From Proteiniphilum saccharofermentans (lineage in GTDB: Bacteria > Bacteroidota > Bacteroidia > Bacteroidales > Dysgonomonadaceae), in contig NZ_LT605205.1 in NCBI RefSeq assembly GCF_900095135.1, forward strand, positions 3,596,001-3,660,000: DNA of 64,000 bases, given 5' to 3'. The notes under the pieces are model-generated. The model saw only the letters and a list, made by a program, of their open reading frames with translations. It did no database searches and was not told the origin of the DNA. Positions 1 to 64,000 of this stretch are shown here, piece by piece. A program made the position numbers and the translations under genes. Position 1 is the first letter of the stretch, and each line of letters begins with the position of its first letter.

Positions 1-687
1 GAACAAACATTTGATATGATTATGGGGATGAGATCCCCCAGAAGTATAGGGTTCGCTATAAAAGGTTTGTTTTATTTCCAGCGTACCTTTCCCGGTAGTG
101 AAGTCATCAAACTTATTACTGTATTAGCTGAAAGGCTGACCAGCTGTTACCGGCAGAACCGTGAAGATAAATGGAAATGGTTTGAAGCTTACCTGACGTA
201 TGATAACAGCATCCTTCCGGAGAGCCTGCTCTACGCATACCAGATAACCAAAAATAACATATACAGGAAAATAGCCGAGGAGTCTTTCCATTTTTTATTG
301 GATAATATACTTATTACACAGCAGATAAAAGTTGTCTCCAATCAGGGATGGCTTCAAAAAGCGGTCAAAGGTAAAAGATATGGCGAACAGCCTATCGATA
401 TAGCCGGTACCGTGATTGCACTGTCCGCATTTTATTCCGTATCCGGCCAGGAAGAATACCGGGAAAAGCAAAAAGTCGCTTTCAGCTGGTTTCTGGGAAA
501 TAATCACCTTCACCAGATTATTTACAATCCGGTGACCGGAGGATGTTATGACGGACTGGAAGAACATAATGTTAATTTAAACCAGGGCGCGGAGTCGGCC
601 GTATCTTATCTGATGGCAAGGCTTTGCATGAACGATAATCCGATCAATGAGACTGTAAAAAACACGCCTGGAATACGATCGCTATAA
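1..687 (+). CDS. C-terminal part of a carbohydrate-active or glycosyltransferase-linked protein (partial)
   Basis: The reading frame is open to the first base of the window, so only the last ~228 residues are seen. The visible part looks like an alpha/alpha-toroid (six-hairpin) domain, with regularly spaced aromatic-rich helices and the stretches WKWFEAYLTYDNSILPE, GEQPIDIAG, NPVTGGCYDGL and NQGAESAVSYLMARL. As I recall, such segments follow glycosyltransferase domains in Bacteroidetes glycan clusters, but the N-terminal half that would decide this is outside the window. There is no signal peptide or membrane segment in the visible part. The precise function is uncertain. Confidence 0.55.
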   Translation, partial: EQTFDMIMGMRSPRSIGFAIKGLFYFQRTFPGSEVIKLITVLAERLTSCYRQNREDKWKWFEAYLTYDNSILPESLLYAYQITKNNIYRKIAEESFHFLLDNILITQQIKVVSNQGWLQKAVKGKRYGEQPIDIAGTVIALSAFYSVSGQEEYREKQKVAFSWFLGNNHLHQIIYNPVTGGCYDGLEEHNVNLNQGAESAVSYLMARLCMNDNPINETVKNTPGIRSL

Positions 688-997
688 AACAATAGTCTAC
701 TTCTGCAAAATAAAATATTATAATACAGCAAATAAGTCAAATTCTTTCCGTACCTTTGTATCTTAAGCAATTAAGTTCGTTATTGTATCTTTCTTTTCAA
801 TGTTTTGCTCCGCCCCGGTTTGCGGATCTTTCCATCGTCAAAATCGACAACAAAATCAAATTTCTTGTTTATAACATTCACCTGTCGCGAGGGTGTACAG
901 TGTATAGAGACTTACAAACGCTCGACGGTGATATTTCCTAAAGGAACAAAATAATAAATATGACATTTAAAGAATTAACTAATTAACAAAGAAAAGA
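688..997 (+). promoter_or_regulatory. Promoter and long leader of the RRM gene
   Basis: This 310-base gap holds no convincing gene. A Bacteroidetes -7 box (TAnnTTTG) lies at 751-758, with no clear -33 TTG at the usual spacing. Transcription from it would leave a leader of roughly 230 nt before the RRM start codon. The leader contains a short hairpin near 879-896 (CACC/GGTG arms). RNA-binding and cold-shock genes often have long regulatory leaders, so post-transcriptional control is plausible but is inferred only from length. Confidence 0.4.
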
Positions 998-1306
998 ATG
1001 AACATTTACGTATCAAATTTAAATTTCAGCACAACAAGCGAGAGTCTACAGGAACTATTTGCGGCGTACGGTGAAGTAACCTCCGCTAAAATTATCACAG
1101 ACAGAGATACAGACAGATCGCGAGGTTTCGGTTTTGTTGAAATGTCTAACGACACAGAAGGTCAAAAAGCCATTGCCGAATTGAATGACACCGATTTTGA
1201 AGGAAAGACAATTACCGTAAACGTGGCACGCCCCAAGACCGAAAGAAACCAGGGTGGCTATAACAATCGTGGAGGTGGCGGTGGTTATAATAGAAATCGC
1301 TATTAA
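998..1306 (+). CDS. RRM-domain RNA-binding protein with Gly-rich tail
   Basis: The 102-residue protein is a single RNA recognition motif followed by a short basic, glycine-rich tail. RNP2 is IYVSNL (residues 3-8) and RNP1 is RGFGFVEM (42-49); both carry the aromatic residues that stack on RNA bases. The tail (about 84-102) is rich in Gly, Asn, Arg and Tyr, as in cyanobacterial and Bacteroidetes glycine-rich RNA-binding proteins. Such proteins bind single-stranded RNA in the cytoplasm and are often abundant or stress-induced. The gene is a single unit, with a long leader before it and a hairpin terminator just after it. Confidence 0.93.
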   Translation: MNIYVSNLNFSTTSESLQELFAAYGEVTSAKIITDRDTDRSRGFGFVEMSNDTEGQKAIAELNDTDFEGKTITVNVARPKTERNQGGYNNRGGGGGYNRNRY

Positions 1307-1325
1307 TCAAAATGATAAAGATCTC

Positions 1326-1363
1326 AAACGGGCAGTATAAAAGATTATATTGCTCGTTTTTTT
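1326..1363 (+). terminator. Rho-independent terminator of the RRM gene
   Basis: A stem of about 13 pairs (AACGGGCA...TGCTCGTT, extended by TATAA/TTATA) is followed by a run of seven T. It lies 20 bases after the RRM stop codon. Confidence 0.85.
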
Positions 1364-1490
1364 CAGAACTCGCATATCTGATCTAACACGGTTTGTTAAC
1401 CGTATAAATTCAGGTGTCACCCAGGTTTCCTATTAAAAAAAGGTTTTCTCCGTTTTAATTACTGATATCTGATGTTTGAACGAACAGGTA

Positions 1491-4400
1491 CTACCGGCTT
1501 TTCACAAATTTCAGTTCTGGGAGAATTATCTTCACCTCCGTATCCATATCCTGGTTTTTCCAATATACAATAAAGTTAACGTTAGCGGATTGGAGATTAT
1601 ATCCTTTTTGTAACAAAGGTTCCAATCGACTAGAACAAAAATGTTGTGAAAACTTTAATACCGGTCGATTCTGGAGGTTAAAGCAAGTATCCCCTTCAAC
1701 CCTCAATTCATCCCCACTGACCAACTTCTCCAGACTCCACTGCCTATTCATAAAATACCCCAGCCATACATCTTTGTGACTTAAATGGAGGCGCAGTTCA
1801 TCAGGTTGCCCATACATATCAAAATCCACCATTCTCTCTATCGATTCCATATTTATATTATTGAGATACGAACCGTTGAGATGAAGATAAAGATTTTGCT
1901 TTGCCCGGGTCATTGCCACATACAGTAATCGTTTTTCTTCATCGCCAGAAAGAACGAAATTTTCCAAAAGTAAAAAGATATTGTCAAATTCCTGTCCTTT
2001 CGCCTTATGCATGGTCGATATAAATATCGTTTCACCATCTTGCGGAAGGAAATCTTCGAGCTTCGATTCTTTTATAAACAGAGCTAAATCAGATTTGTAT
2101 TTTCCATATTTATTGGTCTCCTCAAATTCTTTTATAAGTCTATTTACAATTTCAATCTTTGTACTATTACCAAACTTTTTTTGTAACTCCTGTTTGGATT
2201 TTTCCCAGATATGATCACCTATTTTTGGTGAAGAAATATCTGAATTTATCTGCTCAACAAAATATCGCATTTCGAGCAAATCATATAAATTAAAGCTGTC
2301 ATTAGATTGTATAAGACTGGCTTTCAATCCTCTTTTCAATAAAAGTCCGGCCACCAAGGAAGCCTCATCATTAGTCCTTGTAAGCACACAGGTAGTTCCT
2401 CTCAGTCCTGTTTCACAGATATTATTCACCAATGGAACAATAAGGTTATCCGTATTATTATAATATACAATCCTTACTTTTCCATTATTGTTATCAACAG
2501 CGATGATCGGGCCTTTTTTAAGCCTGTGAGTGAGTTTTCGTGCAAATTTATTCGAGAATTGCACGAGATTATTTTTACTTCTGTAGTTCTCTATCAGCTC
2601 GTATTTCACCGACTCTTTTTCATCTATCAACGATTTCATATACTTTGAATCGGATCCCCTGAAGGCATAGATATTTTGATCGTCGTCACCAACAGCTATC
2701 ACACGCATATCTTCATTGAATTCCATCAAGGCTCTTATCAAAGAAAATTCATCAGCGCTCATATCTTGCGCTTCATCGATCACTAAAACCGTTTTCGTTA
2801 TCTTGCTTAATTCTATATCACGGCTTTTTATTTTTTCGGTTGCTATGCGGACTATATCCTCTGATTTCTCCACATTTCCGACAAATCCCAATAAATCAAA
2901 GCAAAAAGAATGAAAAGTTTTTATTTCCACAAAATATGCGGCATTACCGATCAGTTTTATCAGTCGTTTCTTAAACTCGGTGGCGGCCGCCCGTGAGAAC
3001 GTAAGCATCAACAACTGCTCATGTTTCACATCTTCCATCAACAGCAACGAGGCAAGTTTATGCACCAACACTTTTGTCTTCCCGCTTCCCGGGCCCGCAG
3101 CAACAACGATATATTTCGACTTGCTGTCTTTTATGATTTTTAATTGCTCCGTGGATAATTCACCGAAAATCTGTCTGAACTTAGTAGGAGTAATATTTCT
3201 TTTCAACTCATTTTGCCTGCTGTTACTGAAATATTTATTCAGAAAAGAGGCATGGTTCAGTTGGAAGTAATCCTCCACAAATAATAGCGCTTCCTTATAC
3301 CCCCTTATCATCTTCTTGGCATACTCGCCAACAATATGTATCTGCTCTATTTTATTTTTGTAGAATCGATCGAGTTTCTCATAATCGTCAGTCGTATAAC
3401 GCTTGGAATTATTTTTCTCTAACCTTTCAACCGTAAGCTTGTTATAGACGACAAGAAAACCACCTTCAATTTTGATAGATTCAATACGGGAAAGATAAAA
3501 GAGGGCATCCTCTATATCATCAAAGGTAATTTCCAGTTTAAAAAGCATCTGCGCTTTTTCGTATTCGCTTTTCAATTCCAGCACCGAAAACTCGACCAAC
3601 ATTTCATCTCCTGCAGTATCCTGAATTGCCTTTTTATTTTTCTCAAAAATATATTCCAGAATGAATTTCGAGAGTTCCTGTCTTTTTTCAAGCAGTTCCT
3701 TTATTTTATCCTTCGGCTCCTTAAAAGCTATCGAGACATGGTTTGGGGAATTATTGTAATTCTCGTACCGTTCCCGTTTGATCCATTTCTTTATATCCCA
3801 AAAGTTGATGATCGTTTTTATCTTATCGGTAGAGACATTCCTACATCCCTCCTGTCCCGCACCCTCGTTCAGTACCTTCAGATTGTACGTTGCCCCCTGT
3901 TCATCCAATGCCGACAACAAAAAATTCTCTATCTTGCTGTATGTTTCCAGTATGAAAAGTGATTGGTTCTGTTTTTCATTTTTCCGGATAAAAGCGGTGA
4001 GATCTTTTGCATCCGCCAATATCTCTTCTTCACGCATCAAGTTTATGATGCGTATGACATCCTCCCGGACAATACCCAAATGATCGGAAATATAATCGAC
4101 ACGCGACTCGGCCACTTCATCTGAAGCATGTCTATGACTTTTATTTGAAAACAGTTTTTTGATTATCCTTGTCGCCTGTACCTCCTGCTTGTCGTCGAAA
4201 TGTGGAGAATTCCGGATCTTTATAATCGCATCCTCCGCATTTTTCGTGAGAATACTGTTGGCAAAAATCCGGGGCATATTTTGACCTCGTTTTAAATATC
4301 CTACATCTTCGAGTGCTGCTATTGCCGACTTGACCCGTGTTTCTATCTCGGCCAGGTTATCATCCCATCCTGCTTTCCGGGCAATCTCCAAAGCTGAATT

Positions 4401-6308
4401 GGATATTGTCGATCTGAAACCGGTAAGTTCTTTGATCGCTTTCCAGATTTGTTGCACCTCTTTAATGTTGAGTTTTGTCTGGTTGAGCAAGGTGAAATGT
4501 TTGTCCAGATCCTGCTCGTTGAATAAGACGTAACAATCGGCGGTAATATTCTCATCTCGACCCGCGCGGCCGGCTTCCTGCACATAATTCTCCAGAGAAT
4601 CAGAAATCTCATAATGGATCACCATCCCCACATCTTTCTTGTCGACTCCCATCCCAAAAGCAGAGGTAGCCACAATTACCCTGACTTCCCCCGACATAAA
4701 AGCATCCTGATTCTCCTTTTTCTGCTTCACATCCATTTTTCCATGGTAAACCCTTGCGCTGAAACCATCGTCGCATAATCTTTCGGCTAATTTAGTGGCT
4801 CGATAGGTTCTGGAAGTATATACAATAATCGAACAATCTTTCGAGTCGATAAGATTTCGTAGAGTATTGTATTTTTCATCGTCATTTTCATTATTGAATA
4901 CCATATAATGAAGATTCGACCTTGAAGTACCGGAGACAAAAAGATCAAGATCAAGCGAAAGTTTTTTGCTGAAATAATCCCTTATGTCTTCTATTACTTT
5001 TTGCTTTGCAGTAGCTGTAAAACAGGAGACAGGTATCGGTTCATCGAGTTGTTTATTATCCTGGATCAAGTGTATAAAATCAGCGATATACATGTAATCC
5101 GGCCTGAAATCCTGTCCCCAGATAGAGAAACAATGTGCTTCATCAATCACGAAGCGGGCGATTTTCCTGCCCAGTAATAAGCGTTCTATCGTTCTTGACC
5201 GCAATGATTCGGGTGAGAGATACAAAATCGATGCAGAGCCATCTTCCACTCTTTCTATCGATTTCGCCCTTTGAATCGGATCCAGCAACCCGTTAATGGT
5301 AACAGCATCAATGATACCGTTCTTCTCGAGATTATCCACTTGGTCCTTCATTAAGGATTGTAATGGAGAGATCACAACAGTCAGCGCTTTTGCACTTTCA
5401 CCCGCCATAAGTGCCGGAACCTGGAAGGCCAGCGATTTCCCTCCTCCCGTTGGGAATATTGCAAGCAGAGATTTACTGGCAACTGCCGCCTTTACGGCAT
5501 TTTCCTGCAAAGCCTCGCCATCATATTCACGATAAGAGTCGAAACCGAAATATTTTTTCAACGCCTTATGAACGTCTAAAAAACTGTTGCAATAAGCACA
5601 ACCTGTAATGCAGGGACTATTCCGTAGCAGAAACATCACATTTTCTGCTACAGGATAATTTTTAAGAACCCATGGAGGTGTGATCGAATAACGGTTTCTC
5701 GCATTGATAAGTGCAAGGCAATAAGCAAGTTCTACCGGATATGCGTTAACAAGATATTCAATATCTGCATTACTACATATCTCCGCTTCAAATTTTCTTC
5801 GTATCTCTATTGCTACATTTATTTGATTGGAAGAGAAATCGATATACTGAAAAAAGCCGGCAAATTCTTTCACATTGGCTAAGAGCAAATAATAAATTCG
5901 CTTCAGTTCCTCGTCCAATTTTGCAAATTCGTTTATCTCATCATACAATAGATTTTTGGCTTTTATTGAATCATTAAGCGGATTATTATAGTTTTCAGGA
6001 TCGAGCTTATCGTCTTTTACCAGGTTATGGTATGGTTGTGCAGGAAATAATAAAGGTGAAAGGTAAAGTGTATCTATTATATTCAGGTTATTCAAACCCG
6101 GTATCTCTTTTGCGATGTATTTTAAATCGTGTGTAAGTATATTATGTCCGCATATATACGCCGTTCCGGCTATAAAATCAGCAAACTCCTTAACCGAAGC
6201 AATATGGAGTCTTTCTCCATTGCCCTTTATACTCCCAATGTCTAGTATTCTATGATTATTAGGATCAATTTCGGTATCAAAAAAAGTAATGATTTTACTT
6301 TGTTCCAT
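1491..6308 (-). CDS. Giant helicase: DEDD exonuclease-like, RecQ and UvrD-type modules in one protein
   Basis: This 1605-residue protein joins three DNA-processing modules. Residues 1-150 resemble a DEDD 3'-5' exonuclease (DTE at 11-13, GHNILTHDL at 54-62, IIDT at 77-80, NDSIKAKNLL at 112-121). A CxxxCxxC motif (233-240) follows. A RecQ-type helicase then spans about 260-650, with Walker A FPTGGGKS (285-292), VIDEAHCFSIWGQDFRPDY (about 387-405) and YVQEAGRAGRDE. The last third is a UvrD/Rep-like SF1 helicase, with GPGSGKT near 1073, VIDEAQD near 1183, GDDDQNIYAF near 1210 and HKAKGQEFD near 1436. Ordinary RecQ is about 600-700 residues. All NTPase motifs look intact. It stands alone on its strand. 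A role in DNA repair or in defence is possible; the sequence alone does not choose. Confidence 0.85.
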   Translation of the reverse strand: MEQSKIITFFDTEIDPNNHRILDIGSIKGNGERLHIASVKEFADFIAGTAYICGHNILTHDLKYIAKEIPGLNNLNIIDTLYLSPLLFPAQPYHNLVKDDKLDPENYNNPLNDSIKAKNLLYDEINEFAKLDEELKRIYYLLLANVKEFAGFFQYIDFSSNQINVAIEIRRKFEAEICSNADIEYLVNAYPVELAYCLALINARNRYSITPPWVLKNYPVAENVMFLLRNSPCITGCAYCNSFLDVHKALKKYFGFDSYREYDGEALQENAVKAAVASKSLLAIFPTGGGKSLAFQVPALMAGESAKALTVVISPLQSLMKDQVDNLEKNGIIDAVTINGLLDPIQRAKSIERVEDGSASILYLSPESLRSRTIERLLLGRKIARFVIDEAHCFSIWGQDFRPDYMYIADFIHLIQDNKQLDEPIPVSCFTATAKQKVIEDIRDYFSKKLSLDLDLFVSGTSRSNLHYMVFNNENDDEKYNTLRNLIDSKDCSIIVYTSRTYRATKLAERLCDDGFSARVYHGKMDVKQKKENQDAFMSGEVRVIVATSAFGMGVDKKDVGMVIHYEISDSLENYVQEAGRAGRDENITADCYVLFNEQDLDKHFTLLNQTKLNIKEVQQIWKAIKELTGFRSTISNSALEIARKAGWDDNLAEIETRVKSAIAALEDVGYLKRGQNMPRIFANSILTKNAEDAIIKIRNSPHFDDKQEVQATRIIKKLFSNKSHRHASDEVAESRVDYISDHLGIVREDVIRIINLMREEEILADAKDLTAFIRKNEKQNQSLFILETYSKIENFLLSALDEQGATYNLKVLNEGAGQEGCRNVSTDKIKTIINFWDIKKWIKRERYENYNNSPNHVSIAFKEPKDKIKELLEKRQELSKFILEYIFEKNKKAIQDTAGDEMLVEFSVLELKSEYEKAQMLFKLEITFDDIEDALFYLSRIESIKIEGGFLVVYNKLTVERLEKNNSKRYTTDDYEKLDRFYKNKIEQIHIVGEYAKKMIRGYKEALLFVEDYFQLNHASFLNKYFSNSRQNELKRNITPTKFRQIFGELSTEQLKIIKDSKSKYIVVAAGPGSGKTKVLVHKLASLLLMEDVKHEQLLMLTFSRAAATEFKKRLIKLIGNAAYFVEIKTFHSFCFDLLGFVGNVEKSEDIVRIATEKIKSRDIELSKITKTVLVIDEAQDMSADEFSLIRALMEFNEDMRVIAVGDDDQNIYAFRGSDSKYMKSLIDEKESVKYELIENYRSKNNLVQFSNKFARKLTHRLKKGPIIAVDNNNGKVRIVYYNNTDNLIVPLVNNICETGLRGTTCVLTRTNDEASLVAGLLLKRGLKASLIQSNDSFNLYDLLEMRYFVEQINSDISSPKIGDHIWEKSKQELQKKFGNSTKIEIVNRLIKEFEETNKYGKYKSDLALFIKESKLEDFLPQDGETIFISTMHKAKGQEFDNIFLLLENFVLSGDEEKRLLYVAMTRAKQNLYLHLNGSYLNNINMESIERMVDFDMYGQPDELRLHLSHKDVWLGYFMNRQWSLEKLVSGDELRVEGDTCFNLQNRPVLKFSQHFCSSRLEPLLQKGYNLQSANVNFIVYWKNQDMDTEVKIILPELKFVKSR

Positions 6309-6413
6309 TTTTTACGAATCGCATTATCCCACAATACATTTACAGGTTCGACTGCAAATATAAAGAAAAATTCAATTAAAAATTGCTGACATAGGGTTCT
6401 CACAAACTCTTGC

Positions 6414-6421
6414 TATCTTTG
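6414..6421 (+). promoter_or_regulatory. -7 box upstream of the AlkD-like gene
   Basis: TATCTTTG matches the Bacteroidetes -7 consensus TAnnTTTG and lies 26 bases before the start codon. No -33 TTG is present at the usual spacing, so the call rests on the -7 box alone. Confidence 0.45.
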
Positions 6422-6447
6422 CAGATATAAAGTTATTTACCGAACGT

Positions 6448-7143
6448 ATGATTCGAAATGCAGAAATAAACCAACAGTTTCAGCTATTGGCGGAAACCGA
6501 TTACAAGGTTTTCAATGAAAAACTGATCCCGACGAATTATGAAATACGGGGAATCCGTATGCCGGCACTGAAAAAACTGGCAAAGGAACTATCCAGAGAA
6601 CCTGAGATTGAGACCTATCTGGAAAATGCGGAGTTCACCACCTACGAACATGTGCTGCTTTACGGTTTAGTATTAGGCAATTTGAACAAATTTCGGCTGG
6701 AAACCGTGTTCAGGTATATGGATCCGTTGATCCTTCGATTCGACAATTGGGCACATGTAGATACGCTCACCTCGGCCTTCAGGGTCTTCAAAAAATATCC
6801 GGAAGAAGTATTGGAACATTTCCTGCCACTGAAAAACGACGAAGGGGAATTCACCAAGCGTTTTTTCGTGATCCTGCTGATGTGTCACTATATGGATGAG
6901 AAATATATAGACAGGACATTGCAACAGCTGTCGGAAGTTCCGCAAGGACAGTATTATGTGGATATGGCTATTGCCTGGACACTCAGCGTGGGACTGGTCA
7001 AGTTTTATGATAAAACCCTGTCCTATCTCGAACAAAAGACTTTCTCCAAATTTGTGCATAACAAGGCCATCCGGAAAGCACGTGAAAGCTATCGGATAAC
7101 TCCTGAAATCAAAGAGTTGTTGAATGGGATGAAGATAAAGTGA
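6448..7143 (+). CDS. DNA alkylation repair protein, AlkD-like
   Basis: The 231-residue, all-helical protein matches the AlkD family of HEAT-like-repeat DNA glycosylases, which remove N3- and N7-alkylated purines without base flipping. The family pattern is visible as RMPALKKLAKEL, the YEHVLLYGLVLGNL helix, the DNWAHVDTLTS segment (aligning with the family's WD-containing catalytic helix) and a C-terminal VHNKAIRKARESYR segment. Length fits the family (about 220-240). It has its own -7 box and sits divergent from the large helicase, another DNA-processing gene. No signal peptide, so cytoplasmic. Confidence 0.85.
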   Translation: MIRNAEINQQFQLLAETDYKVFNEKLIPTNYEIRGIRMPALKKLAKELSREPEIETYLENAEFTTYEHVLLYGLVLGNLNKFRLETVFRYMDPLILRFDNWAHVDTLTSAFRVFKKYPEEVLEHFLPLKNDEGEFTKRFFVILLMCHYMDEKYIDRTLQQLSEVPQGQYYVDMAIAWTLSVGLVKFYDKTLSYLEQKTFSKFVHNKAIRKARESYRITPEIKELLNGMKIK

Positions 7144-7163
7144 GTATTGGGATTTTGTTCAGT

Positions 7164-7685
7164 TCAGGTATGTTCAGGTATACTGAAATCTTTATCGGAA
7201 AATAATGCTGCCAAACCCGAGATTTGCTTGAAACGAAGTAATTCGTCTTTGTCCATCCCTATATTTTTCATGATCCATGCATCACTCATTCCTGCTTTCT
7301 TGAGTTCCGCCACAATATTGGTCATCAGTTCAATGCTATGGGTGCCGCGGGCACGGTTGTGCCTGATCGTCGACGCCATACGGTTGGAAAGGTCTTTATC
7401 TATCACCGTTACCGGCAAACATCCCTTTTCCCGCTCATAGATACGTTTTGATGTTTTCATCACCAGATACCGGTGGAACCCGTCCACCAGTTCATATTTG
7501 TCCTCTTCCGGAAGATAGTAACATACGCATGGCATGGTATAACCATCTTCCCATATCGATAATTCGAGGAGCTCCATTTCAGGCGGGGCAACAACATTGG
7601 GATTGTATGCATTCGCTTCTACCTTCTCTACCGGCACAGCCTTTACGGCATACACCGGGCTTGTATATTTCTGTTTGTCATTCAT
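7164..7685 (-). CDS. ParB/IbrB-like nuclease-fold protein
   Basis: The 173-residue protein has a ParB N-terminal fold: a VEKVEANAYNPN start, an ELVDGFHRYLV box (the family's G-x-x-R element) and a HNRARGTHS segment. A C-terminal helical part (MSDAWIMKNIGMDKDELLRFKQ) looks like a DNA-binding HTH. It overlaps the stop of the upstream PP-loop gene by 4 bases (ATGA), so the two are translationally coupled. This pairing matches IbrA/IbrB of E. coli, named as regulators of immunoglobulin-binding protein genes; the biochemical activity of that pair is, to my knowledge, not settled. DndB/DndC-like chemistry is a more distant possibility. Confidence 0.8.
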   Translation of the reverse strand: MNDKQKYTSPVYAVKAVPVEKVEANAYNPNVVAPPEMELLELSIWEDGYTMPCVCYYLPEEDKYELVDGFHRYLVMKTSKRIYEREKGCLPVTVIDKDLSNRMASTIRHNRARGTHSIELMTNIVAELKKAGMSDAWIMKNIGMDKDELLRFKQISGLAALFSDKDFSIPEHT

Positions 7686-8968
7686 GTATTATAAATACCT
7701 TGATAAAAATCCATTACTTTATTACGGAGTGCAAGTTCTTTCTTCGTCATGGCAAATCCCATGTATTTACACAAGTGGTCGTTCCGGAGGATACATATAC
7801 ACATCCGCTTGAAGGTGGGAAGATATTTGAATCCGGGCACATCGAGATCATCCTGATACTCCATCCTGACCGGACACTTCTCCGTCTTATAATTGGTATG
7901 GTCCACCACCTCTATGTCGATCCCCATCTCCTGCAGTTGTTGTATCGACTTTTCCGGAAGACAGCCACCCCGTTTGCGCCAGAAATTGATACTCACCGAG
8001 AGCTTCCGCAAATAGTTCTGACGAATTTCTTCCGGCAAAGTGGACAAAAGGAAGTGCATATAACTCTCCCATGTATGCCCTGCCGGCAGAGTGATCTTTT
8101 TCTGTGCCACCACGCTTGTGTGGCCATAGAGGGATGTGAAATTGATGCCGTTCACACGGCATATCATTTTCCCCCACATATCGGGGTCGATAGCCCGGTA
8201 AAGATGCAGGCTTTCCTGTGCCGCCAAAAGGAAAGGACTGGCTACACGTTGTTTTTCCAGCGGAACGCCCGCCTGATAATAGAGATCGTACAGCCGGTTG
8301 TAGTCCCAACCGAAACGGCCGTTAGCCGTCCACACATCCGTCGTCAGCCAGTCATGTATCACATAGGCATTGTAAATATCTTTCGACAACTGTTTTGTCC
8401 ACTTCAGGTTACGAAACATATGATGTTTCCTTTTGCCATGGATCGTTCTCCACCGATGCGAACTTTCCTGGGTGCGTATTCCGACCAGGCAGCAGGTTTT
8501 CTTTGCATTCTTCTGCAAATGATACCATTGGGCAAAAAGAATATAGAATTCGGAATCCCATATACCGGGATGGTAGAACGGGAAATCTTCTTTCCGATAG
8601 CTTCCGGCGGGCATATCCCTTACCCAGAAATCTTTGCAATCCTCATCCCATGGACGCCAATAAGTCTGATGCATCGACGTACAAGTGGTCACCTTGAAAG
8701 GTACACATACGCGGTATACTTCCAGAATATCGGCATTTGCCTCCAGCACCCTGTCGACATACGCTATCGTCTCGCTGTACTGTATTTCATAGTCCATAAA
8801 AAACACACCGATCTTTCTGTCCGGATTGTTCTCCCTTATATATTGTATACAAAGGTTCAACATCACACCGCTGTCCTTACCGCCGGAAAAAGAGACATAG
8901 ATATTATCGAATTCATTGAATAATAACTTTATCCGCAGCATGGCCAGTTCATACACGTTCTTTTTCAT
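7682..8968 (-). CDS. IbrA-like PAPS-reductase-family PP-loop protein (DUF3440)
   Basis: The 428-residue protein has an N-terminal PP-loop, YVSFSGGKDSGVM, that binds ATP for substrate adenylation, as in PAPS reductase and tRNA thiolation enzymes. Further family segments are GVFFMDYEIQYS and LVGIRTQESSHRW, and a later part carries several cysteine and histidine residues. The start at 8968 was preferred over an upstream ATG at 9004 because it forms a 4-base ATGA overlap with the stop of the preceding GNAT-like gene. Family members are usually called DUF3440 or IbrA. It is encoded in tandem with the ParB-like IbrB partner. The true substrate is unknown. Confidence 0.82.
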   Translation of the reverse strand: MKKNVYELAMLRIKLLFNEFDNIYVSFSGGKDSGVMLNLCIQYIRENNPDRKIGVFFMDYEIQYSETIAYVDRVLEANADILEVYRVCVPFKVTTCTSMHQTYWRPWDEDCKDFWVRDMPAGSYRKEDFPFYHPGIWDSEFYILFAQWYHLQKNAKKTCCLVGIRTQESSHRWRTIHGKRKHHMFRNLKWTKQLSKDIYNAYVIHDWLTTDVWTANGRFGWDYNRLYDLYYQAGVPLEKQRVASPFLLAAQESLHLYRAIDPDMWGKMICRVNGINFTSLYGHTSVVAQKKITLPAGHTWESYMHFLLSTLPEEIRQNYLRKLSVSINFWRKRGGCLPEKSIQQLQEMGIDIEVVDHTNYKTEKCPVRMEYQDDLDVPGFKYLPTFKRMCICILRNDHLCKYMGFAMTKKELALRNKVMDFYQGIYNT

Positions 8969-9360
8969 TCCTTGAATACCTTCATTTTTACATACCTTTT
9001 CCAATTAAGAACAATCGCAAACCCATTTTTTTCAAATTCGGGGATATGCCGCAGTTGCGTAACCGACTCAATCTCAAATTCAGACGAAAGCACCTTGACA
9101 ATTTCTTTCAGCAAAGCAGAAAAAACGGTACTATCATCATCCGCCACATAATAATTATTTATTTTGGCCTTGCCCTCTTCCAGTTTGACAGGGATAAAAC
9201 CAAGGGTAACACCATTCTCCACGGCCACGAACTATACATAATCGGACGATGTCTTATAGGGATAGTTCAGATTGTAACCGATCACCTCCTCATCCATTAC
9301 AAGGTGTGCCACCAAAGAATAAAGCTGCTTGTCTTTCCCTTTTAATTGAACAATATCCAT
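8965..9360 (-). pseudogene. GNAT-like acetyltransferase gene with an in-frame amber codon
   Basis: Reading from an ATG at 9358-9360 gives 42 codons, then TAG at 9232-9234, then a further 88 codons in the same frame ending at 8965. Both halves are sensible protein: MDIVQLKGKDKQLYSL at the start, and NGVTLGFIPV and INNYYVADDDSTVFSALL after the stop, the latter resembling a GNAT core. A single TGG-to-TAG change would account for it. The gene ends in a 4-base overlap with the PP-loop gene, so it is the first member of that operon. A GTG at 9228 could restart translation of the second part. Nonsense mutation, sequencing error and readthrough all remain possible. Confidence 0.7.
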
Positions 9361-9546
9361 ATTAAATATGATTGCTGTATACAAATTTACTAAAAATCAG
9401 CAAATAGTATTTTCCACTGCAATTGTTTCGAAGATGAAAAAATATATATGCCGGGAGAAACTTAAACAAGAACAATAAAAATTACATTTTGATTGAACAG
9501 ACATTATATTGACTAAGGCAAAAACAGGTAATCAACAACGGATAGT

Positions 9547-10203
9547 TTATAATCGTAATCCAATCAAATCCAGAGGATGGCTCAATATGGCTTCAGCCCC
9601 GGCAGAGACCAGTTCCTCTTTTGTCCTGAACCCCCAAAGCACCCCTATTCCATACATTTCCGCATTGCGAGCTGTCTGCATATCGATCCCGGTATCTCCC
9701 AGATAAACGATGTTTTCAGGGCGCACTCCGAAATGTTCGCTTATTTCCAACGCACATGCAGGATTTGGTTTTTTGAGATCTTCTGTCGTCATTCCGACTA
9801 CGATATCGAAGTAACCGGGCATCAACGTCTGCACGATCTTTTTGGTGAATTTATCCGCTTTGTTCGAAAAAACAGCGAGTTTCAGTTCACGCGATTTCAG
9901 TTCATCCAGCAATGGTATGATCCCCTCGTAGGGTTTTGTCTTTTCAGTACAATAATCATTATATACTTCCAGCATCCGGTTATAACACGCTACGACTGTT
10001 TTTTCGTCTTGTGCAGTCTCAGGCAGTGATACACGGGTAAGATTCAAGAGCCCCCTTCCCACAAAAGTTTTATATGCAGCCAACGAATGCACGGGAAAAT
10101 GGTTTTCGGACAATACCCTGTTCATCGACTCAGCGATATCTTCGATAGAATCCACCAATGTACCGTCAAGATCAAAAATTACAGCTTCAAAATTCATTTT
10201 CAT
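9547..10203 (-). CDS. HAD-superfamily phosphatase, phosphoglycolate phosphatase-like
   Basis: The 218-residue protein has all four HAD motifs: motif I DLDGTLVDS near residue 11 (nucleophile and acid/base Asp), motif II VFSNK, motif III lysine in KKPNPACAL, and motif IV YLGDTGIDMQTARNA. The alpha-helical cap between motifs I and II is of the C1 type used by phosphoglycolate phosphatase and beta-phosphoglucomutase. The lack of the latter's hinge features and the LWGFRTKEEL tail favour a Gph-like phosphatase. It is cytoplasmic and sits alone on the minus strand. The 186 bases between it and the IbrA-like operon hold nothing I recognise. Confidence 0.85.
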   Translation of the reverse strand: MKMNFEAVIFDLDGTLVDSIEDIAESMNRVLSENHFPVHSLAAYKTFVGRGLLNLTRVSLPETAQDEKTVVACYNRMLEVYNDYCTEKTKPYEGIIPLLDELKSRELKLAVFSNKADKFTKKIVQTLMPGYFDIVVGMTTEDLKKPNPACALEISEHFGVRPENIVYLGDTGIDMQTARNAEMYGIGVLWGFRTKEELVSAGAEAILSHPLDLIGLRL

Positions 10204-10311
10204 CAGTTATCAGTGAGTATAATTGTTCCGTTTTGTTTTATTTTTTTTGCAGCCTCCCATCCGACGATGGCCGTTTTCCGGGTAAATCCCCAAGGGTAAC
10301 CGCCCAATTCT

Positions 10312-10998
10312 TTAAAACATTTTTTGCAGCGCTATCCTGTCTTTGATAAGGATATCCCTCCGGTCCACTTCAATAATACCATCCGCAGCCATCTCCATCA
10401 TCACTTTTACCAATGCGGGACGTGAAACACTGAAAAGGCGGGCAATCTCCTCCTTGGAGGCTTTCAACCGGAACAATGGTTTGCCGGCCGACTCTTTCAA
10501 CAGGTAATAGGCCAGCTTTGCACGGATGGTACGCAATGAGACAAGCCTCAATTTTTCGGAAAGGGATGAAACCCTGTTGGAAATATAGGATAGAAAAGCC
10601 AGCATAAACGATTCATACTTCCTCATCAGGAAATAGACATTCTCTTTGGGAATGACTACTGCCGTGCAAGGCATTTTACATATTGCGGAGACGGGCGACC
10701 GGTTATTGGTAGCAAACAGGAAACCCGTAGCCAACGGATTGGGTGCGCTGATATGCGCCACCTTCATGAAATCGCCCTTTTCATCAGCCATCTCCGTCAC
10801 GATCTCTCCCCTGATCAGGATATAGAGCGACTCATAAAGGGTCCCTTGAGTAACGATCACATCGCCTTTCTGATAGTTTTTTACAGAAAAGCGTACGTCC
10901 CGCATAAAATCTTCACGCTGATCTTCCGGCACAGAATTGCACAACGGGCATTGAAAGATCATTCCGGTATGATGGTTATCAAAGTGTCGTCCTTCCAT
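10312..10998 (-). CDS. Crp/Fnr-family transcriptional regulator next to nrfHA
   Basis: The 228-residue protein has a cyclic-nucleotide-binding-type beta-barrel (about 30-140: YQKGDVIVTQG, LYILIRGEIV), a long dimerisation helix, and a C-terminal winged HTH (KASKEEIARLFSVSRPALVKVM). An N-terminal CPLC pair (residues 17-20) is present, but the four-cysteine pattern of an Fe-S Fnr is not, so sensing by haem or another ligand, as in HcpR-like regulators, is possible. It is divergent from nrfH across a 204-base region holding a repeated 21-bp sequence and a palindrome. Control of nitrite reduction is therefore likely. Confidence 0.88.
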   Translation of the reverse strand: MEGRHFDNHHTGMIFQCPLCNSVPEDQREDFMRDVRFSVKNYQKGDVIVTQGTLYESLYILIRGEIVTEMADEKGDFMKVAHISAPNPLATGFLFATNNRSPVSAICKMPCTAVVIPKENVYFLMRKYESFMLAFLSYISNRVSSLSEKLRLVSLRTIRAKLAYYLLKESAGKPLFRLKASKEEIARLFSVSRPALVKVMMEMAADGIIEVDRRDILIKDRIALQKMF

Positions 10999-11005
10999 AT
11001 TGTAT

Positions 11006-11026
11006 AAATAGTCTAATGTAATTGAA
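11006..11026 (+). repeat. 21-bp direct repeat, copy 1 (crp/fnr side)
   Basis: This 21-base sequence, beginning AAATAGTCTAATG, recurs identically at 11082-11102 in the same orientation. This copy ends 8 bases from the start codon of the Crp/Fnr gene, so a protein bound here could block that gene's own expression. It is not itself a palindrome. Confidence 0.8.
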
Positions 11027-11051
11027 CTATTTCGTTAAGCGAGAGCAGAGG

Positions 11052-11065
11052 TAAAACTTGTTTTA
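11052..11065. promoter_or_regulatory. Candidate Crp/Fnr operator between the divergent genes
   Basis: TAAAAC and GTTTTA arms with a 2-base spacer form a 14-bp dyad. That is the size of a Crp/Fnr half-site pair, although the arm sequence is not the classic TTGAT/ATCAA. It sits midway between the two 21-bp repeats in the crp-nrfH intergenic region. The assignment is from position and symmetry only. Confidence 0.4.
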
Positions 11066-11081
11066 TCTATGCCGAGTATAG

Positions 11082-11102
11082 AAATAGTCTAATGTAATTG
11101 AA
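11082..11102 (+). repeat. 21-bp direct repeat, copy 2 (nrfH side)
   Basis: Identical to the copy at 11006-11026, 76 bases apart start to start, and about 100 bases before the nrfH start codon. Either a repeated binding site or the product of a local duplication. Confidence 0.8.
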
Positions 11103-11202
11103 TCCCGAATATAGCTTTTTTTCTTCAATTGTCATAATTATTACACTTTTTTGGGAATATTATCTCTTTCTTTGTTAGTGAATATCTTTAATAAGTGCGA
11201 CC

Positions 11203-11799
11203 ATGGGCAAACTTAGAAACTTCTGGAACGAAATTCGGCCGCGCGGAGGATGGAGATATCCGGCCTTCATCATTAGTGGTGCCTTCGTGGGTCTGTTTAT
11301 CTATACCTTCTTCACGTCACGGGCATACAGCTATCTTTCCGATGACCCCGCCACCTGCGTGAACTGCCATATCATGGGTCCCTACTACGCCACCTGGATG
11401 CACAGTTCTCACGGACGAAACGCTACTTGCAACGATTGCCACGTACCGCAGGACAACAAGCTGAAAGGATACTATTTCAAGGCGGTCGACGGATTACGCC
11501 ATTCAGCCATTTTCACAATACGTGGTGAGGACCAGGCTATCCAGGCCATCGAGGCAAGTTCTCAGGTAATCATGGATAACTGCATCCGTTGCCACACGCA
11601 ACTCAATACCGAGTTTATAAAAACAGGGCGTATGGGTTTCAAGGACACCAAGGAAATGGGTGGGAGTACCTGCTGGGACTGCCACAGGGATGTCCCCCAC
11701 ACACGCAGCCGATCGCTCTCATCAACACCCAATGCACGGGTACCGATGCCGAAAAGCAATGTCCCGGATTGGCTGCACAATATGATGAAGAAGGATTGA
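11203..11799 (+). CDS. nrfH: Cytochrome c nitrite reductase, membrane quinol-oxidising subunit
   Basis: The 198-residue protein is a NapC/NirT-type tetrahaem cytochrome. It has one N-terminal membrane helix (about 20-37) and four CxxCH haem-attachment sites at 52-56, 76-80, 127-131 and 157-161. NrfH takes electrons from menaquinol and passes them to NrfA on the outer face of the cytoplasmic membrane. It is followed by nrfA after 131 bases of AT-rich spacer containing short direct repeats of GGTAATT. The order nrfH-nrfA-ccsB-ccsA is usual in Bacteroidetes. Confidence 0.95.
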   Translation: MGKLRNFWNEIRPRGGWRYPAFIISGAFVGLFIYTFFTSRAYSYLSDDPATCVNCHIMGPYYATWMHSSHGRNATCNDCHVPQDNKLKGYYFKAVDGLRHSAIFTIRGEDQAIQAIEASSQVIMDNCIRCHTQLNTEFIKTGRMGFKDTKEMGGSTCWDCHRDVPHTRSRSLSSTPNARVPMPKSNVPDWLHNMMKKD

Positions 11800-11930
11800 C
11801 GATGTGTTGATTTATTGATGTGATGATGTGCCAATGTGAATAGTTAAAAGTGAAGAAGTCAAGAATAATGAATCTTGAATTTCTATAAAATTGGTAATTA
11901 GTAATTGATAATTGGTAATTTCATATAAGT

Positions 11931-13427
11931 ATGAAGAGCAAAAACGATAACAAGATGAAACCGTGGGTAGGGTGGTTACTATTTTTCTCTACCCTGGGAG
12001 TGGTATTCCTGCTGGGAATGCTGGCGGCTTCCATCACACAGCGAAGAGCCGAGATAGCAAGCGTGATGAACAACAGAAAAGTGGAGATCACAGGCATTGA
12101 GTCGAGAAGTGAAATATTCGCGGTGAATTATCCGCGTCAATATGAAACCTGGGCTGAAACTGCCGATACCACTTTCCAAAGTGAGTTTAACGGAAGCAGT
12201 GCGGTGGATGTACTTGCAGAACGCCCTGAAATGGTGATCCTTTGGGCCGGTTATGCTTTTGCAAAAGACTATAGTACACCGAGAGGCCACAAGCACGCAG
12301 TCGCGGATGTGCATCACACACTGCGCACCGGCGCACCTATGACACCCGACGAAGGTCCGCAACCGGCTACTTGCTGGACCTGTAAAAGTCCCGATGTACC
12401 CCGACTGATGGATTCGGTGGGAATTGCCGAATTCTACAAAGAGAGTTGGGCACACTGGGGACACGAGGTGGTCAATCCTATAGGTTGTGCCGATTGCCAT
12501 GATGCGGAAACCATGGATCTGAAAATCAGCCGCCCTGCACTGATAGAAGGTTTCGAGAACATGGGTATGGATATCAGGGAAGCCACCCATCAGGATATGC
12601 GCTCACTGGCTTGTGCACAATGCCATGTGGAATATTATTTCACTCCCGAAGGCAAATACCTCATCTTCCCTTGGCACAATGGCACCAGCATGGAAGGAGC
12701 AGAACAGTATTATGACAGTATAGGGTTCGCCGATTACACGCACGCGCTGAGTAAAGCCCCCATCATCAAGGCACAACATCCCGATTACGAAATCTATAAG
12801 ACAGGAATACACGCCCAGCGCGGCGTATCATGTGCCGATTGCCATATGCCCTATATTTCCGAGGGCGGCATAAAATACAGCGACCACCATGTAATCAGCC
12901 CCCTTGCCAATATCAGCAATACCTGCCAGGTGTGCCACAGGGAGTCGGAAGAAGATCTCAGGAATGCCGTCTATGAAAGGCAGCGTAGCGCAAACCAGAT
13001 CCGGAACTTAGTGGAGGAGGAACTCTCAAAAGCACACTTGGAAGCCCAATTCGCATGGGAGAAAGGTGCTTCTGAAACACAAATGCATAATGCCCTTCAA
13101 CTGATCCGTCAGGCGCAATGGCGCTGGGATTACGCAGTTGCTTCTCACGGCGGATCATTCCACTCCCCGGTGGAATTCCAGCGTATCCTCTCCATGGGGT
13201 TGGACCGTGCACACAAAGCCCGGTTCGAAATCTCCAAAGTACTGGCTGAACTCGGCTTCACGGGTAATGTACCCCTGCCTGACATCTCCACGAAAGAGAA
13301 GGCACAAGCCTATATAGGACTCGATATGGACAAGGAAAGAGCCAACAAGCAGAAATTCCAGGAGACTATCGTTCCCCAATGGCTTGAGACGGCAAGAGCA
13401 AACAACCGCCTGGTGAGTTTGAACTGA
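11931..13427 (+). CDS. nrfA: Cytochrome c nitrite reductase, catalytic subunit
   Basis: The 498-residue enzyme reduces nitrite to ammonium with six electrons. The diagnostic lysine-ligated catalytic haem site CWTCK is at 148-152, with four further CxxCH sites at 186-190, 228-232, 301-305 and 332-336, giving five haems in the standard order. The N-terminus (about 12-35) is a hydrophobic signal or anchor segment for export. The conserved HMPY stretch after the fourth site and the C-terminal helices for dimer formation are present. Length is normal for NrfA. Haem loading would depend on the ccsBA genes that follow. Confidence 0.96.
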   Translation: MKSKNDNKMKPWVGWLLFFSTLGVVFLLGMLAASITQRRAEIASVMNNRKVEITGIESRSEIFAVNYPRQYETWAETADTTFQSEFNGSSAVDVLAERPEMVILWAGYAFAKDYSTPRGHKHAVADVHHTLRTGAPMTPDEGPQPATCWTCKSPDVPRLMDSVGIAEFYKESWAHWGHEVVNPIGCADCHDAETMDLKISRPALIEGFENMGMDIREATHQDMRSLACAQCHVEYYFTPEGKYLIFPWHNGTSMEGAEQYYDSIGFADYTHALSKAPIIKAQHPDYEIYKTGIHAQRGVSCADCHMPYISEGGIKYSDHHVISPLANISNTCQVCHRESEEDLRNAVYERQRSANQIRNLVEEELSKAHLEAQFAWEKGASETQMHNALQLIRQAQWRWDYAVASHGGSFHSPVEFQRILSMGLDRAHKARFEISKVLAELGFTGNVPLPDISTKEKAQAYIGLDMDKERANKQKFQETIVPQWLETARANNRLVSLN

Positions 13428-13434
13428 GGCTCTT

Positions 13435-13588
13435 TTGCAACTAAAGCAGAGGCCTATAGATGTTTTGTGGGGACCCATATCTCGCGATGAGCATAAAAAG
13501 AGTAGTTAGCGAAGCGACTTCTACTCTTTTAGCTCATAAGTGATGAAATGGGTCACAAAATATCGTCAGCCAATTGATTTAGTTGCAA
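13435..13588. repeat. Palindromic intergenic element, copy 1 (nrfA-ccsB)
   Basis: A 154-bp imperfect palindrome. The outermost arms TTGCAACTAAA and TTTAGTTGCAA pair perfectly. Inner arms (GATGTTTTGTGG...ACCCAT with ATGGGTCACAAAATATC, and GAGCATAAAAAGAGTAG with CTACTCTTTTAGCTC) continue the stem to a GCGAAGC-containing tip. A second copy at 22954-23114 keeps the fold while its bases differ on both sides of the stem. No T-run follows, so it is not a simple terminator. It lies inside an operon and would be transcribed as a long hairpin. Confidence 0.85.
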
Positions 13589-13609
13589 TTAATACGACTT
13601 ATAAATATA

Positions 13610-14884
13610 ATGAATAAAAATACTTCCCGTAAGATTTGGGACCACCCATGGGGGTATGCGGAAGGTTTTATCGTGGCGGCAGGTGTCCTGTTATCAGGAA
13701 TACTCCTGCAATTTGCCGCCGGAAATATCGAGACCGCCCTTTTTGCTTCCCCCGTTAACACTATTGTCGGAGCCCTGTTCGTTGCAGGGCTTCTCGCTGT
13801 TCATTTCCTGTCCGGGAAAAGCCGGGTGGTCAGATGGCTGTCAAGTGTATATGCCACCATCCCGGCATTAGTCATCCTACTCATACTTGCCATGATCTTG
13901 GGGATTCTCCCCCAGTTTGCTGCCGGTACGGAAAAAGGACAATTACCTCCCCACCCTTTCACTTCTCTCGGTTGGTACCAGATGACGACTTCATGGCCGT
14001 TCGTATTGCTCTGTTTTTACAATCTGAGCATCCTCGGACTTACCACATTAAGGAGAACAACCCGGAAACATACCTGGCGTGAAATCGGCTTTTACCTGAA
14101 CCATCTCGGACTGTTTATCGCCCTTTTAGGTGGAATATTGGGCAGTGCAGATATGGAACGGCTCACCATGACCATCCAGGAAGGACAGGTAGAATGGCGC
14201 GGGAACCTGAAAACGGGTGAAATAAAGGAACTGCCTTTAGCCATCCAGTTAGATACTTTTATGATAGAGGAGTATGAACCGAAACTGGTCATCATCGAAA
14301 ACGGAACGGGAAAGATGTTGCCCGCCTCCCGCCCCGAAAGTTATATGTTTGAAGGGATAGGTAAAGCTACCCAATTGGCAGGTGTCACCCTCGAAATAAC
14401 GGACTACCTGCCGCACGCGGCCATCTTCAGGGATTCCACTTTTATGAATGTGGTTCCTATGATGATGGAAGGAGCCACCACCGCCATCAAGGTAAAAGCG
14501 GACAAACCCGGCCTGGCACAGCCCATAGAGGGATGGGTCAGTAACGGCAGCTACCTCTTTCCCCACATCTTTTTACAAATCGATGAAGAAACAAGTGTGG
14601 CTATGCCGGTGCAGGAGGTAAAAAAATACAGTTCGCATGTGACCGCCTTTACCGAAAGCGGAATTACAAAAGAAGCGGTGATCGAAGTCAACAAACCGTT
14701 ACAGGTTGAAGACTGGATGATCTACCAGTACAGCTATGACGACACGAAAGGTAAATATTCCGACACATCCGTCTTTGAACTGGTACGTGACCCCTGGTTG
14801 AAAGCGGTCTACACAGGCATTTTCATGCTTTTGGCCGGAGCGCTCTTCCTGTTTATTGCCGGACCTAAAAAAAGGACTATATGA
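13610..14884 (+). CDS. ccsB: ResB-type cytochrome c biogenesis protein
   Basis: The protein of about 424 residues has three or four N-terminal membrane helices (including GFIVAAGVLLSGILLQFAAG and LVILLILAMILGIL), a large extracytoplasmic domain of beta character (about 190-390), and a last helix (AVYTGIFMLLAGALFLFIAG). This is the ResB/CcsB architecture, which with CcsA forms the system II haem lyase that attaches haem to exported cytochromes such as NrfH and NrfA. The start at 13610 (MNKNTSRK) was chosen because an upstream TTG start would lie inside the palindromic element. ccsA follows after 52 bases. Confidence 0.88.
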   Translation: MNKNTSRKIWDHPWGYAEGFIVAAGVLLSGILLQFAAGNIETALFASPVNTIVGALFVAGLLAVHFLSGKSRVVRWLSSVYATIPALVILLILAMILGILPQFAAGTEKGQLPPHPFTSLGWYQMTTSWPFVLLCFYNLSILGLTTLRRTTRKHTWREIGFYLNHLGLFIALLGGILGSADMERLTMTIQEGQVEWRGNLKTGEIKELPLAIQLDTFMIEEYEPKLVIIENGTGKMLPASRPESYMFEGIGKATQLAGVTLEITDYLPHAAIFRDSTFMNVVPMMMEGATTAIKVKADKPGLAQPIEGWVSNGSYLFPHIFLQIDEETSVAMPVQEVKKYSSHVTAFTESGITKEAVIEVNKPLQVEDWMIYQYSYDDTKGKYSDTSVFELVRDPWLKAVYTGIFMLLAGALFLFIAGPKKRTI

Positions 14885-14936
14885 CAGGGAGGGGAGGAGA
14901 AAACAGAACGACTGTCTGAAATTAGTGATACAAATT

Positions 14937-15725
14937 ATGACCTGGGATTCATTTATATATTTCGCAATAAGTGCCGTGGTGCTTTGGGGCAGCGGTGCAG
15001 CCCTTGCCTATGGAAGTAAGCGTAAGTTGTGGCCGGCATTGCTAACCACATTGGGCTTGATTGTATTCTCAATCTTCATCGCCGGATTGTGGATGTCGCT
15101 TGAACGTCCGCCCCTACGCACCATGGGTGAAACACGCCTCTGGTATTCCTTTTTCCTGCCCGTAGCCGGATTGCTCACCTATCTTCGGTGGAACTACAAA
15201 TGGATACTCTCTTTCACCACTGTACTCTCCACGGTCTTTATCATTGTGAATATCGTAAAGCCCGATATCCATAACAAAGTACTTATGCCGGCGCTGCAAA
15301 GCCCCTGGTTCGCACCACACGTTATTATCTATATGTTCTCTTATGCCATCCTGGGCGCCGCAACACTGGTCGCCATCTACTATCTGGTCAGGGAAAAGAA
15401 GATCAACAACAAAGCTCACCTGATGGAAATGACCGACAGTCTGGTCTACGCCGGTATCGCCTGTATTACGCTGGGCATGCTGATAGGGGCCATCTGGGCG
15501 AAAATAGCCTGGGGGCATTACTGGAGCTGGGATCCGAAAGAGACTTGGGCAGCCGCCACCTGGATAGGATACCTGCTTTATATCCATTACCGTTTGAAGA
15601 AAAGTTCATCGGATAAAACCTCGATGATCTTACTGATCATTGCATTTATCCTGTTGCAGGTTTGCTGGTACGGTGTCAACTACCTCCCGTCAGCACAGCA
15701 AAGTATTCACACCTATTCATCATAA
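14937..15725 (+). CDS. ccsA: CcsA-type cytochrome c assembly protein (haem handling)
   Basis: The 262-residue, very hydrophobic protein has about seven or eight membrane helices and the tryptophan-rich haem-binding motif WGHYWSWDPKETWAA, the hallmark of the CcsA/CcmC/CcmF haem-handling family. Conserved histidines (APHVIIYMFSYA before it, YLLYIHYR after it) would serve as haem ligands. With CcsB it moves haem across the membrane and attaches it to CxxCH sites. The start at 14937 (MTWDSF) begins just before the first helix; a further upstream ATG would add a polar 27-residue extension overlapping ccsB. A terminator follows. Confidence 0.92.
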   Translation: MTWDSFIYFAISAVVLWGSGAALAYGSKRKLWPALLTTLGLIVFSIFIAGLWMSLERPPLRTMGETRLWYSFFLPVAGLLTYLRWNYKWILSFTTVLSTVFIIVNIVKPDIHNKVLMPALQSPWFAPHVIIYMFSYAILGAATLVAIYYLVREKKINNKAHLMEMTDSLVYAGIACITLGMLIGAIWAKIAWGHYWSWDPKETWAAATWIGYLLYIHYRLKKSSSDKTSMILLIIAFILLQVCWYGVNYLPSAQQSIHTYSS

Positions 15726-15750
15726 AACAGGCGGCTTAAGAACCTATTAC

Positions 15751-15795
15751 AATACCCGTTTCCGTCGTTAAATCCTCGGAAAACGGGTATTTTTG
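15751..15795 (+). terminator. Terminator of the nrfHA-ccsBA operon
   Basis: AATACCCGTTTCCG pairs with CGGAAAACGGGTATT across a 12-base loop, followed by TTTT. It lies 26 bases after the ccsA stop. Confidence 0.9.
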
Positions 15796-16109
15796 TTGGA
15801 ATATTTTATTTTCATTGTTCCTATAAGAGAATTTCCTTAAAAACAGCTATTTCATTTTCAAAATGGTTACTTTTGCAATGAATTTCTGTCATTCAATATG
15901 AAAGTGGAATTCAGGACTGTATCATTTGTGTATTTTTGATACAGAAATATCAACAAAACAATCATAAAGTTAATTTTTATCGAAAAATATAACTTTTTTA
16001 TCGTTTTTATTTGGATTGTCAAACAAATTGATTATTTTTGCAGCAGATTGTTTACTCAAATATAAAATTACGGGCGTAAAAGCCTCCATTTATCAAATTT
16101 AGTTCTATT
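15796..16109 (+). promoter_or_regulatory. glnN promoter region
   Basis: This 314-base gene-free stretch carries a near-ideal Bacteroidetes promoter: TTTG at 16010-16013, a 19-base spacer, then TATTTTTG at 16033-16040, leaving a leader of about 65 nt. Two other -7-like boxes occur upstream (TACTTTTG at 15868-15875 and TATTTTTG at 15931-15938). The second lies in the loop and second arm of a CTGTATC/GATACAG inverted repeat (15917-15923 with 15938-15944), a candidate operator. Nitrogen-responsive control is inferred from the gene served. Confidence 0.7.
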
Positions 16110-18305
16110 ATGTCAACATTACGTTTTAAAGCAGTAGAAGAAGCATCGAAGAGAACGCCTATAGAAGTGACGCCCCCGACACAACTTCCTTCCGAGTATT
16201 ATGGCAAATATGTGTTCAACAGGACACAGATGTCCAAATATCTCTCCAAAGAGACAATGAACATCGTACTGGAAGCGATCGACCGGGGCACCACGTTACA
16301 CCGGGGGATTGCCGATCACGTGGCGGCCGGCATGAAAATGTGGGCCATGGAGATGGGTGCCACCCATTATACTCACTGGTTCCAGCCGCTTACCGAAGGT
16401 ACTGCCGAGAAACATGACTCTTTTATTGACTATATAAACGGCCCTGACGGAGGCATTATCGAGAGATTTTCCGGCAAACTGCTGGCACAACAGGAACCCG
16501 ATGCGTCGAGTTTCCCCAGCGGCGGTATCCGCAATACTTTCGAGGCAAGGGGATATACCGCATGGGATCCTTCTTCGCCCGCTTTTATTATTGACGACAC
16601 GTTGTGTATTCCGACCGTTTTTATCTCCTATACGGGAGAGGCGCTGGACTACAAGACACCGCTATTAAAATCGCTTTCGGCGGTCGACAAGGCAGCAGTG
16701 GAGGTCTGTAAACTGTTCCACCCGGATGTAAAAAAGGTCTACTCATACCTCGGATGGGAACAGGAGTATTTCCTGGTGGACCAGGCACTATATGCCGCCC
16801 GGCCCGACCTCAGCCTCACCGAACGTACACTTATGGGGCATGAGAGCGCCAAAAACCAGCAGTTGGAAGACCACTACTTCGGAGCAATCCCTCCGCGTGT
16901 AGCTGCTTTCATGCGTGAGGTGGAACTGGAGGCCTACAAGTACGGCATTCCGTTAAAGACCCGCCACAATGAGGTAGCACCCAACCAGTTCGAGCTGGCG
17001 CCTATCTATGGTGAAACCAATCTGGCAGTTGACCAGAACCTGCTGGTCATGACGCTGATGCACAGGATTGCCGCCAAACATCACTTTAAACTGCTGTTGC
17101 ACGAAAAGCCGTTTGCCGGCGTAAACGGGTCGGGCAAGCACAATAACTGGTCATTAGGCACAGATACCGGTATCGGCCTTTTCACCCCCGGAAAGACTGC
17201 CAATGAGAACCTGCTGTTCGTCACTTTCCTGGTGAACACGCTGATGGCAGTATATAAACACAATGGCTTGCTGAAAGCCTCCATCATGTCGGCCAGCAAT
17301 GCGCACCGACTGGGAGCCAACGAAGCGCCGCCCGCCATCATCTCCATCTTCCTCGGGACAGAGATTTCATCCGTGCTCGATAAACTGGAACAGAGTTCCG
17401 AAGATGACGACATCACCGTGGACGAACTTAAACAGATGAAATTAGGGATTGCCCACATACCCGAAGTGCTGATCGACAATACCGACAGGAACCGTACGTC
17501 ACCGTTTGCCTTTACGGGCAACCGGTTCGAATACAGGGCTGTCGGCTCATTGGCCAACTGCTCATCGGCAATGACTGCGCTGAACGCAGTGATGGCTGCC
17601 CAGTTGATCGACTTCAAGAAAGAGATCGACGTGAAGATGAAAAAAGGAATGAAAAAAGAACAGGCTATCTTCGATACACTCCGCCTTTACATCAAGGAGT
17701 CGAAACCCATCCGTTTCAACGGTAACAACTACAGCGACGAATGGAAAGAAGAGGCCAAAAAGCGCGGACTCGACTGCGAAACCAGCGTTCCCGTGATCTT
17801 TGACAGATATACTTCAAAAGAATCAGTAGAGATGTTCGAAAGCATCGGCGTGTTGAATGAAAAAGAGCTCCATGCACGCAACGAGGTGAAATGGGAGACT
17901 TACACAAAAAAGATACAGATAGAAGCACGTGTGTTGGGTGACCTCTGCATGAACCATATCATCCCGGTCGCCACCGAATACCAGTCGATGCTGCTCGACA
18001 ATATATATAAAATGCATGCCGTCTTCGACAAGGAGAAAGCCAATAGGCTGTCGAAAGAAGATGCGGCGCTTATCGAAGCGATCGCAGACCATATTTCGGC
18101 GATAAAAACGAATGTAGACGATATGGTGGAAGCCCGGAAAGCGGCCAATAAACTGGAGGATGCCCGCGAGAAAGCCGTAGCTTACCACGACAAGGTGGAG
18201 GTCTATTTCAATGTGATCCGCTATCATGTAGACAAACTGGAACTGATCGTGGATAATCAGATGTGGACACTGCCGAAATATAGAGAACTGTTATTCATAA
18301 GTTAA
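16110..18305 (+). CDS. glnN: Glutamine synthetase, type III
   Basis: The 731-residue protein matches GSIII, the form typical of Bacteroides, rather than GSI (about 450-470 residues). It condenses ammonium and glutamate to glutamine with ATP and works as a large cytoplasmic oligomer. Family signatures are visible: GWEQEYFLVD (metal-binding Glu), RHNEVAPNQFELAPIY (about 287-302), HEKPFAGVNGSGKHNNW (about 331-347) and NRFEYRAVGS. The C-terminal extension of about 150 residues is helical. It has its own promoter and a downstream hairpin, then gltB, so ammonium from NrfA or from outside could enter GS-GOGAT here. Confidence 0.95.
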   Translation: MSTLRFKAVEEASKRTPIEVTPPTQLPSEYYGKYVFNRTQMSKYLSKETMNIVLEAIDRGTTLHRGIADHVAAGMKMWAMEMGATHYTHWFQPLTEGTAEKHDSFIDYINGPDGGIIERFSGKLLAQQEPDASSFPSGGIRNTFEARGYTAWDPSSPAFIIDDTLCIPTVFISYTGEALDYKTPLLKSLSAVDKAAVEVCKLFHPDVKKVYSYLGWEQEYFLVDQALYAARPDLSLTERTLMGHESAKNQQLEDHYFGAIPPRVAAFMREVELEAYKYGIPLKTRHNEVAPNQFELAPIYGETNLAVDQNLLVMTLMHRIAAKHHFKLLLHEKPFAGVNGSGKHNNWSLGTDTGIGLFTPGKTANENLLFVTFLVNTLMAVYKHNGLLKASIMSASNAHRLGANEAPPAIISIFLGTEISSVLDKLEQSSEDDDITVDELKQMKLGIAHIPEVLIDNTDRNRTSPFAFTGNRFEYRAVGSLANCSSAMTALNAVMAAQLIDFKKEIDVKMKKGMKKEQAIFDTLRLYIKESKPIRFNGNNYSDEWKEEAKKRGLDCETSVPVIFDRYTSKESVEMFESIGVLNEKELHARNEVKWETYTKKIQIEARVLGDLCMNHIIPVATEYQSMLLDNIYKMHAVFDKEKANRLSKEDAALIEAIADHISAIKTNVDDMVEARKAANKLEDAREKAVAYHDKVEVYFNVIRYHVDKLELIVDNQMWTLPKYRELLFIS

Positions 18306-18342
18306 GCCTCACAACTTCAAATGTAATTTTCACATTTATTTG

Positions 18343-18375
18343 AATAGCAGGTAAGTGATTATCTGCTATTTTTTT
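18343..18375 (+). terminator. Hairpin terminator/attenuator between glnN and gltB
   Basis: AATAGCAG pairs with CTGCTATT around a 12-base loop, followed by a T-run. It lies only about 25 bases before the gltB start and no separate -7 box was seen in the gap, so it may lower rather than end transcription into gltB. Confidence 0.75.
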
Positions 18376-18400
18376 GGCTCAAAATTAAAAAAGACGCAAA

Positions 18401-21400
18401 ATGGGACAGCAAAATATATTCAAAAATCTCCGGCAATTCGAAAAAGAGTCGCTCTACTCGTTTCAGAACGAACATGATGCCTGCGGCGTCGGCCTCGCGA
18501 TGACATTGACGGGAGAGAAATCTCACGACATTGTGGAGAAAGGGCTGCAAGTGCTGGAAAATATGGTGCACCGGGGTGCCGAAAGCGCCGACAACATCAC
18601 CGGTGACGGTGCAGGAATACTGGTACAGATCCCGCATGAGTTCATCCTTCTGCAGGGAATTGCAGTTCCGACGGAAGGGCGGTACGGTACAGGACTCGTC
18701 TTCCTGCCACGGGAAAACGAAAAGAGAGAATATTGCCTCTCCGTTATTAAAGAGAAAGCCTATGAAGAAGATCTTTCGCTTTTCTTTATCCGTGATGTAC
18801 CTGTCAACAGCGGTTGCCTGGGAGAGATCGCCCTTGCCAATGAACCGGTGATCAAACAGCTGTTCGTTTCCGGCCATTTTTCGCCCGATGAACTGGAGAG
18901 AAAACTCTATATCCTGCGAAAAAGAGTGGAGAAAAGTATCTACAGCACTGAGATTGCAGAAGAGCGAAGCTTTTACATAGTAAGCCTTTCCACCCGGCAG
19001 ATGATCTATAAAGGGATGTTGTCGTCGATACAGCTTCGTCAGTACTTCCCGGATCTCACCAACCCCAATTTCACCAGCCGGATCGCACTGGTACATTCCC
19101 GGTTCAGCACCAACACATTCCCCACTTGGGATCTGGCGCAACCGTTCCGGATGCTGGCGCATAACGGCGAGATCAATACTATCCGCGGTAACCGCCAATG
19201 GATGCAGAGCCGTGAAAGTGTACTGCAATCGGATCTCTTCCCTGATATGGAAGAGCTCTATCCCGTAGTGCAACCCAATATGAGCGACAGCGCCTCTGTC
19301 GACAACGTGCTGGAGTTCCTGGTGATGTCCGGAAAATCGCTTCCGCACGCTATGGCAATGCTGGTTCCGGAAAGTTTTAACGAGAAGAATCCTATCCCCG
19401 ACGGGGTGAAAGCGTTCTATGAATACCACAGCATGCTGATGGAGCCGTGGGACGGACCGGCCACGCTTATTTTCAGCGACGGGCGTTACGCAGGCGGAAT
19501 GCTTGATCGCAACGGATTACGACCGGCACGATATACCATTACCCACAGCGGTATCATGATCATGGCATCCGAGACAGGTACCCTCGCTTTCGAGCCATCC
19601 GATATCAAACAGATGGGACGGTTGAAGCCGGGAAAGATGATGATGATCGATACGCTGACCGGTACCATCTATTCCGATGCAGAATTGAAAGAGACATTGG
19701 CAAACGCATTTCCCTACCGTGAATGGTTGAGCAGGAACTGCCTCAAGCTGGATGATATCTCTTCGGGACGAAGCGTGAACAACAATGTCGGGAACTACGA
19801 AACCCTGCTGAAAGCATTTGGCTATTCGGTGGAGGATCTCGAAGTACTGATCAAACCCATGGCATTGGAAGGGAAGGAACCCGTTTCATCCATGGGCAAC
19901 GATGTGACGCTGGCGGCACTGTCCGATAAGCCGCAACGGCTGTTCAACTATTTCCGACAGCAGTTCGCACAAGTGACCAATCCCCCCATTGACCCGATCC
20001 GGGAGGAACTGGTGATGTCGCTGACCGGCTACCTGGGTGCCGTACACCAAAATCTCCTCAAAGATATACCCGCACTATCGGGCATCGTGAAGGTAAAAAG
20101 CCCGATCCTGACCAATACCCAGTTTGACATCCTGTTGAACCTGCGGTACAAGGGATTCTCCTCTGCCATTATCCCTATGCTGTTCGATCCGAAAAGTGGT
20201 GCAGAAGGCATGCGCAGAGCACTGGAACAGATGTGTCTCTCCGTCGAAAAAGCGATCGATGAAGGTAAAAATTATATCGTATTGAGCGACAGAGGTGTGG
20301 ATGCGGAACATGCACCTATCCCTTCCCTGCTCGCCACATCAGCCGTACACCACTATCTGGTGGAGAAACGCAAACGGATGCAGATCGACATTGTAGTGGA
20401 GAGCGCCGAACCACGCGAAGTAATGCATTTCGCCCTGTTATTCGGATTTGGCGCCAATGCCATCAATCCTTACCTGATTTTTGCTATCCTTTCGGAGAAG
20501 ATAAAATCGGGAGAGATTGCGCTCGATCTCGCTACGGCAAAGAAAAACTATATCAAATCGGTCAATAAGGGATTACTGAAAGTACTTTCCAAAATGGGTA
20601 ATTCTACCCTGCGGAGTTATCGCGGCGCGCATATCTTCGAAGCGATTGGTATCTCATCCTTCCTGTTGGACAGCTATTTTAAAGGTACCTCATCAAAAAT
20701 TGAAGGGATCGACATGGAGGATGTCGCCCATGAGGTGCTGCAACCGTTCCTCGAAGCATTTTACAACGACGACAGTGAACCGTTTCATCTTCAAAATCTC
20801 GGGAATTATGCCTACAGGAACGATGGAGTGTACCACGCCTGGAATCCGGAAACTATCGCCAGGTTACAGATAGCCACCCGGACGAACAATTACGCTGTAT
20901 TCAAGGAGTATACCGCGCTGGCAGACAATAAAGAGAAGCCGGCTTTTATCCGCGACCTGCTTGATTATACACGCAATCCTATCGATATTTCCGAAGTAGA
21001 ACCTGCAGAGAACATTATGAAGCGATTCTGTACCGGCGCTATGTCGTATGGCTCCATCAGTAAGGAAGCGCATGAAGCGATGGCGATCGCGATGAATATT
21101 ATCGGCGGACGCAGCAATACCGGTGAGGGGGGTGAAGATCCCGAACGGTTCCACCCGCAGACCGACGGCCTGTCACGCCGGAGCGCCATCAAACAGATCG
21201 CTTCCGGCCGGTTTGGAGTCACCACGGAATATCTCGTCAATGCCGATGAACTGCAGATCAAGATCGCCCAGGGGGCAAAACCGGGTGAAGGGGGACAGTT
21301 ACCCGGATTCAAGGTGGACGAGATCATCGCCCGGACACGACACTCCATTCCCGGCATCACCCTGATCTCTCCCCCGCCCCATCACGATATTTACTCCATT

Positions 21401-22933
21401 GAAGACCTGGCGCAACTTATCTTCGACCTCAAGAACGTGAACCCGAACGCGAAGATCAGTGTGAAGCTGGTGTCGGAAAGCGGTGTCGGCACGATTGCTG
21501 CCGGCGTGGCGAAAGCCAAAGCCGACCTGATTGTGATCAGCGGCGCGGAAGGAGGCACCGGCGCGAGTCCCGCCAGTTCCATCAAACACGCGGGATTACC
21601 GTTAGAGATCGGCCTGGCGGAAACGCAACAGACATTGGTAGCGAATAATTTACGGGGAGTGGTCACATTGCAGACCGACGGGCAACTGAAAACCGGACGC
21701 GACATTATAATGGCTGCACTGCTCGGTGCCGAAGAGTTCGGTTTTGCCACCAGCGCGCTGATCGTACTGGGATGCGTAATGATGCGCAAATGCCATCTCA
21801 ATACCTGTCCGGTGGGTGTTGCCACCCAAAACGAAGAACTACGGAGAAGGTTCGTGGGACGACATGAGTACCTCGTCAACTTCTTCCGCTTCCTGGCAGA
21901 GGATACCCGGGAACAACTGGCAGAAATGGGATTCAGGTCACTCGATGAAGTGATCGGCCGGTCCGACCTGCTCCAACGCAAACATTATCCGGAGCTGCCC
22001 AAGACCGAAAAGATCGATCTGGCAAAGATCATCTACTTCCCGAAAGAAGCAAACCTTCTGCCTATCAGGAGGACGACTACCCAGCATCACAAGATCGATG
22101 ATGTATTGGATCGCATGCTGATCTCCGAAGCCCTTCCGGCCATCGAACATCAACAGTCGGTCGGCATCAAGGCAGCCATAAAAAATACCGACAGGGCGGT
22201 GGGCGCCATGCTGTCGGGCACTATTGCAGCGCGGTACGGACAAAAAGGGTTGCCGGAACACACTATTTCAGCCTATTTTGAAGGATCAGCCGGCCAGAGC
22301 TTCGGCGCATTCCTGGCAGGCGGGGTTACTTTCTACCTTCATGGCGACTGTAACGATTACCTGGGTAAAGGTTTGTCGGGAGGACGTATTATCGTAGCAC
22401 CGGCCAAAGGCAGCAACTTCAAATCGGAGGAGAACATCATCTGTGGTAACACATCACTCTATGGAGCTACTTCAGGTGAAGTATTCATCAGCGGTATCGC
22501 CGGTGAGCGTTTCTGTGTAAGGAACTCAGGGGCCACCGCTGTGGTGGAGGGAGCCGGTGACCATTGCTGCGAATACATGACCGGCGGATGTACGGTCGTG
22601 CTCGGCAGCACCGGGAGGAATTTCGCGGCCGGCATGAGCGGCGGTATTGCCTATGTCCTGGACGAAAAAGGTGATTTCGACTTTTACTGCAATATGGAAA
22701 TGGTGGAACTGACGCTATTGGAAGAGATGTCGGACGTTAGGGAATTGAAAAACCTCATATCCAAACACAGCCAGTATACTAACAGCGAAATAGCCAAACG
22801 TATTCTCGATAACTGGGATTTTTATGCGACTAAATTCATCAAAGTAGTACCTATTGAGTACAAGAAAGTACTCCAGGAAAAGAAGATGGCGGCATTGAAC
22901 CAAAAAATCGCCGTAGTCGAAAGAGACTATTAA
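18401..22933 (+). CDS. gltB: Glutamate synthase, large subunit
   Basis: The 1510-residue protein has the full GOGAT large-subunit layout. A short propeptide is followed by the class II glutamine amidotransferase nucleophile Cys28 (HDACGVGL). A central domain leads to the FMN-binding synthase barrel (about 860-1210), with the 3Fe-4S cysteines in CVMMRKCHLNTCPVG near 1126-1140. A C-terminal beta-helix domain (GxxxG repeats about 1270-1480) closes it. It makes two glutamates from glutamine and 2-oxoglutarate. gltD follows after 200 bases occupied mostly by the second palindromic element. Confidence 0.96.
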   Translation: MGQQNIFKNLRQFEKESLYSFQNEHDACGVGLAMTLTGEKSHDIVEKGLQVLENMVHRGAESADNITGDGAGILVQIPHEFILLQGIAVPTEGRYGTGLVFLPRENEKREYCLSVIKEKAYEEDLSLFFIRDVPVNSGCLGEIALANEPVIKQLFVSGHFSPDELERKLYILRKRVEKSIYSTEIAEERSFYIVSLSTRQMIYKGMLSSIQLRQYFPDLTNPNFTSRIALVHSRFSTNTFPTWDLAQPFRMLAHNGEINTIRGNRQWMQSRESVLQSDLFPDMEELYPVVQPNMSDSASVDNVLEFLVMSGKSLPHAMAMLVPESFNEKNPIPDGVKAFYEYHSMLMEPWDGPATLIFSDGRYAGGMLDRNGLRPARYTITHSGIMIMASETGTLAFEPSDIKQMGRLKPGKMMMIDTLTGTIYSDAELKETLANAFPYREWLSRNCLKLDDISSGRSVNNNVGNYETLLKAFGYSVEDLEVLIKPMALEGKEPVSSMGNDVTLAALSDKPQRLFNYFRQQFAQVTNPPIDPIREELVMSLTGYLGAVHQNLLKDIPALSGIVKVKSPILTNTQFDILLNLRYKGFSSAIIPMLFDPKSGAEGMRRALEQMCLSVEKAIDEGKNYIVLSDRGVDAEHAPIPSLLATSAVHHYLVEKRKRMQIDIVVESAEPREVMHFALLFGFGANAINPYLIFAILSEKIKSGEIALDLATAKKNYIKSVNKGLLKVLSKMGNSTLRSYRGAHIFEAIGISSFLLDSYFKGTSSKIEGIDMEDVAHEVLQPFLEAFYNDDSEPFHLQNLGNYAYRNDGVYHAWNPETIARLQIATRTNNYAVFKEYTALADNKEKPAFIRDLLDYTRNPIDISEVEPAENIMKRFCTGAMSYGSISKEAHEAMAIAMNIIGGRSNTGEGGEDPERFHPQTDGLSRRSAIKQIASGRFGVTTEYLVNADELQIKIAQGAKPGEGGQLPGFKVDEIIARTRHSIPGITLISPPPHHDIYSIEDLAQLIFDLKNVNPNAKISVKLVSESGVGTIAAGVAKAKADLIVISGAEGGTGASPASSIKHAGLPLEIGLAETQQTLVANNLRGVVTLQTDGQLKTGRDIIMAALLGAEEFGFATSALIVLGCVMMRKCHLNTCPVGVATQNEELRRRFVGRHEYLVNFFRFLAEDTREQLAEMGFRSLDEVIGRSDLLQRKHYPELPKTEKIDLAKIIYFPKEANLLPIRRTTTQHHKIDDVLDRMLISEALPAIEHQQSVGIKAAIKNTDRAVGAMLSGTIAARYGQKGLPEHTISAYFEGSAGQSFGAFLAGGVTFYLHGDCNDYLGKGLSGGRIIVAPAKGSNFKSEENIICGNTSLYGATSGEVFISGIAGERFCVRNSGATAVVEGAGDHCCEYMTGGCTVVLGSTGRNFAAGMSGGIAYVLDEKGDFDFYCNMEMVELTLLEEMSDVRELKNLISKHSQYTNSEIAKRILDNWDFYATKFIKVVPIEYKKVLQEKKMAALNQKIAVVERDY

Positions 22934-22953
22934 CAGGATATTCGACAAAATGT

Positions 22954-23114
22954 ATGCAATTAAACCGGAGACCTTTAGATGTTGTGCGGGGCACCCATAA
23001 CTCGCATGGAGCGTTAAAAGAGGAGCTGTTTGAAGCGAAGCGAGTTCTACTCTTTTAGCTCATGTGAGTTAAAATGGGTCACACAACATCGGTAGTCGGA
23101 TGATTTAATTGCAT
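22954..23114. repeat. Palindromic intergenic element, copy 2 (gltB-gltD)
   Basis: A 161-bp imperfect palindrome homologous to 13435-13588. The outer arms are ATGCAATTAAA and TTTAATTGCAT, so where copy 1 has C/G within the arm this copy has T/A on both sides. The inner arm GATGTTGTGCGG pairs with CACACAACATC, again with changes matched across the stem. The tip again carries GAAGCGAAGC. It is transcribed between gltB and gltD. Confidence 0.85.
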
Positions 23115-23133
23115 TATCAAACAAAAAAAGAAC

Positions 23134-24606
23134 ATGGGAAATCCAAAAGCATTTATGACGATACCCAGGAAAGATGCCGGTTATCGTCCCGTAAGCGACA
23201 GAATATATGACTACAGCGAGGTAGAACAGACCCTCAACAGGGAAGACCGTAAGTTGCAGGCAGCACGCTGTATGGACTGCGGTATCCCGTTCTGCCACTG
23301 GGCTTGTCCTCTTGGCAACAAAATGCCCGAATGGCAGGATCATATTTATAAAGGCGAATGGAAAAAGGGGGTGGACGTGTTACAGGAGACCAATAACTTC
23401 CCCGAATTTACCGGCCGGGTTTGTCCCGCCCCCTGCGAAAAATCATGCGTACTGGCGCTGCACGAGGCGCCGGTCACCATCCGTGAGAATGAAGCTTCTG
23501 TCACCGAAGTAGCGTTCAGGGAAGGGATGATCAAAGCCCATCCGCCGAAGCGGAGGACTGGCAAGAAAGTAGCTGTTATCGGCTCCGGTCCGGCTGGACT
23601 GGCTGCTGCCCAGCAACTGAACCGGAAAGGACATTCTGTCACCGTCTTCGAGAAGGATCACAGCCCGGGCGGACTGCTCAGATATGGCATTCCTAACTTC
23701 AAACTGGCCAAACAGGTGATCGACCGCCGACTGGCACTGCTGATTGAAGAAGGTATTGAATTCAGAACCAATACAGAGGTAGGGAAAGATATCTCCGGGG
23801 CAGAGATCATGAAGGAGTACGATGCCATTTGTCTGGCTGTCGGTGCCGGACAACCAAGAAATATCACACCTGAAGGACGTGACCTGAAAGGGATCCACTT
23901 TGCCATGGATTTCCTTTCACAACAGATCCGTATCCTGCAGAAAGAAGAGCCCGATACTGCCGAACAAATATCGGCCAAAGGGAAGCATGTGCTGGTGATC
24001 GGTGGGGGCGATACCGGCTCCGACTGCGTGGGTACATCGATACGACAGGATGCTTTAAGCGTGACGCAGATCGAGATTATGCCCAAACCACCCGTGGGAC
24101 ATAATCCGGCGACTCCGTGGCCAAGTCCCTATCCACAGGTGTTAAAGACCTCGTCATCGCATGAGGAGGGTTGTGAGCGGCGTTGGCAATTGAACACATT
24201 GAAGTTCAGCGGAGAAAACGGACAAGTAAAAGAGGCATTGGTAGAAGAGGTGAGTTGGGAAAAAGACAGCAACGGCCGTTTCAGTATGGTACCGACCGGT
24301 AAAAAGGAGGTATTGAAAGCCGATCTGGTATTGCTGGCACTCGGCTTTGTCCACCCGGTACAGGAAGGTTTACTGAATGAATTAGGCGTCAATTACGATG
24401 TCCGGGGGAATGTGGCAGTCGACAAGCAACACCTTAGCTCTGTTGATAAAGTTTTCGCCACCGGTGATGCCGTGATGGGCGCCAGCCTTGTAGTGAAAGC
24501 CATCGCATCGGGCAGAAAAACGGCGGAGAATATTCATAAAATGCTTATGCCGCAAGAGAACAGTCTGTTTTCCATATCACCGGCAGCCTCCCTTTTATCG
24601 CGATAA
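23134..24606 (+). CDS. gltD: Glutamate synthase, small (beta) subunit
   Basis: The 490-residue flavoprotein feeds electrons from NAD(P)H to GltB. An N-terminal ferredoxin-like domain holds two cysteine sets for 4Fe-4S clusters (46, 49, 54, 58 and 97, 101, 105). An FAD-binding VIGSGPAGLAAAQQL follows (about 148-162), then an NAD(P)-binding VIGGGDTGSDCVG near 289-301 and a C-terminal ATGDAVMGASLVVKAIASG that closes the FAD site. Length and order are standard. It is separated from gltB by the palindromic repeat and followed 35 bases later by asnB. Confidence 0.95.
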   Translation: MGNPKAFMTIPRKDAGYRPVSDRIYDYSEVEQTLNREDRKLQAARCMDCGIPFCHWACPLGNKMPEWQDHIYKGEWKKGVDVLQETNNFPEFTGRVCPAPCEKSCVLALHEAPVTIRENEASVTEVAFREGMIKAHPPKRRTGKKVAVIGSGPAGLAAAQQLNRKGHSVTVFEKDHSPGGLLRYGIPNFKLAKQVIDRRLALLIEEGIEFRTNTEVGKDISGAEIMKEYDAICLAVGAGQPRNITPEGRDLKGIHFAMDFLSQQIRILQKEEPDTAEQISAKGKHVLVIGGGDTGSDCVGTSIRQDALSVTQIEIMPKPPVGHNPATPWPSPYPQVLKTSSSHEEGCERRWQLNTLKFSGENGQVKEALVEEVSWEKDSNGRFSMVPTGKKEVLKADLVLLALGFVHPVQEGLLNELGVNYDVRGNVAVDKQHLSSVDKVFATGDAVMGASLVVKAIASGRKTAENIHKMLMPQENSLFSISPAASLLSR

Positions 24607-24641
24607 TATCCATTATTCAATCACCAAAAACAAGAAATAAC

Positions 24642-26327
24642 ATGTGTGGAATAGTTTGCACATTTAATATAAAAAAATCCGAAGAAGAGTTACGTCCGCA
24701 ATTACTGAAAATGTCACGGAAATTACGCCACCGCGGGCCTGACTGGTCGGGTATCTTCTCCTCCGACAAAGCGGTCATGGCGCACGAACGCCTCTCGATC
24801 ATCGATCCCGCATCAGGCAATCAGCCTCTTTACAGCAAAGACGGTAAATTAGTGCTGGCTGTAAACGGTGAGATATACAACCACCGTGAGATCCGGAAGC
24901 AATATGAGGGCAAGTATGATTTCCTTACCCAATCCGATTGTGAAGTGATCCTTGCGCTGTACCGGGACAAGGGAACCGGTTTTCTGGATGACCTGAACGG
25001 CATCTTTGCCTTTGCCTTGTACGACATCGAAAAGGATGCTTTCCTTATTGGAAGGGATCACATCGGTATCATCCCTCTTTATCAGGGATGGGATCAGGAT
25101 GGAGCCTATTATGTGGCATCAGAACTAAAAGCACTGGAAGGGTACTGCAATAGTATTGAAGAATTTCCTCCCGGACATTACTTTTACAGTAGTGATAACC
25201 AGTTCCGGCAGTGGTACTCCCGTGAGTGGACGGAATATGATAATGTGAAAGAGAATGTTTCCGATGTACAACTTCTTAAACAGGCGTTGGAAGATGCCGT
25301 TCAACGCCAGATGATGAGCGATGTGCCTTACGGGGTATTGCTTTCAGGAGGACTGGACTCCTCCATCATCTCCGCCATCGCTAAAAAATTCTCTGCTAAA
25401 CGGGTGGAAACTGACAACAGCGAGGATGCCTGGTGGCCGCAACTACACTCTTTTGCCATCGGACTGGAAGGATCACCCGACCTGGCGGCCGCCAGAAAAG
25501 TGGCAAACCATATCGGGTCGGTCCATCATGAAATAAATTACACTATTCAGGAAGGGATTGATGCTATTCGCGATGTGATCTACCATATCGAGACCTATGA
25601 CGTGACGACAGTCCGCGCGAGTACGCCGATGTACCTCATTGCACGTTTTATTAAATCGATGGGAGTAAAGATGGTGCTTTCCGGCGAGGGTGCCGACGAG
25701 ATCTTCGGAGGATATCTTTATTTCCACAAAGCCCCCAATGCTGAAGAATTCCATAAGGAGACTGTCCGGAAATTGAGTAAACTGCACCAGTACGACTGCC
25801 TGCGGGCCAATAAATCGCTGGCATCGTGGGGAGTGGAAGGGCGTGTACCCTTCCTCGACAAAGAATTTATAGATATAGCCATGCGCCTCAATCCGAAAGA
25901 CAAAATGGCAGGGAACGGTAAGATTGAAAAACATATCCTTCGTCAGGCATTTCAGAATTATCTGCCTGAAGAAGTGACCTGGCGGCAGAAAGAGCAGTTC
26001 TCCGATGGTGTTGGATATGGCTGGATCGATACTTTAAAAGAGATAGCAGCACATGAGGTAACGGACGAACAGATGGCCAATGTACATCATCGCTTTCCCA
26101 TCAATCCGCCATTAACAAAAGAAGAATATATGTACCGCTGCATCTACTCCGAACTGTTCCCGTCGGACAGCGCCGCCCGGTGCGTTCCGTCCGTCCCGTC
26201 GGTAGCATGCAGCACACCGGTCGCTCTGGAATGGGACGAACAATTCAAGAAAAATGCCGACCCCTCAGGAAGAGCGGTCGGCCAGGTACATGAGCATGGG
26301 TATCAGCAGACGTATATTGATCAGTAA
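24642..26327 (+). CDS. asnB: Asparagine synthase B (glutamine-hydrolysing)
   Basis: The 561-residue enzyme makes asparagine from aspartate, ATP and glutamine. Cys2 (MCGIVCTF) is the class II amidotransferase nucleophile. The amidotransferase domain (1-200) carries RHRGPDWSG and AVNGEIYNH. The synthetase domain starts with the PP-loop LLSGGLDSS near 231-239 and contains LSGEGADEIFGGY near 346-358. Both sites look intact. It closes the glutamine-using gene row glnN-gltB-gltD-asnB. The C-terminal tail (PSVPSVACSTPVALEWDE) is typical of AsnB. No clear terminator was seen before the convergent manC. Confidence 0.95.
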   Translation: MCGIVCTFNIKKSEEELRPQLLKMSRKLRHRGPDWSGIFSSDKAVMAHERLSIIDPASGNQPLYSKDGKLVLAVNGEIYNHREIRKQYEGKYDFLTQSDCEVILALYRDKGTGFLDDLNGIFAFALYDIEKDAFLIGRDHIGIIPLYQGWDQDGAYYVASELKALEGYCNSIEEFPPGHYFYSSDNQFRQWYSREWTEYDNVKENVSDVQLLKQALEDAVQRQMMSDVPYGVLLSGGLDSSIISAIAKKFSAKRVETDNSEDAWWPQLHSFAIGLEGSPDLAAARKVANHIGSVHHEINYTIQEGIDAIRDVIYHIETYDVTTVRASTPMYLIARFIKSMGVKMVLSGEGADEIFGGYLYFHKAPNAEEFHKETVRKLSKLHQYDCLRANKSLASWGVEGRVPFLDKEFIDIAMRLNPKDKMAGNGKIEKHILRQAFQNYLPEEVTWRQKEQFSDGVGYGWIDTLKEIAAHEVTDEQMANVHHRFPINPPLTKEEYMYRCIYSELFPSDSAARCVPSVPSVACSTPVALEWDEQFKKNADPSGRAVGQVHEHGYQQTYIDQ

Positions 26328-26375
26328 GAGTACGCCCCCTTACGGGATACCCGGCTTGATGTCTTCTCCCAAGGA

Positions 26376-27458
26376 TTAAACATATTCATCTCCATAACGG
26401 AATTTCACATCCGTCACGAAGTGTTTGATCCGCTGTTCCTCACTTTTCTTACAAATCATCAGGACATTGTCCGACTCGGCGACGATATAACCGTCAAGAC
26501 CCTGTAAGACGACCAGTTTGTCTTCACTCATCGCGACGACATTATCGTTACTCTCTACAAACAGGGACTTGCAGTGCAGGCTGGCATTGCTTTCCCCATC
26601 CTTATCCGAGATTTCATGCAGGGCGCCCCAGGTTCCCAGGTCGCTCCACCCGAAGTTGGAGATGTTCACATATACGTTATCCGCTTTCTCCAGGATACCA
26701 TAATCGATGGATATATTAGGACAAAACGGGAAACTCGCATCGACAAACTTTTTCTCGTCGGGCGTGTTAAACACCTCTTTTCCCTCGCTGAACTTCTGGT
26801 TGATATCCGGAAGGTACTTTTTAAAAGCATCCAGGATGGTGTTTACATTCCACAGGAAAATACCCGAGTTCCATACAAACTCACCGCTGTCGACAAATTT
26901 CTTGGCCAGTTCCAAATTAGGTTTTTCGGTAAACGCCTTCACCTTATGTATTCCACCCGTCTCCTCCTCATTCACCTGAATATAGCCATAGCCTGTTTCG
27001 GGACGACTGGGTTTAATTCCGAGCGTAAGTAAGACCGGATTACTGTTTACAAAATCCAGCCCCTTTTGAATATCAGCCACGAACTCGTCAGTATTCATGA
27101 TCAGGTGATCCGACGGAGCGACGACTATATTCGCGTTGGGATCGATCGCGTTTATCCTGAAAGAAGCGTAAGCAATGGCAGGAGCGGTATTTCGTCTGAT
27201 CGGCTCCAGCAAGAGCTGGTTATCTTTCAGTTCGGGCAACTGCTTTTTCGTCATTTCAGCGTATGCATCGTTCGTCACAATGTATATGTTCTCTGCCGGA
27301 ACTATTTGTTTGAACCGGTCAAAAGTACTTTGCAGCAACGACCGTCCTGTTCCGAAGAAATCAAGAAACTGTTTGGGTTTTCCCTCTTTACTGAAGGGCC
27401 AGAAGCGGCTTCCCACACCGCCGCTCATGATTACACAATAATTATGATTGTTTCTCAT
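26376..27458 (-). CDS. manC: Mannose-1-phosphate guanylyltransferase
   Basis: The 360-residue protein makes GDP-mannose from mannose 1-phosphate and GTP, for surface glycans. The nucleotidyltransferase signature MSGGVGSRFWPFSKEGKPKQ (residues 11-30) is complete. FTEKP (about 169-173) and the metal/sugar site near NSGIFLW (about 191-197) follow. It lacks the C-terminal isomerase domain of the longer bifunctional ManC/AlgA proteins (about 470 residues), so it is the single-function form common in Bacteroidetes. Convergent with asnB. The 350 bases upstream end in the left terminus of an IS21 element. Confidence 0.92.
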   Translation of the reverse strand: MRNNHNYCVIMSGGVGSRFWPFSKEGKPKQFLDFFGTGRSLLQSTFDRFKQIVPAENIYIVTNDAYAEMTKKQLPELKDNQLLLEPIRRNTAPAIAYASFRINAIDPNANIVVAPSDHLIMNTDEFVADIQKGLDFVNSNPVLLTLGIKPSRPETGYGYIQVNEEETGGIHKVKAFTEKPNLELAKKFVDSGEFVWNSGIFLWNVNTILDAFKKYLPDINQKFSEGKEVFNTPDEKKFVDASFPFCPNISIDYGILEKADNVYVNISNFGWSDLGTWGALHEISDKDGESNASLHCKSLFVESNDNVVAMSEDKLVVLQGLDGYIVAESDNVLMICKKSEEQRIKHFVTDVKFRYGDEYV

Positions 27459-27704
27459 TCCTAAGATTATATATGTTTTTAAAAATGAAATTCACGTTTA
27501 TCTACTTTTTTCTTTGTACGGGTTCCTATTTAGTTAAATAACATCCTTCCGCAACAATTTGTTTATGGTCTCCTCAAATTTGCCTTTAAAGATACAAAAC
27601 AAAACGGAAACAGCATCGGGAAGCAGCCGGAAACATAACATAAAAATGATAAGAAGTGATCCAAAAAATACATCCGTAAAAGATTGTAATTAGCAAATTT
27701 ACAA

Positions 27705-27758
27705 TGTACAAAAAATGGCAATGTTGAGTGTACAACTTTTGGCAATATCCAATGTACA
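27705..27758. repeat. Left terminal repeats of the IS21 element
   Basis: Three TGTACA cores at a 24-bp period, with TGGCAAT-type sequence between them. They mirror the right end at 30092-30145 and are the likely IstA binding sites. Confidence 0.85.
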
Positions 27759-27808
27759 GGTTTAACATTACATTAACTATCTCTTTTTTATTGTATTCAA
27801 CTGTTTTT

Positions 27809-28561
27809 TTATTCTTTCTCAAGGAAAGTTTTCCGGTTGTCCATACGGTAACCGTTTCCCTCGAACCTGATCACCTCGCAACGATATAGCAGTCGATCCA
27901 GGATGGCTGTGGCTAACACTTCATCATCCAGTGTCTCCGCCCACTGGCTGGGTGACTTGTTAGTGGTGATGATGATCGAGCACTGCTCATGCAGGTGATT
28001 GATCAGATTGAACAGAGCCACCGCTTCACTCTTTTGCACCGGGAACATCATGATGTCATCTATGGCAATCAGGTGTGCCTTGGTGTATCGCTTGTAGGTG
28101 CTCATTGCCGATGAGATGATTTCTTTCCTGTTGAGCACGCCTATCAGGTCAGCCATGGTGGTAAAATAGGCCCTATAACCTTTCTTGATGGCATCATTGA
28201 CCAGTCCCCCGGCCAGGTATGTTTTGCCCGTACCGCTTGGCCCCATCAGCACCAGGTTGTATAGCTGATCGACCCAGAGCAGCTCCCTGAGCTGTGTCAT
28301 CTGCCTTATGCCGATGCTGCTCGAGGCCTTGTAATCGTACTCGTCAAGCTCGTGTGCACGTGGCAGACGGGCCAGTTTAGTCCTGCGCCGGTAATCATTC
28401 AGCTGTCGCTGCTCTAGCTCTTTTATAAGCATGTTCTCCAGGAAGTCCGCGTATCCCGGTGTATCTATGCTCGCCTGGTGAAGCATCGGCTGCAAGTTTT
28501 TGCTCAGGTATCCCAAACGAAGTATGCCGGCATATTGCTTCATGTTTTCTATCTGCTTCAT
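27809..28561 (-). CDS. istB: IstB, ATPase helper of IS21 transposition
   Basis: The 250-residue AAA+ protein has Walker A GPSGTGKTYLAGG (about 108-120) and Walker B HLIAIDDIMMFP (about 168-179), with a sensor-like IITTNKSPSQWAE after it. IstB assembles on DNA as an ATP-dependent oligomer and presents the target to the IstA transposase. Its start overlaps the istA stop by 4 bases (ATGA), the usual coupling in IS21. It appears intact. Its length fits the family. Confidence 0.95.
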   Translation of the reverse strand: MKQIENMKQYAGILRLGYLSKNLQPMLHQASIDTPGYADFLENMLIKELEQRQLNDYRRRTKLARLPRAHELDEYDYKASSSIGIRQMTQLRELLWVDQLYNLVLMGPSGTGKTYLAGGLVNDAIKKGYRAYFTTMADLIGVLNRKEIISSAMSTYKRYTKAHLIAIDDIMMFPVQKSEAVALFNLINHLHEQCSIIITTNKSPSQWAETLDDEVLATAILDRLLYRCEVIRFEGNGYRMDNRKTFLEKE

Positions 28562-30034
28562 AGCTCCATGATTTGATCGTACCGGTTTATCTTGCTTCTC
28601 TCGGGGATGTATGCATCCGTGTCATACTGACTTGTTTGAACACCGTCATGCAACACGCTTACAACAGGCAAGGGCTTCTTCTCCCGGCGTTTTAACTCCC
28701 GGTAATGTGATGCGGCTTCTTTCAGGTAAAGGGCGTTGTAGAGCCCATTGTCGAGGCAGTAATCAAGTGCACTGCCAACGATCTCCTCACCATATTCGCC
28801 CATCACCTCCCTTATCATTTTCAGATTGTCTCTCAGATAACGGGGCTTATACTTGTGTATCTCCTCTTACCTTGCCTTTTTCAAGACTGACGGGGTGCTC
28901 GGCCAGAAGGATGCCTTGCCGGTTGGAAAGCGAAAGGGTGCCATCCTTGACCTTGAGTAATACCTCCGGTCCCTTCCCGTTATAGGTGCCATATGGGACC
29001 CTGTAGAAGTTCCCCTTGTAACTGATTGTGTTATCTTTTCTCACCGTGTAGGTGGGAATCTCATCCCGGGGGATTGCCGGTGAGGGGCGAAAAAAGGAGA
29101 GATGCTCCTTTTCAATCAACCACACGTCATGGGGCAGGCGCTTCGTCGTGGCATGTTTGGTGCCGTTCGCCTTGCGCTCCAACCAGCTCAGGACTTCCTC
29201 GTTGAGGCGATCTATATCGTGAAAGGTACGCGCGCGAAGAAAGTTGTTTTTCACGTATCCTACCACGTTCTCGACCCGGCCTTTGCTCTGGGGATCGGCC
29301 TTGCGGCAGAACTCAACGCTGATACCGCGTTCATCCCTGTAGCGACGAAAATCATCAGCCAGGAGATAATCGCCAAGGTTCTCACTTTTCAGAAACACCG
29401 AGTCCTGATCATAGAGAAGCTTCCCGGGGATACCCTCTATATACTTGAAGGCCTGCTCGTGAGCCTGGACGGCTGTTTTCCCGGTGAAGGGAGTTGTTTG
29501 GAAAAACACATATTTGTAGCGACTGCGTGACAGGACAAGGGCAAAAAAATAAACCCTGCGCCTACTGCCGTCCAAACGTCGCATCTGTGCTGTACCGAAG
29601 TCAACCTGCGCCTGGCTGCCATATGCAAACTCTTCCAGGGCTTCCGTCTGGCGGATCTTCTCCGGTACAGGGATCTTCTCCTGACGCCGCACGTGCTGGA
29701 CAAAGTTGTATACAGTCTTGCTGTTCACCTTCGGCAAGTCGGCGTATTTCTCCTTCAGCCGGTCTTCTATCACTGCCGCCGGCAAACCATTGTCTATACT
29801 CAATAAGGAAAGAACGTCCGGGTAATATGGCGACAGAACAAGTTCGTATACACGTTGTTTCATTGAAAACTCATGAAACTCTTCTTCACTCATCTTCTTG
29901 TACCTGGAAACAGTTCTGCGATCAACACCCAACTTTTTTGCAATTTTACTGTCCGAATTGCCCGGATTACTGGAAAGTTCTTTAACTTCGTACCACATAC
30001 GTACCTTTCTAAGGTCATGTATCTGAGTCTTCAT
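28558..30034 (-). pseudogene. istA: IstA transposase, split by a +1 frameshift
   Basis: Frame one (30034 to 28847) gives 395 residues: an N-terminal HTH (IAKKLGVDRRTVSRYKK) and an RNase H-fold DDE core (QVDFGTAQ, LLYDQDSVFL, DPQSKGRVENVVGYVKNN). It then ends early at EKGKVRGDTQV. The next frame supplies the missing C-terminus (about 99 residues from HKYKPRYLRDNLKMI to QIMEL) and reaches istB. The two frames overlap only near 28847-28868, where one extra G in a GG pair would explain the break. An insertion mutation or a sequencing error is likelier than programmed frameshifting, as no slippery heptamer is in phase. Confidence 0.85.
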
Positions 30035-30091
30035 AGTGTTTGTATTTTCGTGAATTACAAATATATGAAGACTCTTCTTTAACCCTTTTTA

Positions 30092-30145
30092 TGTACATTG
30101 CATATTGCCAATTTCTGTACATTCAATCTTGCCGAAAATTGTACA
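30092..30145. repeat. Right terminal repeats of the IS21 element
   Basis: Three TGTACA cores at a 24-bp period, the inverted counterpart of 27705-27758. The outermost T at 30140 to A at 30145 marks the element edge. Confidence 0.85.
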
Positions 30146-30273
30146 TGCGAAGTTACTGATTACAAAGATATCAGAACATAAAACAGGCGATCAAAACTTC
30201 AATTAAAAACACGAATTGATCGAATATCTGCAAAAAAGAAGGGGAACTTATTTCAAAATACCAAAAATATGCG

Positions 30274-30281
30274 TATTTTTG
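30274..30281 (+). promoter_or_regulatory. -7 box of the tRNA-Leu gene
   Basis: TATTTTTG matches TAnnTTTG and lies 19 bases before the tRNA. No clear -33 TTG was seen. Confidence 0.5.
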
Positions 30282-30299
30282 CATCCACTTTTTGGCAAT

Positions 30300-30383
30300 G
30301 CCCAGATGGCGGAATTGGTAGACGCGCTGGTCTCAAACACCAGTGGATTCACTTCCATGCCGGTTCGATCCCGGCTCTGGGTA
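30300..30383 (+). tRNA. tRNA-Leu (anticodon CAA)
   Basis: The 84-nt sequence folds as a class II tRNA. The acceptor GCCCAGA pairs with TCTGGGT (with G-U at the end). The D-arm is GGCGGAATTGGTAGACGC. The anticodon stem CTGGT/ACCAG encloses loop CTCAAAC with anticodon CAA. A short variable arm and the T-arm CCGGTTCGATCCCGG follow, then discriminator A. CCA is not encoded. Its 3' end is the integration site of the island that follows, and the tRNA remains whole. Confidence 0.95.
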
Positions 30384-30384
30384 C
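30371..30384 (+). other. attL: left attachment core in the tRNA 3' end
   Basis: CCGGCTCTGGGTAC at the end of the tRNA is repeated exactly at 39072-39085, beyond the integrase. Sequence on either side differs. Confidence 0.85.
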
Positions 30385-30390
30385 GATTTT

Positions 30391-30430
30391 AAAACGCTAA
30401 ATATTTAATAATAAAATATTTAGCGTTTTT
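30391..30430 (+). terminator. Terminator downstream of tRNA-Leu, supplied by the island
   Basis: AAAACGCTAAATATTT pairs with AAATATTTAGCGTTTT around a short loop and ends in a T-run, seven bases after the tRNA. Confidence 0.88.
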
Positions 30431-30440
30431 GTTTCACCTC

Positions 30441-30467
30441 CCGTGTCCGCAATTTGTCCGCATTTTT
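30441..30467 (+). repeat. 27-bp island end repeat, copy 1 (left)
   Basis: Identical and in the same orientation as 38923-38949. It contains TGTCCGCA twice at an 11-bp period, a layout that suits integrase arm-type binding sites. It is 56 bp inside attL. The remaining bases to 30772 hold no gene I can support. Confidence 0.85.
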
Positions 30468-30772
30468 TGGGAAGTTGGAAAAAATTATAGTCTTTTAGCA
30501 ATATTTTATACTGCCTAAATACCAGAATTGGCTTAGTAAATCATTATTACTTTCTATCTATACGTCAAAACAAGCATCTTTGTTCCCGTCAAGTAAAAAG
30601 GAAACGACCTGCTGGGAAGCAACCCACCAGCGATAACCTGACTGACTGAAATATCAAGGGCTAAAATCCCTATCAATATACCATGCTATTCTAGGGAATT
30701 ATTCCTTAGAAAAATCATCTTATTGAATCTAACAAAACCGCCTTACAATCAGAGCAAGTCCATACTTTCACC

Positions 30773-33661
30773 TTAATCAGCTGAATACTCAATATCAATT
30801 TGAGTTATTTCATCTATTGCATCAAACAAATCTATAAAATACATAAATACCTTCCTATCATGTACCCCTCTAACCAGTTTTGAGAATCCAGCCTTCTTTG
30901 ATTCTTTAATCTTATATACATCTGGGATATCTGTTTTTTCGACTACACCGCTGTCTATAAGGAACTGATGCCCAAAATAATGTTCAACCTCAAAAAAATT
31001 GAAAGATTGATCCTTCTTCAAGTAAACATCCATTTCTCCCGGCACTGGTAAAAGTAGGGCATAAATATTACTATCTCTATGTTTTCGAACTGTATCCTTC
31101 TTATTTTTAATAAAAACTGATTCTTTTAAGCCTCTAAATTCTTGTAACCCTTTTGAATCATGGTCAAAAATCCCAATTACTATATCATCTTCTTCTATTA
31201 GTGGCTTACAATTTGATATAGACTTTGCAACTTCTGAAGCTCCTCCTCCGGATACATTACCACTCGATTTAATACTCCAATACGGGCTACTACCATTTGT
31301 CAAAACATAGTATGCGTGTTCGATAATTTCAGCATCGGTTTTTCCCTCAACTACTAGCTGTACCTTTTTGTCTGACAATACAGTATCAAGTTTAGTAAAC
31401 CGAACTCTACTGGCAGGTAATTTTATTAATTCTTTTACGGGCTCTGATATTTTTGGGAAATAATTTTCTCGAATTTCTTTTTTTAGTTTATCATACTTCT
31501 CTCCCCCTAGCGTTGAGAAAGAAAAATCAAGAATTGAGTATAAGGTTGGTTCTTTCATTATTGAATCATCATCAATAATTGTTTCCAAAGCCTTACTGTA
31601 AGATATTCTTCTTGAGTCTAATATTAAGGCAATGGTTACTGATTTTAATGCAAAAATAACCTTTTTGGTTTTCTTATATTCTTCATACAAACGACAGAAA
31701 GCCATTTTTAGGGGTTCTTTAACTGTAATCGAATTAAAGTTCTCATAAAAATATAAGAGATTCATTATTTGAAGAATGGGAATAGAATAATTTTTGAAAA
31801 GAACCATATCGTCCGCAGCTAGTTTAATTAGGACTTCTGTAGACTTGGTATTTAAATCAATAGCCTCATGTATAGCCTCTTCTCTTAGCTTATTGTCAGT
31901 TTGATATAGAGCTTGTAATAAATACCCAGAACCCAATACACCAGAAATATACTGGTTTAACTGATTCGCATTTCTAAGTTTCTTTATAATCTTCTCCAAG
32001 AAAACGGGCATATCCTTAGACTTACCTGCGTAGAATATCCCAGAATTCTGCCATTTAAAATCAAAGAAATTTTCAACTAATAAATCCTCTTTATCACGTC
32101 TATGTTTAAAGATTTCAACAGCAGCATAATATTCCATATAAGAATCATGACTAAACTGAACCCATTTATTATCCTTTACAATCAATACGCCAGTATTATC
32201 TATCAAATATTCCAAAACTTCCTCTAATGAGCCTTTTCTAATAGGTAGTGTTTTCCCATTGAAGTATTTATTAAAGTAATGAAAAAACTCATCTTTAGTC
32301 AATGGCGTATGTTTATCATTCTCCAACAAGTATAGTGCATATAAAGACAGAATCCTTTCTTTAAATGATATATCGACAAACTCAATTCTACTAGACACGG
32401 TCAATCGCCCTATTATTAATGAATTGAAATTATCATAAATATCAGCAATTGTTGCAGGTATTTCTAAATTATTTTCCTCATATAGAATTGAAATCAGCGA
32501 TAGTGTTAAGGGTGTAATCGGGAGCCTTTCAATTATTCTATTTTCCTTCAGAGCCTCCAACAGAGATTCTGTTTTAGCGTTTTCACCCAAGAAAAACTTT
32601 GAAATAAATTTCTTTACTTGCTCTGTATTAAATTTTTCTATATGATACGAATCAAATAAGCTATCTGATAACGATTCCATTTTATCGGAATTTCTCGAAG
32701 ATATGACATACCTAAAATTATATCTTTCTGAGAGGTTCTTCAATTCTATCAATATTCCTTTTTGTTCATCCTCACTAAACTCATCAATGCTGTCAATCAA
32801 CAAGCGGACATGATAACTACGAGAAATATCCAATAAGCTTTCAAGAGCAAAAAAGGTTGACAGTTTTTTTATGACCAATTTTTCTATCTCACAGTTGGTT
32901 TCATAAATTTCTATCGTTGATATATATATCGGTATATTTCGAATAGTAGTATTCTCATCAAGATTCAAGGAAATGAGTTGTTCTCCGATTTTTTTAAGAA
33001 AAGTAGATTTCCCTGCACCTGCATCACCCGAGAGAATTGTTGGCTTAGTAGATTTAATAATATCATCTATTGTTACTCTTTTTCGAACAGGCGTTTGGGT
33101 TGTTTTATCTTCATAGAAATGTATGATTCTAGGTTCAATATAGATATCTAATAACTTTTGGTATTTATCATTGAATATTTTCAGTTTCTTCAGTTCTGTA
33201 TCCTTTGATAGACTGTCACAAAAATGTTTTTCATATTCAATCAAATTCAAATCTTTGTGCTTCCAAAAGTCATTGTAATTTTCATTTATAAGGTCGATTA
33301 ACCGGTCACGCCCGATGAAATTCAGTTTAAAATGAGTAATTTTCTGAGAAATTGTCTTTTCAAACCCACTTGATATATTTTTTTCAGAAACAAGATATAC
33401 AACATTGGCCATATGAGTATCTTGATACTTTACGATAGTATCATAAATGCTGCCTATATCAACATTTCCACTAAGACGCTGTTCTAAAAGTATGAATAAA
33501 AACTTCTCTGAACTAAGAGGACTTTTATTAATAGCAACTATTGCATTACTATCCACCACCACCTCATTGTATCCCAGATATTTGATTAAATTAACCATTA
33601 AGCCTTTCAAGTCGGCTATACTCAATTCCTCAATTTTTTTTATTTTACTTTTTCCTATCAT
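30773..33661 (-). CDS. REase-like / NACHT NTPase / TOPRIM-like fusion, candidate defence protein
   Basis: This 962-residue protein has three recognisable parts. Residues 1-125 look like an Mrr-type restriction-endonuclease fold (VAINKSPL, LLEQRL, a VVYLVSEK strand, FIGRDRLIDLINEN), but EQR stands where E/QxK is usual, so catalysis is doubtful. Residues 205-370 are a NACHT/STAND NTPase, with Walker A GDAGAGKST (212-220) and Walker B VRLLIDSIDEF (285-295). A long helical region (about 400-750) could be the sensor. Residues about 765-870 carry TOPRIM-like signatures, VVEGKTDAEII and IGIFDHDSKG, as in OLD-type nucleases. NACHT fusions with effector nucleases are known antiphage proteins. This exact combination I do not recognise. 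It lies in a tRNA island. Confidence 0.8.
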   Translation of the reverse strand: MIGKSKIKKIEELSIADLKGLMVNLIKYLGYNEVVVDSNAIVAINKSPLSSEKFLFILLEQRLSGNVDIGSIYDTIVKYQDTHMANVVYLVSEKNISSGFEKTISQKITHFKLNFIGRDRLIDLINENYNDFWKHKDLNLIEYEKHFCDSLSKDTELKKLKIFNDKYQKLLDIYIEPRIIHFYEDKTTQTPVRKRVTIDDIIKSTKPTILSGDAGAGKSTFLKKIGEQLISLNLDENTTIRNIPIYISTIEIYETNCEIEKLVIKKLSTFFALESLLDISRSYHVRLLIDSIDEFSEDEQKGILIELKNLSERYNFRYVISSRNSDKMESLSDSLFDSYHIEKFNTEQVKKFISKFFLGENAKTESLLEALKENRIIERLPITPLTLSLISILYEENNLEIPATIADIYDNFNSLIIGRLTVSSRIEFVDISFKERILSLYALYLLENDKHTPLTKDEFFHYFNKYFNGKTLPIRKGSLEEVLEYLIDNTGVLIVKDNKWVQFSHDSYMEYYAAVEIFKHRRDKEDLLVENFFDFKWQNSGIFYAGKSKDMPVFLEKIIKKLRNANQLNQYISGVLGSGYLLQALYQTDNKLREEAIHEAIDLNTKSTEVLIKLAADDMVLFKNYSIPILQIMNLLYFYENFNSITVKEPLKMAFCRLYEEYKKTKKVIFALKSVTIALILDSRRISYSKALETIIDDDSIMKEPTLYSILDFSFSTLGGEKYDKLKKEIRENYFPKISEPVKELIKLPASRVRFTKLDTVLSDKKVQLVVEGKTDAEIIEHAYYVLTNGSSPYWSIKSSGNVSGGGASEVAKSISNCKPLIEEDDIVIGIFDHDSKGLQEFRGLKESVFIKNKKDTVRKHRDSNIYALLLPVPGEMDVYLKKDQSFNFFEVEHYFGHQFLIDSGVVEKTDIPDVYKIKESKKAGFSKLVRGVHDRKVFMYFIDLFDAIDEITQIDIEYSAD

Positions 33662-33758
33662 AACCTATAGTATTAATAATTCTGGTCTTTATTGTTGGCT
33701 GTTTTTATTTGTACCCTACTAATTTTAGGTCTATCCCCTTTACAATTATTACCTCTAC

Positions 33759-33923
33759 TCACCTGTTAGGCAACATTTCTTGAAATTCCGTTAGCGTCTT
33801 ACAATAATCAGCTTCTTCTATTTCTTCAAGATTCATAAGTTGATATAACTTAATCCCCATATCTGACAATGCACAGTTACCGATTGTACCACCAAGGGTG
33901 ACAGGTCCCCGACGTTGAAAAAC
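33759..33923 (-). pseudogene. Truncated gene tail left of the IS3-family element
   Basis: On the minus strand an open frame of about 55 codons runs out of the IS end to a TGA at 33759-33761. It includes GPVTLGGTIGNCALSDMG and NLEEIEEADYCKTLTEFQ, with protein-like composition and no start codon of its own. It is the C-terminal remnant of a gene that once lay about 100 bases upstream of the NACHT gene in the same direction. It may have been that gene's operon partner. The product is not recognised. The remaining bases of the 33662-33991 gap hold only the NACHT gene's upstream region and the IS end. Confidence 0.55.
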
Positions 33924-33991
33924 GGACAGTTGGAGTTACTAACTTTGCTGGGACAAAAAGTTAAGCATAAAAAACTTACATTTGTCAAAGT

Positions 33992-34291
33992 ATGAGAAAA
34001 CAAAGAACACATTATGACAAGGCATTTAAAGATAATGCCGTCAAATTAAGTTTCGAGCGGAAGAATGTTTCCGAACTCGCACACGAATTGGGCATATCAC
34101 CTGCACTATTGTATCGCTGGTGCAAAGAGTACCGGGAACGTGGGGAAAGCAGTTTCCCGGGCAACGGAGTCCGTTCTCGTGAAAGAGAAGCCGGAAGGGT
34201 TGCAGAACTGGAAAAACGCCTTAAAGAGGCTGAAACAGAGCGTGACATATTAAAAAAAGCCTTAGGCATCATCTCCACGAGCGATCGTTGA
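33992..34291 (+). CDS. IS3-family transposase OrfA
   Basis: The 99-residue protein has an HTH (VSELAHELGISPALLYRWCKEY) that binds the IS ends, followed by a leucine-zipper-like helix (VAELEKRLKEAETERDILKKAL) for oligomerisation. It ends just past a slippery A-run where ribosomes can shift into orfB. Confidence 0.93.
   Translation: MRKQRTHYDKAFKDNAVKLSFERKNVSELAHELGISPALLYRWCKEYRERGESSFPGNGVRSREREAGRVAELEKRLKEAETERDILKKALGIISTSDR
34252..34258 (+). other. Programmed -1 frameshift site of the IS3-family transposase
   Basis: A run of seven A read in frame as TTA AAA AAA GCC. A -1 slip here continues through SLRHHLHERSLIYQFIK directly into the orfB frame, giving the OrfAB fusion transposase usual for IS3. 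Confidence 0.75.
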
Positions 34292-35181
34292 TTTATCAAT
34301 TTATAAAGGATTACAACTCGAGGGAGTGGACGATTGGGATGATGTGCAGAGTATTGAGTGTATCTCGCAGCAGTTATTACCGTTGGATTAAGAACCCTAT
34401 AAATAAACGAGAACAAAAGCATATGGAACTTAGCCGAGAGATTAAAGATGCATACTTCGATGCCAAGGGGCGCAACGGCAGTCCCAGGTTGGCTAAAGAT
34501 TTGCAAGCATCCGGAGTCAATGTTTCCAGAACAACTGTTGCCCGTCATATGAGAAATATGGGATTGCGCAGCAAGCTTTCTAAGAAGTTTAGGGTAACCA
34601 CTGATGCATCCCACAATTACAATGTAGCGCCTAATTTGCTTAACCGTGAGTTCAATCAAAAAGAACCAATGAGGGCTTGTGTGTCCGACATTACTTACAT
34701 CTGCTGTAAGGATGGATTCCTTTACCTTACGTGCGTGATTGATCTTTTTGATCGAAAACTCATTGGGTGGTCTATCAGCGATAATTTGACTGCTTCCGGC
34801 ACTGTCATACCGGCTATCAGGATGGCCAACCGAAACAGACCGTTTAAAGAAGGGATGATCTTTCACTCTGACAGGGGCATTCAATATGCCTGCAAACAGA
34901 CCGTTAATTTGTTGCAGTACCATAGGGTAGAGCAAAGCATGAGCGGGAAAGGCAACTGTTGGGATAATGCGGTGGCTGAAAGTTTCTTTAAATCTTTCAA
35001 AACCGAGTTGATTTATGGTACCAAGCTTAAAACAAAAGAGCAGATGTGCTTGGATGTATTTGAATATATTGAATCCTGGTATAATCATAAAAGAAGATTC
35101 TCAGCATTGGGTAATTTGACTATTGATGAATTTTGGAAACAGTACAATATTAAAAAACAATTAATTAAAAATGTTGCTTAA
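34288..35181 (+). CDS. IS3-family transposase OrfB (DDE catalytic part)
   Basis: The 297-residue frame carries the retroviral-integrase-like DDE core: Asp in CVSDITYICC, Asp in FHSDRGIQYA, and Glu in GNCWDNAVAESFFKSFKTE. An N-terminal HTH_21-like part (IKDAYFDAKGRNGSPRLAKD) precedes it. In life it is made mainly as an OrfAB fusion by the -1 shift at 34252-34258. The catalytic residues are all present, so the copy may be active. Confidence 0.93.
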   Translation: MIYQFIKDYNSREWTIGMMCRVLSVSRSSYYRWIKNPINKREQKHMELSREIKDAYFDAKGRNGSPRLAKDLQASGVNVSRTTVARHMRNMGLRSKLSKKFRVTTDASHNYNVAPNLLNREFNQKEPMRACVSDITYICCKDGFLYLTCVIDLFDRKLIGWSISDNLTASGTVIPAIRMANRNRPFKEGMIFHSDRGIQYACKQTVNLLQYHRVEQSMSGKGNCWDNAVAESFFKSFKTELIYGTKLKTKEQMCLDVFEYIESWYNHKRRFSALGNLTIDEFWKQYNIKKQLIKNVA

Positions 35182-35182
35182 C

Positions 35183-35677
35183 TTATTGTCTCAAATAAGT
35201 TGGCAATTCCAATTCTCCTCTTGCATATAATTCGATGCAACTATCGAGACGATATAATTCATCATCCGTAACATAAGGAGCCATCGCTAAATGCGAATAT
35301 TCAATGAATAGGTTGATTTTCTCATTTTGCTTTTCGATATGGCGTTTTTCGGCATCTTTCCTTATATCTTCTATGGATGGTTTTTGTATTCTTTTTTCTT
35401 CATTGAGAACATTATCATCTGTGATGATTATTGCAGTTCTCTTTTTATTCGGCAGTTTTTTCATAATCCACGGGACAATAACATGAGACAATGTTGCCAG
35501 AATAATCAGATACGCGATAACGCACACGCCAAGGATAATCACAAAGGTCAAATTTGCCGTACCTGTATCAATTTCTTTTTCAAGGACAATCAATCTGCCT
35601 ACCATCGCTATTGTCAAACCGACAATAGAAACTATCAGTAGTAGAATGATATGGCTATTGATTTTACGATAATCCAT
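35183..35677 (-). CDS. Small two-helix membrane protein, C-terminus replaced by IS sequence
   Basis: The 164-residue product begins with two membrane helices (about 8-28 and 43-70: LLLIVSIVGLTIAMVG, FVIILGVCVIAYLIIL), then a charged cytoplasmic part (KKLPNKKRTA onward) and a helical end (DDELYRLDSCIELYARG). The last 8-11 residues, ending PTYLRQ, are encoded by the inverted repeat of the IS3-family element, so the natural C-terminus has been lost. No family is recognised. It is on the same strand as the AlbA-type gene upstream and the NACHT gene beyond the IS, and may once have been part of that gene row. Confidence 0.6.
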   Translation of the reverse strand: MDYRKINSHIILLLIVSIVGLTIAMVGRLIVLEKEIDTGTANLTFVIILGVCVIAYLIILATLSHVIVPWIMKKLPNKKRTAIIITDDNVLNEEKRIQKPSIEDIRKDAEKRHIEKQNEKINLFIEYSHLAMAPYVTDDELYRLDSCIELYARGELELPTYLRQ

Positions 35678-35728
35678 GTTGATGTCGTTTTCCTAATTAA
35701 GCAAGATCATACCAAAAAGACATGATAA

Positions 35729-37363
35729 TTACTTTATTTTCCAGTAACCACCTCTATCTCCGCCAATTCGTTCTATAATGCCTTTATTTTTAAGCGAATC
35801 AATATCCCGAGCAACTGTAGCTGTACTTATTCCTAAATTTTGAGCTATTGTTTTCCGTGATACAGAATTATCTTTCTTTATTAATAAAAGAATTTTAGTT
35901 TCTCGGGAGGTTAAGTTTTCTGTATCATTTTCTGTATCACGACCTGTATCATCTGTATCATTTTCTGTATCAGAGCCGATCTTTTCTGCTTCATTTATTG
36001 CTTCACCCATACTCTTTTCTGCTTCATTGTCTTCTCCGACATTTCTCCGACGCTTCTCCGACACATCTCCGACACGTTCATGCCTATTATCTGTAGCACT
36101 TTCTATACCATCTGCACCATTTTCTGCACCACTTTTTGCTTTATCTGCACCACTTACTTCTCCTTCCGGTTTAGGGTCGGCACTCATCACCGTTACCTTG
36201 AATGTGGTAATATCTTTAAAATCAAATAGAGCCAAGCCGTTTTTGTTTGCTTCAAGCTGTTCCTGTACCATACTTATTCCCCGGTTGAAACGGTTTACAT
36301 ACCCGAGCACTTTCATCGCTTCAGCAATAACAGGATTACGGTAATCATTTACATGTGGAAAATTTTCCGGTTGTACTTTACCATAAAGTCCACCGGGGTT
36401 ATCCATCACAATCCGGTCGGAATATTCATAAAACCGAGCCGGAGCATTCGTCTCATATGTACGGTGCATGATGAGATTCATAGCCAGCTCTCTTATTGCT
36501 TCATACGGGTAGTTGATTTTCATTTCTTCCCGTAAAACCGTAACAAATACCGGTCGTTGCTTCTGAATGGTATATTTGATGAAGTAATCTATTTCTTTCA
36601 ACATTGTGATAAGGTTCCCTGTAAATTGCCTTTCGTTCAGCACTTTGGATGTTATGCTTTTTCCGGCAAATTCAACATACTGTATATACGCACCAAAAAG
36701 AATATGCGAAGGATCTTTTCCTATAAGTAAGATGCCGGCAACTGTCGGGCAGTCTTGCGCCGGATCAAACAATTTTAAGGATGCCAATTGTTCCTTAATC
36801 TGCCGTTTATCTCCTTTTAAAATGTTGGCATTTACCATTTTTGGGAGATATTCAGATTTGAATAGATCCAGATCCAAATCATCAATGGTGGTATGCAAAC
36901 ATGGAGAGGTATCGAATGTTTGTGATTTTACTTCGCTTTTCTCACGAAGAATTCTTAATTCTTCGTCATTTGCTTCCCCTCGTCTCGGCCCGATACGGAT
37001 ATACACCGTTCCTTTATATTTCACGGGAGTATTCTTGCTCGGTTTTACTTCGACAACGGCGATATCGCCATCAGGAAATGAAAACTTTTCGACCATCAAT
37101 GCCGGTTGAGGCGTTATATTTCCATCAGAACGTAATCCTGCCAAATTCCTCAGTAACTCATCCGTCACCTTTAACCCACTCAACGAACCATCATCATAAG
37201 CCCCGATAAAGAGATAACCCGGAAGTTTTTTATTAGGTAGATCATTTGCAAAGGCACAAACAGCCCTTGCAAATTTATCGGTATCCTTTGTCGATATTGT
37301 TCTTTCTACACGTTCGTTTTCAATATCTTTTAACAGGTCTCTTATTTCATCTTTTGTAATCAT
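35729..37363 (-). CDS. AlbA/Schlafen-type ATP-binding protein with repeat-rich linker and wHTH
   Basis: The 544-residue protein has an N-terminal AlbA_2 (Schlafen-like) domain (about 1-140: FANDLPNKKLPGYLFIGAYDDG, GTVYIRIGPRRGEA). A GHKL-type ATPase domain follows (about 250-385), with AIRELAMNLIMHR (N-box) and MDNPGGLYG. A linker of about 80 polar residues (about 400-480) is rich in Glu, Asp, Asn and Thr. The end is a winged HTH (RETKILLLIKKDNSVSRKTIAQ to GYWKIK). Such proteins are annotated as RecG-like ATP-binding or transcriptional regulators, and are frequent on islands and near defence genes. Whether it controls the island or acts directly is unknown. Confidence 0.8.
   Translation of the reverse strand: MITKDEIRDLLKDIENERVERTISTKDTDKFARAVCAFANDLPNKKLPGYLFIGAYDDGSLSGLKVTDELLRNLAGLRSDGNITPQPALMVEKFSFPDGDIAVVEVKPSKNTPVKYKGTVYIRIGPRRGEANDEELRILREKSEVKSQTFDTSPCLHTTIDDLDLDLFKSEYLPKMVNANILKGDKRQIKEQLASLKLFDPAQDCPTVAGILLIGKDPSHILFGAYIQYVEFAGKSITSKVLNERQFTGNLITMLKEIDYFIKYTIQKQRPVFVTVLREEMKINYPYEAIRELAMNLIMHRTYETNAPARFYEYSDRIVMDNPGGLYGKVQPENFPHVNDYRNPVIAEAMKVLGYVNRFNRGISMVQEQLEANKNGLALFDFKDITTFKVTVMSADPKPEGEVSGADKAKSGAENGADGIESATDNRHERVGDVSEKRRRNVGEDNEAEKSMGEAINEAEKIGSDTENDTDDTGRDTENDTENLTSRETKILLLIKKDNSVSRKTIAQNLGISTATVARDIDSLKNKGIIERIGGDRGGYWKIK
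35919..36140 (-). repeat. In-frame degenerate repeats encoding the linker of the ATP-binding protein
   Basis: On the + strand CTGTATCA starts at 35920, 35932, 35944, 35953 and 35965 (steps of 12, 12, 9, 12). TCTCCGAC then recurs four times near 36032-36070, and CTGCACCA-type units near 36110-36145. All five CTGTATCA steps are multiples of three, so copy gain or loss there would keep the reading frame. Confidence 0.8.
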
Positions 37364-37466
37364 GTTACGTTCTGAAGTTTAAAACAAATATAGTGAAAGC
37401 CGAGAGGAAAGGCAAGCTCGCTTGAACTTGCCCGAGGCGTATCCTATATTCTACAAATGTACTGAT

Positions 37467-38870
37467 TTATTCCAACATCCCGATTAATTCTTTTTTCATA
37501 TCGTCATCAATCGTCCGGTATCGTGCAAAAACTTTACTACCCTCTTTATGGCCACTTAAAGCTCCGACCAGATTCGGGTCTTTGACTTTTTTATAGATAT
37601 TCCCAATGAAACTACGTCTCGCCATGTGAGAGGAAGCCACCTCGTATAAAGGTTTTTGAATTTCCTCACGGGTTTGTTGGTCAAGAACCGTAACCATCCG
37701 TCCAAGTCCGGCTCTTTTAAAGGCCTCTTTTATCTTTCGATTATAGTCCTGCTCTGTATTGAATGGAAAAAGACTTCCTCTTTCATAATCCTGATACTTG
37801 GTTATTAGTCGTTTGGCTGTATCATTTAACGGTACACGAACTGTTATCGCCCTGTCTTCTTTTGTTTTTCTCGGTATATATTCGATAGCATCACCAATAA
37901 TGCTCCTATAGGTCATTTTGTATAAATCACTCACGCGACAGCCTATTAGACATTGAAAAACAAAAATATCCCGTTGCGTTTCCAATTCTTTATTATCGGA
38001 CAAATCAGTTTCTAAAAGCCTGTTCCGTTCACTATTAGTAATATATATGGGTGTCCCGTAAACGATTTCTCCTATAGTAAAATGTTTGAACGGATTATTT
38101 ATGGTATACCCGTTATCGTTCGCCCAAATAATGAAACTGCGGAAGCGGAGCATCATGTCTGCAACAGAATTTTGTCCACGAGGCTTAGGCATACCTTTGG
38201 GAATCTCATTACCATTCTCATCCAGCCGAGGTGGACGTTTCCTTTTTGGTGTTTTAACCGCTACTTTAGTCGAATATGGAATCTCTTCGTAAATATCAGG
38301 GTATTTCAGGAACGCATCTTTTTCGTTACCAAGAAAGTCCTCAATCTGGTGTAACATATCTACTGATAAGTTGGCGAATGACATCTTAAATCCTCTATGT
38401 CCTTCTTTTTTCTTGAATAACTCAAAACGGCGTAAACTCCGCATTATTACTTTGAAATTCTTTTGGCGTGCTACGGATAATTTGTGAGTGGAAAGATATT
38501 TTCCCATCACATCAAAGAAGGATTCTTCAGTTGGGGCAACAGATTTGCGAGTAGGCTTATGAAACTTCTTTATTTGTTTTTCAATGAAAGGTCTGTCTAT
38601 TGTACTCTTGTCCTCGCTTGTGTTTATTATATTTTCGAGATAATCGGTCAGAGCTTTGAGTTTAGAGCGTTTTTCAAGTAATAGCTCTCTTTCTTCTCCC
38701 TGTATTAAAGGAATATTGATGTCATTTTTCTTTCCCCAACGCTTGCGGTCAACCCAAATGCCGGAAGCTGCCCGAATACGAATATCCCGAGACACGTATA
38801 GTCGCAAGTTTATTTCCGATTCTCCTGCACTATTAACCGCTTTACCTAAATAATAATTCGTCTGAGCCAT
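37467..38870 (-). CDS. Tyrosine recombinase (island integrase)
   Basis: The protein of about 467 residues has an N-terminal arm-binding part, a SAM-like core-binding domain and a C-terminal catalytic domain with the tyrosine-recombinase residues: Arg in LIGCRVSDLY, HMARRSF (His-x-x-Arg), GHKEGSKVFARY (His and the nucleophilic Tyr). It resembles Bacteroides-type transposon and island integrases. The start at 38870 (MAQTNYYLGK) was chosen because the open frame before it runs through the 27-bp end repeat and is probably untranslated. It lies about 200 bp from attR and would integrate and excise the island. Confidence 0.92.
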   Translation of the reverse strand: MAQTNYYLGKAVNSAGESEINLRLYVSRDIRIRAASGIWVDRKRWGKKNDINIPLIQGEERELLLEKRSKLKALTDYLENIINTSEDKSTIDRPFIEKQIKKFHKPTRKSVAPTEESFFDVMGKYLSTHKLSVARQKNFKVIMRSLRRFELFKKKEGHRGFKMSFANLSVDMLHQIEDFLGNEKDAFLKYPDIYEEIPYSTKVAVKTPKRKRPPRLDENGNEIPKGMPKPRGQNSVADMMLRFRSFIIWANDNGYTINNPFKHFTIGEIVYGTPIYITNSERNRLLETDLSDNKELETQRDIFVFQCLIGCRVSDLYKMTYRSIIGDAIEYIPRKTKEDRAITVRVPLNDTAKRLITKYQDYERGSLFPFNTEQDYNRKIKEAFKRAGLGRMVTVLDQQTREEIQKPLYEVASSHMARRSFIGNIYKKVKDPNLVGALSGHKEGSKVFARYRTIDDDMKKELIGMLE

Positions 38871-38922
38871 AGCAAAAAACATTTCTTCAAAGGTAAGATT
38901 ATTCCTCGAAAAAACAGGATAT

Positions 38923-38949
38923 CCGTGTCCGCAATTTGTCCGCATTTTT
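38923..38949 (+). repeat. 27-bp island end repeat, copy 2 (right)
   Basis: Identical to 30441-30467. It lies 53 bases upstream of the integrase start, where binding by the integrase could also repress its own gene. Confidence 0.85.
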
Positions 38950-39071
38950 GTAAAAGTACTCAAATAGCATCCAAACACAATCAATCAGATTAAATCGTTA
39001 ATCACTAAATATCAAATGATTATAGTTATTTTTCAATCTTATATGTTTTCCTTATTTTGGGCTTGTCAAAA

Positions 39072-39085
39072 CCGGCTCTGGGTAC
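39072..39085 (+). other. attR: right attachment core
   Basis: CCGGCTCTGGGTAC, a 14-base copy of the tRNA-Leu 3' end at 30371-30384. It marks the distal end of the island. Confidence 0.85.
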
Positions 39086-39089
39086 TCAT

Positions 39090-39127
39090 AAACCCTGATC
39101 GTCAGTTGATAATCAGGGTTTTATCTT
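39090..39127 (+). terminator. Original tRNA-Leu terminator, displaced by the island
   Basis: AAACCCTGAT pairs with ATCAGGGTTT and is followed by a T-rich run. It sits five bases beyond attR, where the tRNA's own terminator would lie in the empty site. Confidence 0.75.
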
Positions 39128-39213
39128 TTCATAAAGTGTACTATTTAACCTATTTCCTGAAAATAACGGAAATGTATTCCTTTGCTTTCCCATATTATAT
39201 AAATTATCCACTT

Positions 39214-40035
39214 CTACTCAAGTTTAATCATATCTGCTATTTGTAAGAAATAGTCATTCGACCAAATATCTAATTCATCAGGATATTTTATAAACCGCAG
39301 CACATCTCTTTTTACAGCATCAATATCCGTATTGGCGAGCCGTTCTTTTAATTTTTCAATAAATTGTTCTTTATTCATTTCAAATCCGTCAAACTGCCGT
39401 ATCCGCTCTTGCAAGTGCTCGAAATTGAGTTTCGTTCCATTTCTCACATACCACTCAAAGTCATACCAATCCCGCCCTTTTACCCTCGATTTCCAATTAC
39501 GGAACACAAGAGCATGCATCTTTCCCGCAAATAAATCAGGCAATACAAAACAACGTGTCATAAACGAAAAAGGAAGCAGCAGCAACTTTTGTTCGGTATC
39601 GAAATTCATAGGTGGGTCAATATCCACTTCAATTTTTATTTTGATGGATTTTTCAGTTTGAAATTTCAAATCATAAATTGCCGTATTTTCTTTCAAAAAC
39701 GCCGACTCGACCAGTCCTAATGTCCTTTTTTCTTTCTTCGAGATCGTAACATCTTTTCCGGCGGCACTAAATTCATGAATGATTGCCGGAAAATACTCTT
39801 CGAGATCAAAATCGACATCGGGAGCTATTAAGGAAAAATCCAGATCTTCGGAAAATCGCTTCAAACCATAAAAAATGCGTAAACAGGTTCCGCCATAGAA
39901 TGCAGCTTTATTGAAAAAACCACCCCTGTAAAGTCCAGCAAGAGCGATTTCCTGCATGACTTCATAAGTGGCATTTCTCAGGTCGCTTTCTTTTTTTATC
40001 TCATAACGAGCCAACATTTGGTCGAATATGTTCAT
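39214..40035 (-). CDS. AbiEii-type nucleotidyltransferase toxin
   Basis: The 273-residue protein matches the AbiEii/MenT nucleotidyltransferase toxin family. The pattern AAFYGGTCLRIFYG (GG with Arg), then RFSEDLDFSL with the metal-binding DxD-like DLDF (about 54-70), and a later KFQTEKSIKIKIEVD strand with the third acid are all present. These type IV toxins modify tRNA or other targets and stop growth on phage infection. Its start overlaps the stop of the AbiEi gene by 4 bases. It lies just outside attR, so it is not part of the integrase-bounded island, though it may be remains of an earlier insertion. Confidence 0.88.
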   Translation of the reverse strand: MNIFDQMLARYEIKKESDLRNATYEVMQEIALAGLYRGGFFNKAAFYGGTCLRIFYGLKRFSEDLDFSLIAPDVDFDLEEYFPAIIHEFSAAGKDVTISKKEKRTLGLVESAFLKENTAIYDLKFQTEKSIKIKIEVDIDPPMNFDTEQKLLLLPFSFMTRCFVLPDLFAGKMHALVFRNWKSRVKGRDWYDFEWYVRNGTKLNFEHLQERIRQFDGFEMNKEQFIEKLKERLANTDIDAVKRDVLRFIKYPDELDIWSNDYFLQIADMIKLE

Positions 40036-40655
40036 TTCTTCAATAGTTTTAAAATGTTTTGAATGTCTGTTTTCTTTTTACTTACGGCCAAACATTGCTC
40101 AAATATATCCGGATCCATTTTATAAAATTCAACCATGTCGAACCGTATATCTTCTTCTAAATAGGTTTGCATGGACTTGACAAACCGTAGCCGGAGTTTG
40201 GGGGTATAAGCAATCAAATCGCACAACGCTTTTTCGGGAGATGCAATCAAATAAGCATAATCTTCTTCTACAACTTGACGAATGCCGATAGAATAGTAAT
40301 CGGCCGGGCAATGAATGTATTCAAAACGTCCAATGTTATTTTCGTAATTTTTTGTCAGTTTTAATGTCATAGAAACCATAGCGTGCACACTCTCAGGTAT
40401 CAACCCATAATAACGAAGCGCGGTTTCCATTGATACGTAAGATGGCCCATAGAGGTGATTGGCAATCAACTCCTCTGACAATGGTTTACCTGATACAGAC
40501 GGGGAAACAACATACATTCCCCGTTTTAAGCGAATAATAGTTCCCTGCTTTTCGAGTTCCAGTACCTTTTGACGTGGTGACTTATAATCTTTTAAGTTGG
40601 ATGCCAGAACACTAAAGTCAAAAGGAATAATGCCCAATTGAGAAATAAACTTCAT
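40032..40655 (-). CDS. AbiEi-type antitoxin and repressor
   Basis: The 207-residue protein fits the AbiEi antitoxin family. A winged HTH N-terminus (KSPRQKVLELEKQGTIIRLKRGMYVV) is followed by the family stretch LIANHLYGPSYVSMETALRYYGLIPE, and then YAYLIASPEKALCDLIAY. The antitoxin binds promoter DNA rather than the toxin. A -7-like TATTTTTG (minus strand, 40677-40684) lies 22 bases before the start, inside an ACTATT/AATAGT inverted repeat (40657-40662, 40681-40686) that could be its operator. Cotranscribed with the toxin. Confidence 0.88.
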   Translation of the reverse strand: MKFISQLGIIPFDFSVLASNLKDYKSPRQKVLELEKQGTIIRLKRGMYVVSPSVSGKPLSEELIANHLYGPSYVSMETALRYYGLIPESVHAMVSMTLKLTKNYENNIGRFEYIHCPADYYSIGIRQVVEEDYAYLIASPEKALCDLIAYTPKLRLRFVKSMQTYLEEDIRFDMVEFYKMDPDIFEQCLAVSKKKTDIQNILKLLKK

Positions 40656-40901
40656 AACTATTCAATGTATTTCGAACAAAAATAGTCATTTATTTTATAG
40701 TTAAGCTGTTTTTTTCTTGTTTTCTATTAAAAAAATGACGTTTATTCGTTTAATCAGGAAACTTAACCGGTTCCCTTTCATGTCTTCAACTGTTTGTCTA
40801 TATCTATTGGATACTTTATTAAACACTCTTTTCCACTGTTTCTGCCTATATTTTCCCTTTTATCCTTATTTTTTGCAATACATCACTTCAGGAATTATGA
40901 T

Positions 40902-41735
40902 ATGGAATCAATCTTCACCCGCTTGCAACGTTTCATCAATGAATTTACTTCATCACGGTTGAAAAAATCAACCGACCTTTTTGAGTTGAAATCCGAATAT
41001 TGGGATGATGAGATCCTACACACGCATATCCGTGAAGAAATTTATAAGGCATCATGTGAACTGGTAGCGTTACATGAAAAAGCCCCCATGCTTCACGTCA
41101 TTACCAATTTCCCCGACTTGAAGAATGTCCTCTGGGAAAGCACCTTTATCGAATCCATTTCTCCCGATGAAAGGAAAAAGTACCACAATTCCGAAAATAT
41201 CAGTTTAAGCCATGACAGGCTGAATGACGATCCCGAAATATATGACAGGCAGTTACCCTATTTCTCCGGTATCATCTCATCCATCTATCTTACTGAATAT
41301 ATCGCATTCCTTCAATCCAAGTTACCCGAAGAAATAACGGCAGACGTTCCAAAGGAAGAAAAATCCACTTTTGAACACCAACTCAATCCGGCACAAATCG
41401 AATTATTGGCCGAATGCCTTAACGATGTACGTATGTTTCCCGAGAATATCACAAGCCAGACACTTGAAAATATATTTGCCTGTAACCTTTCACAACCATT
41501 AAAGGCACGCAATAACCGCCTGCTGGCCTATTTCTTCTCGGCATTGGACGACCGCAGCCTGATCACACGCAACTGGCAATCGGTTATAGATAAAAACAGC
41601 CTTTTCCTTTCATCGGGAAAGAGCAGACCACTCAAACAGTCCGATCTATCCACGGCAAATTCCGAAATCAAGATCACACCGCCCATCGGTTCGGAAACCA
41701 TTGACAAATACCTAAAACAACTGAAAGAACATTGA
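40902..41735 (+). CDS. Protein of unknown function, 277 residues
   Basis: The family is not recognised. Starting at MESIFTRLQRF, the product is acidic, largely helical and without a signal peptide or membrane segment; an upstream ATG at 40794 would add a hydrophobic leader of doubtful reality. A segment near the end (NRLLAYFFSALDDRSLITRNWQ) looks like a conserved C-terminal module, and the last part is Ser/Lys-rich. Such proteins occur in Bacteroidetes accessory regions. It is convergent with a truncated sigma factor. Confidence 0.6.
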   Translation: MESIFTRLQRFINEFTSSRLKKSTDLFELKSEYWDDEILHTHIREEIYKASCELVALHEKAPMLHVITNFPDLKNVLWESTFIESISPDERKKYHNSENISLSHDRLNDDPEIYDRQLPYFSGIISSIYLTEYIAFLQSKLPEEITADVPKEEKSTFEHQLNPAQIELLAECLNDVRMFPENITSQTLENIFACNLSQPLKARNNRLLAYFFSALDDRSLITRNWQSVIDKNSLFLSSGKSRPLKQSDLSTANSEIKITPPIGSETIDKYLKQLKEH

Positions 41736-41777
41736 GAATAGGTTGATATGTTAGTCGGGTGTTTCGTTTTAACCAAC

Positions 41778-42107
41778 TTAAAAATAGTTGTTGAAAAAAT
41801 CAGTTGATTGATTCAGGTTAGTATACATATCTTTGTACCTCCTGTTGTGCTGGTATCTAATCAGCCCGACACATTCCGGCCGAACGTTTAGCTTGCGAAG
41901 AATATCAATGGCAGCATTCAAGGCGACACGGTACATCCATGTGGAAAAAGCCGATTGCCCTTTAAAATTAGGAAAGGCTTTCCATAACCGGATGAGTATT
42001 TCCTGATAATAATCTTCTTTGTAGGAACTACCGTAAAAATAGACATTACAGATTTTCCATAATATTCCATGATGTGTATTAATCAATTCGATAAACTCTT
42101 TTTCCAT
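41778..42107 (-). CDS. Truncated sigma-70-family factor (region 2 only)
   Basis: The 109-residue product has a good sigma region 2: YYQEILIRLWKAFPNFKG and SAFSTWMYRVALNAAIDILRK, the parts that bind core polymerase and the -10 region. After residue 75 it loses similarity and stops, with no region 4 HTH, where ECF factors are about 160-190 residues. The last 30 residues (QHNRRYKDMYTNLNQSTDF) are unlike a sigma factor. It is probably a decayed gene, although a region-2-only protein could still bind polymerase. No anti-sigma gene lies next to it. Confidence 0.7.
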   Translation of the reverse strand: MEKEFIELINTHHGILWKICNVYFYGSSYKEDYYQEILIRLWKAFPNFKGQSAFSTWMYRVALNAAIDILRKLNVRPECVGLIRYQHNRRYKDMYTNLNQSTDFFNNYF

Positions 42108-42274
42108 GTCCTGACTCTTTTTAAATGGTTAGTCGGATAACTTGGCCAAAATATTACAAGGCACTTCTGAAATTTATAGATTATGTAATTACAATATACA
42201 TCTATACCATATTCTTGCGTGTTTAGATTGATGTTTATTTCCGGTATACGCCATTTTGCATCATTTCTAATTCG

Positions 42275-42348
42275 TCACCAGTTTGGTGATGAATCATAGA
42301 GTCCTGATTTCATGATATTTGTGAATTTCCACCGGCTTGGTGGAAATT
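42275..42348. other. Two perfect hairpins with related loops between sigma remnant and TauE gene
   Basis: TCACCA-gtt-TGGTGA (42275-42289) and AATTTCCACC-ggctt-GGTGGAAATT (42324-42348) share the ACC/GGT core. They lie in the 267-base gap downstream of the TauE gene. Neither is followed by a T-run on either strand, so they may protect a transcript 3' end rather than terminate it. Nothing else is seen in the gap. Confidence 0.55.
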
Positions 42349-42374
42349 TCGCCATAGAAAATAATGTTTTTTTA

Positions 42375-43148
42375 TTAAATCAGTCCGGCTCCCAAAGCCA
42401 ATGATACAATGATCAGCATGATCGCAATAGTTACCTGCAAAAACTTCAATGTGATTTTTTTCAAAAGCTTGTTTCCGATATATGCCCCGGCGATTCCCGC
42501 AAGTGTGGCGCTAATAACCAAAGGCAGATTGTCAACCAATCCCGATTGGGTAAATCGTGTAGCATATACACTCAGGCGGGTAAAATCGACAAAAGTCGAC
42601 ACAACAACGGCAGTCGCAACAAATGCTTCTTTGGAGAGGCCCGCTTTAATAAGGAAAGCGCTGCGCAAAGCTCCTTGATTCCCCGATAGTCCGCCAAAGA
42701 ATCCGCTCAAAGCCCCGCCGATGGGAAGTTTGTCTTTCCCAAACTGTAATTTTCCGAAATAAGGTATTAAATCAAGACTTGCAAAAATAATAAGCAAAAC
42801 GGAAATGATGAATTTTACAGGATAGACCTCGATTATCTTTCCAAAAGCCTCGTAAATGAAAAGAGGTTTCAGGTCGGAAATATTCAACAGCAACCAGGCT
42901 CCGATAAAAGCACCTATTATGGCGGGAATACCGAAACGGAGCAATACTTCCTTATTGGCATGCTTGCCGACAAGTAACAACTTAAAGATATTATTGAAGA
43001 AATGGACTATTCCTGTAAGGGCTATAGCCAGATCGACAGGGAAAAAAACCATAAAAACGGGTGTAAGGATTGTTCCAAGCCCGAAACCCGAAAAGAAAGT
43101 AAGGATGGCGACAAGAAATGCGCATAATGAGATAATAATAATTTCCAT
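42375..43148 (-). CDS. TauE/SafE-family sulfite or anion exporter
   Basis: The 257-residue protein has seven or eight hydrophobic helices and the family's two-fold repeat: an N-terminal LTFFSGFGLGTILTP and a second-half GFFGGLSGNQGALRSAFL, with the conserved glycines and proline. TauE/SafE proteins move sulfite, sulfoacetate or other small anions across the cytoplasmic membrane; the substrate cannot be told from sequence. It starts 4 bases after the ada stop, so it is in one transcript with ada. Confidence 0.9.
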   Translation of the reverse strand: MEIIIISLCAFLVAILTFFSGFGLGTILTPVFMVFFPVDLAIALTGIVHFFNNIFKLLLVGKHANKEVLLRFGIPAIIGAFIGAWLLLNISDLKPLFIYEAFGKIIEVYPVKFIISVLLIIFASLDLIPYFGKLQFGKDKLPIGGALSGFFGGLSGNQGALRSAFLIKAGLSKEAFVATAVVVSTFVDFTRLSVYATRFTQSGLVDNLPLVISATLAGIAGAYIGNKLLKKITLKFLQVTIAIMLIIVSLALGAGLI

Positions 43149-43152
43149 GATT

Positions 43153-44202
43153 TTAATGGGAAGTTGTCATATTCTCTTTTTCAAACTCCAATAACTTCTT
43201 TTTTCTCCACATTCCGCCGCCATATCCCGTGAGTGTACCATCAGCACCGATAACCCTATGGCAAGGCAGAATGATAGAGATTTTATTTTTACCGTTGGCA
43301 TTGGCAACAGCCCTTACGGCAGAAGGTTTCCCTAAAGCTTCTGCTTGTTTTCCATAGGTGGTCGTACAACCATACGGTATCTGTAACAAGCTAAGCCACA
43401 CTTTCTTTTGAAATTCCGTACCTGCCAAGTCCAGCGGGATATTGAAATCTTTTCGCTCTCCCCTGAAATACTCATTTAATTGCTCTCGAAGCGTGTCAAA
43501 ATGAGGATTGTCGCCCTGTATAAGCGGAGCATTGAATTCCTCTCCCAATTGTCTTAATTCCAAATCTATCAATTTATAGTCGGCAAACTCAAACATGCAG
43601 ATACCTTTCTCAGTCGCGGCGGCAATCATCAGTCCCAAATCGGTTTCAACATGTGTTACGTTGATTACACGCTTGTCTTTACTTTTTTGCGGAGAAGTAC
43701 CGATAATATTTTTGAACATACTGTTGAACCCGCTCAAAGAATCATAACCCGAATCAAAGGCAACGTCCGTTACATTCTGGTCGGATTGGATACGTTGGAA
43801 GGCACTGTTCGCCCGGTACATTCTTTGGTAGGCATGGAATGTCTGCTTGTAGTTTTTCAAAAACCACCGGCGTACCTGATTTGGCTCTAATCCCATTTCC
43901 TGCAAATCGGCATCCTTTATTTTAACCGTAGGATTTTCTTCCATGTATTTCAATAATTGTTTAATGCCGTCAGGCGGATTTCCCAATTTTTCCAACGGTT
44001 TACAGACTTTACAAGGTCTGTAACCGCTAAGCATGGCTTCTTTTGCAGAAGGGAAGAACTCTACGTTTTCTATTTTAGGCCTGGCAGGACAAGTGGGTCG
44101 GCAGAATATACCTGTTGTTTTTACTCCGACAATGAATACGCCCTCAAAAGAACTATCCCTTTCAAGGAATGCTTTATAGAACACTTCTTTTTCCATTTCC
44201 AT
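43153..44202 (-). CDS. ada: Ada: methylphosphotriester/O6-methylguanine methyltransferase and activator
   Basis: The 349-residue protein has the full Ada layout. A zinc-binding N-terminal domain carries FCRPTCPARP (Cys34, Cys38) and CKVC (Cys64, Cys67), one of which accepts methyl groups from phosphotriesters. An AraC-type HTH follows (about 95-180: VTDVAFDSGYDSLSGFNSMF). The C-terminal methyltransferase has the active site ILPCHRV, with Cys314. Methylation of the N-terminal cysteine would turn it into an activator of its own operon. It is one of three genome-maintenance genes here, with the AlkD-like protein and the large helicase. TauE follows in the same transcript. Confidence 0.95.
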   Translation of the reverse strand: MEMEKEVFYKAFLERDSSFEGVFIVGVKTTGIFCRPTCPARPKIENVEFFPSAKEAMLSGYRPCKVCKPLEKLGNPPDGIKQLLKYMEENPTVKIKDADLQEMGLEPNQVRRWFLKNYKQTFHAYQRMYRANSAFQRIQSDQNVTDVAFDSGYDSLSGFNSMFKNIIGTSPQKSKDKRVINVTHVETDLGLMIAAATEKGICMFEFADYKLIDLELRQLGEEFNAPLIQGDNPHFDTLREQLNEYFRGERKDFNIPLDLAGTEFQKKVWLSLLQIPYGCTTTYGKQAEALGKPSAVRAVANANGKNKISIILPCHRVIGADGTLTGYGGGMWRKKKLLEFEKENMTTSH

Positions 44203-44422
44203 CTTTTTATATCAGATTAATCGTTTGAATCGCGGGAAACTCCCTGTCTATTCTTAAATGTACAATTTCTTTTTCCCCATACTGGAAATAAGCAGCCATA
44301 TTTTGTTTGATTGCAAATTCGAACTGTAAAGTTACGATTCTGCCATTCCAAATACAACCGAAAAATTGACAACCTCGTTTATTTAGCTTTTTTTGGAGGG
44401 GGGCAATTGTCCGACAGTAAAT

Positions 44423-44452
44423 AAAAAAAGATTGCCCGGTTAGGGACAATCT
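44423..44452 (-). terminator. Terminator of the histone-like gene
   Basis: Read on the minus strand, AGATTGTCCC and CGGGCAATCT pair with one mismatch and are followed by seven T, 28 bases after the stop codon. The rest of the 44203-44479 gap is upstream sequence of ada. Confidence 0.85.
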
Positions 44453-44479
44453 ATATAACTTCATCGAACTTGATCAACC

Positions 44480-44653
44480 TTACTTGGCAGCTTCGATCGA
44501 TGCTTTACGGAAAGCTTTCAGTTGTTTTTCCAATTCTAACGAAGCTTTACGTGCACGGGCACCAGCAGCTTTGTTGTTGTTCTCCGTTTGAAGTTTTGCA
44601 TTTTCCTGGAACAACGCAATTTGTTCGTTGATGCTTGTCAATAATGTTTGCAT
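44480..44653 (-). CDS. Histone H1-like (Hc1-type) small basic protein
   Basis: A 57-residue protein, MQTLLTSINEQIALFQ to FRKASIEAAK, with the core NNKAAGARARKASLELEKQL. This AAGARARKxSLxxEKxLKxFRK pattern is the small histone H1/Hc1-like family widespread in Bacteroidetes, thought to bind DNA non-specifically. It is helical, strongly basic towards the C-terminus and has no membrane part. It has a good promoter (44686-44715) and its own terminator, so it is a single-gene unit. It is easily missed because of its size. Confidence 0.9.
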   Translation of the reverse strand: MQTLLTSINEQIALFQENAKLQTENNNKAAGARARKASLELEKQLKAFRKASIEAAK

Positions 44654-44685
44654 AATTCTTTATTTATTTTTTATAAAATTCCCCG

Positions 44686-44715
44686 CAAAGGTAATTGATC
44701 AAAGCTTTTCTCAAA
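44686..44715 (-). promoter_or_regulatory. Promoter of the histone-like gene
   Basis: On the minus strand, TTTG (44712-44715), an 18-base spacer and TACCTTTG (44686-44693) match the Bacteroidetes -33/-7 pair. The leader would be about 27 nt. The stretch from here to 44972 holds nothing else I can identify beyond a -7-like TATTTTTG (+) at 44854-44861. Confidence 0.7.
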
Positions 44716-44972
44716 AATTATCAGGACTTTTATTTGATTTTCTTGTGAAAATTTCCTCCTTTATCTCGTTTCAACGCTTAAAGTTCGGCTGTAAACATGC
44801 CATAAGGAGATTATATAGATCGTTATTTTTCCAAAAAATCTCTGTTTTTTATATATTTTTGCAGGGCATAAAGATACGCATCGAAAAAGTTCAACGAGTA
44901 GGCTTCTCTTTCGGCTTCCTTTTTATTTGCTATTCTGTTTCGAACTACATTCACTCTATTGTTTTTTATTTT

Positions 44973-45625
44973 ATGCTCAAATTGCAAGTTTCTACAGCTG
45001 CGTTTGCCGATACAAAACCGTATTTTCATATTTTTGACGGATTACGTGGAGTAACCGCAATTATGGTTGTATGTTTCCATATATTTGAAGCTTTTGCTAC
45101 TAGTCATATCGACCAGAGGATCAATCATGGCTGTCAATTTTTTCTTTATCCTCGCGGGATTTGTGGCAGGCTATGCTTATGACGACCGCTGGGGAAAAAT
45201 GACAACAAAAGAGTTCCTCAAAACGTAGATTTATACGTCTCCATCCAATGGTTGTGATGGGGGGGCAATCATAGGCGCCATTATGGTTGCTTTATATGGG
45301 ATGTATCCACGGTCACTATCGGAGCCCTATTGATTGCCAAACTCTTAAACGCATTATTAATTCCGGCAACACCTGGGATTGAAGTTCGAGGAATAGGTGA
45401 AATGTTCCCCTTGAATGGCCCGAGTTGGTCTTTGTTCTTCGAATATATTGGTAATATTCTCTATGCCCTATTCATCCGTAAGTTCTCTACTACAGTTCTT
45501 ACAGTGTTAGTTCTCCTGGCCGGAGACGGACTGGCAGCATTATCCTGGCTTATATCACTCTAAAGTTTTTTGATATACCTGTAAGAAGATATATCACAAA
45601 CAAGTTCCTAAAATTGAAAGGCTAA
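44973..45625 (+). pseudogene. Acyltransferase-3 family gene, decayed by several frameshifts
   Basis: Pieces of one membrane acyltransferase lie in successive frames: FHIFDGLRGVTAIMVVCFHIFEAF (frame broken near 45127), then AVNFFFILAGFVAGYAYDDRWG (to a stop near 45229), then RRFIRLHPMVVMGG (to about 45330), then GEMFPLNGPSWSLFFEYIGN (to 45563), and finally KFFDIPVRRYITNKFLK to TAA at 45623. The order matches the family (DGLRG start, FFFxLSGF helix, RRxxRLxP box, PLxxPxWSLxxE box). The total is about 215 codons where intact members have 330-380, so internal deletion has also occurred. The gene is inactive. Confidence 0.85.
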
Positions 45626-45660
45626 TATTCAAAGAAATAATGACTCCCATGTTTGATTGA

Positions 45661-47229
45661 TTAGCGGAATAAATAATTATGTTCATTCCTTTTAAATCGA
45701 TATCGACGTCTCGGGACTGGAATGGGATCTTGTACAGATATCTCCCATCTCAGTAAGTTCTCTACCATTTCATCTTTAATACTCTTATAAGACTGACTCC
45801 CGAAGAGATTATCCAGTAGTTCGGATGGATCATCTTTCAGGTTATAAAGCTGACCATTTCCATCCATATCATATACCAATTTCCAATCACCTTTGCGAAG
45901 CATACGTATGGTACCACTTTGTGTCCATGTGTTCAGTTCGTCAAAAAATAATCCTTTTTTACCGACAGCACCTTCTTCCTGATAGTCGGTAGTGTCATCC
46001 CGGGTATAATACATTCCACCAAATCCATCCTGAACCATCACGCTCTCAAACTCTTTTTCGGGGTAGTCTTTTCCCTGCAACAGTGGCCATAAGCTACGTC
46101 CTTGTACGCCCATCGGAATATCGGCACCCATCACTTCACAAATCGTGGGAAAAATATCGATGATACTCACATGTCCGTCATGTGGCACTGCCGAGGCCTT
46201 TATTCCCGGACCAACCCATTGCATGGGGATACGGGCAATAGCATCATCCAGCCCTACCCCTTTCTTCATCAGACCATACTCTCCCACATAATCGCCGTGG
46301 TCGGCAAGAAACAGGATAATCGTATTATCATACACCCCTTTCTCTTTCAACTCGCCTATAAAACGGGCCAGTTGGTCGTCTATCATCCGCAACATCCCAT
46401 GGTAGATGGAACGCAGCCGCTGCAAGTTCTCCTGATAACCGACATGCCCTTGCGCCATCATCTCCGAAAGCAGGAGATATTCTTCCCCTTTTATCTTCAT
46501 ATCGTCCGCACTGCTCCGCATCAGAGGCAATGATTCAGGTGGAAACATGGAATAATAGGGTTCACACGTCTGATATGGATTATGCGGCTCCGCAATGGAA
46601 AACCATATTAAAAAAGGTTTATCCGACAGTGAACCGATCCATTGGGTAGCATCGTCGACCATCCGATAAGGCAACTGTCCCTCTATTCCATAGGGAGCAG
46701 GTTTCATATCAGCATACATATCAAGTGTTTTCAAATATTCATCGAATGCTTTGCCGATCTCGCTCTTATTTTCCGAATCCTGCCCATCATGATTATAAGG
46801 ACTCCAATAGTCTACACGGTCGGGAGAAAGATGAGAATGATTCTTCCCGATCAGTGCTGTCACATAACCTTGTTCCCTGGCCACATCAAAGAGATCTTTC
46901 GTATAAAAGGCATCTCTAAGATTGTGGTTGGATCGCACGTGTGTCGCACTGGGGAATCTTCCCGTCAACATAGAGACTCGGGCGGGACCACTTGCAGGAG
47001 CAGCTGTATATGCTCGGTTAAACCAAGTTCCTTGTCCAGCCAGACTATCGACGAAAGGCATCGTATTTAACGGATATCCTTCACGTCGCATTAAATCGAC
47101 TCGCAGCTGATCTGCCATAATGATAATGACGTTGGGATTTTGGAGAATCTCTTGCCCAATTACAGGGAATAATACAAAGATCGAAACTGATATTCCTGCA
47201 AATGTTTTCCTATCGAATTTGTCTGTCAT
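45661..47229 (-). CDS. Sulfatase of the Ser-type (formylglycine from Ser80)
   Basis: The 522-residue exported enzyme begins with a signal peptide (about 10-27). The metal-binding NVIIIMADQLRVD lies near 33-45, and the activation motif is S-G-P-A-R (80-84) followed by MLTGRFPS. The first residue is Ser, so an anaerobic radical-SAM maturase (anSME) rather than an FGE-type oxidase would make the formylglycine. A second metal site, FLADHGDYVGEYG, follows. It would remove sulfate esters from a glycan. It is the last gene of the minus-strand polysaccharide locus, 171 bases after the GH51 genes, and could have its own promoter in the TTAA-rich gap. Confidence 0.9.
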   Translation of the reverse strand: MTDKFDRKTFAGISVSIFVLFPVIGQEILQNPNVIIIMADQLRVDLMRREGYPLNTMPFVDSLAGQGTWFNRAYTAAPASGPARVSMLTGRFPSATHVRSNHNLRDAFYTKDLFDVAREQGYVTALIGKNHSHLSPDRVDYWSPYNHDGQDSENKSEIGKAFDEYLKTLDMYADMKPAPYGIEGQLPYRMVDDATQWIGSLSDKPFLIWFSIAEPHNPYQTCEPYYSMFPPESLPLMRSSADDMKIKGEEYLLLSEMMAQGHVGYQENLQRLRSIYHGMLRMIDDQLARFIGELKEKGVYDNTIILFLADHGDYVGEYGLMKKGVGLDDAIARIPMQWVGPGIKASAVPHDGHVSIIDIFPTICEVMGADIPMGVQGRSLWPLLQGKDYPEKEFESVMVQDGFGGMYYTRDDTTDYQEEGAVGKKGLFFDELNTWTQSGTIRMLRKGDWKLVYDMDGNGQLYNLKDDPSELLDNLFGSQSYKSIKDEMVENLLRWEISVQDPIPVPRRRYRFKRNEHNYLFR

Positions 47230-47278
47230 AATATGTTTCTTTCTGATCCAGATTTAAAAATTATGCACCAACATCGTT

Positions 47279-47300
47279 GTATTAATTAATTAATTAATTT
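47279..47300. repeat. TTAA microsatellite upstream of the sulfatase
   Basis: Five tandem TTAA/ATTA units, about 50 bases before the sulfatase start codon. Slippage here could change promoter or leader spacing. Confidence 0.6.
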
Positions 47301-47400
47301 ATCCACGCCATTGATTGGAACAAAGATATAAAATAATTTAAACAGGTCTATGACCCATTGCTACGTTAACTCTAAAAAAACCAGCCAATAAACATCTAAA

Positions 47401-49002
47401 TTATCCTTTCTTATATTGAATAAGAATGAACCCACATGGGGATATAATGATTTTCGAATTCAAATGTTTTCTGGACAGATTTATCATTTGTGGAGATATA
47501 TGTTCCCTCATATCTTCCGAATTCCCAGCATTAATATCATCATTCTCGATTTTCCACATTGTAACAGGCACATAACCTCCAGGCATCTCTATTTTGATTT
47601 CCTGTTTCTTGAGATGTGAACGGTTTATCAATACAAGATTAATAACATTATCATCAGTTCTCACAGCTACGCCATCAATGTAAGCCACATCAACATCCTC
47701 AGTTAAGAGTTCATTATCGAAATTACCTCCAATAGCTAATTCTTGAACTGGCAAAGTTACTTTAGGTCCGTCTATGTAGATATTCATTTTTTCTCCGGAC
47801 ATATGCTTCCGGTAAAGATCGAAAACATGATAAATCGTACTTTTATAAGCATCTTCATCTCCAACAGATCGAACTAATCCATGCCCATTTACAGGAAATA
47901 TATAATTGGCCATTCCTACATATGGACTCTGTCGAATAAAAACATTTAACATCCCGGCTGTTGTCACTACATCAAACAATCGCCTAGTATCATTTCTGGT
48001 GAAAGAATATTTCTCATTCTCAAAAACAGAGTGCCTACAATTCCATTCATCAATGCTTAATCGTATGGGATTATCTATTCGATCGAACAGCCTGTTCACC
48101 TTATCGAAAAGAATCGCATTCTTTGAGATTTGCATTTCGGCTTTTACCGGGGAAAAAATAGTGTAAAGTGGGTCTTGCAGCTTCCCTTCTTTTATTTTTG
48201 CCCCCATATAAAAATGCATAGTTAAAAAATCAATTAGATTACCATTCTTTTCAAGTACTTTTTTATTCCAATCATAAACATGCCCTACCGCCAAAAGGCT
48301 CAAGTCGGGATATAATGATTTGAAACAAGAAGCCCATTGGTTTAACTTATGCGAATAGAATTCTGCCGTTTCTGCTTTGTGAATACCATAAGAACCATAG
48401 TTTTCATTACCTATACACCAATACTTTACATTATAGGGATCGGCATGTCCATTGGCGATCCGCTTCATGCCAAATGCAGTTTCGGAAGAACCATTTACAT
48501 ATTCAATCCAATTTAACGCGTCACCCAACGATGCGGCATAATCAGGATGATTACTCATATTAAAATTGATATAAGGTTCAGTCCCTATTCTTTGACACCA
48601 TTGAAGGAATTCATCCGTTCCAAAAAGATTTGTATCAACTCCTCCCCAACGGATACAATTAATTACTGGTCGTTTTTCTTTCGGTCCAATACCATTTTCC
48701 CAGTCATATTCATGAATATATGTACCAGCAGGCCATCGGACCACTGGCATCTGAAGTGATTTCAATAATTCAAAAACTGCCGGATTTTCTTCATTTTTCT
48801 CATTAAGTAACCCTCCATATATTATTTTATCATTACAATCTTCCAACATTTGCCCATAAATCATCGGATCAACAGTCTCCGGGTTGTCAGGGATTTCAAC
48901 TGATACCTTTGTCACATGTACTACTGTTTTCTTATTAGTTGCAAAACTCGGGGAAAAACATGCGACACATATAAAGATAATTACAATCTTTTCTATTGTC
49001 AT
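47401..49002 (-). CDS. GH51-like alpha-L-arabinofuranosidase (paralogue 1)
   Basis: The protein of about 533 residues has a signal peptide (MTIEKIVIIFICVACFSPSFA). Its barrel carries the GH51 pattern VRWPAGTYIHEYDWENGIGP, the acid/base Glu in CIGNENYG and the nucleophile Glu in LSIDEWNCRHS. A C-terminal beta-domain follows (LVLINRSHLKKQEIKIEM). It would release arabinofuranosyl side groups in the periplasm. The start at 49002 places the signal peptide first and lies 13 bases after the upstream stop; earlier ATGs overlap that gene. It is closely similar in order and motifs to the next enzyme, so the two arose by tandem duplication. Confidence 0.88.
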   Translation of the reverse strand: MTIEKIVIIFICVACFSPSFATNKKTVVHVTKVSVEIPDNPETVDPMIYGQMLEDCNDKIIYGGLLNEKNEENPAVFELLKSLQMPVVRWPAGTYIHEYDWENGIGPKEKRPVINCIRWGGVDTNLFGTDEFLQWCQRIGTEPYINFNMSNHPDYAASLGDALNWIEYVNGSSETAFGMKRIANGHADPYNVKYWCIGNENYGSYGIHKAETAEFYSHKLNQWASCFKSLYPDLSLLAVGHVYDWNKKVLEKNGNLIDFLTMHFYMGAKIKEGKLQDPLYTIFSPVKAEMQISKNAILFDKVNRLFDRIDNPIRLSIDEWNCRHSVFENEKYSFTRNDTRRLFDVVTTAGMLNVFIRQSPYVGMANYIFPVNGHGLVRSVGDEDAYKSTIYHVFDLYRKHMSGEKMNIYIDGPKVTLPVQELAIGGNFDNELLTEDVDVAYIDGVAVRTDDNVINLVLINRSHLKKQEIKIEMPGGYVPVTMWKIENDDINAGNSEDMREHISPQMINLSRKHLNSKIIISPCGFILIQYKKG

Positions 49003-49015
49003 ATTATTTATGCCT

Positions 49016-50623
49016 TTATTTAATGCTTTCATATTTAACCATAATAAATCCACAGGGGGATATTGTAATAGTCGAATTCAATTTTTTTCCCGAAAGACTT
49101 ACTACTTGTGGAGAAATATTGTCCCTCTCATTTTCCGAGTTCACTGCATTGATATCGCTACCCTGAATTTTCCACATTGTAACAGGGACATAACCATCAG
49201 GGGCCTTTATTTTAACTTCTTGTTCACGAAGATGGGAGCGATTAATCAATGCAATATGCATAACACCATCCTCTGACATTACAGCTGTCCCATCTATATA
49301 ATTCAATATTATACTACCTGTATTAAGATCTTTACTTATATCTCCGGCAACAGACAATTTATTAACAGGCATAGAAATTTCTGTACCCTTTATATTTAAA
49401 TCCAACTTTTTCCCAGTCATATATTTCCGGTATAATTCGAAAATATAATAGATCGGGGTCTTATATGCATCCTCGTTCCCAACAGTTTTAATCATACCGT
49501 GACCATTTACCGGAAATATATAATTTGCCATTCCTACATACGGACTCTGTCGAATAAAAACATTTAACATCCCAGCTATTGTTACGATATCGAATAATCT
49601 TCTGGGATCATTTCTCGTAAAGACATATTTTTCTCCATCAAATACAGAATGACGACAATTCCACTCGTCAATACTGAATCGTATAGGGCTGTCTGTGCGC
49701 CCGTATTGATTATTGATTGCATTTAACAATTCTGCATTCTTTTGAAGATGAATTTCTACCTTAGCCGGTGAAAATAATGTATGCTCCGGATCTTGAAGTC
49801 TTTCATCTCTAACCTTTGCACCCATATAAAAATGTTTCGTAAGAAAATCAATTAGTTTTCCATTTCTCTGTAAAACAGTATCGTTCCAATGGTAAGTATG
49901 ACCCACTCCTAGTAACTGTAGTTCCGGGTATTGATAACGAATAGCACTAGCCCATCTGTGAAGCCTATCTGCGTATTGTTTGGCGGTTTCTTCTGTATGT
50001 CTTCCCCACGGACCATAATTTTCATTTCCTATTCCCCAATATTTTACTCCGTAAGGTTCTTCATGTCCGTAGAGTGCTCTTTTCTTTCCAAAAGTGGTTT
50101 CAGTCGAACCGTTTACATATTCGATCCAACTCAAAGCATCTCCCAACGATGCCCCATATACGGGATCATTTCCCATATTGAAGTTTATATAGGGTTCTGT
50201 CCCAATTTTTTTGCACCATTGTAAAAATTCATCTGTGCCAAATTGGTGGGTTTCTATCCCTTTCCATGCAAATTCATCCACGACAGGTCTCTCTTCTTTC
50301 GGGCCAATCCCCTTCTTCCAATCATATTCATGAACGTAGGTACCACCCGGCCACCTCATCACCGGCATATCGAGTGGTTTCAATAGTTCATTTACTTTAC
50401 TGTTTTCTGTACCATCCTCATTTATAAGCCCTCCATAAATAATTTTATCATTACAATCTTCCAGCATTTGTCCATAAATCATGGGATCTATGGACACCGG
50501 ATTATCCGGAATTACTATTGATACTGTCGTAGGGTGTTTGTCTGTTTTTTGTGCGTATATAACCGACAGAGGAATACAAAATAACAAACAGAGAAACAAA
50601 GATTTATTTTTTACTAAATTCAT
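49016..50623 (-). CDS. GH51-like alpha-L-arabinofuranosidase (paralogue 2)
   Basis: The 535-residue protein has a clear signal peptide (FLCLLFCIPLSVIYA, cut before QKTDK). It carries the same catalytic layout as its neighbour: MRWPGGTYVHEYDWKKGIGP, acid/base GIGNENYGPWG, nucleophile FSIDEWNCRHSVF. Many stretches, such as YGQMLEDCNDKIIYGGL, are identical between the two, while other regions differ, which suggests divergence in substrate preference. It ends 13 bases before the paralogue's start and begins 13 bases after the MFS transporter stop, so it belongs to one operon. Confidence 0.9.
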   Translation of the reverse strand: MNLVKNKSLFLCLLFCIPLSVIYAQKTDKHPTTVSIVIPDNPVSIDPMIYGQMLEDCNDKIIYGGLINEDGTENSKVNELLKPLDMPVMRWPGGTYVHEYDWKKGIGPKEERPVVDEFAWKGIETHQFGTDEFLQWCKKIGTEPYINFNMGNDPVYGASLGDALSWIEYVNGSTETTFGKKRALYGHEEPYGVKYWGIGNENYGPWGRHTEETAKQYADRLHRWASAIRYQYPELQLLGVGHTYHWNDTVLQRNGKLIDFLTKHFYMGAKVRDERLQDPEHTLFSPAKVEIHLQKNAELLNAINNQYGRTDSPIRFSIDEWNCRHSVFDGEKYVFTRNDPRRLFDIVTIAGMLNVFIRQSPYVGMANYIFPVNGHGMIKTVGNEDAYKTPIYYIFELYRKYMTGKKLDLNIKGTEISMPVNKLSVAGDISKDLNTGSIILNYIDGTAVMSEDGVMHIALINRSHLREQEVKIKAPDGYVPVTMWKIQGSDINAVNSENERDNISPQVVSLSGKKLNSTITISPCGFIMVKYESIK

Positions 50624-50636
50624 TTTACAAATTGTT

Positions 50637-51917
50637 TTAATTATTAAAATTTCTGATGACTCCCAGTTTGCCTACCAGTAATTGTACACAAAAGAAACTA
50701 ATAAGATAGGCACCTCCGATATACATAAATATGGGCATGTAGGAATGTGAGGTTATCGTACTCCCTATCACTTGCTGGGAGATAACACCTGTTATACCAC
50801 CCAGTGTACCGCCTATACCCGTCAGGGTTGCCTGTACTTGTTTGGGATAAATTTCCGAAGGTATAGTGATGTTTGCCCAGAGTCCATGTGACAACATAAT
50901 CCCTGATATAAGTAATACAGCGACGATGGGATTTGCTCCCGAAAACAAGAAGAAACACAACAGAGGAATGAGAACAGAAGCTGTGACCATAACTGTTTTT
51001 CTTGATTTGTTCAATGTCCATCCCCGCCTTTCAATTAACAATTTAGGAATATAGCCTCCAAGTATTGTCCCTAGTCCCATTGCCGTATAGGGTAACCAGG
51101 CGGCGAAACCCAACTCTTTCAAAGATAGACCTTGTACGTCTTGCAGATATTTCGGTATCCAAAAAAGCAGAAAATAGGTAACCGGGTCAATAAAAATTCT
51201 CGCAGAAAAACATCCCCAGGTTTCTTTCTTTTTAAGCAAGTCCTTTAGTTTTATTTTTTCCTCTCCCTCTCTTTCGGTTTTAGGAGTATCATCCTGGAGG
51301 ATATATTCCTTTTCCTCCTGTGTAATATTAGGATGATCTTGCGGCCTATGATAATTCCTTAACCAAAAAAACAGCCAAACAAAACCCAGTATCCCAGTTG
51401 CTAAAAAGGCAATCCTCCATCCAAAAGCTAACGCAAGGAAAGAGACTAACGGTACAGCTACAGCAGCACCGATGGCTGTACCTGCATTAAATATGCCTAT
51501 TGCCAACGCCCTTTCCTTTAAAGGAAACCATTCGGTTGAAGCTTTTACTCCTGCAGGGAAATTTGCGGATTCGGTAATTCCCAGAAAGAATCGGACTATT
51601 GAGAATTGTGCCAAAGAATGTACCACGGCATGCATCGCTGCAACAAATGACCAGCTTCCCACAGCTATACCAAAACCTTTTCTTGTACCTATCCTGTCTA
51701 TAATCTTACCGCTGAGGGCATACATCAATGTATAACTAAATACAAAAACCGAAGTAAGATTGGCATAATCAATATCCGACCAGTTAAACTCCCCTTGAAT
51801 CGTTGATGCCAAGATCGCAAAAGCATTCCTGTCCAAAGCATTTAGACCTGAAGCCAAACATAGCAAAAGTGCAATTTTCCATCTCAGATTTCCATTGTCA
51901 AAATAAACTCTCTTCAT
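50637..51917 (-). CDS. MFS transporter, hexuronate/anion symporter-like (ExuT type)
   Basis: The 426-residue protein has 12 predicted membrane helices and the anion:cation symporter pattern: an N-terminal LNALDRNAFAIL with the charged residue in helix 1, the GxxxDRxGxRxG-like loop GKIIDRIGTRKG, and an FLGITESANFPAGVKASTEWF helix typical of ExuT/GudP-like proteins. It would take sugar acids or similar monomers into the cytoplasm. It overlaps the FAD-dependent enzyme gene by 4 bases. A hexuronate-type carrier here hints at an acidic glycan. Confidence 0.88.
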   Translation of the reverse strand: MKRVYFDNGNLRWKIALLLCLASGLNALDRNAFAILASTIQGEFNWSDIDYANLTSVFVFSYTLMYALSGKIIDRIGTRKGFGIAVGSWSFVAAMHAVVHSLAQFSIVRFFLGITESANFPAGVKASTEWFPLKERALAIGIFNAGTAIGAAVAVPLVSFLALAFGWRIAFLATGILGFVWLFFWLRNYHRPQDHPNITQEEKEYILQDDTPKTEREGEEKIKLKDLLKKKETWGCFSARIFIDPVTYFLLFWIPKYLQDVQGLSLKELGFAAWLPYTAMGLGTILGGYIPKLLIERRGWTLNKSRKTVMVTASVLIPLLCFFLFSGANPIVAVLLISGIMLSHGLWANITIPSEIYPKQVQATLTGIGGTLGGITGVISQQVIGSTITSHSYMPIFMYIGGAYLISFFCVQLLVGKLGVIRNFNN

Positions 51918-53401
51918 TTTTTCGTCCTAAAAGGGTTATAATGTTCTGCTTGCCGTCCATCACTATTTTCTGAATCTAATATCAAATCGGGATCGACCAT
52001 CTCCCCTATATTTTCATTCAGCAGATATTGTCCTTGTTCTACCAGTTCTTTTCTTAATTGTTTAATATTAATTTCACGCGTGCCACATTTATTATGGCAT
52101 GCCATTGCAACGGCGACACCGGCAGCTTGCCCCATCGCCGTACAGGTAGCCATTACACGAATGGAGCCATGCGCAATATGTGTTGCGGAGATGGGTCGTC
52201 CTGCAACCAACAGGTTCTTCAGATTTTTGGGGATCAGGCAACGGTAAGGAATCTCATATACCGATTTCCCGGAACCTGTGAAGATTTGCTTTTTTCCATG
52301 CGGAGGATGGATATCTATGGCAAAAGTTCCACAGGCTATACCGTCTTCAAACGAAGCACTGTTCAAAACCTCCTGTTCAGTCAATACATAATCACCGGCT
52401 ATTCTCCTGGTTTCACGGATTCCGACTTGGATACCGCTATCAAGAATGTATGAGCTCTCGAAACCTCCAATATACTTTTGAAGAAATGCATGTACTTCTA
52501 ATACTTGTTTTCGCAAAGCAACTTCAGCCCGGGTTATATCCGCAGTCTTTGTCCCATCGATATTCTGTATACGGGTAGTATTAACGCAGAATACCCCCGG
52601 GATGGGTAGTTCGTACATAAGGATACGAGGGGCTACCTCCGAATGTAACATCCCGGAATCTTTAGCTTCCTGCACCATCTGGTTCATCCCGAGGAAAGCA
52701 ATTGCCTTTTGCTTATCAATTTGCTCATCACTTGGAGAATCTTTCAGTATGTTCCTGTTCTTTTTCATCCAATTACGCAGTTGCTCCACATCAGCTCCGC
52801 CCACCCTGAAATAGAGGGTTGCCGGCTGCATAGAACCATCTTCGTCTTTTCCCTTTGCAAAAGGCACACCCGAAAAGGCTGCGACATCGGCGTCGCCTGT
52901 ACAATCTACAATATATTTGGGGCAAATAGCCTGACGTCCCGATTTATTTTCAATGATCACCGATCCTACAACCCCATTGGCAACATTCGCATCGACTATC
53001 CATGTATGAAAAAGCAGTTCTACACCCGCTTCTTCCAACATTTCGATAAGAATGATCTTTGCCCTTTCCGCATCGAAAGGTGTCATAGACGCATTATCAA
53101 AAGTCAAGTCAGCTACATGCCCTAAGGAAGCACCCCCCTGTTTCATACGGTCTACAAATTCTTCGGCAATTCCACGGATTACCTGATTGCCATTTTCATC
53201 ATGGAATGTAAAAAACGGGTTTACCATTGCCGTAGTCAAGTTACCGCCGGGAAATCCATATCTTTCGATAAGCATTGTTTTAACACCCGACCGTGCAGCA
53301 GCAATTGCTGCACCTATTCCTGCAGGACCTCCTCCAGCAACTAAAACGTCCGGTCTTGCGATTATCGGAATTTCTCTTTGTTTTTCTATAATATGTTCCA
53401 T
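51914..53401 (-). CDS. FAD-dependent oxidoreductase (FAD_oxidored type)
   Basis: The 495-residue protein starts with a Rossmann FAD-binding motif, DVLVAGGGPAGIGAAIAAAR (about 18-37), followed by ERYGFPGGNLTT, then YIVDCTGDADVAAFSG and a late PISATHIAHGSIRVMATCTA that closes the flavin site. This family occurs in many Bacteroidetes polysaccharide loci with unknown sugar or uronate-like substrates. No signal peptide is evident, so it probably acts in the cytoplasm on the product imported by the MFS carrier it overlaps. It is preceded by a strong hairpin that separates it from susD. Confidence 0.88.
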   Translation of the reverse strand: MEHIIEKQREIPIIARPDVLVAGGGPAGIGAAIAAARSGVKTMLIERYGFPGGNLTTAMVNPFFTFHDENGNQVIRGIAEEFVDRMKQGGASLGHVADLTFDNASMTPFDAERAKIILIEMLEEAGVELLFHTWIVDANVANGVVGSVIIENKSGRQAICPKYIVDCTGDADVAAFSGVPFAKGKDEDGSMQPATLYFRVGGADVEQLRNWMKKNRNILKDSPSDEQIDKQKAIAFLGMNQMVQEAKDSGMLHSEVAPRILMYELPIPGVFCVNTTRIQNIDGTKTADITRAEVALRKQVLEVHAFLQKYIGGFESSYILDSGIQVGIRETRRIAGDYVLTEQEVLNSASFEDGIACGTFAIDIHPPHGKKQIFTGSGKSVYEIPYRCLIPKNLKNLLVAGRPISATHIAHGSIRVMATCTAMGQAAGVAVAMACHNKCGTREINIKQLRKELVEQGQYLLNENIGEMVDPDLILDSENSDGRQAEHYNPFRTKK

Positions 53402-53420
53402 TATAGCAGTGTTTTATAAG

Positions 53421-53455
53421 GCTGTAATAGAAGATAGCAATTCCTCTATTACAGC
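53421..53455 (-). other. Intercistronic hairpin between susD and the FAD-oxidoreductase gene
   Basis: GCTGTAATAGA pairs perfectly with TCTATTACAGC (11 bp) around a 13-base loop in the 82-base gap. With no T-run after it, it may block RNA decay from the 3' side or cause partial termination, so that susCD mRNA exceeds that of the downstream genes. Confidence 0.7.
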
Positions 53456-53483
53456 TCATTTGTTTATAAATATGGAAAAGTGA

Positions 53484-55142
53484 TCAATATCCCTGATTTT
53501 GTGTCAGATTCGGATTTGCCTGACGTTCCGACGCAGGGATAGGAGAAAGATAATCACGATTGGGATCAAAGTAGCGAGCACCCAGTTTTGTGCCAAATTT
53601 ATTCTTTTCTGTAAAATTTGTATAATCTGGATTACCATATTCATCGATATAAGGAGCTGCTGTGGGGTATCCTGTAGGGAATCGCCCATAACACATACCA
53701 TTCATCAGCCTATCGGCTATTTTCCATCGACGAATATCAAATAATCTAAGTCCTTCTCCAGCCAATTCATATTTACGTTCTTTTCTAATTACAGAACGAA
53801 GTTCTTGTTGATTTTTACCTTTGGTTATTTCTGGCATATTGACTCTTCCACGGACTTTATTAATCGACTCGTACACGGAATCATCCAGTTGGTTTGCCTC
53901 TATTTTCGCTTCTGCATACATTAAAAGAATGTCTGCATAACGAAATGCGATAGCATTAATAGAAGAAGCTCCGTCAGTCCGTGATTCAAGCGGATCGCAA
54001 TACTTTCTCCAACAATATCCTGAAAAACTTGCATAGGCGTGTGTTGCATCCAGATTGGCAATCCGCACTGCCGGGGATTGATTATAGTCCCAACATTGAA
54101 TACTGTCTTTGTCAGTCTCAAATTGATAACCGAAGTATCTACTACCGGGTAAAGCAACAGTATGGTCAAGCCGTGGATCCCTATTTTTCCAAGGGTTTTT
54201 CGGATCATATAATGGAGATTTATCAATGGATAGTCCGTCGATACATTCATAAGAATCCACCAAAGCCTGTACCGGCATTTTATTTGAAAATCCACCCGCC
54301 AATCTGGATTTCATACGACTAGGCATTCCCTGACTTTTATCGTCCTGATTAAATTGAATTGCCCATATAATTTCTTTGGATGTTTTTCCTTTTAACATGG
54401 TAATATCACCATAATTAGGTTCCAGAATATATTCAATACCTTCAAGTTGCATTATTTTTTCACAAGCGTCAATGGCATCCTGCCAACGTTCATTGTACAA
54501 AGCTGTACGTGCTTTTACAGCCCATGCAAATCCCTTTGTTATCGCCATAGTATTAGGCTGATTTTCCTGTTGTAAATACTGAGCAGCTTCATCGCATTGG
54601 GAAAGGATAAAATCTACAACTTTTTCTATCGGATCTCTGCTGACATATGCTTCTTCTAATGATAACGTACGGTCAATCAATGGCACATCTCCAAATATAG
54701 AAGTAAGAGTGAGGTAACAGTAAGCCCTCAATACTTTGGCTTCTGCCTTATACCTATCTATCTTATCCGCTGAGACATTACCACTTGCCCTATCAATATT
54801 TTCCAATATAAAATTACATCGACTAATACTTTTGTACATATTTACCCAAATATCTCTTAATTGCCAAGCCGTAGTATTTTGATATATTTGCTCGGGTTTG
54901 ACATCTCTGTCTGATGAGATATCAGATCCTGTATCATAGTAAATCATAAAAGGAATCTGATCATTATACAAATGGAAAGGTGAATGTATTCCTACGATAG
55001 CCATCTGAATCTCAATTTCAGTTCGAAGAAATGTTTCCGTTGAAGGATAATTCAATGGATATTTTTCCAAGGTGTTCTCGCAAGAGACAAACAACAAGGA
55101 ACACAATATGAATATGCTTAATATTTTTCTATTTGTTTTCAT
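53484..55142 (-). CDS. SusD/RagB-family outer-membrane lipoprotein
   Basis: The 552-residue protein has a lipoprotein signal (IFILCSLLFVSC, lipid-attachment Cys21) and the family's helical TPR-like core. Visible features are WVNMYKSISRCNFILENIDRA, the LRAYCYLTLTSIFGDVPLIDR stretch, and the C-terminal RKERKYELAGEGLRLFDIRRW signature. SusD-like proteins form the lid of the SusC channel and bind the glycan at the cell surface. Its start is 21 bases downstream of the susC stop. It is complete. The glycan specificity cannot be read from sequence. Confidence 0.95.
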   Translation of the reverse strand: MKTNRKILSIFILCSLLFVSCENTLEKYPLNYPSTETFLRTEIEIQMAIVGIHSPFHLYNDQIPFMIYYDTGSDISSDRDVKPEQIYQNTTAWQLRDIWVNMYKSISRCNFILENIDRASGNVSADKIDRYKAEAKVLRAYCYLTLTSIFGDVPLIDRTLSLEEAYVSRDPIEKVVDFILSQCDEAAQYLQQENQPNTMAITKGFAWAVKARTALYNERWQDAIDACEKIMQLEGIEYILEPNYGDITMLKGKTSKEIIWAIQFNQDDKSQGMPSRMKSRLAGGFSNKMPVQALVDSYECIDGLSIDKSPLYDPKNPWKNRDPRLDHTVALPGSRYFGYQFETDKDSIQCWDYNQSPAVRIANLDATHAYASFSGYCWRKYCDPLESRTDGASSINAIAFRYADILLMYAEAKIEANQLDDSVYESINKVRGRVNMPEITKGKNQQELRSVIRKERKYELAGEGLRLFDIRRWKIADRLMNGMCYGRFPTGYPTAAPYIDEYGNPDYTNFTEKNKFGTKLGARYFDPNRDYLSPIPASERQANPNLTQNQGY

Positions 55143-55163
55143 AATATTATCTGTCTGTAATAA

Positions 55164-58100
55164 TTAAAACCTGATATCTACACCTACACTTATGGTCTTT
55201 ACCTGTGGATAATATGCTCCACCTGAAGCGGGGGAAACTTCCGGATCCCATCCTTTCCAAAAATTAGTAAAAGTGAATAAATTTTCTCCGGAAACATAAA
55301 ATCGCAAATGCTCCATTAATGCACGTCCAGAAATTGATGTAGGTACTTTATAACCTAATTGGATATTCTTTACTCTTAAATAGGCTGCACTTTTCATATA
55401 GAAATCCGAATCAAGGTAATTGTTTGCAGAATCATAAAAATATAAACGCGGGAAAGCTGCGTGAACATTCTGATTCTCTTCAGTCCAACGATCTTTGTGT
55501 ATCGTAAAAGCAGTTCCACCCGACCAGAACGGATACATAGCTATCGCAGACAAATATCCGTCAACTTTACCTACTCCTTGAAGTAATAGATTCAAATCAA
55601 ACCCTTTATAACGTCCACTAAAATTGAGCCCATAGGTATAACGAGGAATTGTAGAGCCTAAAACTTCTCTATCGTCAGCATTTACAATATCATCATCATT
55701 CAAATTGGCATATCTTAAATCACCCGGGGCTAAAGAACGTCCCTGGCGCTCCCATTTATACGAACCATCACTATTAAAATCTTCTCCCGTCAAGATTCCT
55801 AAGCTTTTTCTCATATATAAAGAGTTGATAGCATATCCTTCTCGGTTGGTTACAAGACCTGTTCCGTTAATTCCTTTCAAATCCGTAATTTTGTTCCTCA
55901 CATCAGAAATATTGAATGATATATCAAAATCAAAATCTCCAATTTTGTCCATATAAATAATATTCAAATCGTATCCTTTATTTTCAACAACTCCGGCATT
56001 TTGAAAAGTAGGCTCCAATCCCATTGTACGGGGAATATCCAAACGCATCAATATATCGTTTGTTTTTTTATGAAACCAATCGAAAGTTATATGCAGCTTG
56101 CTCCAAAAACTCAAATCCAATCCTATATTTGTCATTGTGGTTGTTTCCCACGTAATATCGGGATTATTCATAGTTAAAAGAGCTGCCCCATCTATCAGTT
56201 TATCACCTGAAATATATTTTGTACCCATATCAATATTAGAAGAAAAGGGATAATCATTTCCTATGTTTTGATTTCCCAAGGTACCCCATGAGCCTCTTAC
56301 TTTAACATTGGATACATTTTCCCTAAAATTATCCCAAAATGTTTCTTCCGATAGCCTCCAACCGGCAGAGAAAGATGGGAAAGCCCCCCATTTTTTACCT
56401 TTTGCAAATTTGGAAGAGCCATCATATCGTATGTTTGCTTCCAGCAAATATTTACTCTTATAATCATAATTAACTCGTCCAAACCAGGAAACAAGGACAT
56501 TCTCCCCTGCCCATCCATCATTTCTCATATTTTCAACGGAACCGGATTGTAATACGGAATACTCAGGGAATGGGAAATCATCTCTAAAGGCATTAAAACC
56601 TGAATAGTAATTAGACTCATATTGAAACCCCGCTAAAGCTGAGATTGTATGATGATTAATTGACTTATGATAATTGGCTGTAGTTCTGGATTGAAGATAT
56701 CTGTTATAAGTCGACTCTTCTGTCAAATTCGATTTACTCGGGAGTTGTGAAAAAATACTCCCATCTGGATTATATGTTGTCACCTGTCTGACAAAACTTC
56801 TGGACAAAGGATATGAGATTGAAGGTGAAAAAGCTGTCTGCATCCAGAAATCCTTATAAGGTTCCCACTTGAATGAAAAATTCCCTGTAACCGGAGTGGA
56901 TTTTTCATTCGTAAATCCCCCCTCATATATACTGGCAACAGGATTCTCTCCATTTTGTCCTTCTGCATAATTACCATTTGAGTATTTCATGGCCTGAACA
57001 GCAGGTAACTTATTCATTAAGAAGAAAATATATCCTATTCCCGATGAATTTCCTGAATTACTATTATACCTAGCGACAGAATTCCGATTAGAATTATAAA
57101 GAAACAAATCTAATGAAGAGGAAAAATTTTTAGTAAAAATAAAGTCCGTATTTAATCGGATGGAAATTCGTTCAAAATTAACTTTATCAATTATACCATC
57201 CTGTTTCAAATACCCTAAAGATGCTAGCACTTTCAATTTGTCCGTTCCCCCGGTTAGTGTCAAACTGTGATTCTGTTGTAATCCATTTCCTCTTAAGATC
57301 TCTTTTTGCCAATCTGTATCCGGGTAATTATCTCTGTCATTGGGTCCCTTTTCTCTCCAATTTTTAATTTGCTCTTCTGTATACACTACTCCCGCACCGG
57401 CATTAATCTTAGACTCATTTAAAAGGAGTATATGATCAAGTGCGTTTACCTTATCAGGAAGATTTGTCGGAGTTTGTTGAGCAACGTACCCACTATATGA
57501 AATATTAAACTTCCCCTCTGACGCACGTTTAGTGGTAATCAAAATAACTCCATTAGCGGCTTTAGATCCATAGATGGAAGAAGAGGCTGCATCTTTCAAA
57601 ACCGAGATTGATTCAATTGTTGAAACATCAATATTATTTATCCCCATTTCAAGTCCATCTACCAAAATTAAAGGATTAGAGTTATTTAATGTTCCAATTC
57701 CCCTGATCTTTATATCTCCAGCATCCAACCCGGGTTGTCCGGACCGTTGCATAATGGTAACCCCGGGTGCAACACCTTGTAGAGCCAAAGAAGTCTGCCC
57801 CACCTGACGTTTAGTCAACACTTCACTACTCACAGAAGCGACAGAACCCGTAAGATTCACTCGTTTTTGCGTACCATATCCTACTACTACAACCTCTTCC
57901 AAAGTTTTGAGATCCTCTATCAAGACAATTGAAACCGAATTTTGGGTTCCTACTGTTATCTCTTGTGTCAGATATCCAATATAGGATACTTGCAGAACAG
58001 CATCATTACCAACTGAAATAATAAACTGTCCATCTATGTCTGTTATAACCCCATTATTCATCCCCTTTTCGATGATATTTGCACCTATAATCGCTTCCCC

Positions 58101-58520
58101 TCGCTCATCTTTAACCGTGCCGGTTATTTGTCGCTTGGCTTGTTGTTGAGTTTGTGAAAACGGTCTATTGTCAGTATTCAATATGATCGCCTTATTATTC
58201 ACCTGATAAGTTATATCAGTATTATTCAATACGAGATCCAAAATTTCGAATATTGTCTTGTCTACTACACTTATCGATACTTTCAGATGTTTATTAATCT
58301 GATCATTGCTATAGAAAAAGTAAAAATCGGTCTGTTTCTCAATTTTACTGAAAAGTTCTCCCAATTCAATTTCATTTTCATGGATTGTCAGTTGCGTTTT
58401 CTGAGCGTAAGAGTCAATCGCATAGATTTGAAAAACACCAATCACAAATAATAAGAAGGTTACTCTCATAATAAACAATAAAAATTTAGGAATAGGTATT
58501 CCAGGTCTACAATTTTTCAT
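55164..58520 (-). CDS. SusC/RagA-family TonB-dependent receptor with STN domain
   Basis: The protein of about 1118 residues has, in order, a signal region, an STN domain (about 40-110: LTIHENEIELGELFSKIEKQ) that talks to the FecR anti-sigma factor, a carboxypeptidase-regulatory-like domain (ITGTVKDERGEAIIGANI), a TonB box region (EEVVVVGYGTQKR), a plug (GDIKIRGIGTLNNSNPLILVD) and a long beta-barrel ending in VGVDIRF with the terminal aromatic residue. The start at 58520 (MKNCRPGIP) was chosen over one 36 codons upstream, which would add unstructured sequence before the signal peptide. The STN domain marks it as a transducing receptor. Confidence 0.95.
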   Translation of the reverse strand: MKNCRPGIPIPKFLLFIMRVTFLLFVIGVFQIYAIDSYAQKTQLTIHENEIELGELFSKIEKQTDFYFFYSNDQINKHLKVSISVVDKTIFEILDLVLNNTDITYQVNNKAIILNTDNRPFSQTQQQAKRQITGTVKDERGEAIIGANIIEKGMNNGVITDIDGQFIISVGNDAVLQVSYIGYLTQEITVGTQNSVSIVLIEDLKTLEEVVVVGYGTQKRVNLTGSVASVSSEVLTKRQVGQTSLALQGVAPGVTIMQRSGQPGLDAGDIKIRGIGTLNNSNPLILVDGLEMGINNIDVSTIESISVLKDAASSSIYGSKAANGVILITTKRASEGKFNISYSGYVAQQTPTNLPDKVNALDHILLLNESKINAGAGVVYTEEQIKNWREKGPNDRDNYPDTDWQKEILRGNGLQQNHSLTLTGGTDKLKVLASLGYLKQDGIIDKVNFERISIRLNTDFIFTKNFSSSLDLFLYNSNRNSVARYNSNSGNSSGIGYIFFLMNKLPAVQAMKYSNGNYAEGQNGENPVASIYEGGFTNEKSTPVTGNFSFKWEPYKDFWMQTAFSPSISYPLSRSFVRQVTTYNPDGSIFSQLPSKSNLTEESTYNRYLQSRTTANYHKSINHHTISALAGFQYESNYYSGFNAFRDDFPFPEYSVLQSGSVENMRNDGWAGENVLVSWFGRVNYDYKSKYLLEANIRYDGSSKFAKGKKWGAFPSFSAGWRLSEETFWDNFRENVSNVKVRGSWGTLGNQNIGNDYPFSSNIDMGTKYISGDKLIDGAALLTMNNPDITWETTTMTNIGLDLSFWSKLHITFDWFHKKTNDILMRLDIPRTMGLEPTFQNAGVVENKGYDLNIIYMDKIGDFDFDISFNISDVRNKITDLKGINGTGLVTNREGYAINSLYMRKSLGILTGEDFNSDGSYKWERQGRSLAPGDLRYANLNDDDIVNADDREVLGSTIPRYTYGLNFSGRYKGFDLNLLLQGVGKVDGYLSAIAMYPFWSGGTAFTIHKDRWTEENQNVHAAFPRLYFYDSANNYLDSDFYMKSAAYLRVKNIQLGYKVPTSISGRALMEHLRFYVSGENLFTFTNFWKGWDPEVSPASGGAYYPQVKTISVGVDIRF

Positions 58521-58721
58521 ACATTTGTTTGTTTTTAATTTGTAGCCTCTAACCGGATCTGACAGGATTTTATGGTTATTGGCTGGATTAATAAATTGAA
58601 AACTTAACGAGTCGGATGATAGGCCCATATCTTCCGGCTCTTTTTAAATTACTTCAAATAAGGCTAATTTCACTTTTCCCCATAGGCATTACTTTTTTAT
58701 TGAATTAAACATAAAATATTA

Positions 58722-59732
58722 TCATTCATCGATATAGATATTTCCTTCCGAAATCCGGTATTTGATCGGATAACTTTTCCCGATTGAATTCAAAACATCC
58801 TCTATATTCTCTCCCGGTATGACCCTACCGGTAAATCTTTTATTTTTCAAAGATGGAGCGATATGGATATCCAGATCAAAATGCTTAGCCAATAAGGGTA
58901 CGATTCTCCCCAAAGGTTCATCCGTAAACCTATAAGTTCCGTCTTTCCAGGCAATATAATAACTGGTATCGATATTTTCAATTTCCACACTGCCATTTAA
59001 TCGGTTTATACGAGCTTGCTCCCCGGGAACAAGAGGAGTCGACAAGTTTTTTCCTTCTTTATCTTTATAATTTAGATTAATCCCTCCTGAAATCAGGGTT
59101 ATGTATGATGGTTCTTCCAGACCGGATTCTACAAAAAATTCTGTTCCGGTAACCTCTATTTCCACATTTCCGATGCGCACAGTAAATGGTCTCTCCGGAT
59201 CTTTACGAATATCAAAATAAGCTTTTCCTTCCAAAGATACCGACCGCTTTTCTTCCGTAAACTTTTCCGGATAGGTTAACCGGGTATCCTCATTCATCCA
59301 CACTTCAGAATGATCGGGCAAAACAATGGATTGTACACCGGCCTTATTATAAACCACATTTTGTACAAGGATGTGTTGCTGTGGTTCTTTCAAGGTGTCG
59401 GACAGAGTCATCCAAACGGCTGAGGCAATCAGCACGCCTATAAATACAGCAGCGGAGTAACGAAACCAACCAATCTTTCGTTTTTTAAGCGGGGCAATAA
59501 GCGGCTGACATCTCTGTGAACGTGCGTCAATCTCTCCGGCAAGTATCTGCCAACCACTATGAACAGCTTCTTCGGATAAACTTTTCCCTGAGTTCCATAT
59601 CTCTTCGAGTTGGCAGTAATATGCTATATGTCCTTCCTCCTCCTTCAACCATTTGTTGAGAATGACCATTTCTTCCGGAGTAGCAATTTTCTGGATGGAT
59701 CGGACAATTATTTCTTCAGTTATCGGCAACAT
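58722..59732 (-). CDS. FecR-family anti-sigma factor
   Basis: The 336-residue protein has a cytoplasmic N-terminal part (about 1-85, including WLKEEEGHIAYYCQLEE) that binds the sigma factor, one membrane helix (about 92-110: AAVFIGVLIASAVWM), and a periplasmic FecR domain (VVYNKAGVQSIVLPDHSEVWM, GKAYFDIRKDPERPFTV, ITLISGGINL). A C-terminal STN-interacting DUF4974-like part (FTDEPLGRIVPLLAKHFDLD) follows. It would release the sigma factor when SusC binds its glycan. It lies between the sigma and susC genes in the usual order. Confidence 0.93.
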   Translation of the reverse strand: MLPITEEIIVRSIQKIATPEEMVILNKWLKEEEGHIAYYCQLEEIWNSGKSLSEEAVHSGWQILAGEIDARSQRCQPLIAPLKKRKIGWFRYSAAVFIGVLIASAVWMTLSDTLKEPQQHILVQNVVYNKAGVQSIVLPDHSEVWMNEDTRLTYPEKFTEEKRSVSLEGKAYFDIRKDPERPFTVRIGNVEIEVTGTEFFVESGLEEPSYITLISGGINLNYKDKEGKNLSTPLVPGEQARINRLNGSVEIENIDTSYYIAWKDGTYRFTDEPLGRIVPLLAKHFDLDIHIAPSLKNKRFTGRVIPGENIEDVLNSIGKSYPIKYRISEGNIYIDE

Positions 59733-59790
59733 CTTTTTAGTAGTATGATTGTCTTCTATATAGATAAGACAAGATGCCGTGCATATTTAC

Positions 59791-60348
59791 TTAAACGAAA
59801 AATAAAAAAAATAAACCTTTTTTACCATTGCCTGTAAATCGAACTCGTAATGTCTTTAATCCCAGATACAATTGGTGTTCCACAGTACGGATGGAAATAT
59901 CAAGAATCTCTGCAATCTCTGCATTTTTCTTTTCTTCAAAATAGGCCATTTTAAAAATAATCCGGCATTTTTCAGGTAATTTCTCAATCTCGTCATAGAT
60001 ATACTGCATATCTTCTTTATCTATGATCTGTTTTTCAAAAGAGTCGTAATAACCAAGGCCTAAAATGCGGTTATCCAATTCGGTTGATTCTATATAGTTT
60101 TTTTTCACCTGCTCCCTTATGAGGATATTCAGGCATTTATTCCTGACAGCCATAAATAAATAAGAACGGGAAGGTAACTTTTCATTCATTTCGGAATGAT
60201 CCCATATATCGAGGAAAATATCCTGTATGATATCTTCAGCCATTTCCACAGAAACAAAACGCCGGGCAAACAATATCAGTGGCGATACGTTTGCCTCGTA
60301 ATAAATTCTGAAAGATGCGAGACTATTTTCTTTGTTCCTGTCTTTCAT
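59791..60348 (-). CDS. ECF sigma factor of the polysaccharide locus
   Basis: The 185-residue protein has sigma region 2 (AEDIIQDIFLDIWDHSEM, SYLFMAVRNKCLNILIREQ) and region 4 (LPEKCRIIFKMAYFEEKKNAEIAEILDISIRTVEHQLYLGLKTL), the ECF-type length and no other domains. It is followed after 58 bases by its FecR partner. It would direct polymerase to the susC promoter when freed. The 287 bases upstream, down to the enolase terminator, hold only its promoter region; no clear -33/-7 pair was seen there. Confidence 0.94.
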   Translation of the reverse strand: MKDRNKENSLASFRIYYEANVSPLILFARRFVSVEMAEDIIQDIFLDIWDHSEMNEKLPSRSYLFMAVRNKCLNILIREQVKKNYIESTELDNRILGLGYYDSFEKQIIDKEDMQYIYDEIEKLPEKCRIIFKMAYFEEKKNAEIAEILDISIRTVEHQLYLGLKTLRVRFTGNGKKGLFFLFFV

Positions 60349-60582
60349 CTATGGACTTATTTTCGGTAGTATAAATTAAACTGAACCAGCCCTTTCTTCA
60401 ATGAATGCAAATTCTTTCTCAGGAAAAATCTCTGTGGCAAGGGATGTGAAATTTGTTCCGACGGACGCAAAGTTATAATATTTTGAACCGCTGTCCAAAT
60501 TTAATGATTAGTCTCAAAATGTAGTTTTTGGAAAAACCTGTAACTACAACTTTCACAGGATAAAAAACGATAGTACAGATAT

Positions 60583-60607
60583 AAAAAAGCCATCCCGAAG
60601 GATGGCT
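60583..60607 (-). terminator. Terminator of enolase
   Basis: On the minus strand AGCCATCC pairs with GGATGGCT around TTCG, a tetraloop of high stability, and is followed by six T. It lies 29 bases after the eno stop. Confidence 0.93.
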
Positions 60608-60635
60608 CATATTGTAGTATGTATCAAGAAAATTA

Positions 60636-61955
<1,320 letters not shown>

Positions 61956-61993
61956 CTAATTGATGGAAAATAACCTGATTTCCGTAATGGGGT

Positions 61994-62008
61994 GTCAGAA
62001 TTTCTGAC
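61994..62008. promoter_or_regulatory. 15-bp palindrome just downstream of the eno promoter
   Basis: GTCAGAA-T-TTCTGAC is a perfect dyad lying next to the -7 box and within the first bases of the expected transcript. A repressor bound here would block transcription. Confidence 0.5.
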
Positions 62009-62011
62009 CTG

Positions 62012-62019
62012 CAAATATA
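62012..62019 (-). promoter_or_regulatory. -7 box of eno
   Basis: TATATTTG on the minus strand matches TAnnTTTG, about 93 bases before the start codon. The -33 element is not clear. The rest of the 166-base gap up to the marC-type gene holds nothing else of note. Confidence 0.55.
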
Positions 62020-62085
62020 GCTATATTTTTGCTACTTTGGGCTGTATCGAAGTAGAAAGTTCAATTAAAATGCTGATAATACCAA

Positions 62086-62694
62086 TTATGCGGCCACACC
62101 GTTTACAGTTGAGATAAGTGCAGACAGGTTGGAAGTAAGTAATTTCACTGATATAGCCATGAGGATGACTCCAAAAAATTTGCGGAGGATATAAGCACCA
62201 CTCTCTCCCAACAGCTTCTTTACCAGATCGAGATATCGCAATACCAAATAGACGATGGCCAGATTCAGTATCACCGCTATAATGATATTCACAATATGGA
62301 ATTCAGCACGCATGGAAAGTAGGGTGGTAAAGCTTCCCGGTCCGGCAATCAGAGGAAAGACAACCGGGAACAACGTAGAGGAATTATCGGTAGAGGTACT
62401 ATCATTCTTAAATATCTCTACGCCAAAAATCATCTCTATGGAAAGAATTAATAGCACAACAGCACCGGCAACGGCAAAAGCTGAAATATCAAGTTGGAAA
62501 AGTTTTAATATCCATTCTCCGACAAATAAAAAACCTACTAAAATCAGAAGTGAATAGAAAGCTGCTTTTTCGGGATGGATCGTTCTGTCCTGACTCCTTA
62601 GATTCAGAAAGATAGGGACTGCTCCTGTTACATCGATAATTGCAAACAGAACCAAAAAAGCACTAATAATTTCAACTCCGTTAAGCATTGTCAT
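62086..62694 (-). CDS. MarC-family membrane protein
   Basis: The protein of about 202 residues has six membrane helices and the MarC pattern: IDVTGAVPIFLNL in the first loop, AGAVVLLILSIEMIFG, and VVFPLIAGPGSFTTLLS, the most conserved part of the family. Despite its name the family has no proven role in drug resistance, and its substrate is unknown. The start at 62694 (MTMLNGVEII) puts the first helix near the N-terminus; an upstream ATG at 62763 would add 23 residues with no family match that I recognise. Confidence 0.9.
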   Translation of the reverse strand: MTMLNGVEIISAFLVLFAIIDVTGAVPIFLNLRSQDRTIHPEKAAFYSLLILVGFLFVGEWILKLFQLDISAFAVAGAVVLLILSIEMIFGVEIFKNDSTSTDNSSTLFPVVFPLIAGPGSFTTLLSMRAEFHIVNIIIAVILNLAIVYLVLRYLDLVKKLLGESGAYILRKFFGVILMAISVKLLTSNLSALISTVNGVAA

Positions 62695-62778
62695 AAAATC
62701 CGATTTAGAATTATGAAAGAGATATCTTACCTTTTGCTCGCAAAAATACAAAATATCAGCCAATCAGCAAAATGATGC

Positions 62779-63954
62779 CTAATATTTGTCAACCAACGTA
62801 GCAAAACTTTCATAAGGAAAAGGTTCGGGATGTACCTGATTCAGGTATTTGATAGTCCTGAACGCATTGAAATGATGAAAAAAACGTTTCCGGAATGTAG
62901 CAAGGGAAGCACTGTTCTCATTACAATCCCTGACAAGCGTAAGGAAATCGATTTCCCGCAAGAATTGCAGCAATGACGGGTGCAGACCAGCTATCATTAT
63001 TTCTACCGTTTGCGTATCTTTCCCAAAGAAGCCATCTTTCATATCGAAGAGTCGTTTCAATTCTTCGAACGCCCTCTTCGAATAGGCTCTCACATTACCA
63101 TCCGGTTCATTTACAATTTTTTGTAATGAGGGTCCTGTTCCAAATGGAACCCGATCGGAAAGTCGTGCCATTGGAAAAACCGTTGTATCTTTCAGTTCGC
63201 GAATATTCCCAAGAGCAAATACCTTTTGCAGGAAATAAAAATCTTCCCCTCCCTGTTGTCGCCCCATACCTCCCACACGCACATAGGCGTCTGCCGACAC
63301 TGCAAATGCGGATCCAATCGTGTGCCAATAATAAGGGAAGCCTGTATATTCCAACATCGACCGAAAATAACGGATATAGGCTTCATACTGCCTTGCTGCG
63401 CCTTCCGTCAGAGGGCTACCTGCTTCTACCCGGTGACGAAAATCATGAATGGTGCCATTCAGTGACTTATCACGGGAGAAAGCCTCCCATATAGTTATCA
63501 GGAAATTGGACGAGACCGTACAATCAGCATCCAGGGAAACAATTATACCTCGCGGCTTCTCATTACGTAGAAAATGCTCCACTGCCAGATCCATCCCTAT
63601 TTTTCGTGCCAGACCCACACCGGCATGTTTTCGCGGTAAATCTTCGAACAGCAACGGCAAAAAGACGAAACTATCTTCATTATAACGCTCTGCAAACAGG
63701 TTGGTCTTTTCATAAGAAATCCTATTCTGCGCCACAACCTCCTCACCAGCAAGCACACCCGAATTGAGTATAACCACCGTCAACACGTTTGCATCAGGGC
63801 GATCGGCAGCACAGAGATTTTCCAATGTTTCAAACAGGGCGGGTTCGTTGTAGCAGGGAATTACCACGACTATTTCCGCTGCTGTCTCAGGCGGAATGAT
63901 GGTGTGTAGGTATTCCGTTTTCTGCCTTTCGATATATGTTTTCCAATGCTTCAT
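62779..63954 (-). CDS. Family 2 glycosyltransferase
   Basis: The 391-residue protein has a GT-A fold N-terminus, VVVIPCYNEPALFETLENL (about 29-47), the metal-binding IVSLDADCTVS (about 138-148), and a GGEDFYFLQKVFAL segment with the ED acceptor-site acid (about 236-250). The first motif is followed by a long insertion rich in acidic residues. There is no membrane helix, so it is a soluble or peripheral inverting transferase using a nucleotide sugar. Neither donor nor acceptor can be told. The gene is complete, ending 85 bases upstream of the MarC-type start. The last 46 bases of the window hold its upstream sequence. Confidence 0.85.
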   Translation of the reverse strand: MKHWKTYIERQKTEYLHTIIPPETAAEIVVVIPCYNEPALFETLENLCAADRPDANVLTVVILNSGVLAGEEVVAQNRISYEKTNLFAERYNEDSFVFLPLLFEDLPRKHAGVGLARKIGMDLAVEHFLRNEKPRGIIVSLDADCTVSSNFLITIWEAFSRDKSLNGTIHDFRHRVEAGSPLTEGAARQYEAYIRYFRSMLEYTGFPYYWHTIGSAFAVSADAYVRVGGMGRQQGGEDFYFLQKVFALGNIRELKDTTVFPMARLSDRVPFGTGPSLQKIVNEPDGNVRAYSKRAFEELKRLFDMKDGFFGKDTQTVEIMIAGLHPSLLQFLREIDFLTLVRDCNENSASLATFRKRFFHHFNAFRTIKYLNQVHPEPFPYESFATLVDKY

Positions 63955-64000
63955 TTTTTGGAATAAAGACCTCTACCAAGAAAAAAAGGGCAAAATCACA

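Follow-up and report, generated by a model that had tools for sequence, protein, structure and literature searches.

The 64,000-nucleotide window analysed here (Proteiniphilum saccharofermentans, contig NZ_LT605205.1) carries a gene whose product joins a nuclease-like domain to helicases of two superfamilies, SF2 and SF1, and the question raised by this locus is what such a chain does with DNA and to whose benefit. The gene occupies 1491..6308 on the minus strand as a single intact frame of 1605 amino acids with an ATG start; the plus strand of the same interval, read in frame 1, contains many stops. A preliminary description had named DEDD-like, RecQ and UvrD-type modules in one 1605-residue chain, and these are confirmed by the frame, the profile scores and the predicted fold. 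It gave no strand, and it did not include the apparent winged-helix array between the motors, the asparagine found in place of a catalytic histidine, or the widespread family to which the gene belongs, represented by 47 further loci. The exonuclease-RecQ-winged helices-UvrD fusion is a real family, and apparently an unstudied one. The same description knew of no experimental study of the arrangement, which agrees with the open-access literature (bioRxiv and subscription papers lying outside it), where no paper on an exonuclease-RecQ-UvrD arrangement was recognised.

Domain architecture of the fusion protein

A Pfam scan of the whole protein returned 16 matches up to E 0.1, and no family passed its cut-off on residues 1-245, on the roughly 430 residues between the helicases or on the last 115 residues. 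The N-terminal domain (residues 1-130; 5919..6308, minus strand) had no Pfam match, whether as part of the whole protein (E <= 0.1) or searched alone (E <= 1), and a search of the same genome with PF00929 gave one match, at another place than the fusion gene. Across 47 rows of this domain Pfam matches were weak only; PF03104 (polymerase B exonuclease) was the sole family seen in more than one row (5 of 47, best E 0.0075). An hmmsearch against solved structures found nine sequences at E 0.035 to 0.46, seven of them DEDD-type enzymes and the remaining two a Ceg4 protein. Profile comparison by hhalign with 13 DnaQ-like proteins of relatives gave a probability of 91.5% (E 8.7e-7), and comparison with four RNase T-like proteins of relatives gave 1.1%, which is no match.

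The AlphaFold2 model of the N-terminal domain, built from 38 rows, has a mean pLDDT of 91.9. DinG of Staphylococcus aureus is its best structural match, with a VIA-align Z of 13.6 and an rmsd of 4.1 over 231 residues. Next, with Z of about 10 to 12, come polymerase exonuclease domains, DnaQ, exonuclease I, oligoribonuclease, Cap18, RNase T, ExoX and a TREX1 homologue. Foldseek alone returned nothing below E 0.001, and its best match was DinG (2.5e-3). The alignment of relatives contains the motifs D11xE13, GHN(54-56)....D61, D79-T-L (79-81) and N108-[ND]-P-x-x-D113. These motifs are readable in 46 of the 47 copies, L121 being the exception, and all four metal-binding acids are kept in 45 of the 46. 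The fold matches (Z about 10 to 13.6) and the four acids together place the modelled domain in the DEDD exonuclease superfamily, with both the fold and the catalytic acids that the preliminary description supposed. The one copy without the last acid lies on a viral contig (L124:9941-14881); it is whole-length, its third exonuclease motif contains an insertion, and a cysteine stands in place of that acid, which reads as a natural loss at the predicted nuclease site.

DEDDh enzymes carry a histidine five residues before the last acid, and the DEDDy subfamily (WRN, family A and B polymerases) carries a tyrosine four residues before the last aspartate. Of the 46 readable copies of the fusion family, 45 have asparagine and one has lysine at the histidine position (N108, aligned by hhalign with the histidine of the 13 DnaQ-like proteins). 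The tyrosine position is asparagine in 25 copies, aspartate in 19, histidine in one and serine in one, so that tyrosine is missing in all 46. Because of these replacements at both sites, the predicted DEDD fold is by motif neither DEDDh nor DEDDy. H94 and K98 are invariant in the N-terminal alignment, H94 in all 46 readable copies, and H94, 14 residues ahead of N108 in the protein of the window, is perhaps a stand-in for the general-base histidine. Asparagine at the general-base position suggests a nuclease that is slow or switched, as would fit an enzyme kept harmless until triggered.

The region that follows (residues 131-245; 5574..5918, minus strand) consists of helices in the AlphaFold2 model. 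Four cysteines, C178, C233, C237 and C240, are all present in 42 of 45 readable copies, and the remaining three copies lack at least three of them. These cysteines are likely to form a metal site, most simply one for zinc.

Both helicase cores are recognised by their families. The RecQ core (SF2; residues 246-613; 4470..5573, minus strand) scores 268.6 bits against the NCBIfam recQ_fam cut-off of 219.8 and has RecQ-type motifs, including the Walker A lysine K291, DEAH at 389-392 and the aromatic-rich loop CxSxWGxDFRxDY, which occurs in 41 of 42 copies. It belongs to the RecQ helicase family and is not RecQ proper, with 317.9 of the 640.2 bits of the equivalog TIGR01389 (best stretch 247-634); RQC, HRDC and RecQ Zn-binding families are absent from the 16 Pfam matches. 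The UvrD-type core (SF1; residues 1046-1491; 1836..3173, minus strand) scores 108.3 bits with PF00580 (cut-off 23) and 87.3 bits, over cut-off, with PF13361. It shows the motifs AGPGSGKT (K1077), DEAQD, GDDDQ, HKAKG and TRA, and the SF1 motifs are found in 41 or 42 of 42 copies, as expected of a UvrD/Rep helicase. The nine helicase motif patterns each occur in 41 or 42 of the 42 copies with all four main parts, the window's included, which bears out the earlier claim that both NTPase sites are intact as judged by motif.

The linker between the motors (residues 614-1045; 3174..4469, minus strand) gave weak Pfam matches to helix-turn-helix and winged-helix families, the most frequent of which reached 15 of 43 members. 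Its model has a pLDDT of 80.8 and a pTM of 0.52, so that the packing of its domains is uncertain. Winged-helix proteins make up most of the structure matches listed, the best having a Z of 8.9 over 79 residues; apart from single domains of this kind little was matched, and Foldseek alone found nothing below E 0.001. From sequence and model, the linker looks like an array of several winged-helix domains; structure prediction, which the preliminary description had proposed for setting domain limits, produced models for this linker and for the DEDD fold. The C-terminal domain (residues 1492-1605; 1494..1835, minus strand) is unassigned but conserved in the family, whose own profile for it matches nearly all copies that extend that far, and a single-sequence search of solved structures with it found nothing below E 1.

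Comparison with an 84% identical copy from the same genus gave dN/dS values of 0.07 for the whole gene and 0.09 for residues 1-130, both rough because synonymous sites are near saturation; the C-terminal part has no computable ratio. The domains with computable ratios are under purifying selection.

Distribution, transfer and gene neighbourhoods

The 47 further loci with the exonuclease part come from nine plasmid records, four genomes of relatives, 20 members of a genome collection and 14 viral contigs (14 of the 80 loci kept), so that chromosomes, plasmids and viral contigs are all represented. The near-identical copy in genome G021, a contig-split copy in G054 and 14 further genomes of the phylum are counted outside the 47; in these 14 the domain lies in open frames of 1601-1731 amino acids. 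The hosts that the records name are members of Bacteroidota, Bacillota, Campylobacterota, Pseudomonadota, Verrucomicrobiota, Cyanobacteriota and Actinomycetota, several being metagenome bins and the last represented by a copy cut at a contig end; an eighth phylum, Lentisphaerota, has a C-terminal fragment only. Some of these phylum names were assigned from record titles. All whole copies show one order of profiles, namely exonuclease, RecQ, linker, UvrD and C-terminal, and the exceptions are copies cut at contig ends, a frame-broken draft copy (L041) and the L121 frame, whose exonuclease part is shortened.

Within the genus, 4 of 37 genomes have the gene, counting the window's own, as do 3 of 24 from other families (one of these copies being split over two contigs), or 7 of 61 together. 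In the phylum sample it occurs in 15 of 395 genomes, again counting its own (14 of 371 among good ones). Twelve plasmid records cover at least 80% of the protein. None of 50,697 phage records does so, and the best 20 of 21 matches there concern the RecQ region only. A blastn search of E. coli genomes with the Pseudomonas copy, a weak method for distant DNA, gave no match. Annotated copies on the plasmid records are named 'RecQ family ATP-dependent DNA helicase', and two more records have no gene call at the place. The fusion is a patchy, widespread and horizontally moving family.

In the window, the gene is flanked by genes for an RNA-binding protein and an AlkD-like repair protein. In a sister species of the same genus (G007, locus L208), the homologues of both flanking genes are 208 bp apart, compared with 5.13 kb in the window; the segment 1317..6446 may have been gained in the window or lost in G007. 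No repeats were visible by eye at its edges. Few genomes of the genus (6 of 39) have the AlkD-like gene at all, and among the four informative AlkD loci, own and G021 aside, the two flanking genes lie side by side in G007 and not in the other three. G021, a close relative and no more, is collinear with the window for 12.9 kb at 97.9%. The fusion gene of G025 is at another site, behind a CcsB-like gene (a name taken from a score under the model's cut-off).

A tree of 32 chosen rows placed the window copy in a starred set with one Bacillota and one Lentisphaerota copy. Bacillota and Lentisphaerota copies fall among those of Bacteroidota, and the window's own genus is split into two distant lineages, another species of it (G029) falling in the distant one. 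The tree was made by a quick method with a single-matrix model; most rows are of unequal letter make-up, one branch is long, the Lentisphaerota row is 29% filled and all viral-contig rows were left out. As judged from these sequences, the gene moves between distant bacteria and across phyla.

Several other features of the window were recorded. At 7164-9004 (minus strand) two overlapping genes encode a ParB-like protein and a DUF3440/PAPS-reductase-like protein, a pair that we take to resemble IbrB/IbrA; the latter protein has weak similarity to DndC and BrxP. The stretch 6447-8649, with AlkD and this pair, is also found conserved in G007, where the fusion gene is missing. Further away, 11203-15725 (plus strand) has the nitrite reductase genes for NrfH and NrfA, one gene without a name and a CcsB-like gene of cytochrome c biogenesis, adjoined by a Crp-type regulator at 10312-10998 (minus strand). 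A 962-residue protein encoded at 30776-33661 (minus strand) has a weak match to NCBIfam DS8_antiphage (40.6 of 790 bits).

A neighbourhood survey for defence genes, suggested by the preliminary description, found the neighbours of the family defence-rich compared with those of plain RecQ genes; the window copy itself does not adjoin a known defence system. Up to two open frames per side were scanned (three or fewer on one side at contig ends), as called by a crude longest-frame caller, with frames of more than 1100 residues left out. At 1e-15, 259 PADLOC models matched the 146 neighbours of 41 family loci (146 of 152 frames and 41 of 42 loci, L128 and the right side of L127 being dropped). In the control, 13 models matched the 126 neighbours of 32 plain RecQ loci (17 of 143 frames, namely all of L102, L108, L109 and L110 and a single one of L103, were dropped as long, so that 32 of 36 loci remained). 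PADLOC matches listed for the family include DNA methyltransferases, type I restriction, SoFic, RmrA and PDC-S04/S05. The control is itself not defence-free, with matches that include IetA, a type IIG enzyme and mad3. Among the best 25 Pfam families, those of the family neighbours include DNA methylases, IrrE-like peptidase, Schlafen AlbA_2, Fic and TOTE primase, and control neighbours belong mainly to housekeeping families. A single one of the 146 neighbours has the TOTE conflict-system primase domain. In the window, plus-strand frames replaced the real minus-strand pair at 7164-9004, and the frame 7147-7437 entered the scan.

Plasmids and viral contigs carry more defence genes anyway, and the contrast is biased in this respect, 9 of the 40 non-window loci being on plasmids and 11 on viral contigs; PADLOC models are also redundant. 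The defence-rich neighbourhood is a strong hint rather than a measured enrichment. By individual copy, type I restriction adjoins that of Allochromatium, a type I-D CRISPR locus lies near that of Thiothrix, and HipA or BrnT toxin genes are near those of Aliarcobacter, Rhizobium and Cereibacter; no named defence system was seen in the Bacteroides finegoldii, Nostoc and Croceicoccus stretches. A large helicase gene lies directly behind the Nostoc plasmid copy (L027:14936-17779). No PADLOC or Pfam family recurs in more than four of the 146 neighbours, a count that would miss partners without a model. Genes surrounding the viral-contig copies matched 186 PADLOC models, with no control set, and PHROG families of integrase, invertase, methyltransferase and ParB-like proteins. 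These contigs may be prophages, prophage edges or other integrated elements, because the only packaging family among the best 25 of 167 PHROG families is the terminase small subunit, in two members.

Role of the fusion protein

The fusion is best explained as a solitary, horizontally spreading helicase-nuclease, most likely one that defends against phage or plasmid DNA, an explanation to which about an even chance is given. Counted in its favour are the fixed architecture, the patchy spread, the transfer, the plasmid and viral copies, the defence-rich neighbours and the lack of a recurring partner, together with the precedent of Hna (PMC13381803). Counted against it are the window copy, which adjoins no known defence system, the Bacteroides finegoldii copy without an evident defence gene nearby, the biased neighbour contrast with its unclean control, and L124, which has lost the last acid.

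Translocation by RecQ and UvrD families runs 3'-5', as does degradation by DEDD exonucleases. Fold, motifs, conservation, mobility, the defence-rich neighbourhood and the lack of a recurring partner are computed results; a nuclease activity, the polarity, an order of events, a trigger and the defence role we infer. The winged-helix array and the RecQ core would bind a fork, a flap or a single-stranded gap arising from the invader's replication. Powered by ATP hydrolysis, the RecQ and UvrD motors would then unwind the DNA and strip it, following one strand in tandem or pulling on both arms of a fork. With the winged-helix array as a grip on DNA, unwinding would expose 3' ends, and a freed 3' end would be fed to the DEDD domain and degraded 3'-5'. 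In its most specific form, which is rather unlikely as a whole, the proposal is of a one-protein immunity in which same-polarity SF2 and SF1 motors, separated by winged helices, would sense invader forks by pulling both arms and would drive a His-less DEDD nuclease that stays off until the motors deliver a 3' end.

Change of the general-base histidine usually abolishes activity in DEDDh enzymes, and because of this the nuclease of the fusion may be dead. The domain would then only grip 3' ends, and the protein would act as a translocase with two motors, remodelling DNA or stripping proteins, an explanation compatible with the others. The asparagine in 45 of 46 copies points this way. The retention of the four acids in the same number of copies, which would be needless at a dead site, and the low dN/dS over the domain argue against it, so that a dead exonuclease domain is possible and rather doubtful.

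The protein could also be a host enzyme of DNA repair or replication restart, a functional parallel of WRN or DinG that clears stalled forks, flaps and recombination intermediates by unwinding and 3'-end trimming. WRN likewise pairs a RecQ core with a DEDD-type exonuclease; the exonuclease fold comes closest to that of DinG, which degrades 3' tails at forks (PMC12525004); the gene is under strong purifying selection; and AlkD is its neighbour in this genome. Set against these are its presence in a few percent of genomes and in just 4 of 37 of the genus, its movement between phyla, scanned neighbours rich in defence and mobile genes, and an AlkD gene that stands at the G007 locus without the fusion gene; a host repair role is unlikely. 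Quite improbable is a helper of mobile elements in plasmid or prophage replication, transfer or stability, or in countering RecBCD-type attack by the host, for which speak the plasmid copies, that on the Aliarcobacter plasmid pACIB lying near replication and partition genes, and the viral-contig copies with integrase, invertase and ParB-like genes, and against which stand the many copies in genome assemblies among unrelated genes, the phage records, none of which covers 80% of the protein, and the absence of any family common to more than four of the neighbours.

Comparison with known systems

Of the PADLOC models, the best for the RecQ part is DpdF of the Dpd system, whose NCBIfam cut-off is not reached (210.4 of 550 bits), and the best for the UvrD part is GajB of Gabija. 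No OLD-type GajA nuclease lies beside the window gene, whose neighbours encode the RNA-binding and AlkD-like proteins, and the locus is not a Gabija system.

RecBCD and AddAB also bring helicase motors and a nuclease together and, unlike the fusion, do so with SF1 motors only, a RecB-type nuclease and two to three chains. In RecBCD the motors are of opposite polarity and run on the two strands of one end. The preliminary description pictured RecBCD-like degradation of both strands; this was abandoned, since both motors of the fusion belong to 3'-5' families, its one exonuclease fold is of 3'-5' type, and motors of the same polarity cannot track both strands inward from one end. As a candidate, a RecBCD-like machine was rejected as well on model scores far under the cut-offs for RecB (69.2 of 696.05 bits), AddA (64.1 of 707.65 bits) and RecD.

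Because both motors belong to 3'-5' families, the best reading by analogy is that the fusion would work like Hna rather than like RecBCD. Hna is a single-gene anti-phage protein of Sinorhizobium, found in about 2% of genomes, and a 3'-5' ssDNA exonuclease that is restrained by ATP and stimulated by phage SSB (PMC13381803). The fusion resembles it as one patchily distributed gene, encoding SF2 helicase motifs and a nuclease in one chain and having no fixed partner. It is not Hna proper: Hna has a C-terminal PD-(D/E)XK nuclease and one motor, whereas the fusion has its nuclease-like part at the N-terminus with a DEDD fold, a RecQ core and a second, SF1 motor. The fusion is a candidate one-gene defence against invading DNA. 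Its conserved, His-less chain would allow a test of how a single DNA is shared between two motors, and of the way in which a DEDD enzyme works, or stays silent, without a general base.

DinG provides the nearest solved structure of the N-terminal domain. To our knowledge, its helicase is XPD-like and not RecQ, and it has no UvrD part. The DinG proteins of Bacillus and Staphylococcus share with the fusion an N-terminal DEDD exonuclease and an SF2 helicase (PMC12525004). WRN of eukaryotes has, like the fusion, an N-terminal DEDD-group exonuclease followed by a RecQ core. It also has RQC and HRDC domains and, as far as we know, no SF1 helicase. In the fusion, neither RQC nor HRDC is matched, and the apparent winged-helix array and UvrD follow the RecQ core. 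A Drosophila study called WRN unique in the RecQ family for its added 3'-5' exonuclease activity (PMC2408639). By sequence and predicted fold, the fusion family unites RecQ and exonuclease in bacteria too, a counterpart of the WRN pairing that spreads horizontally.
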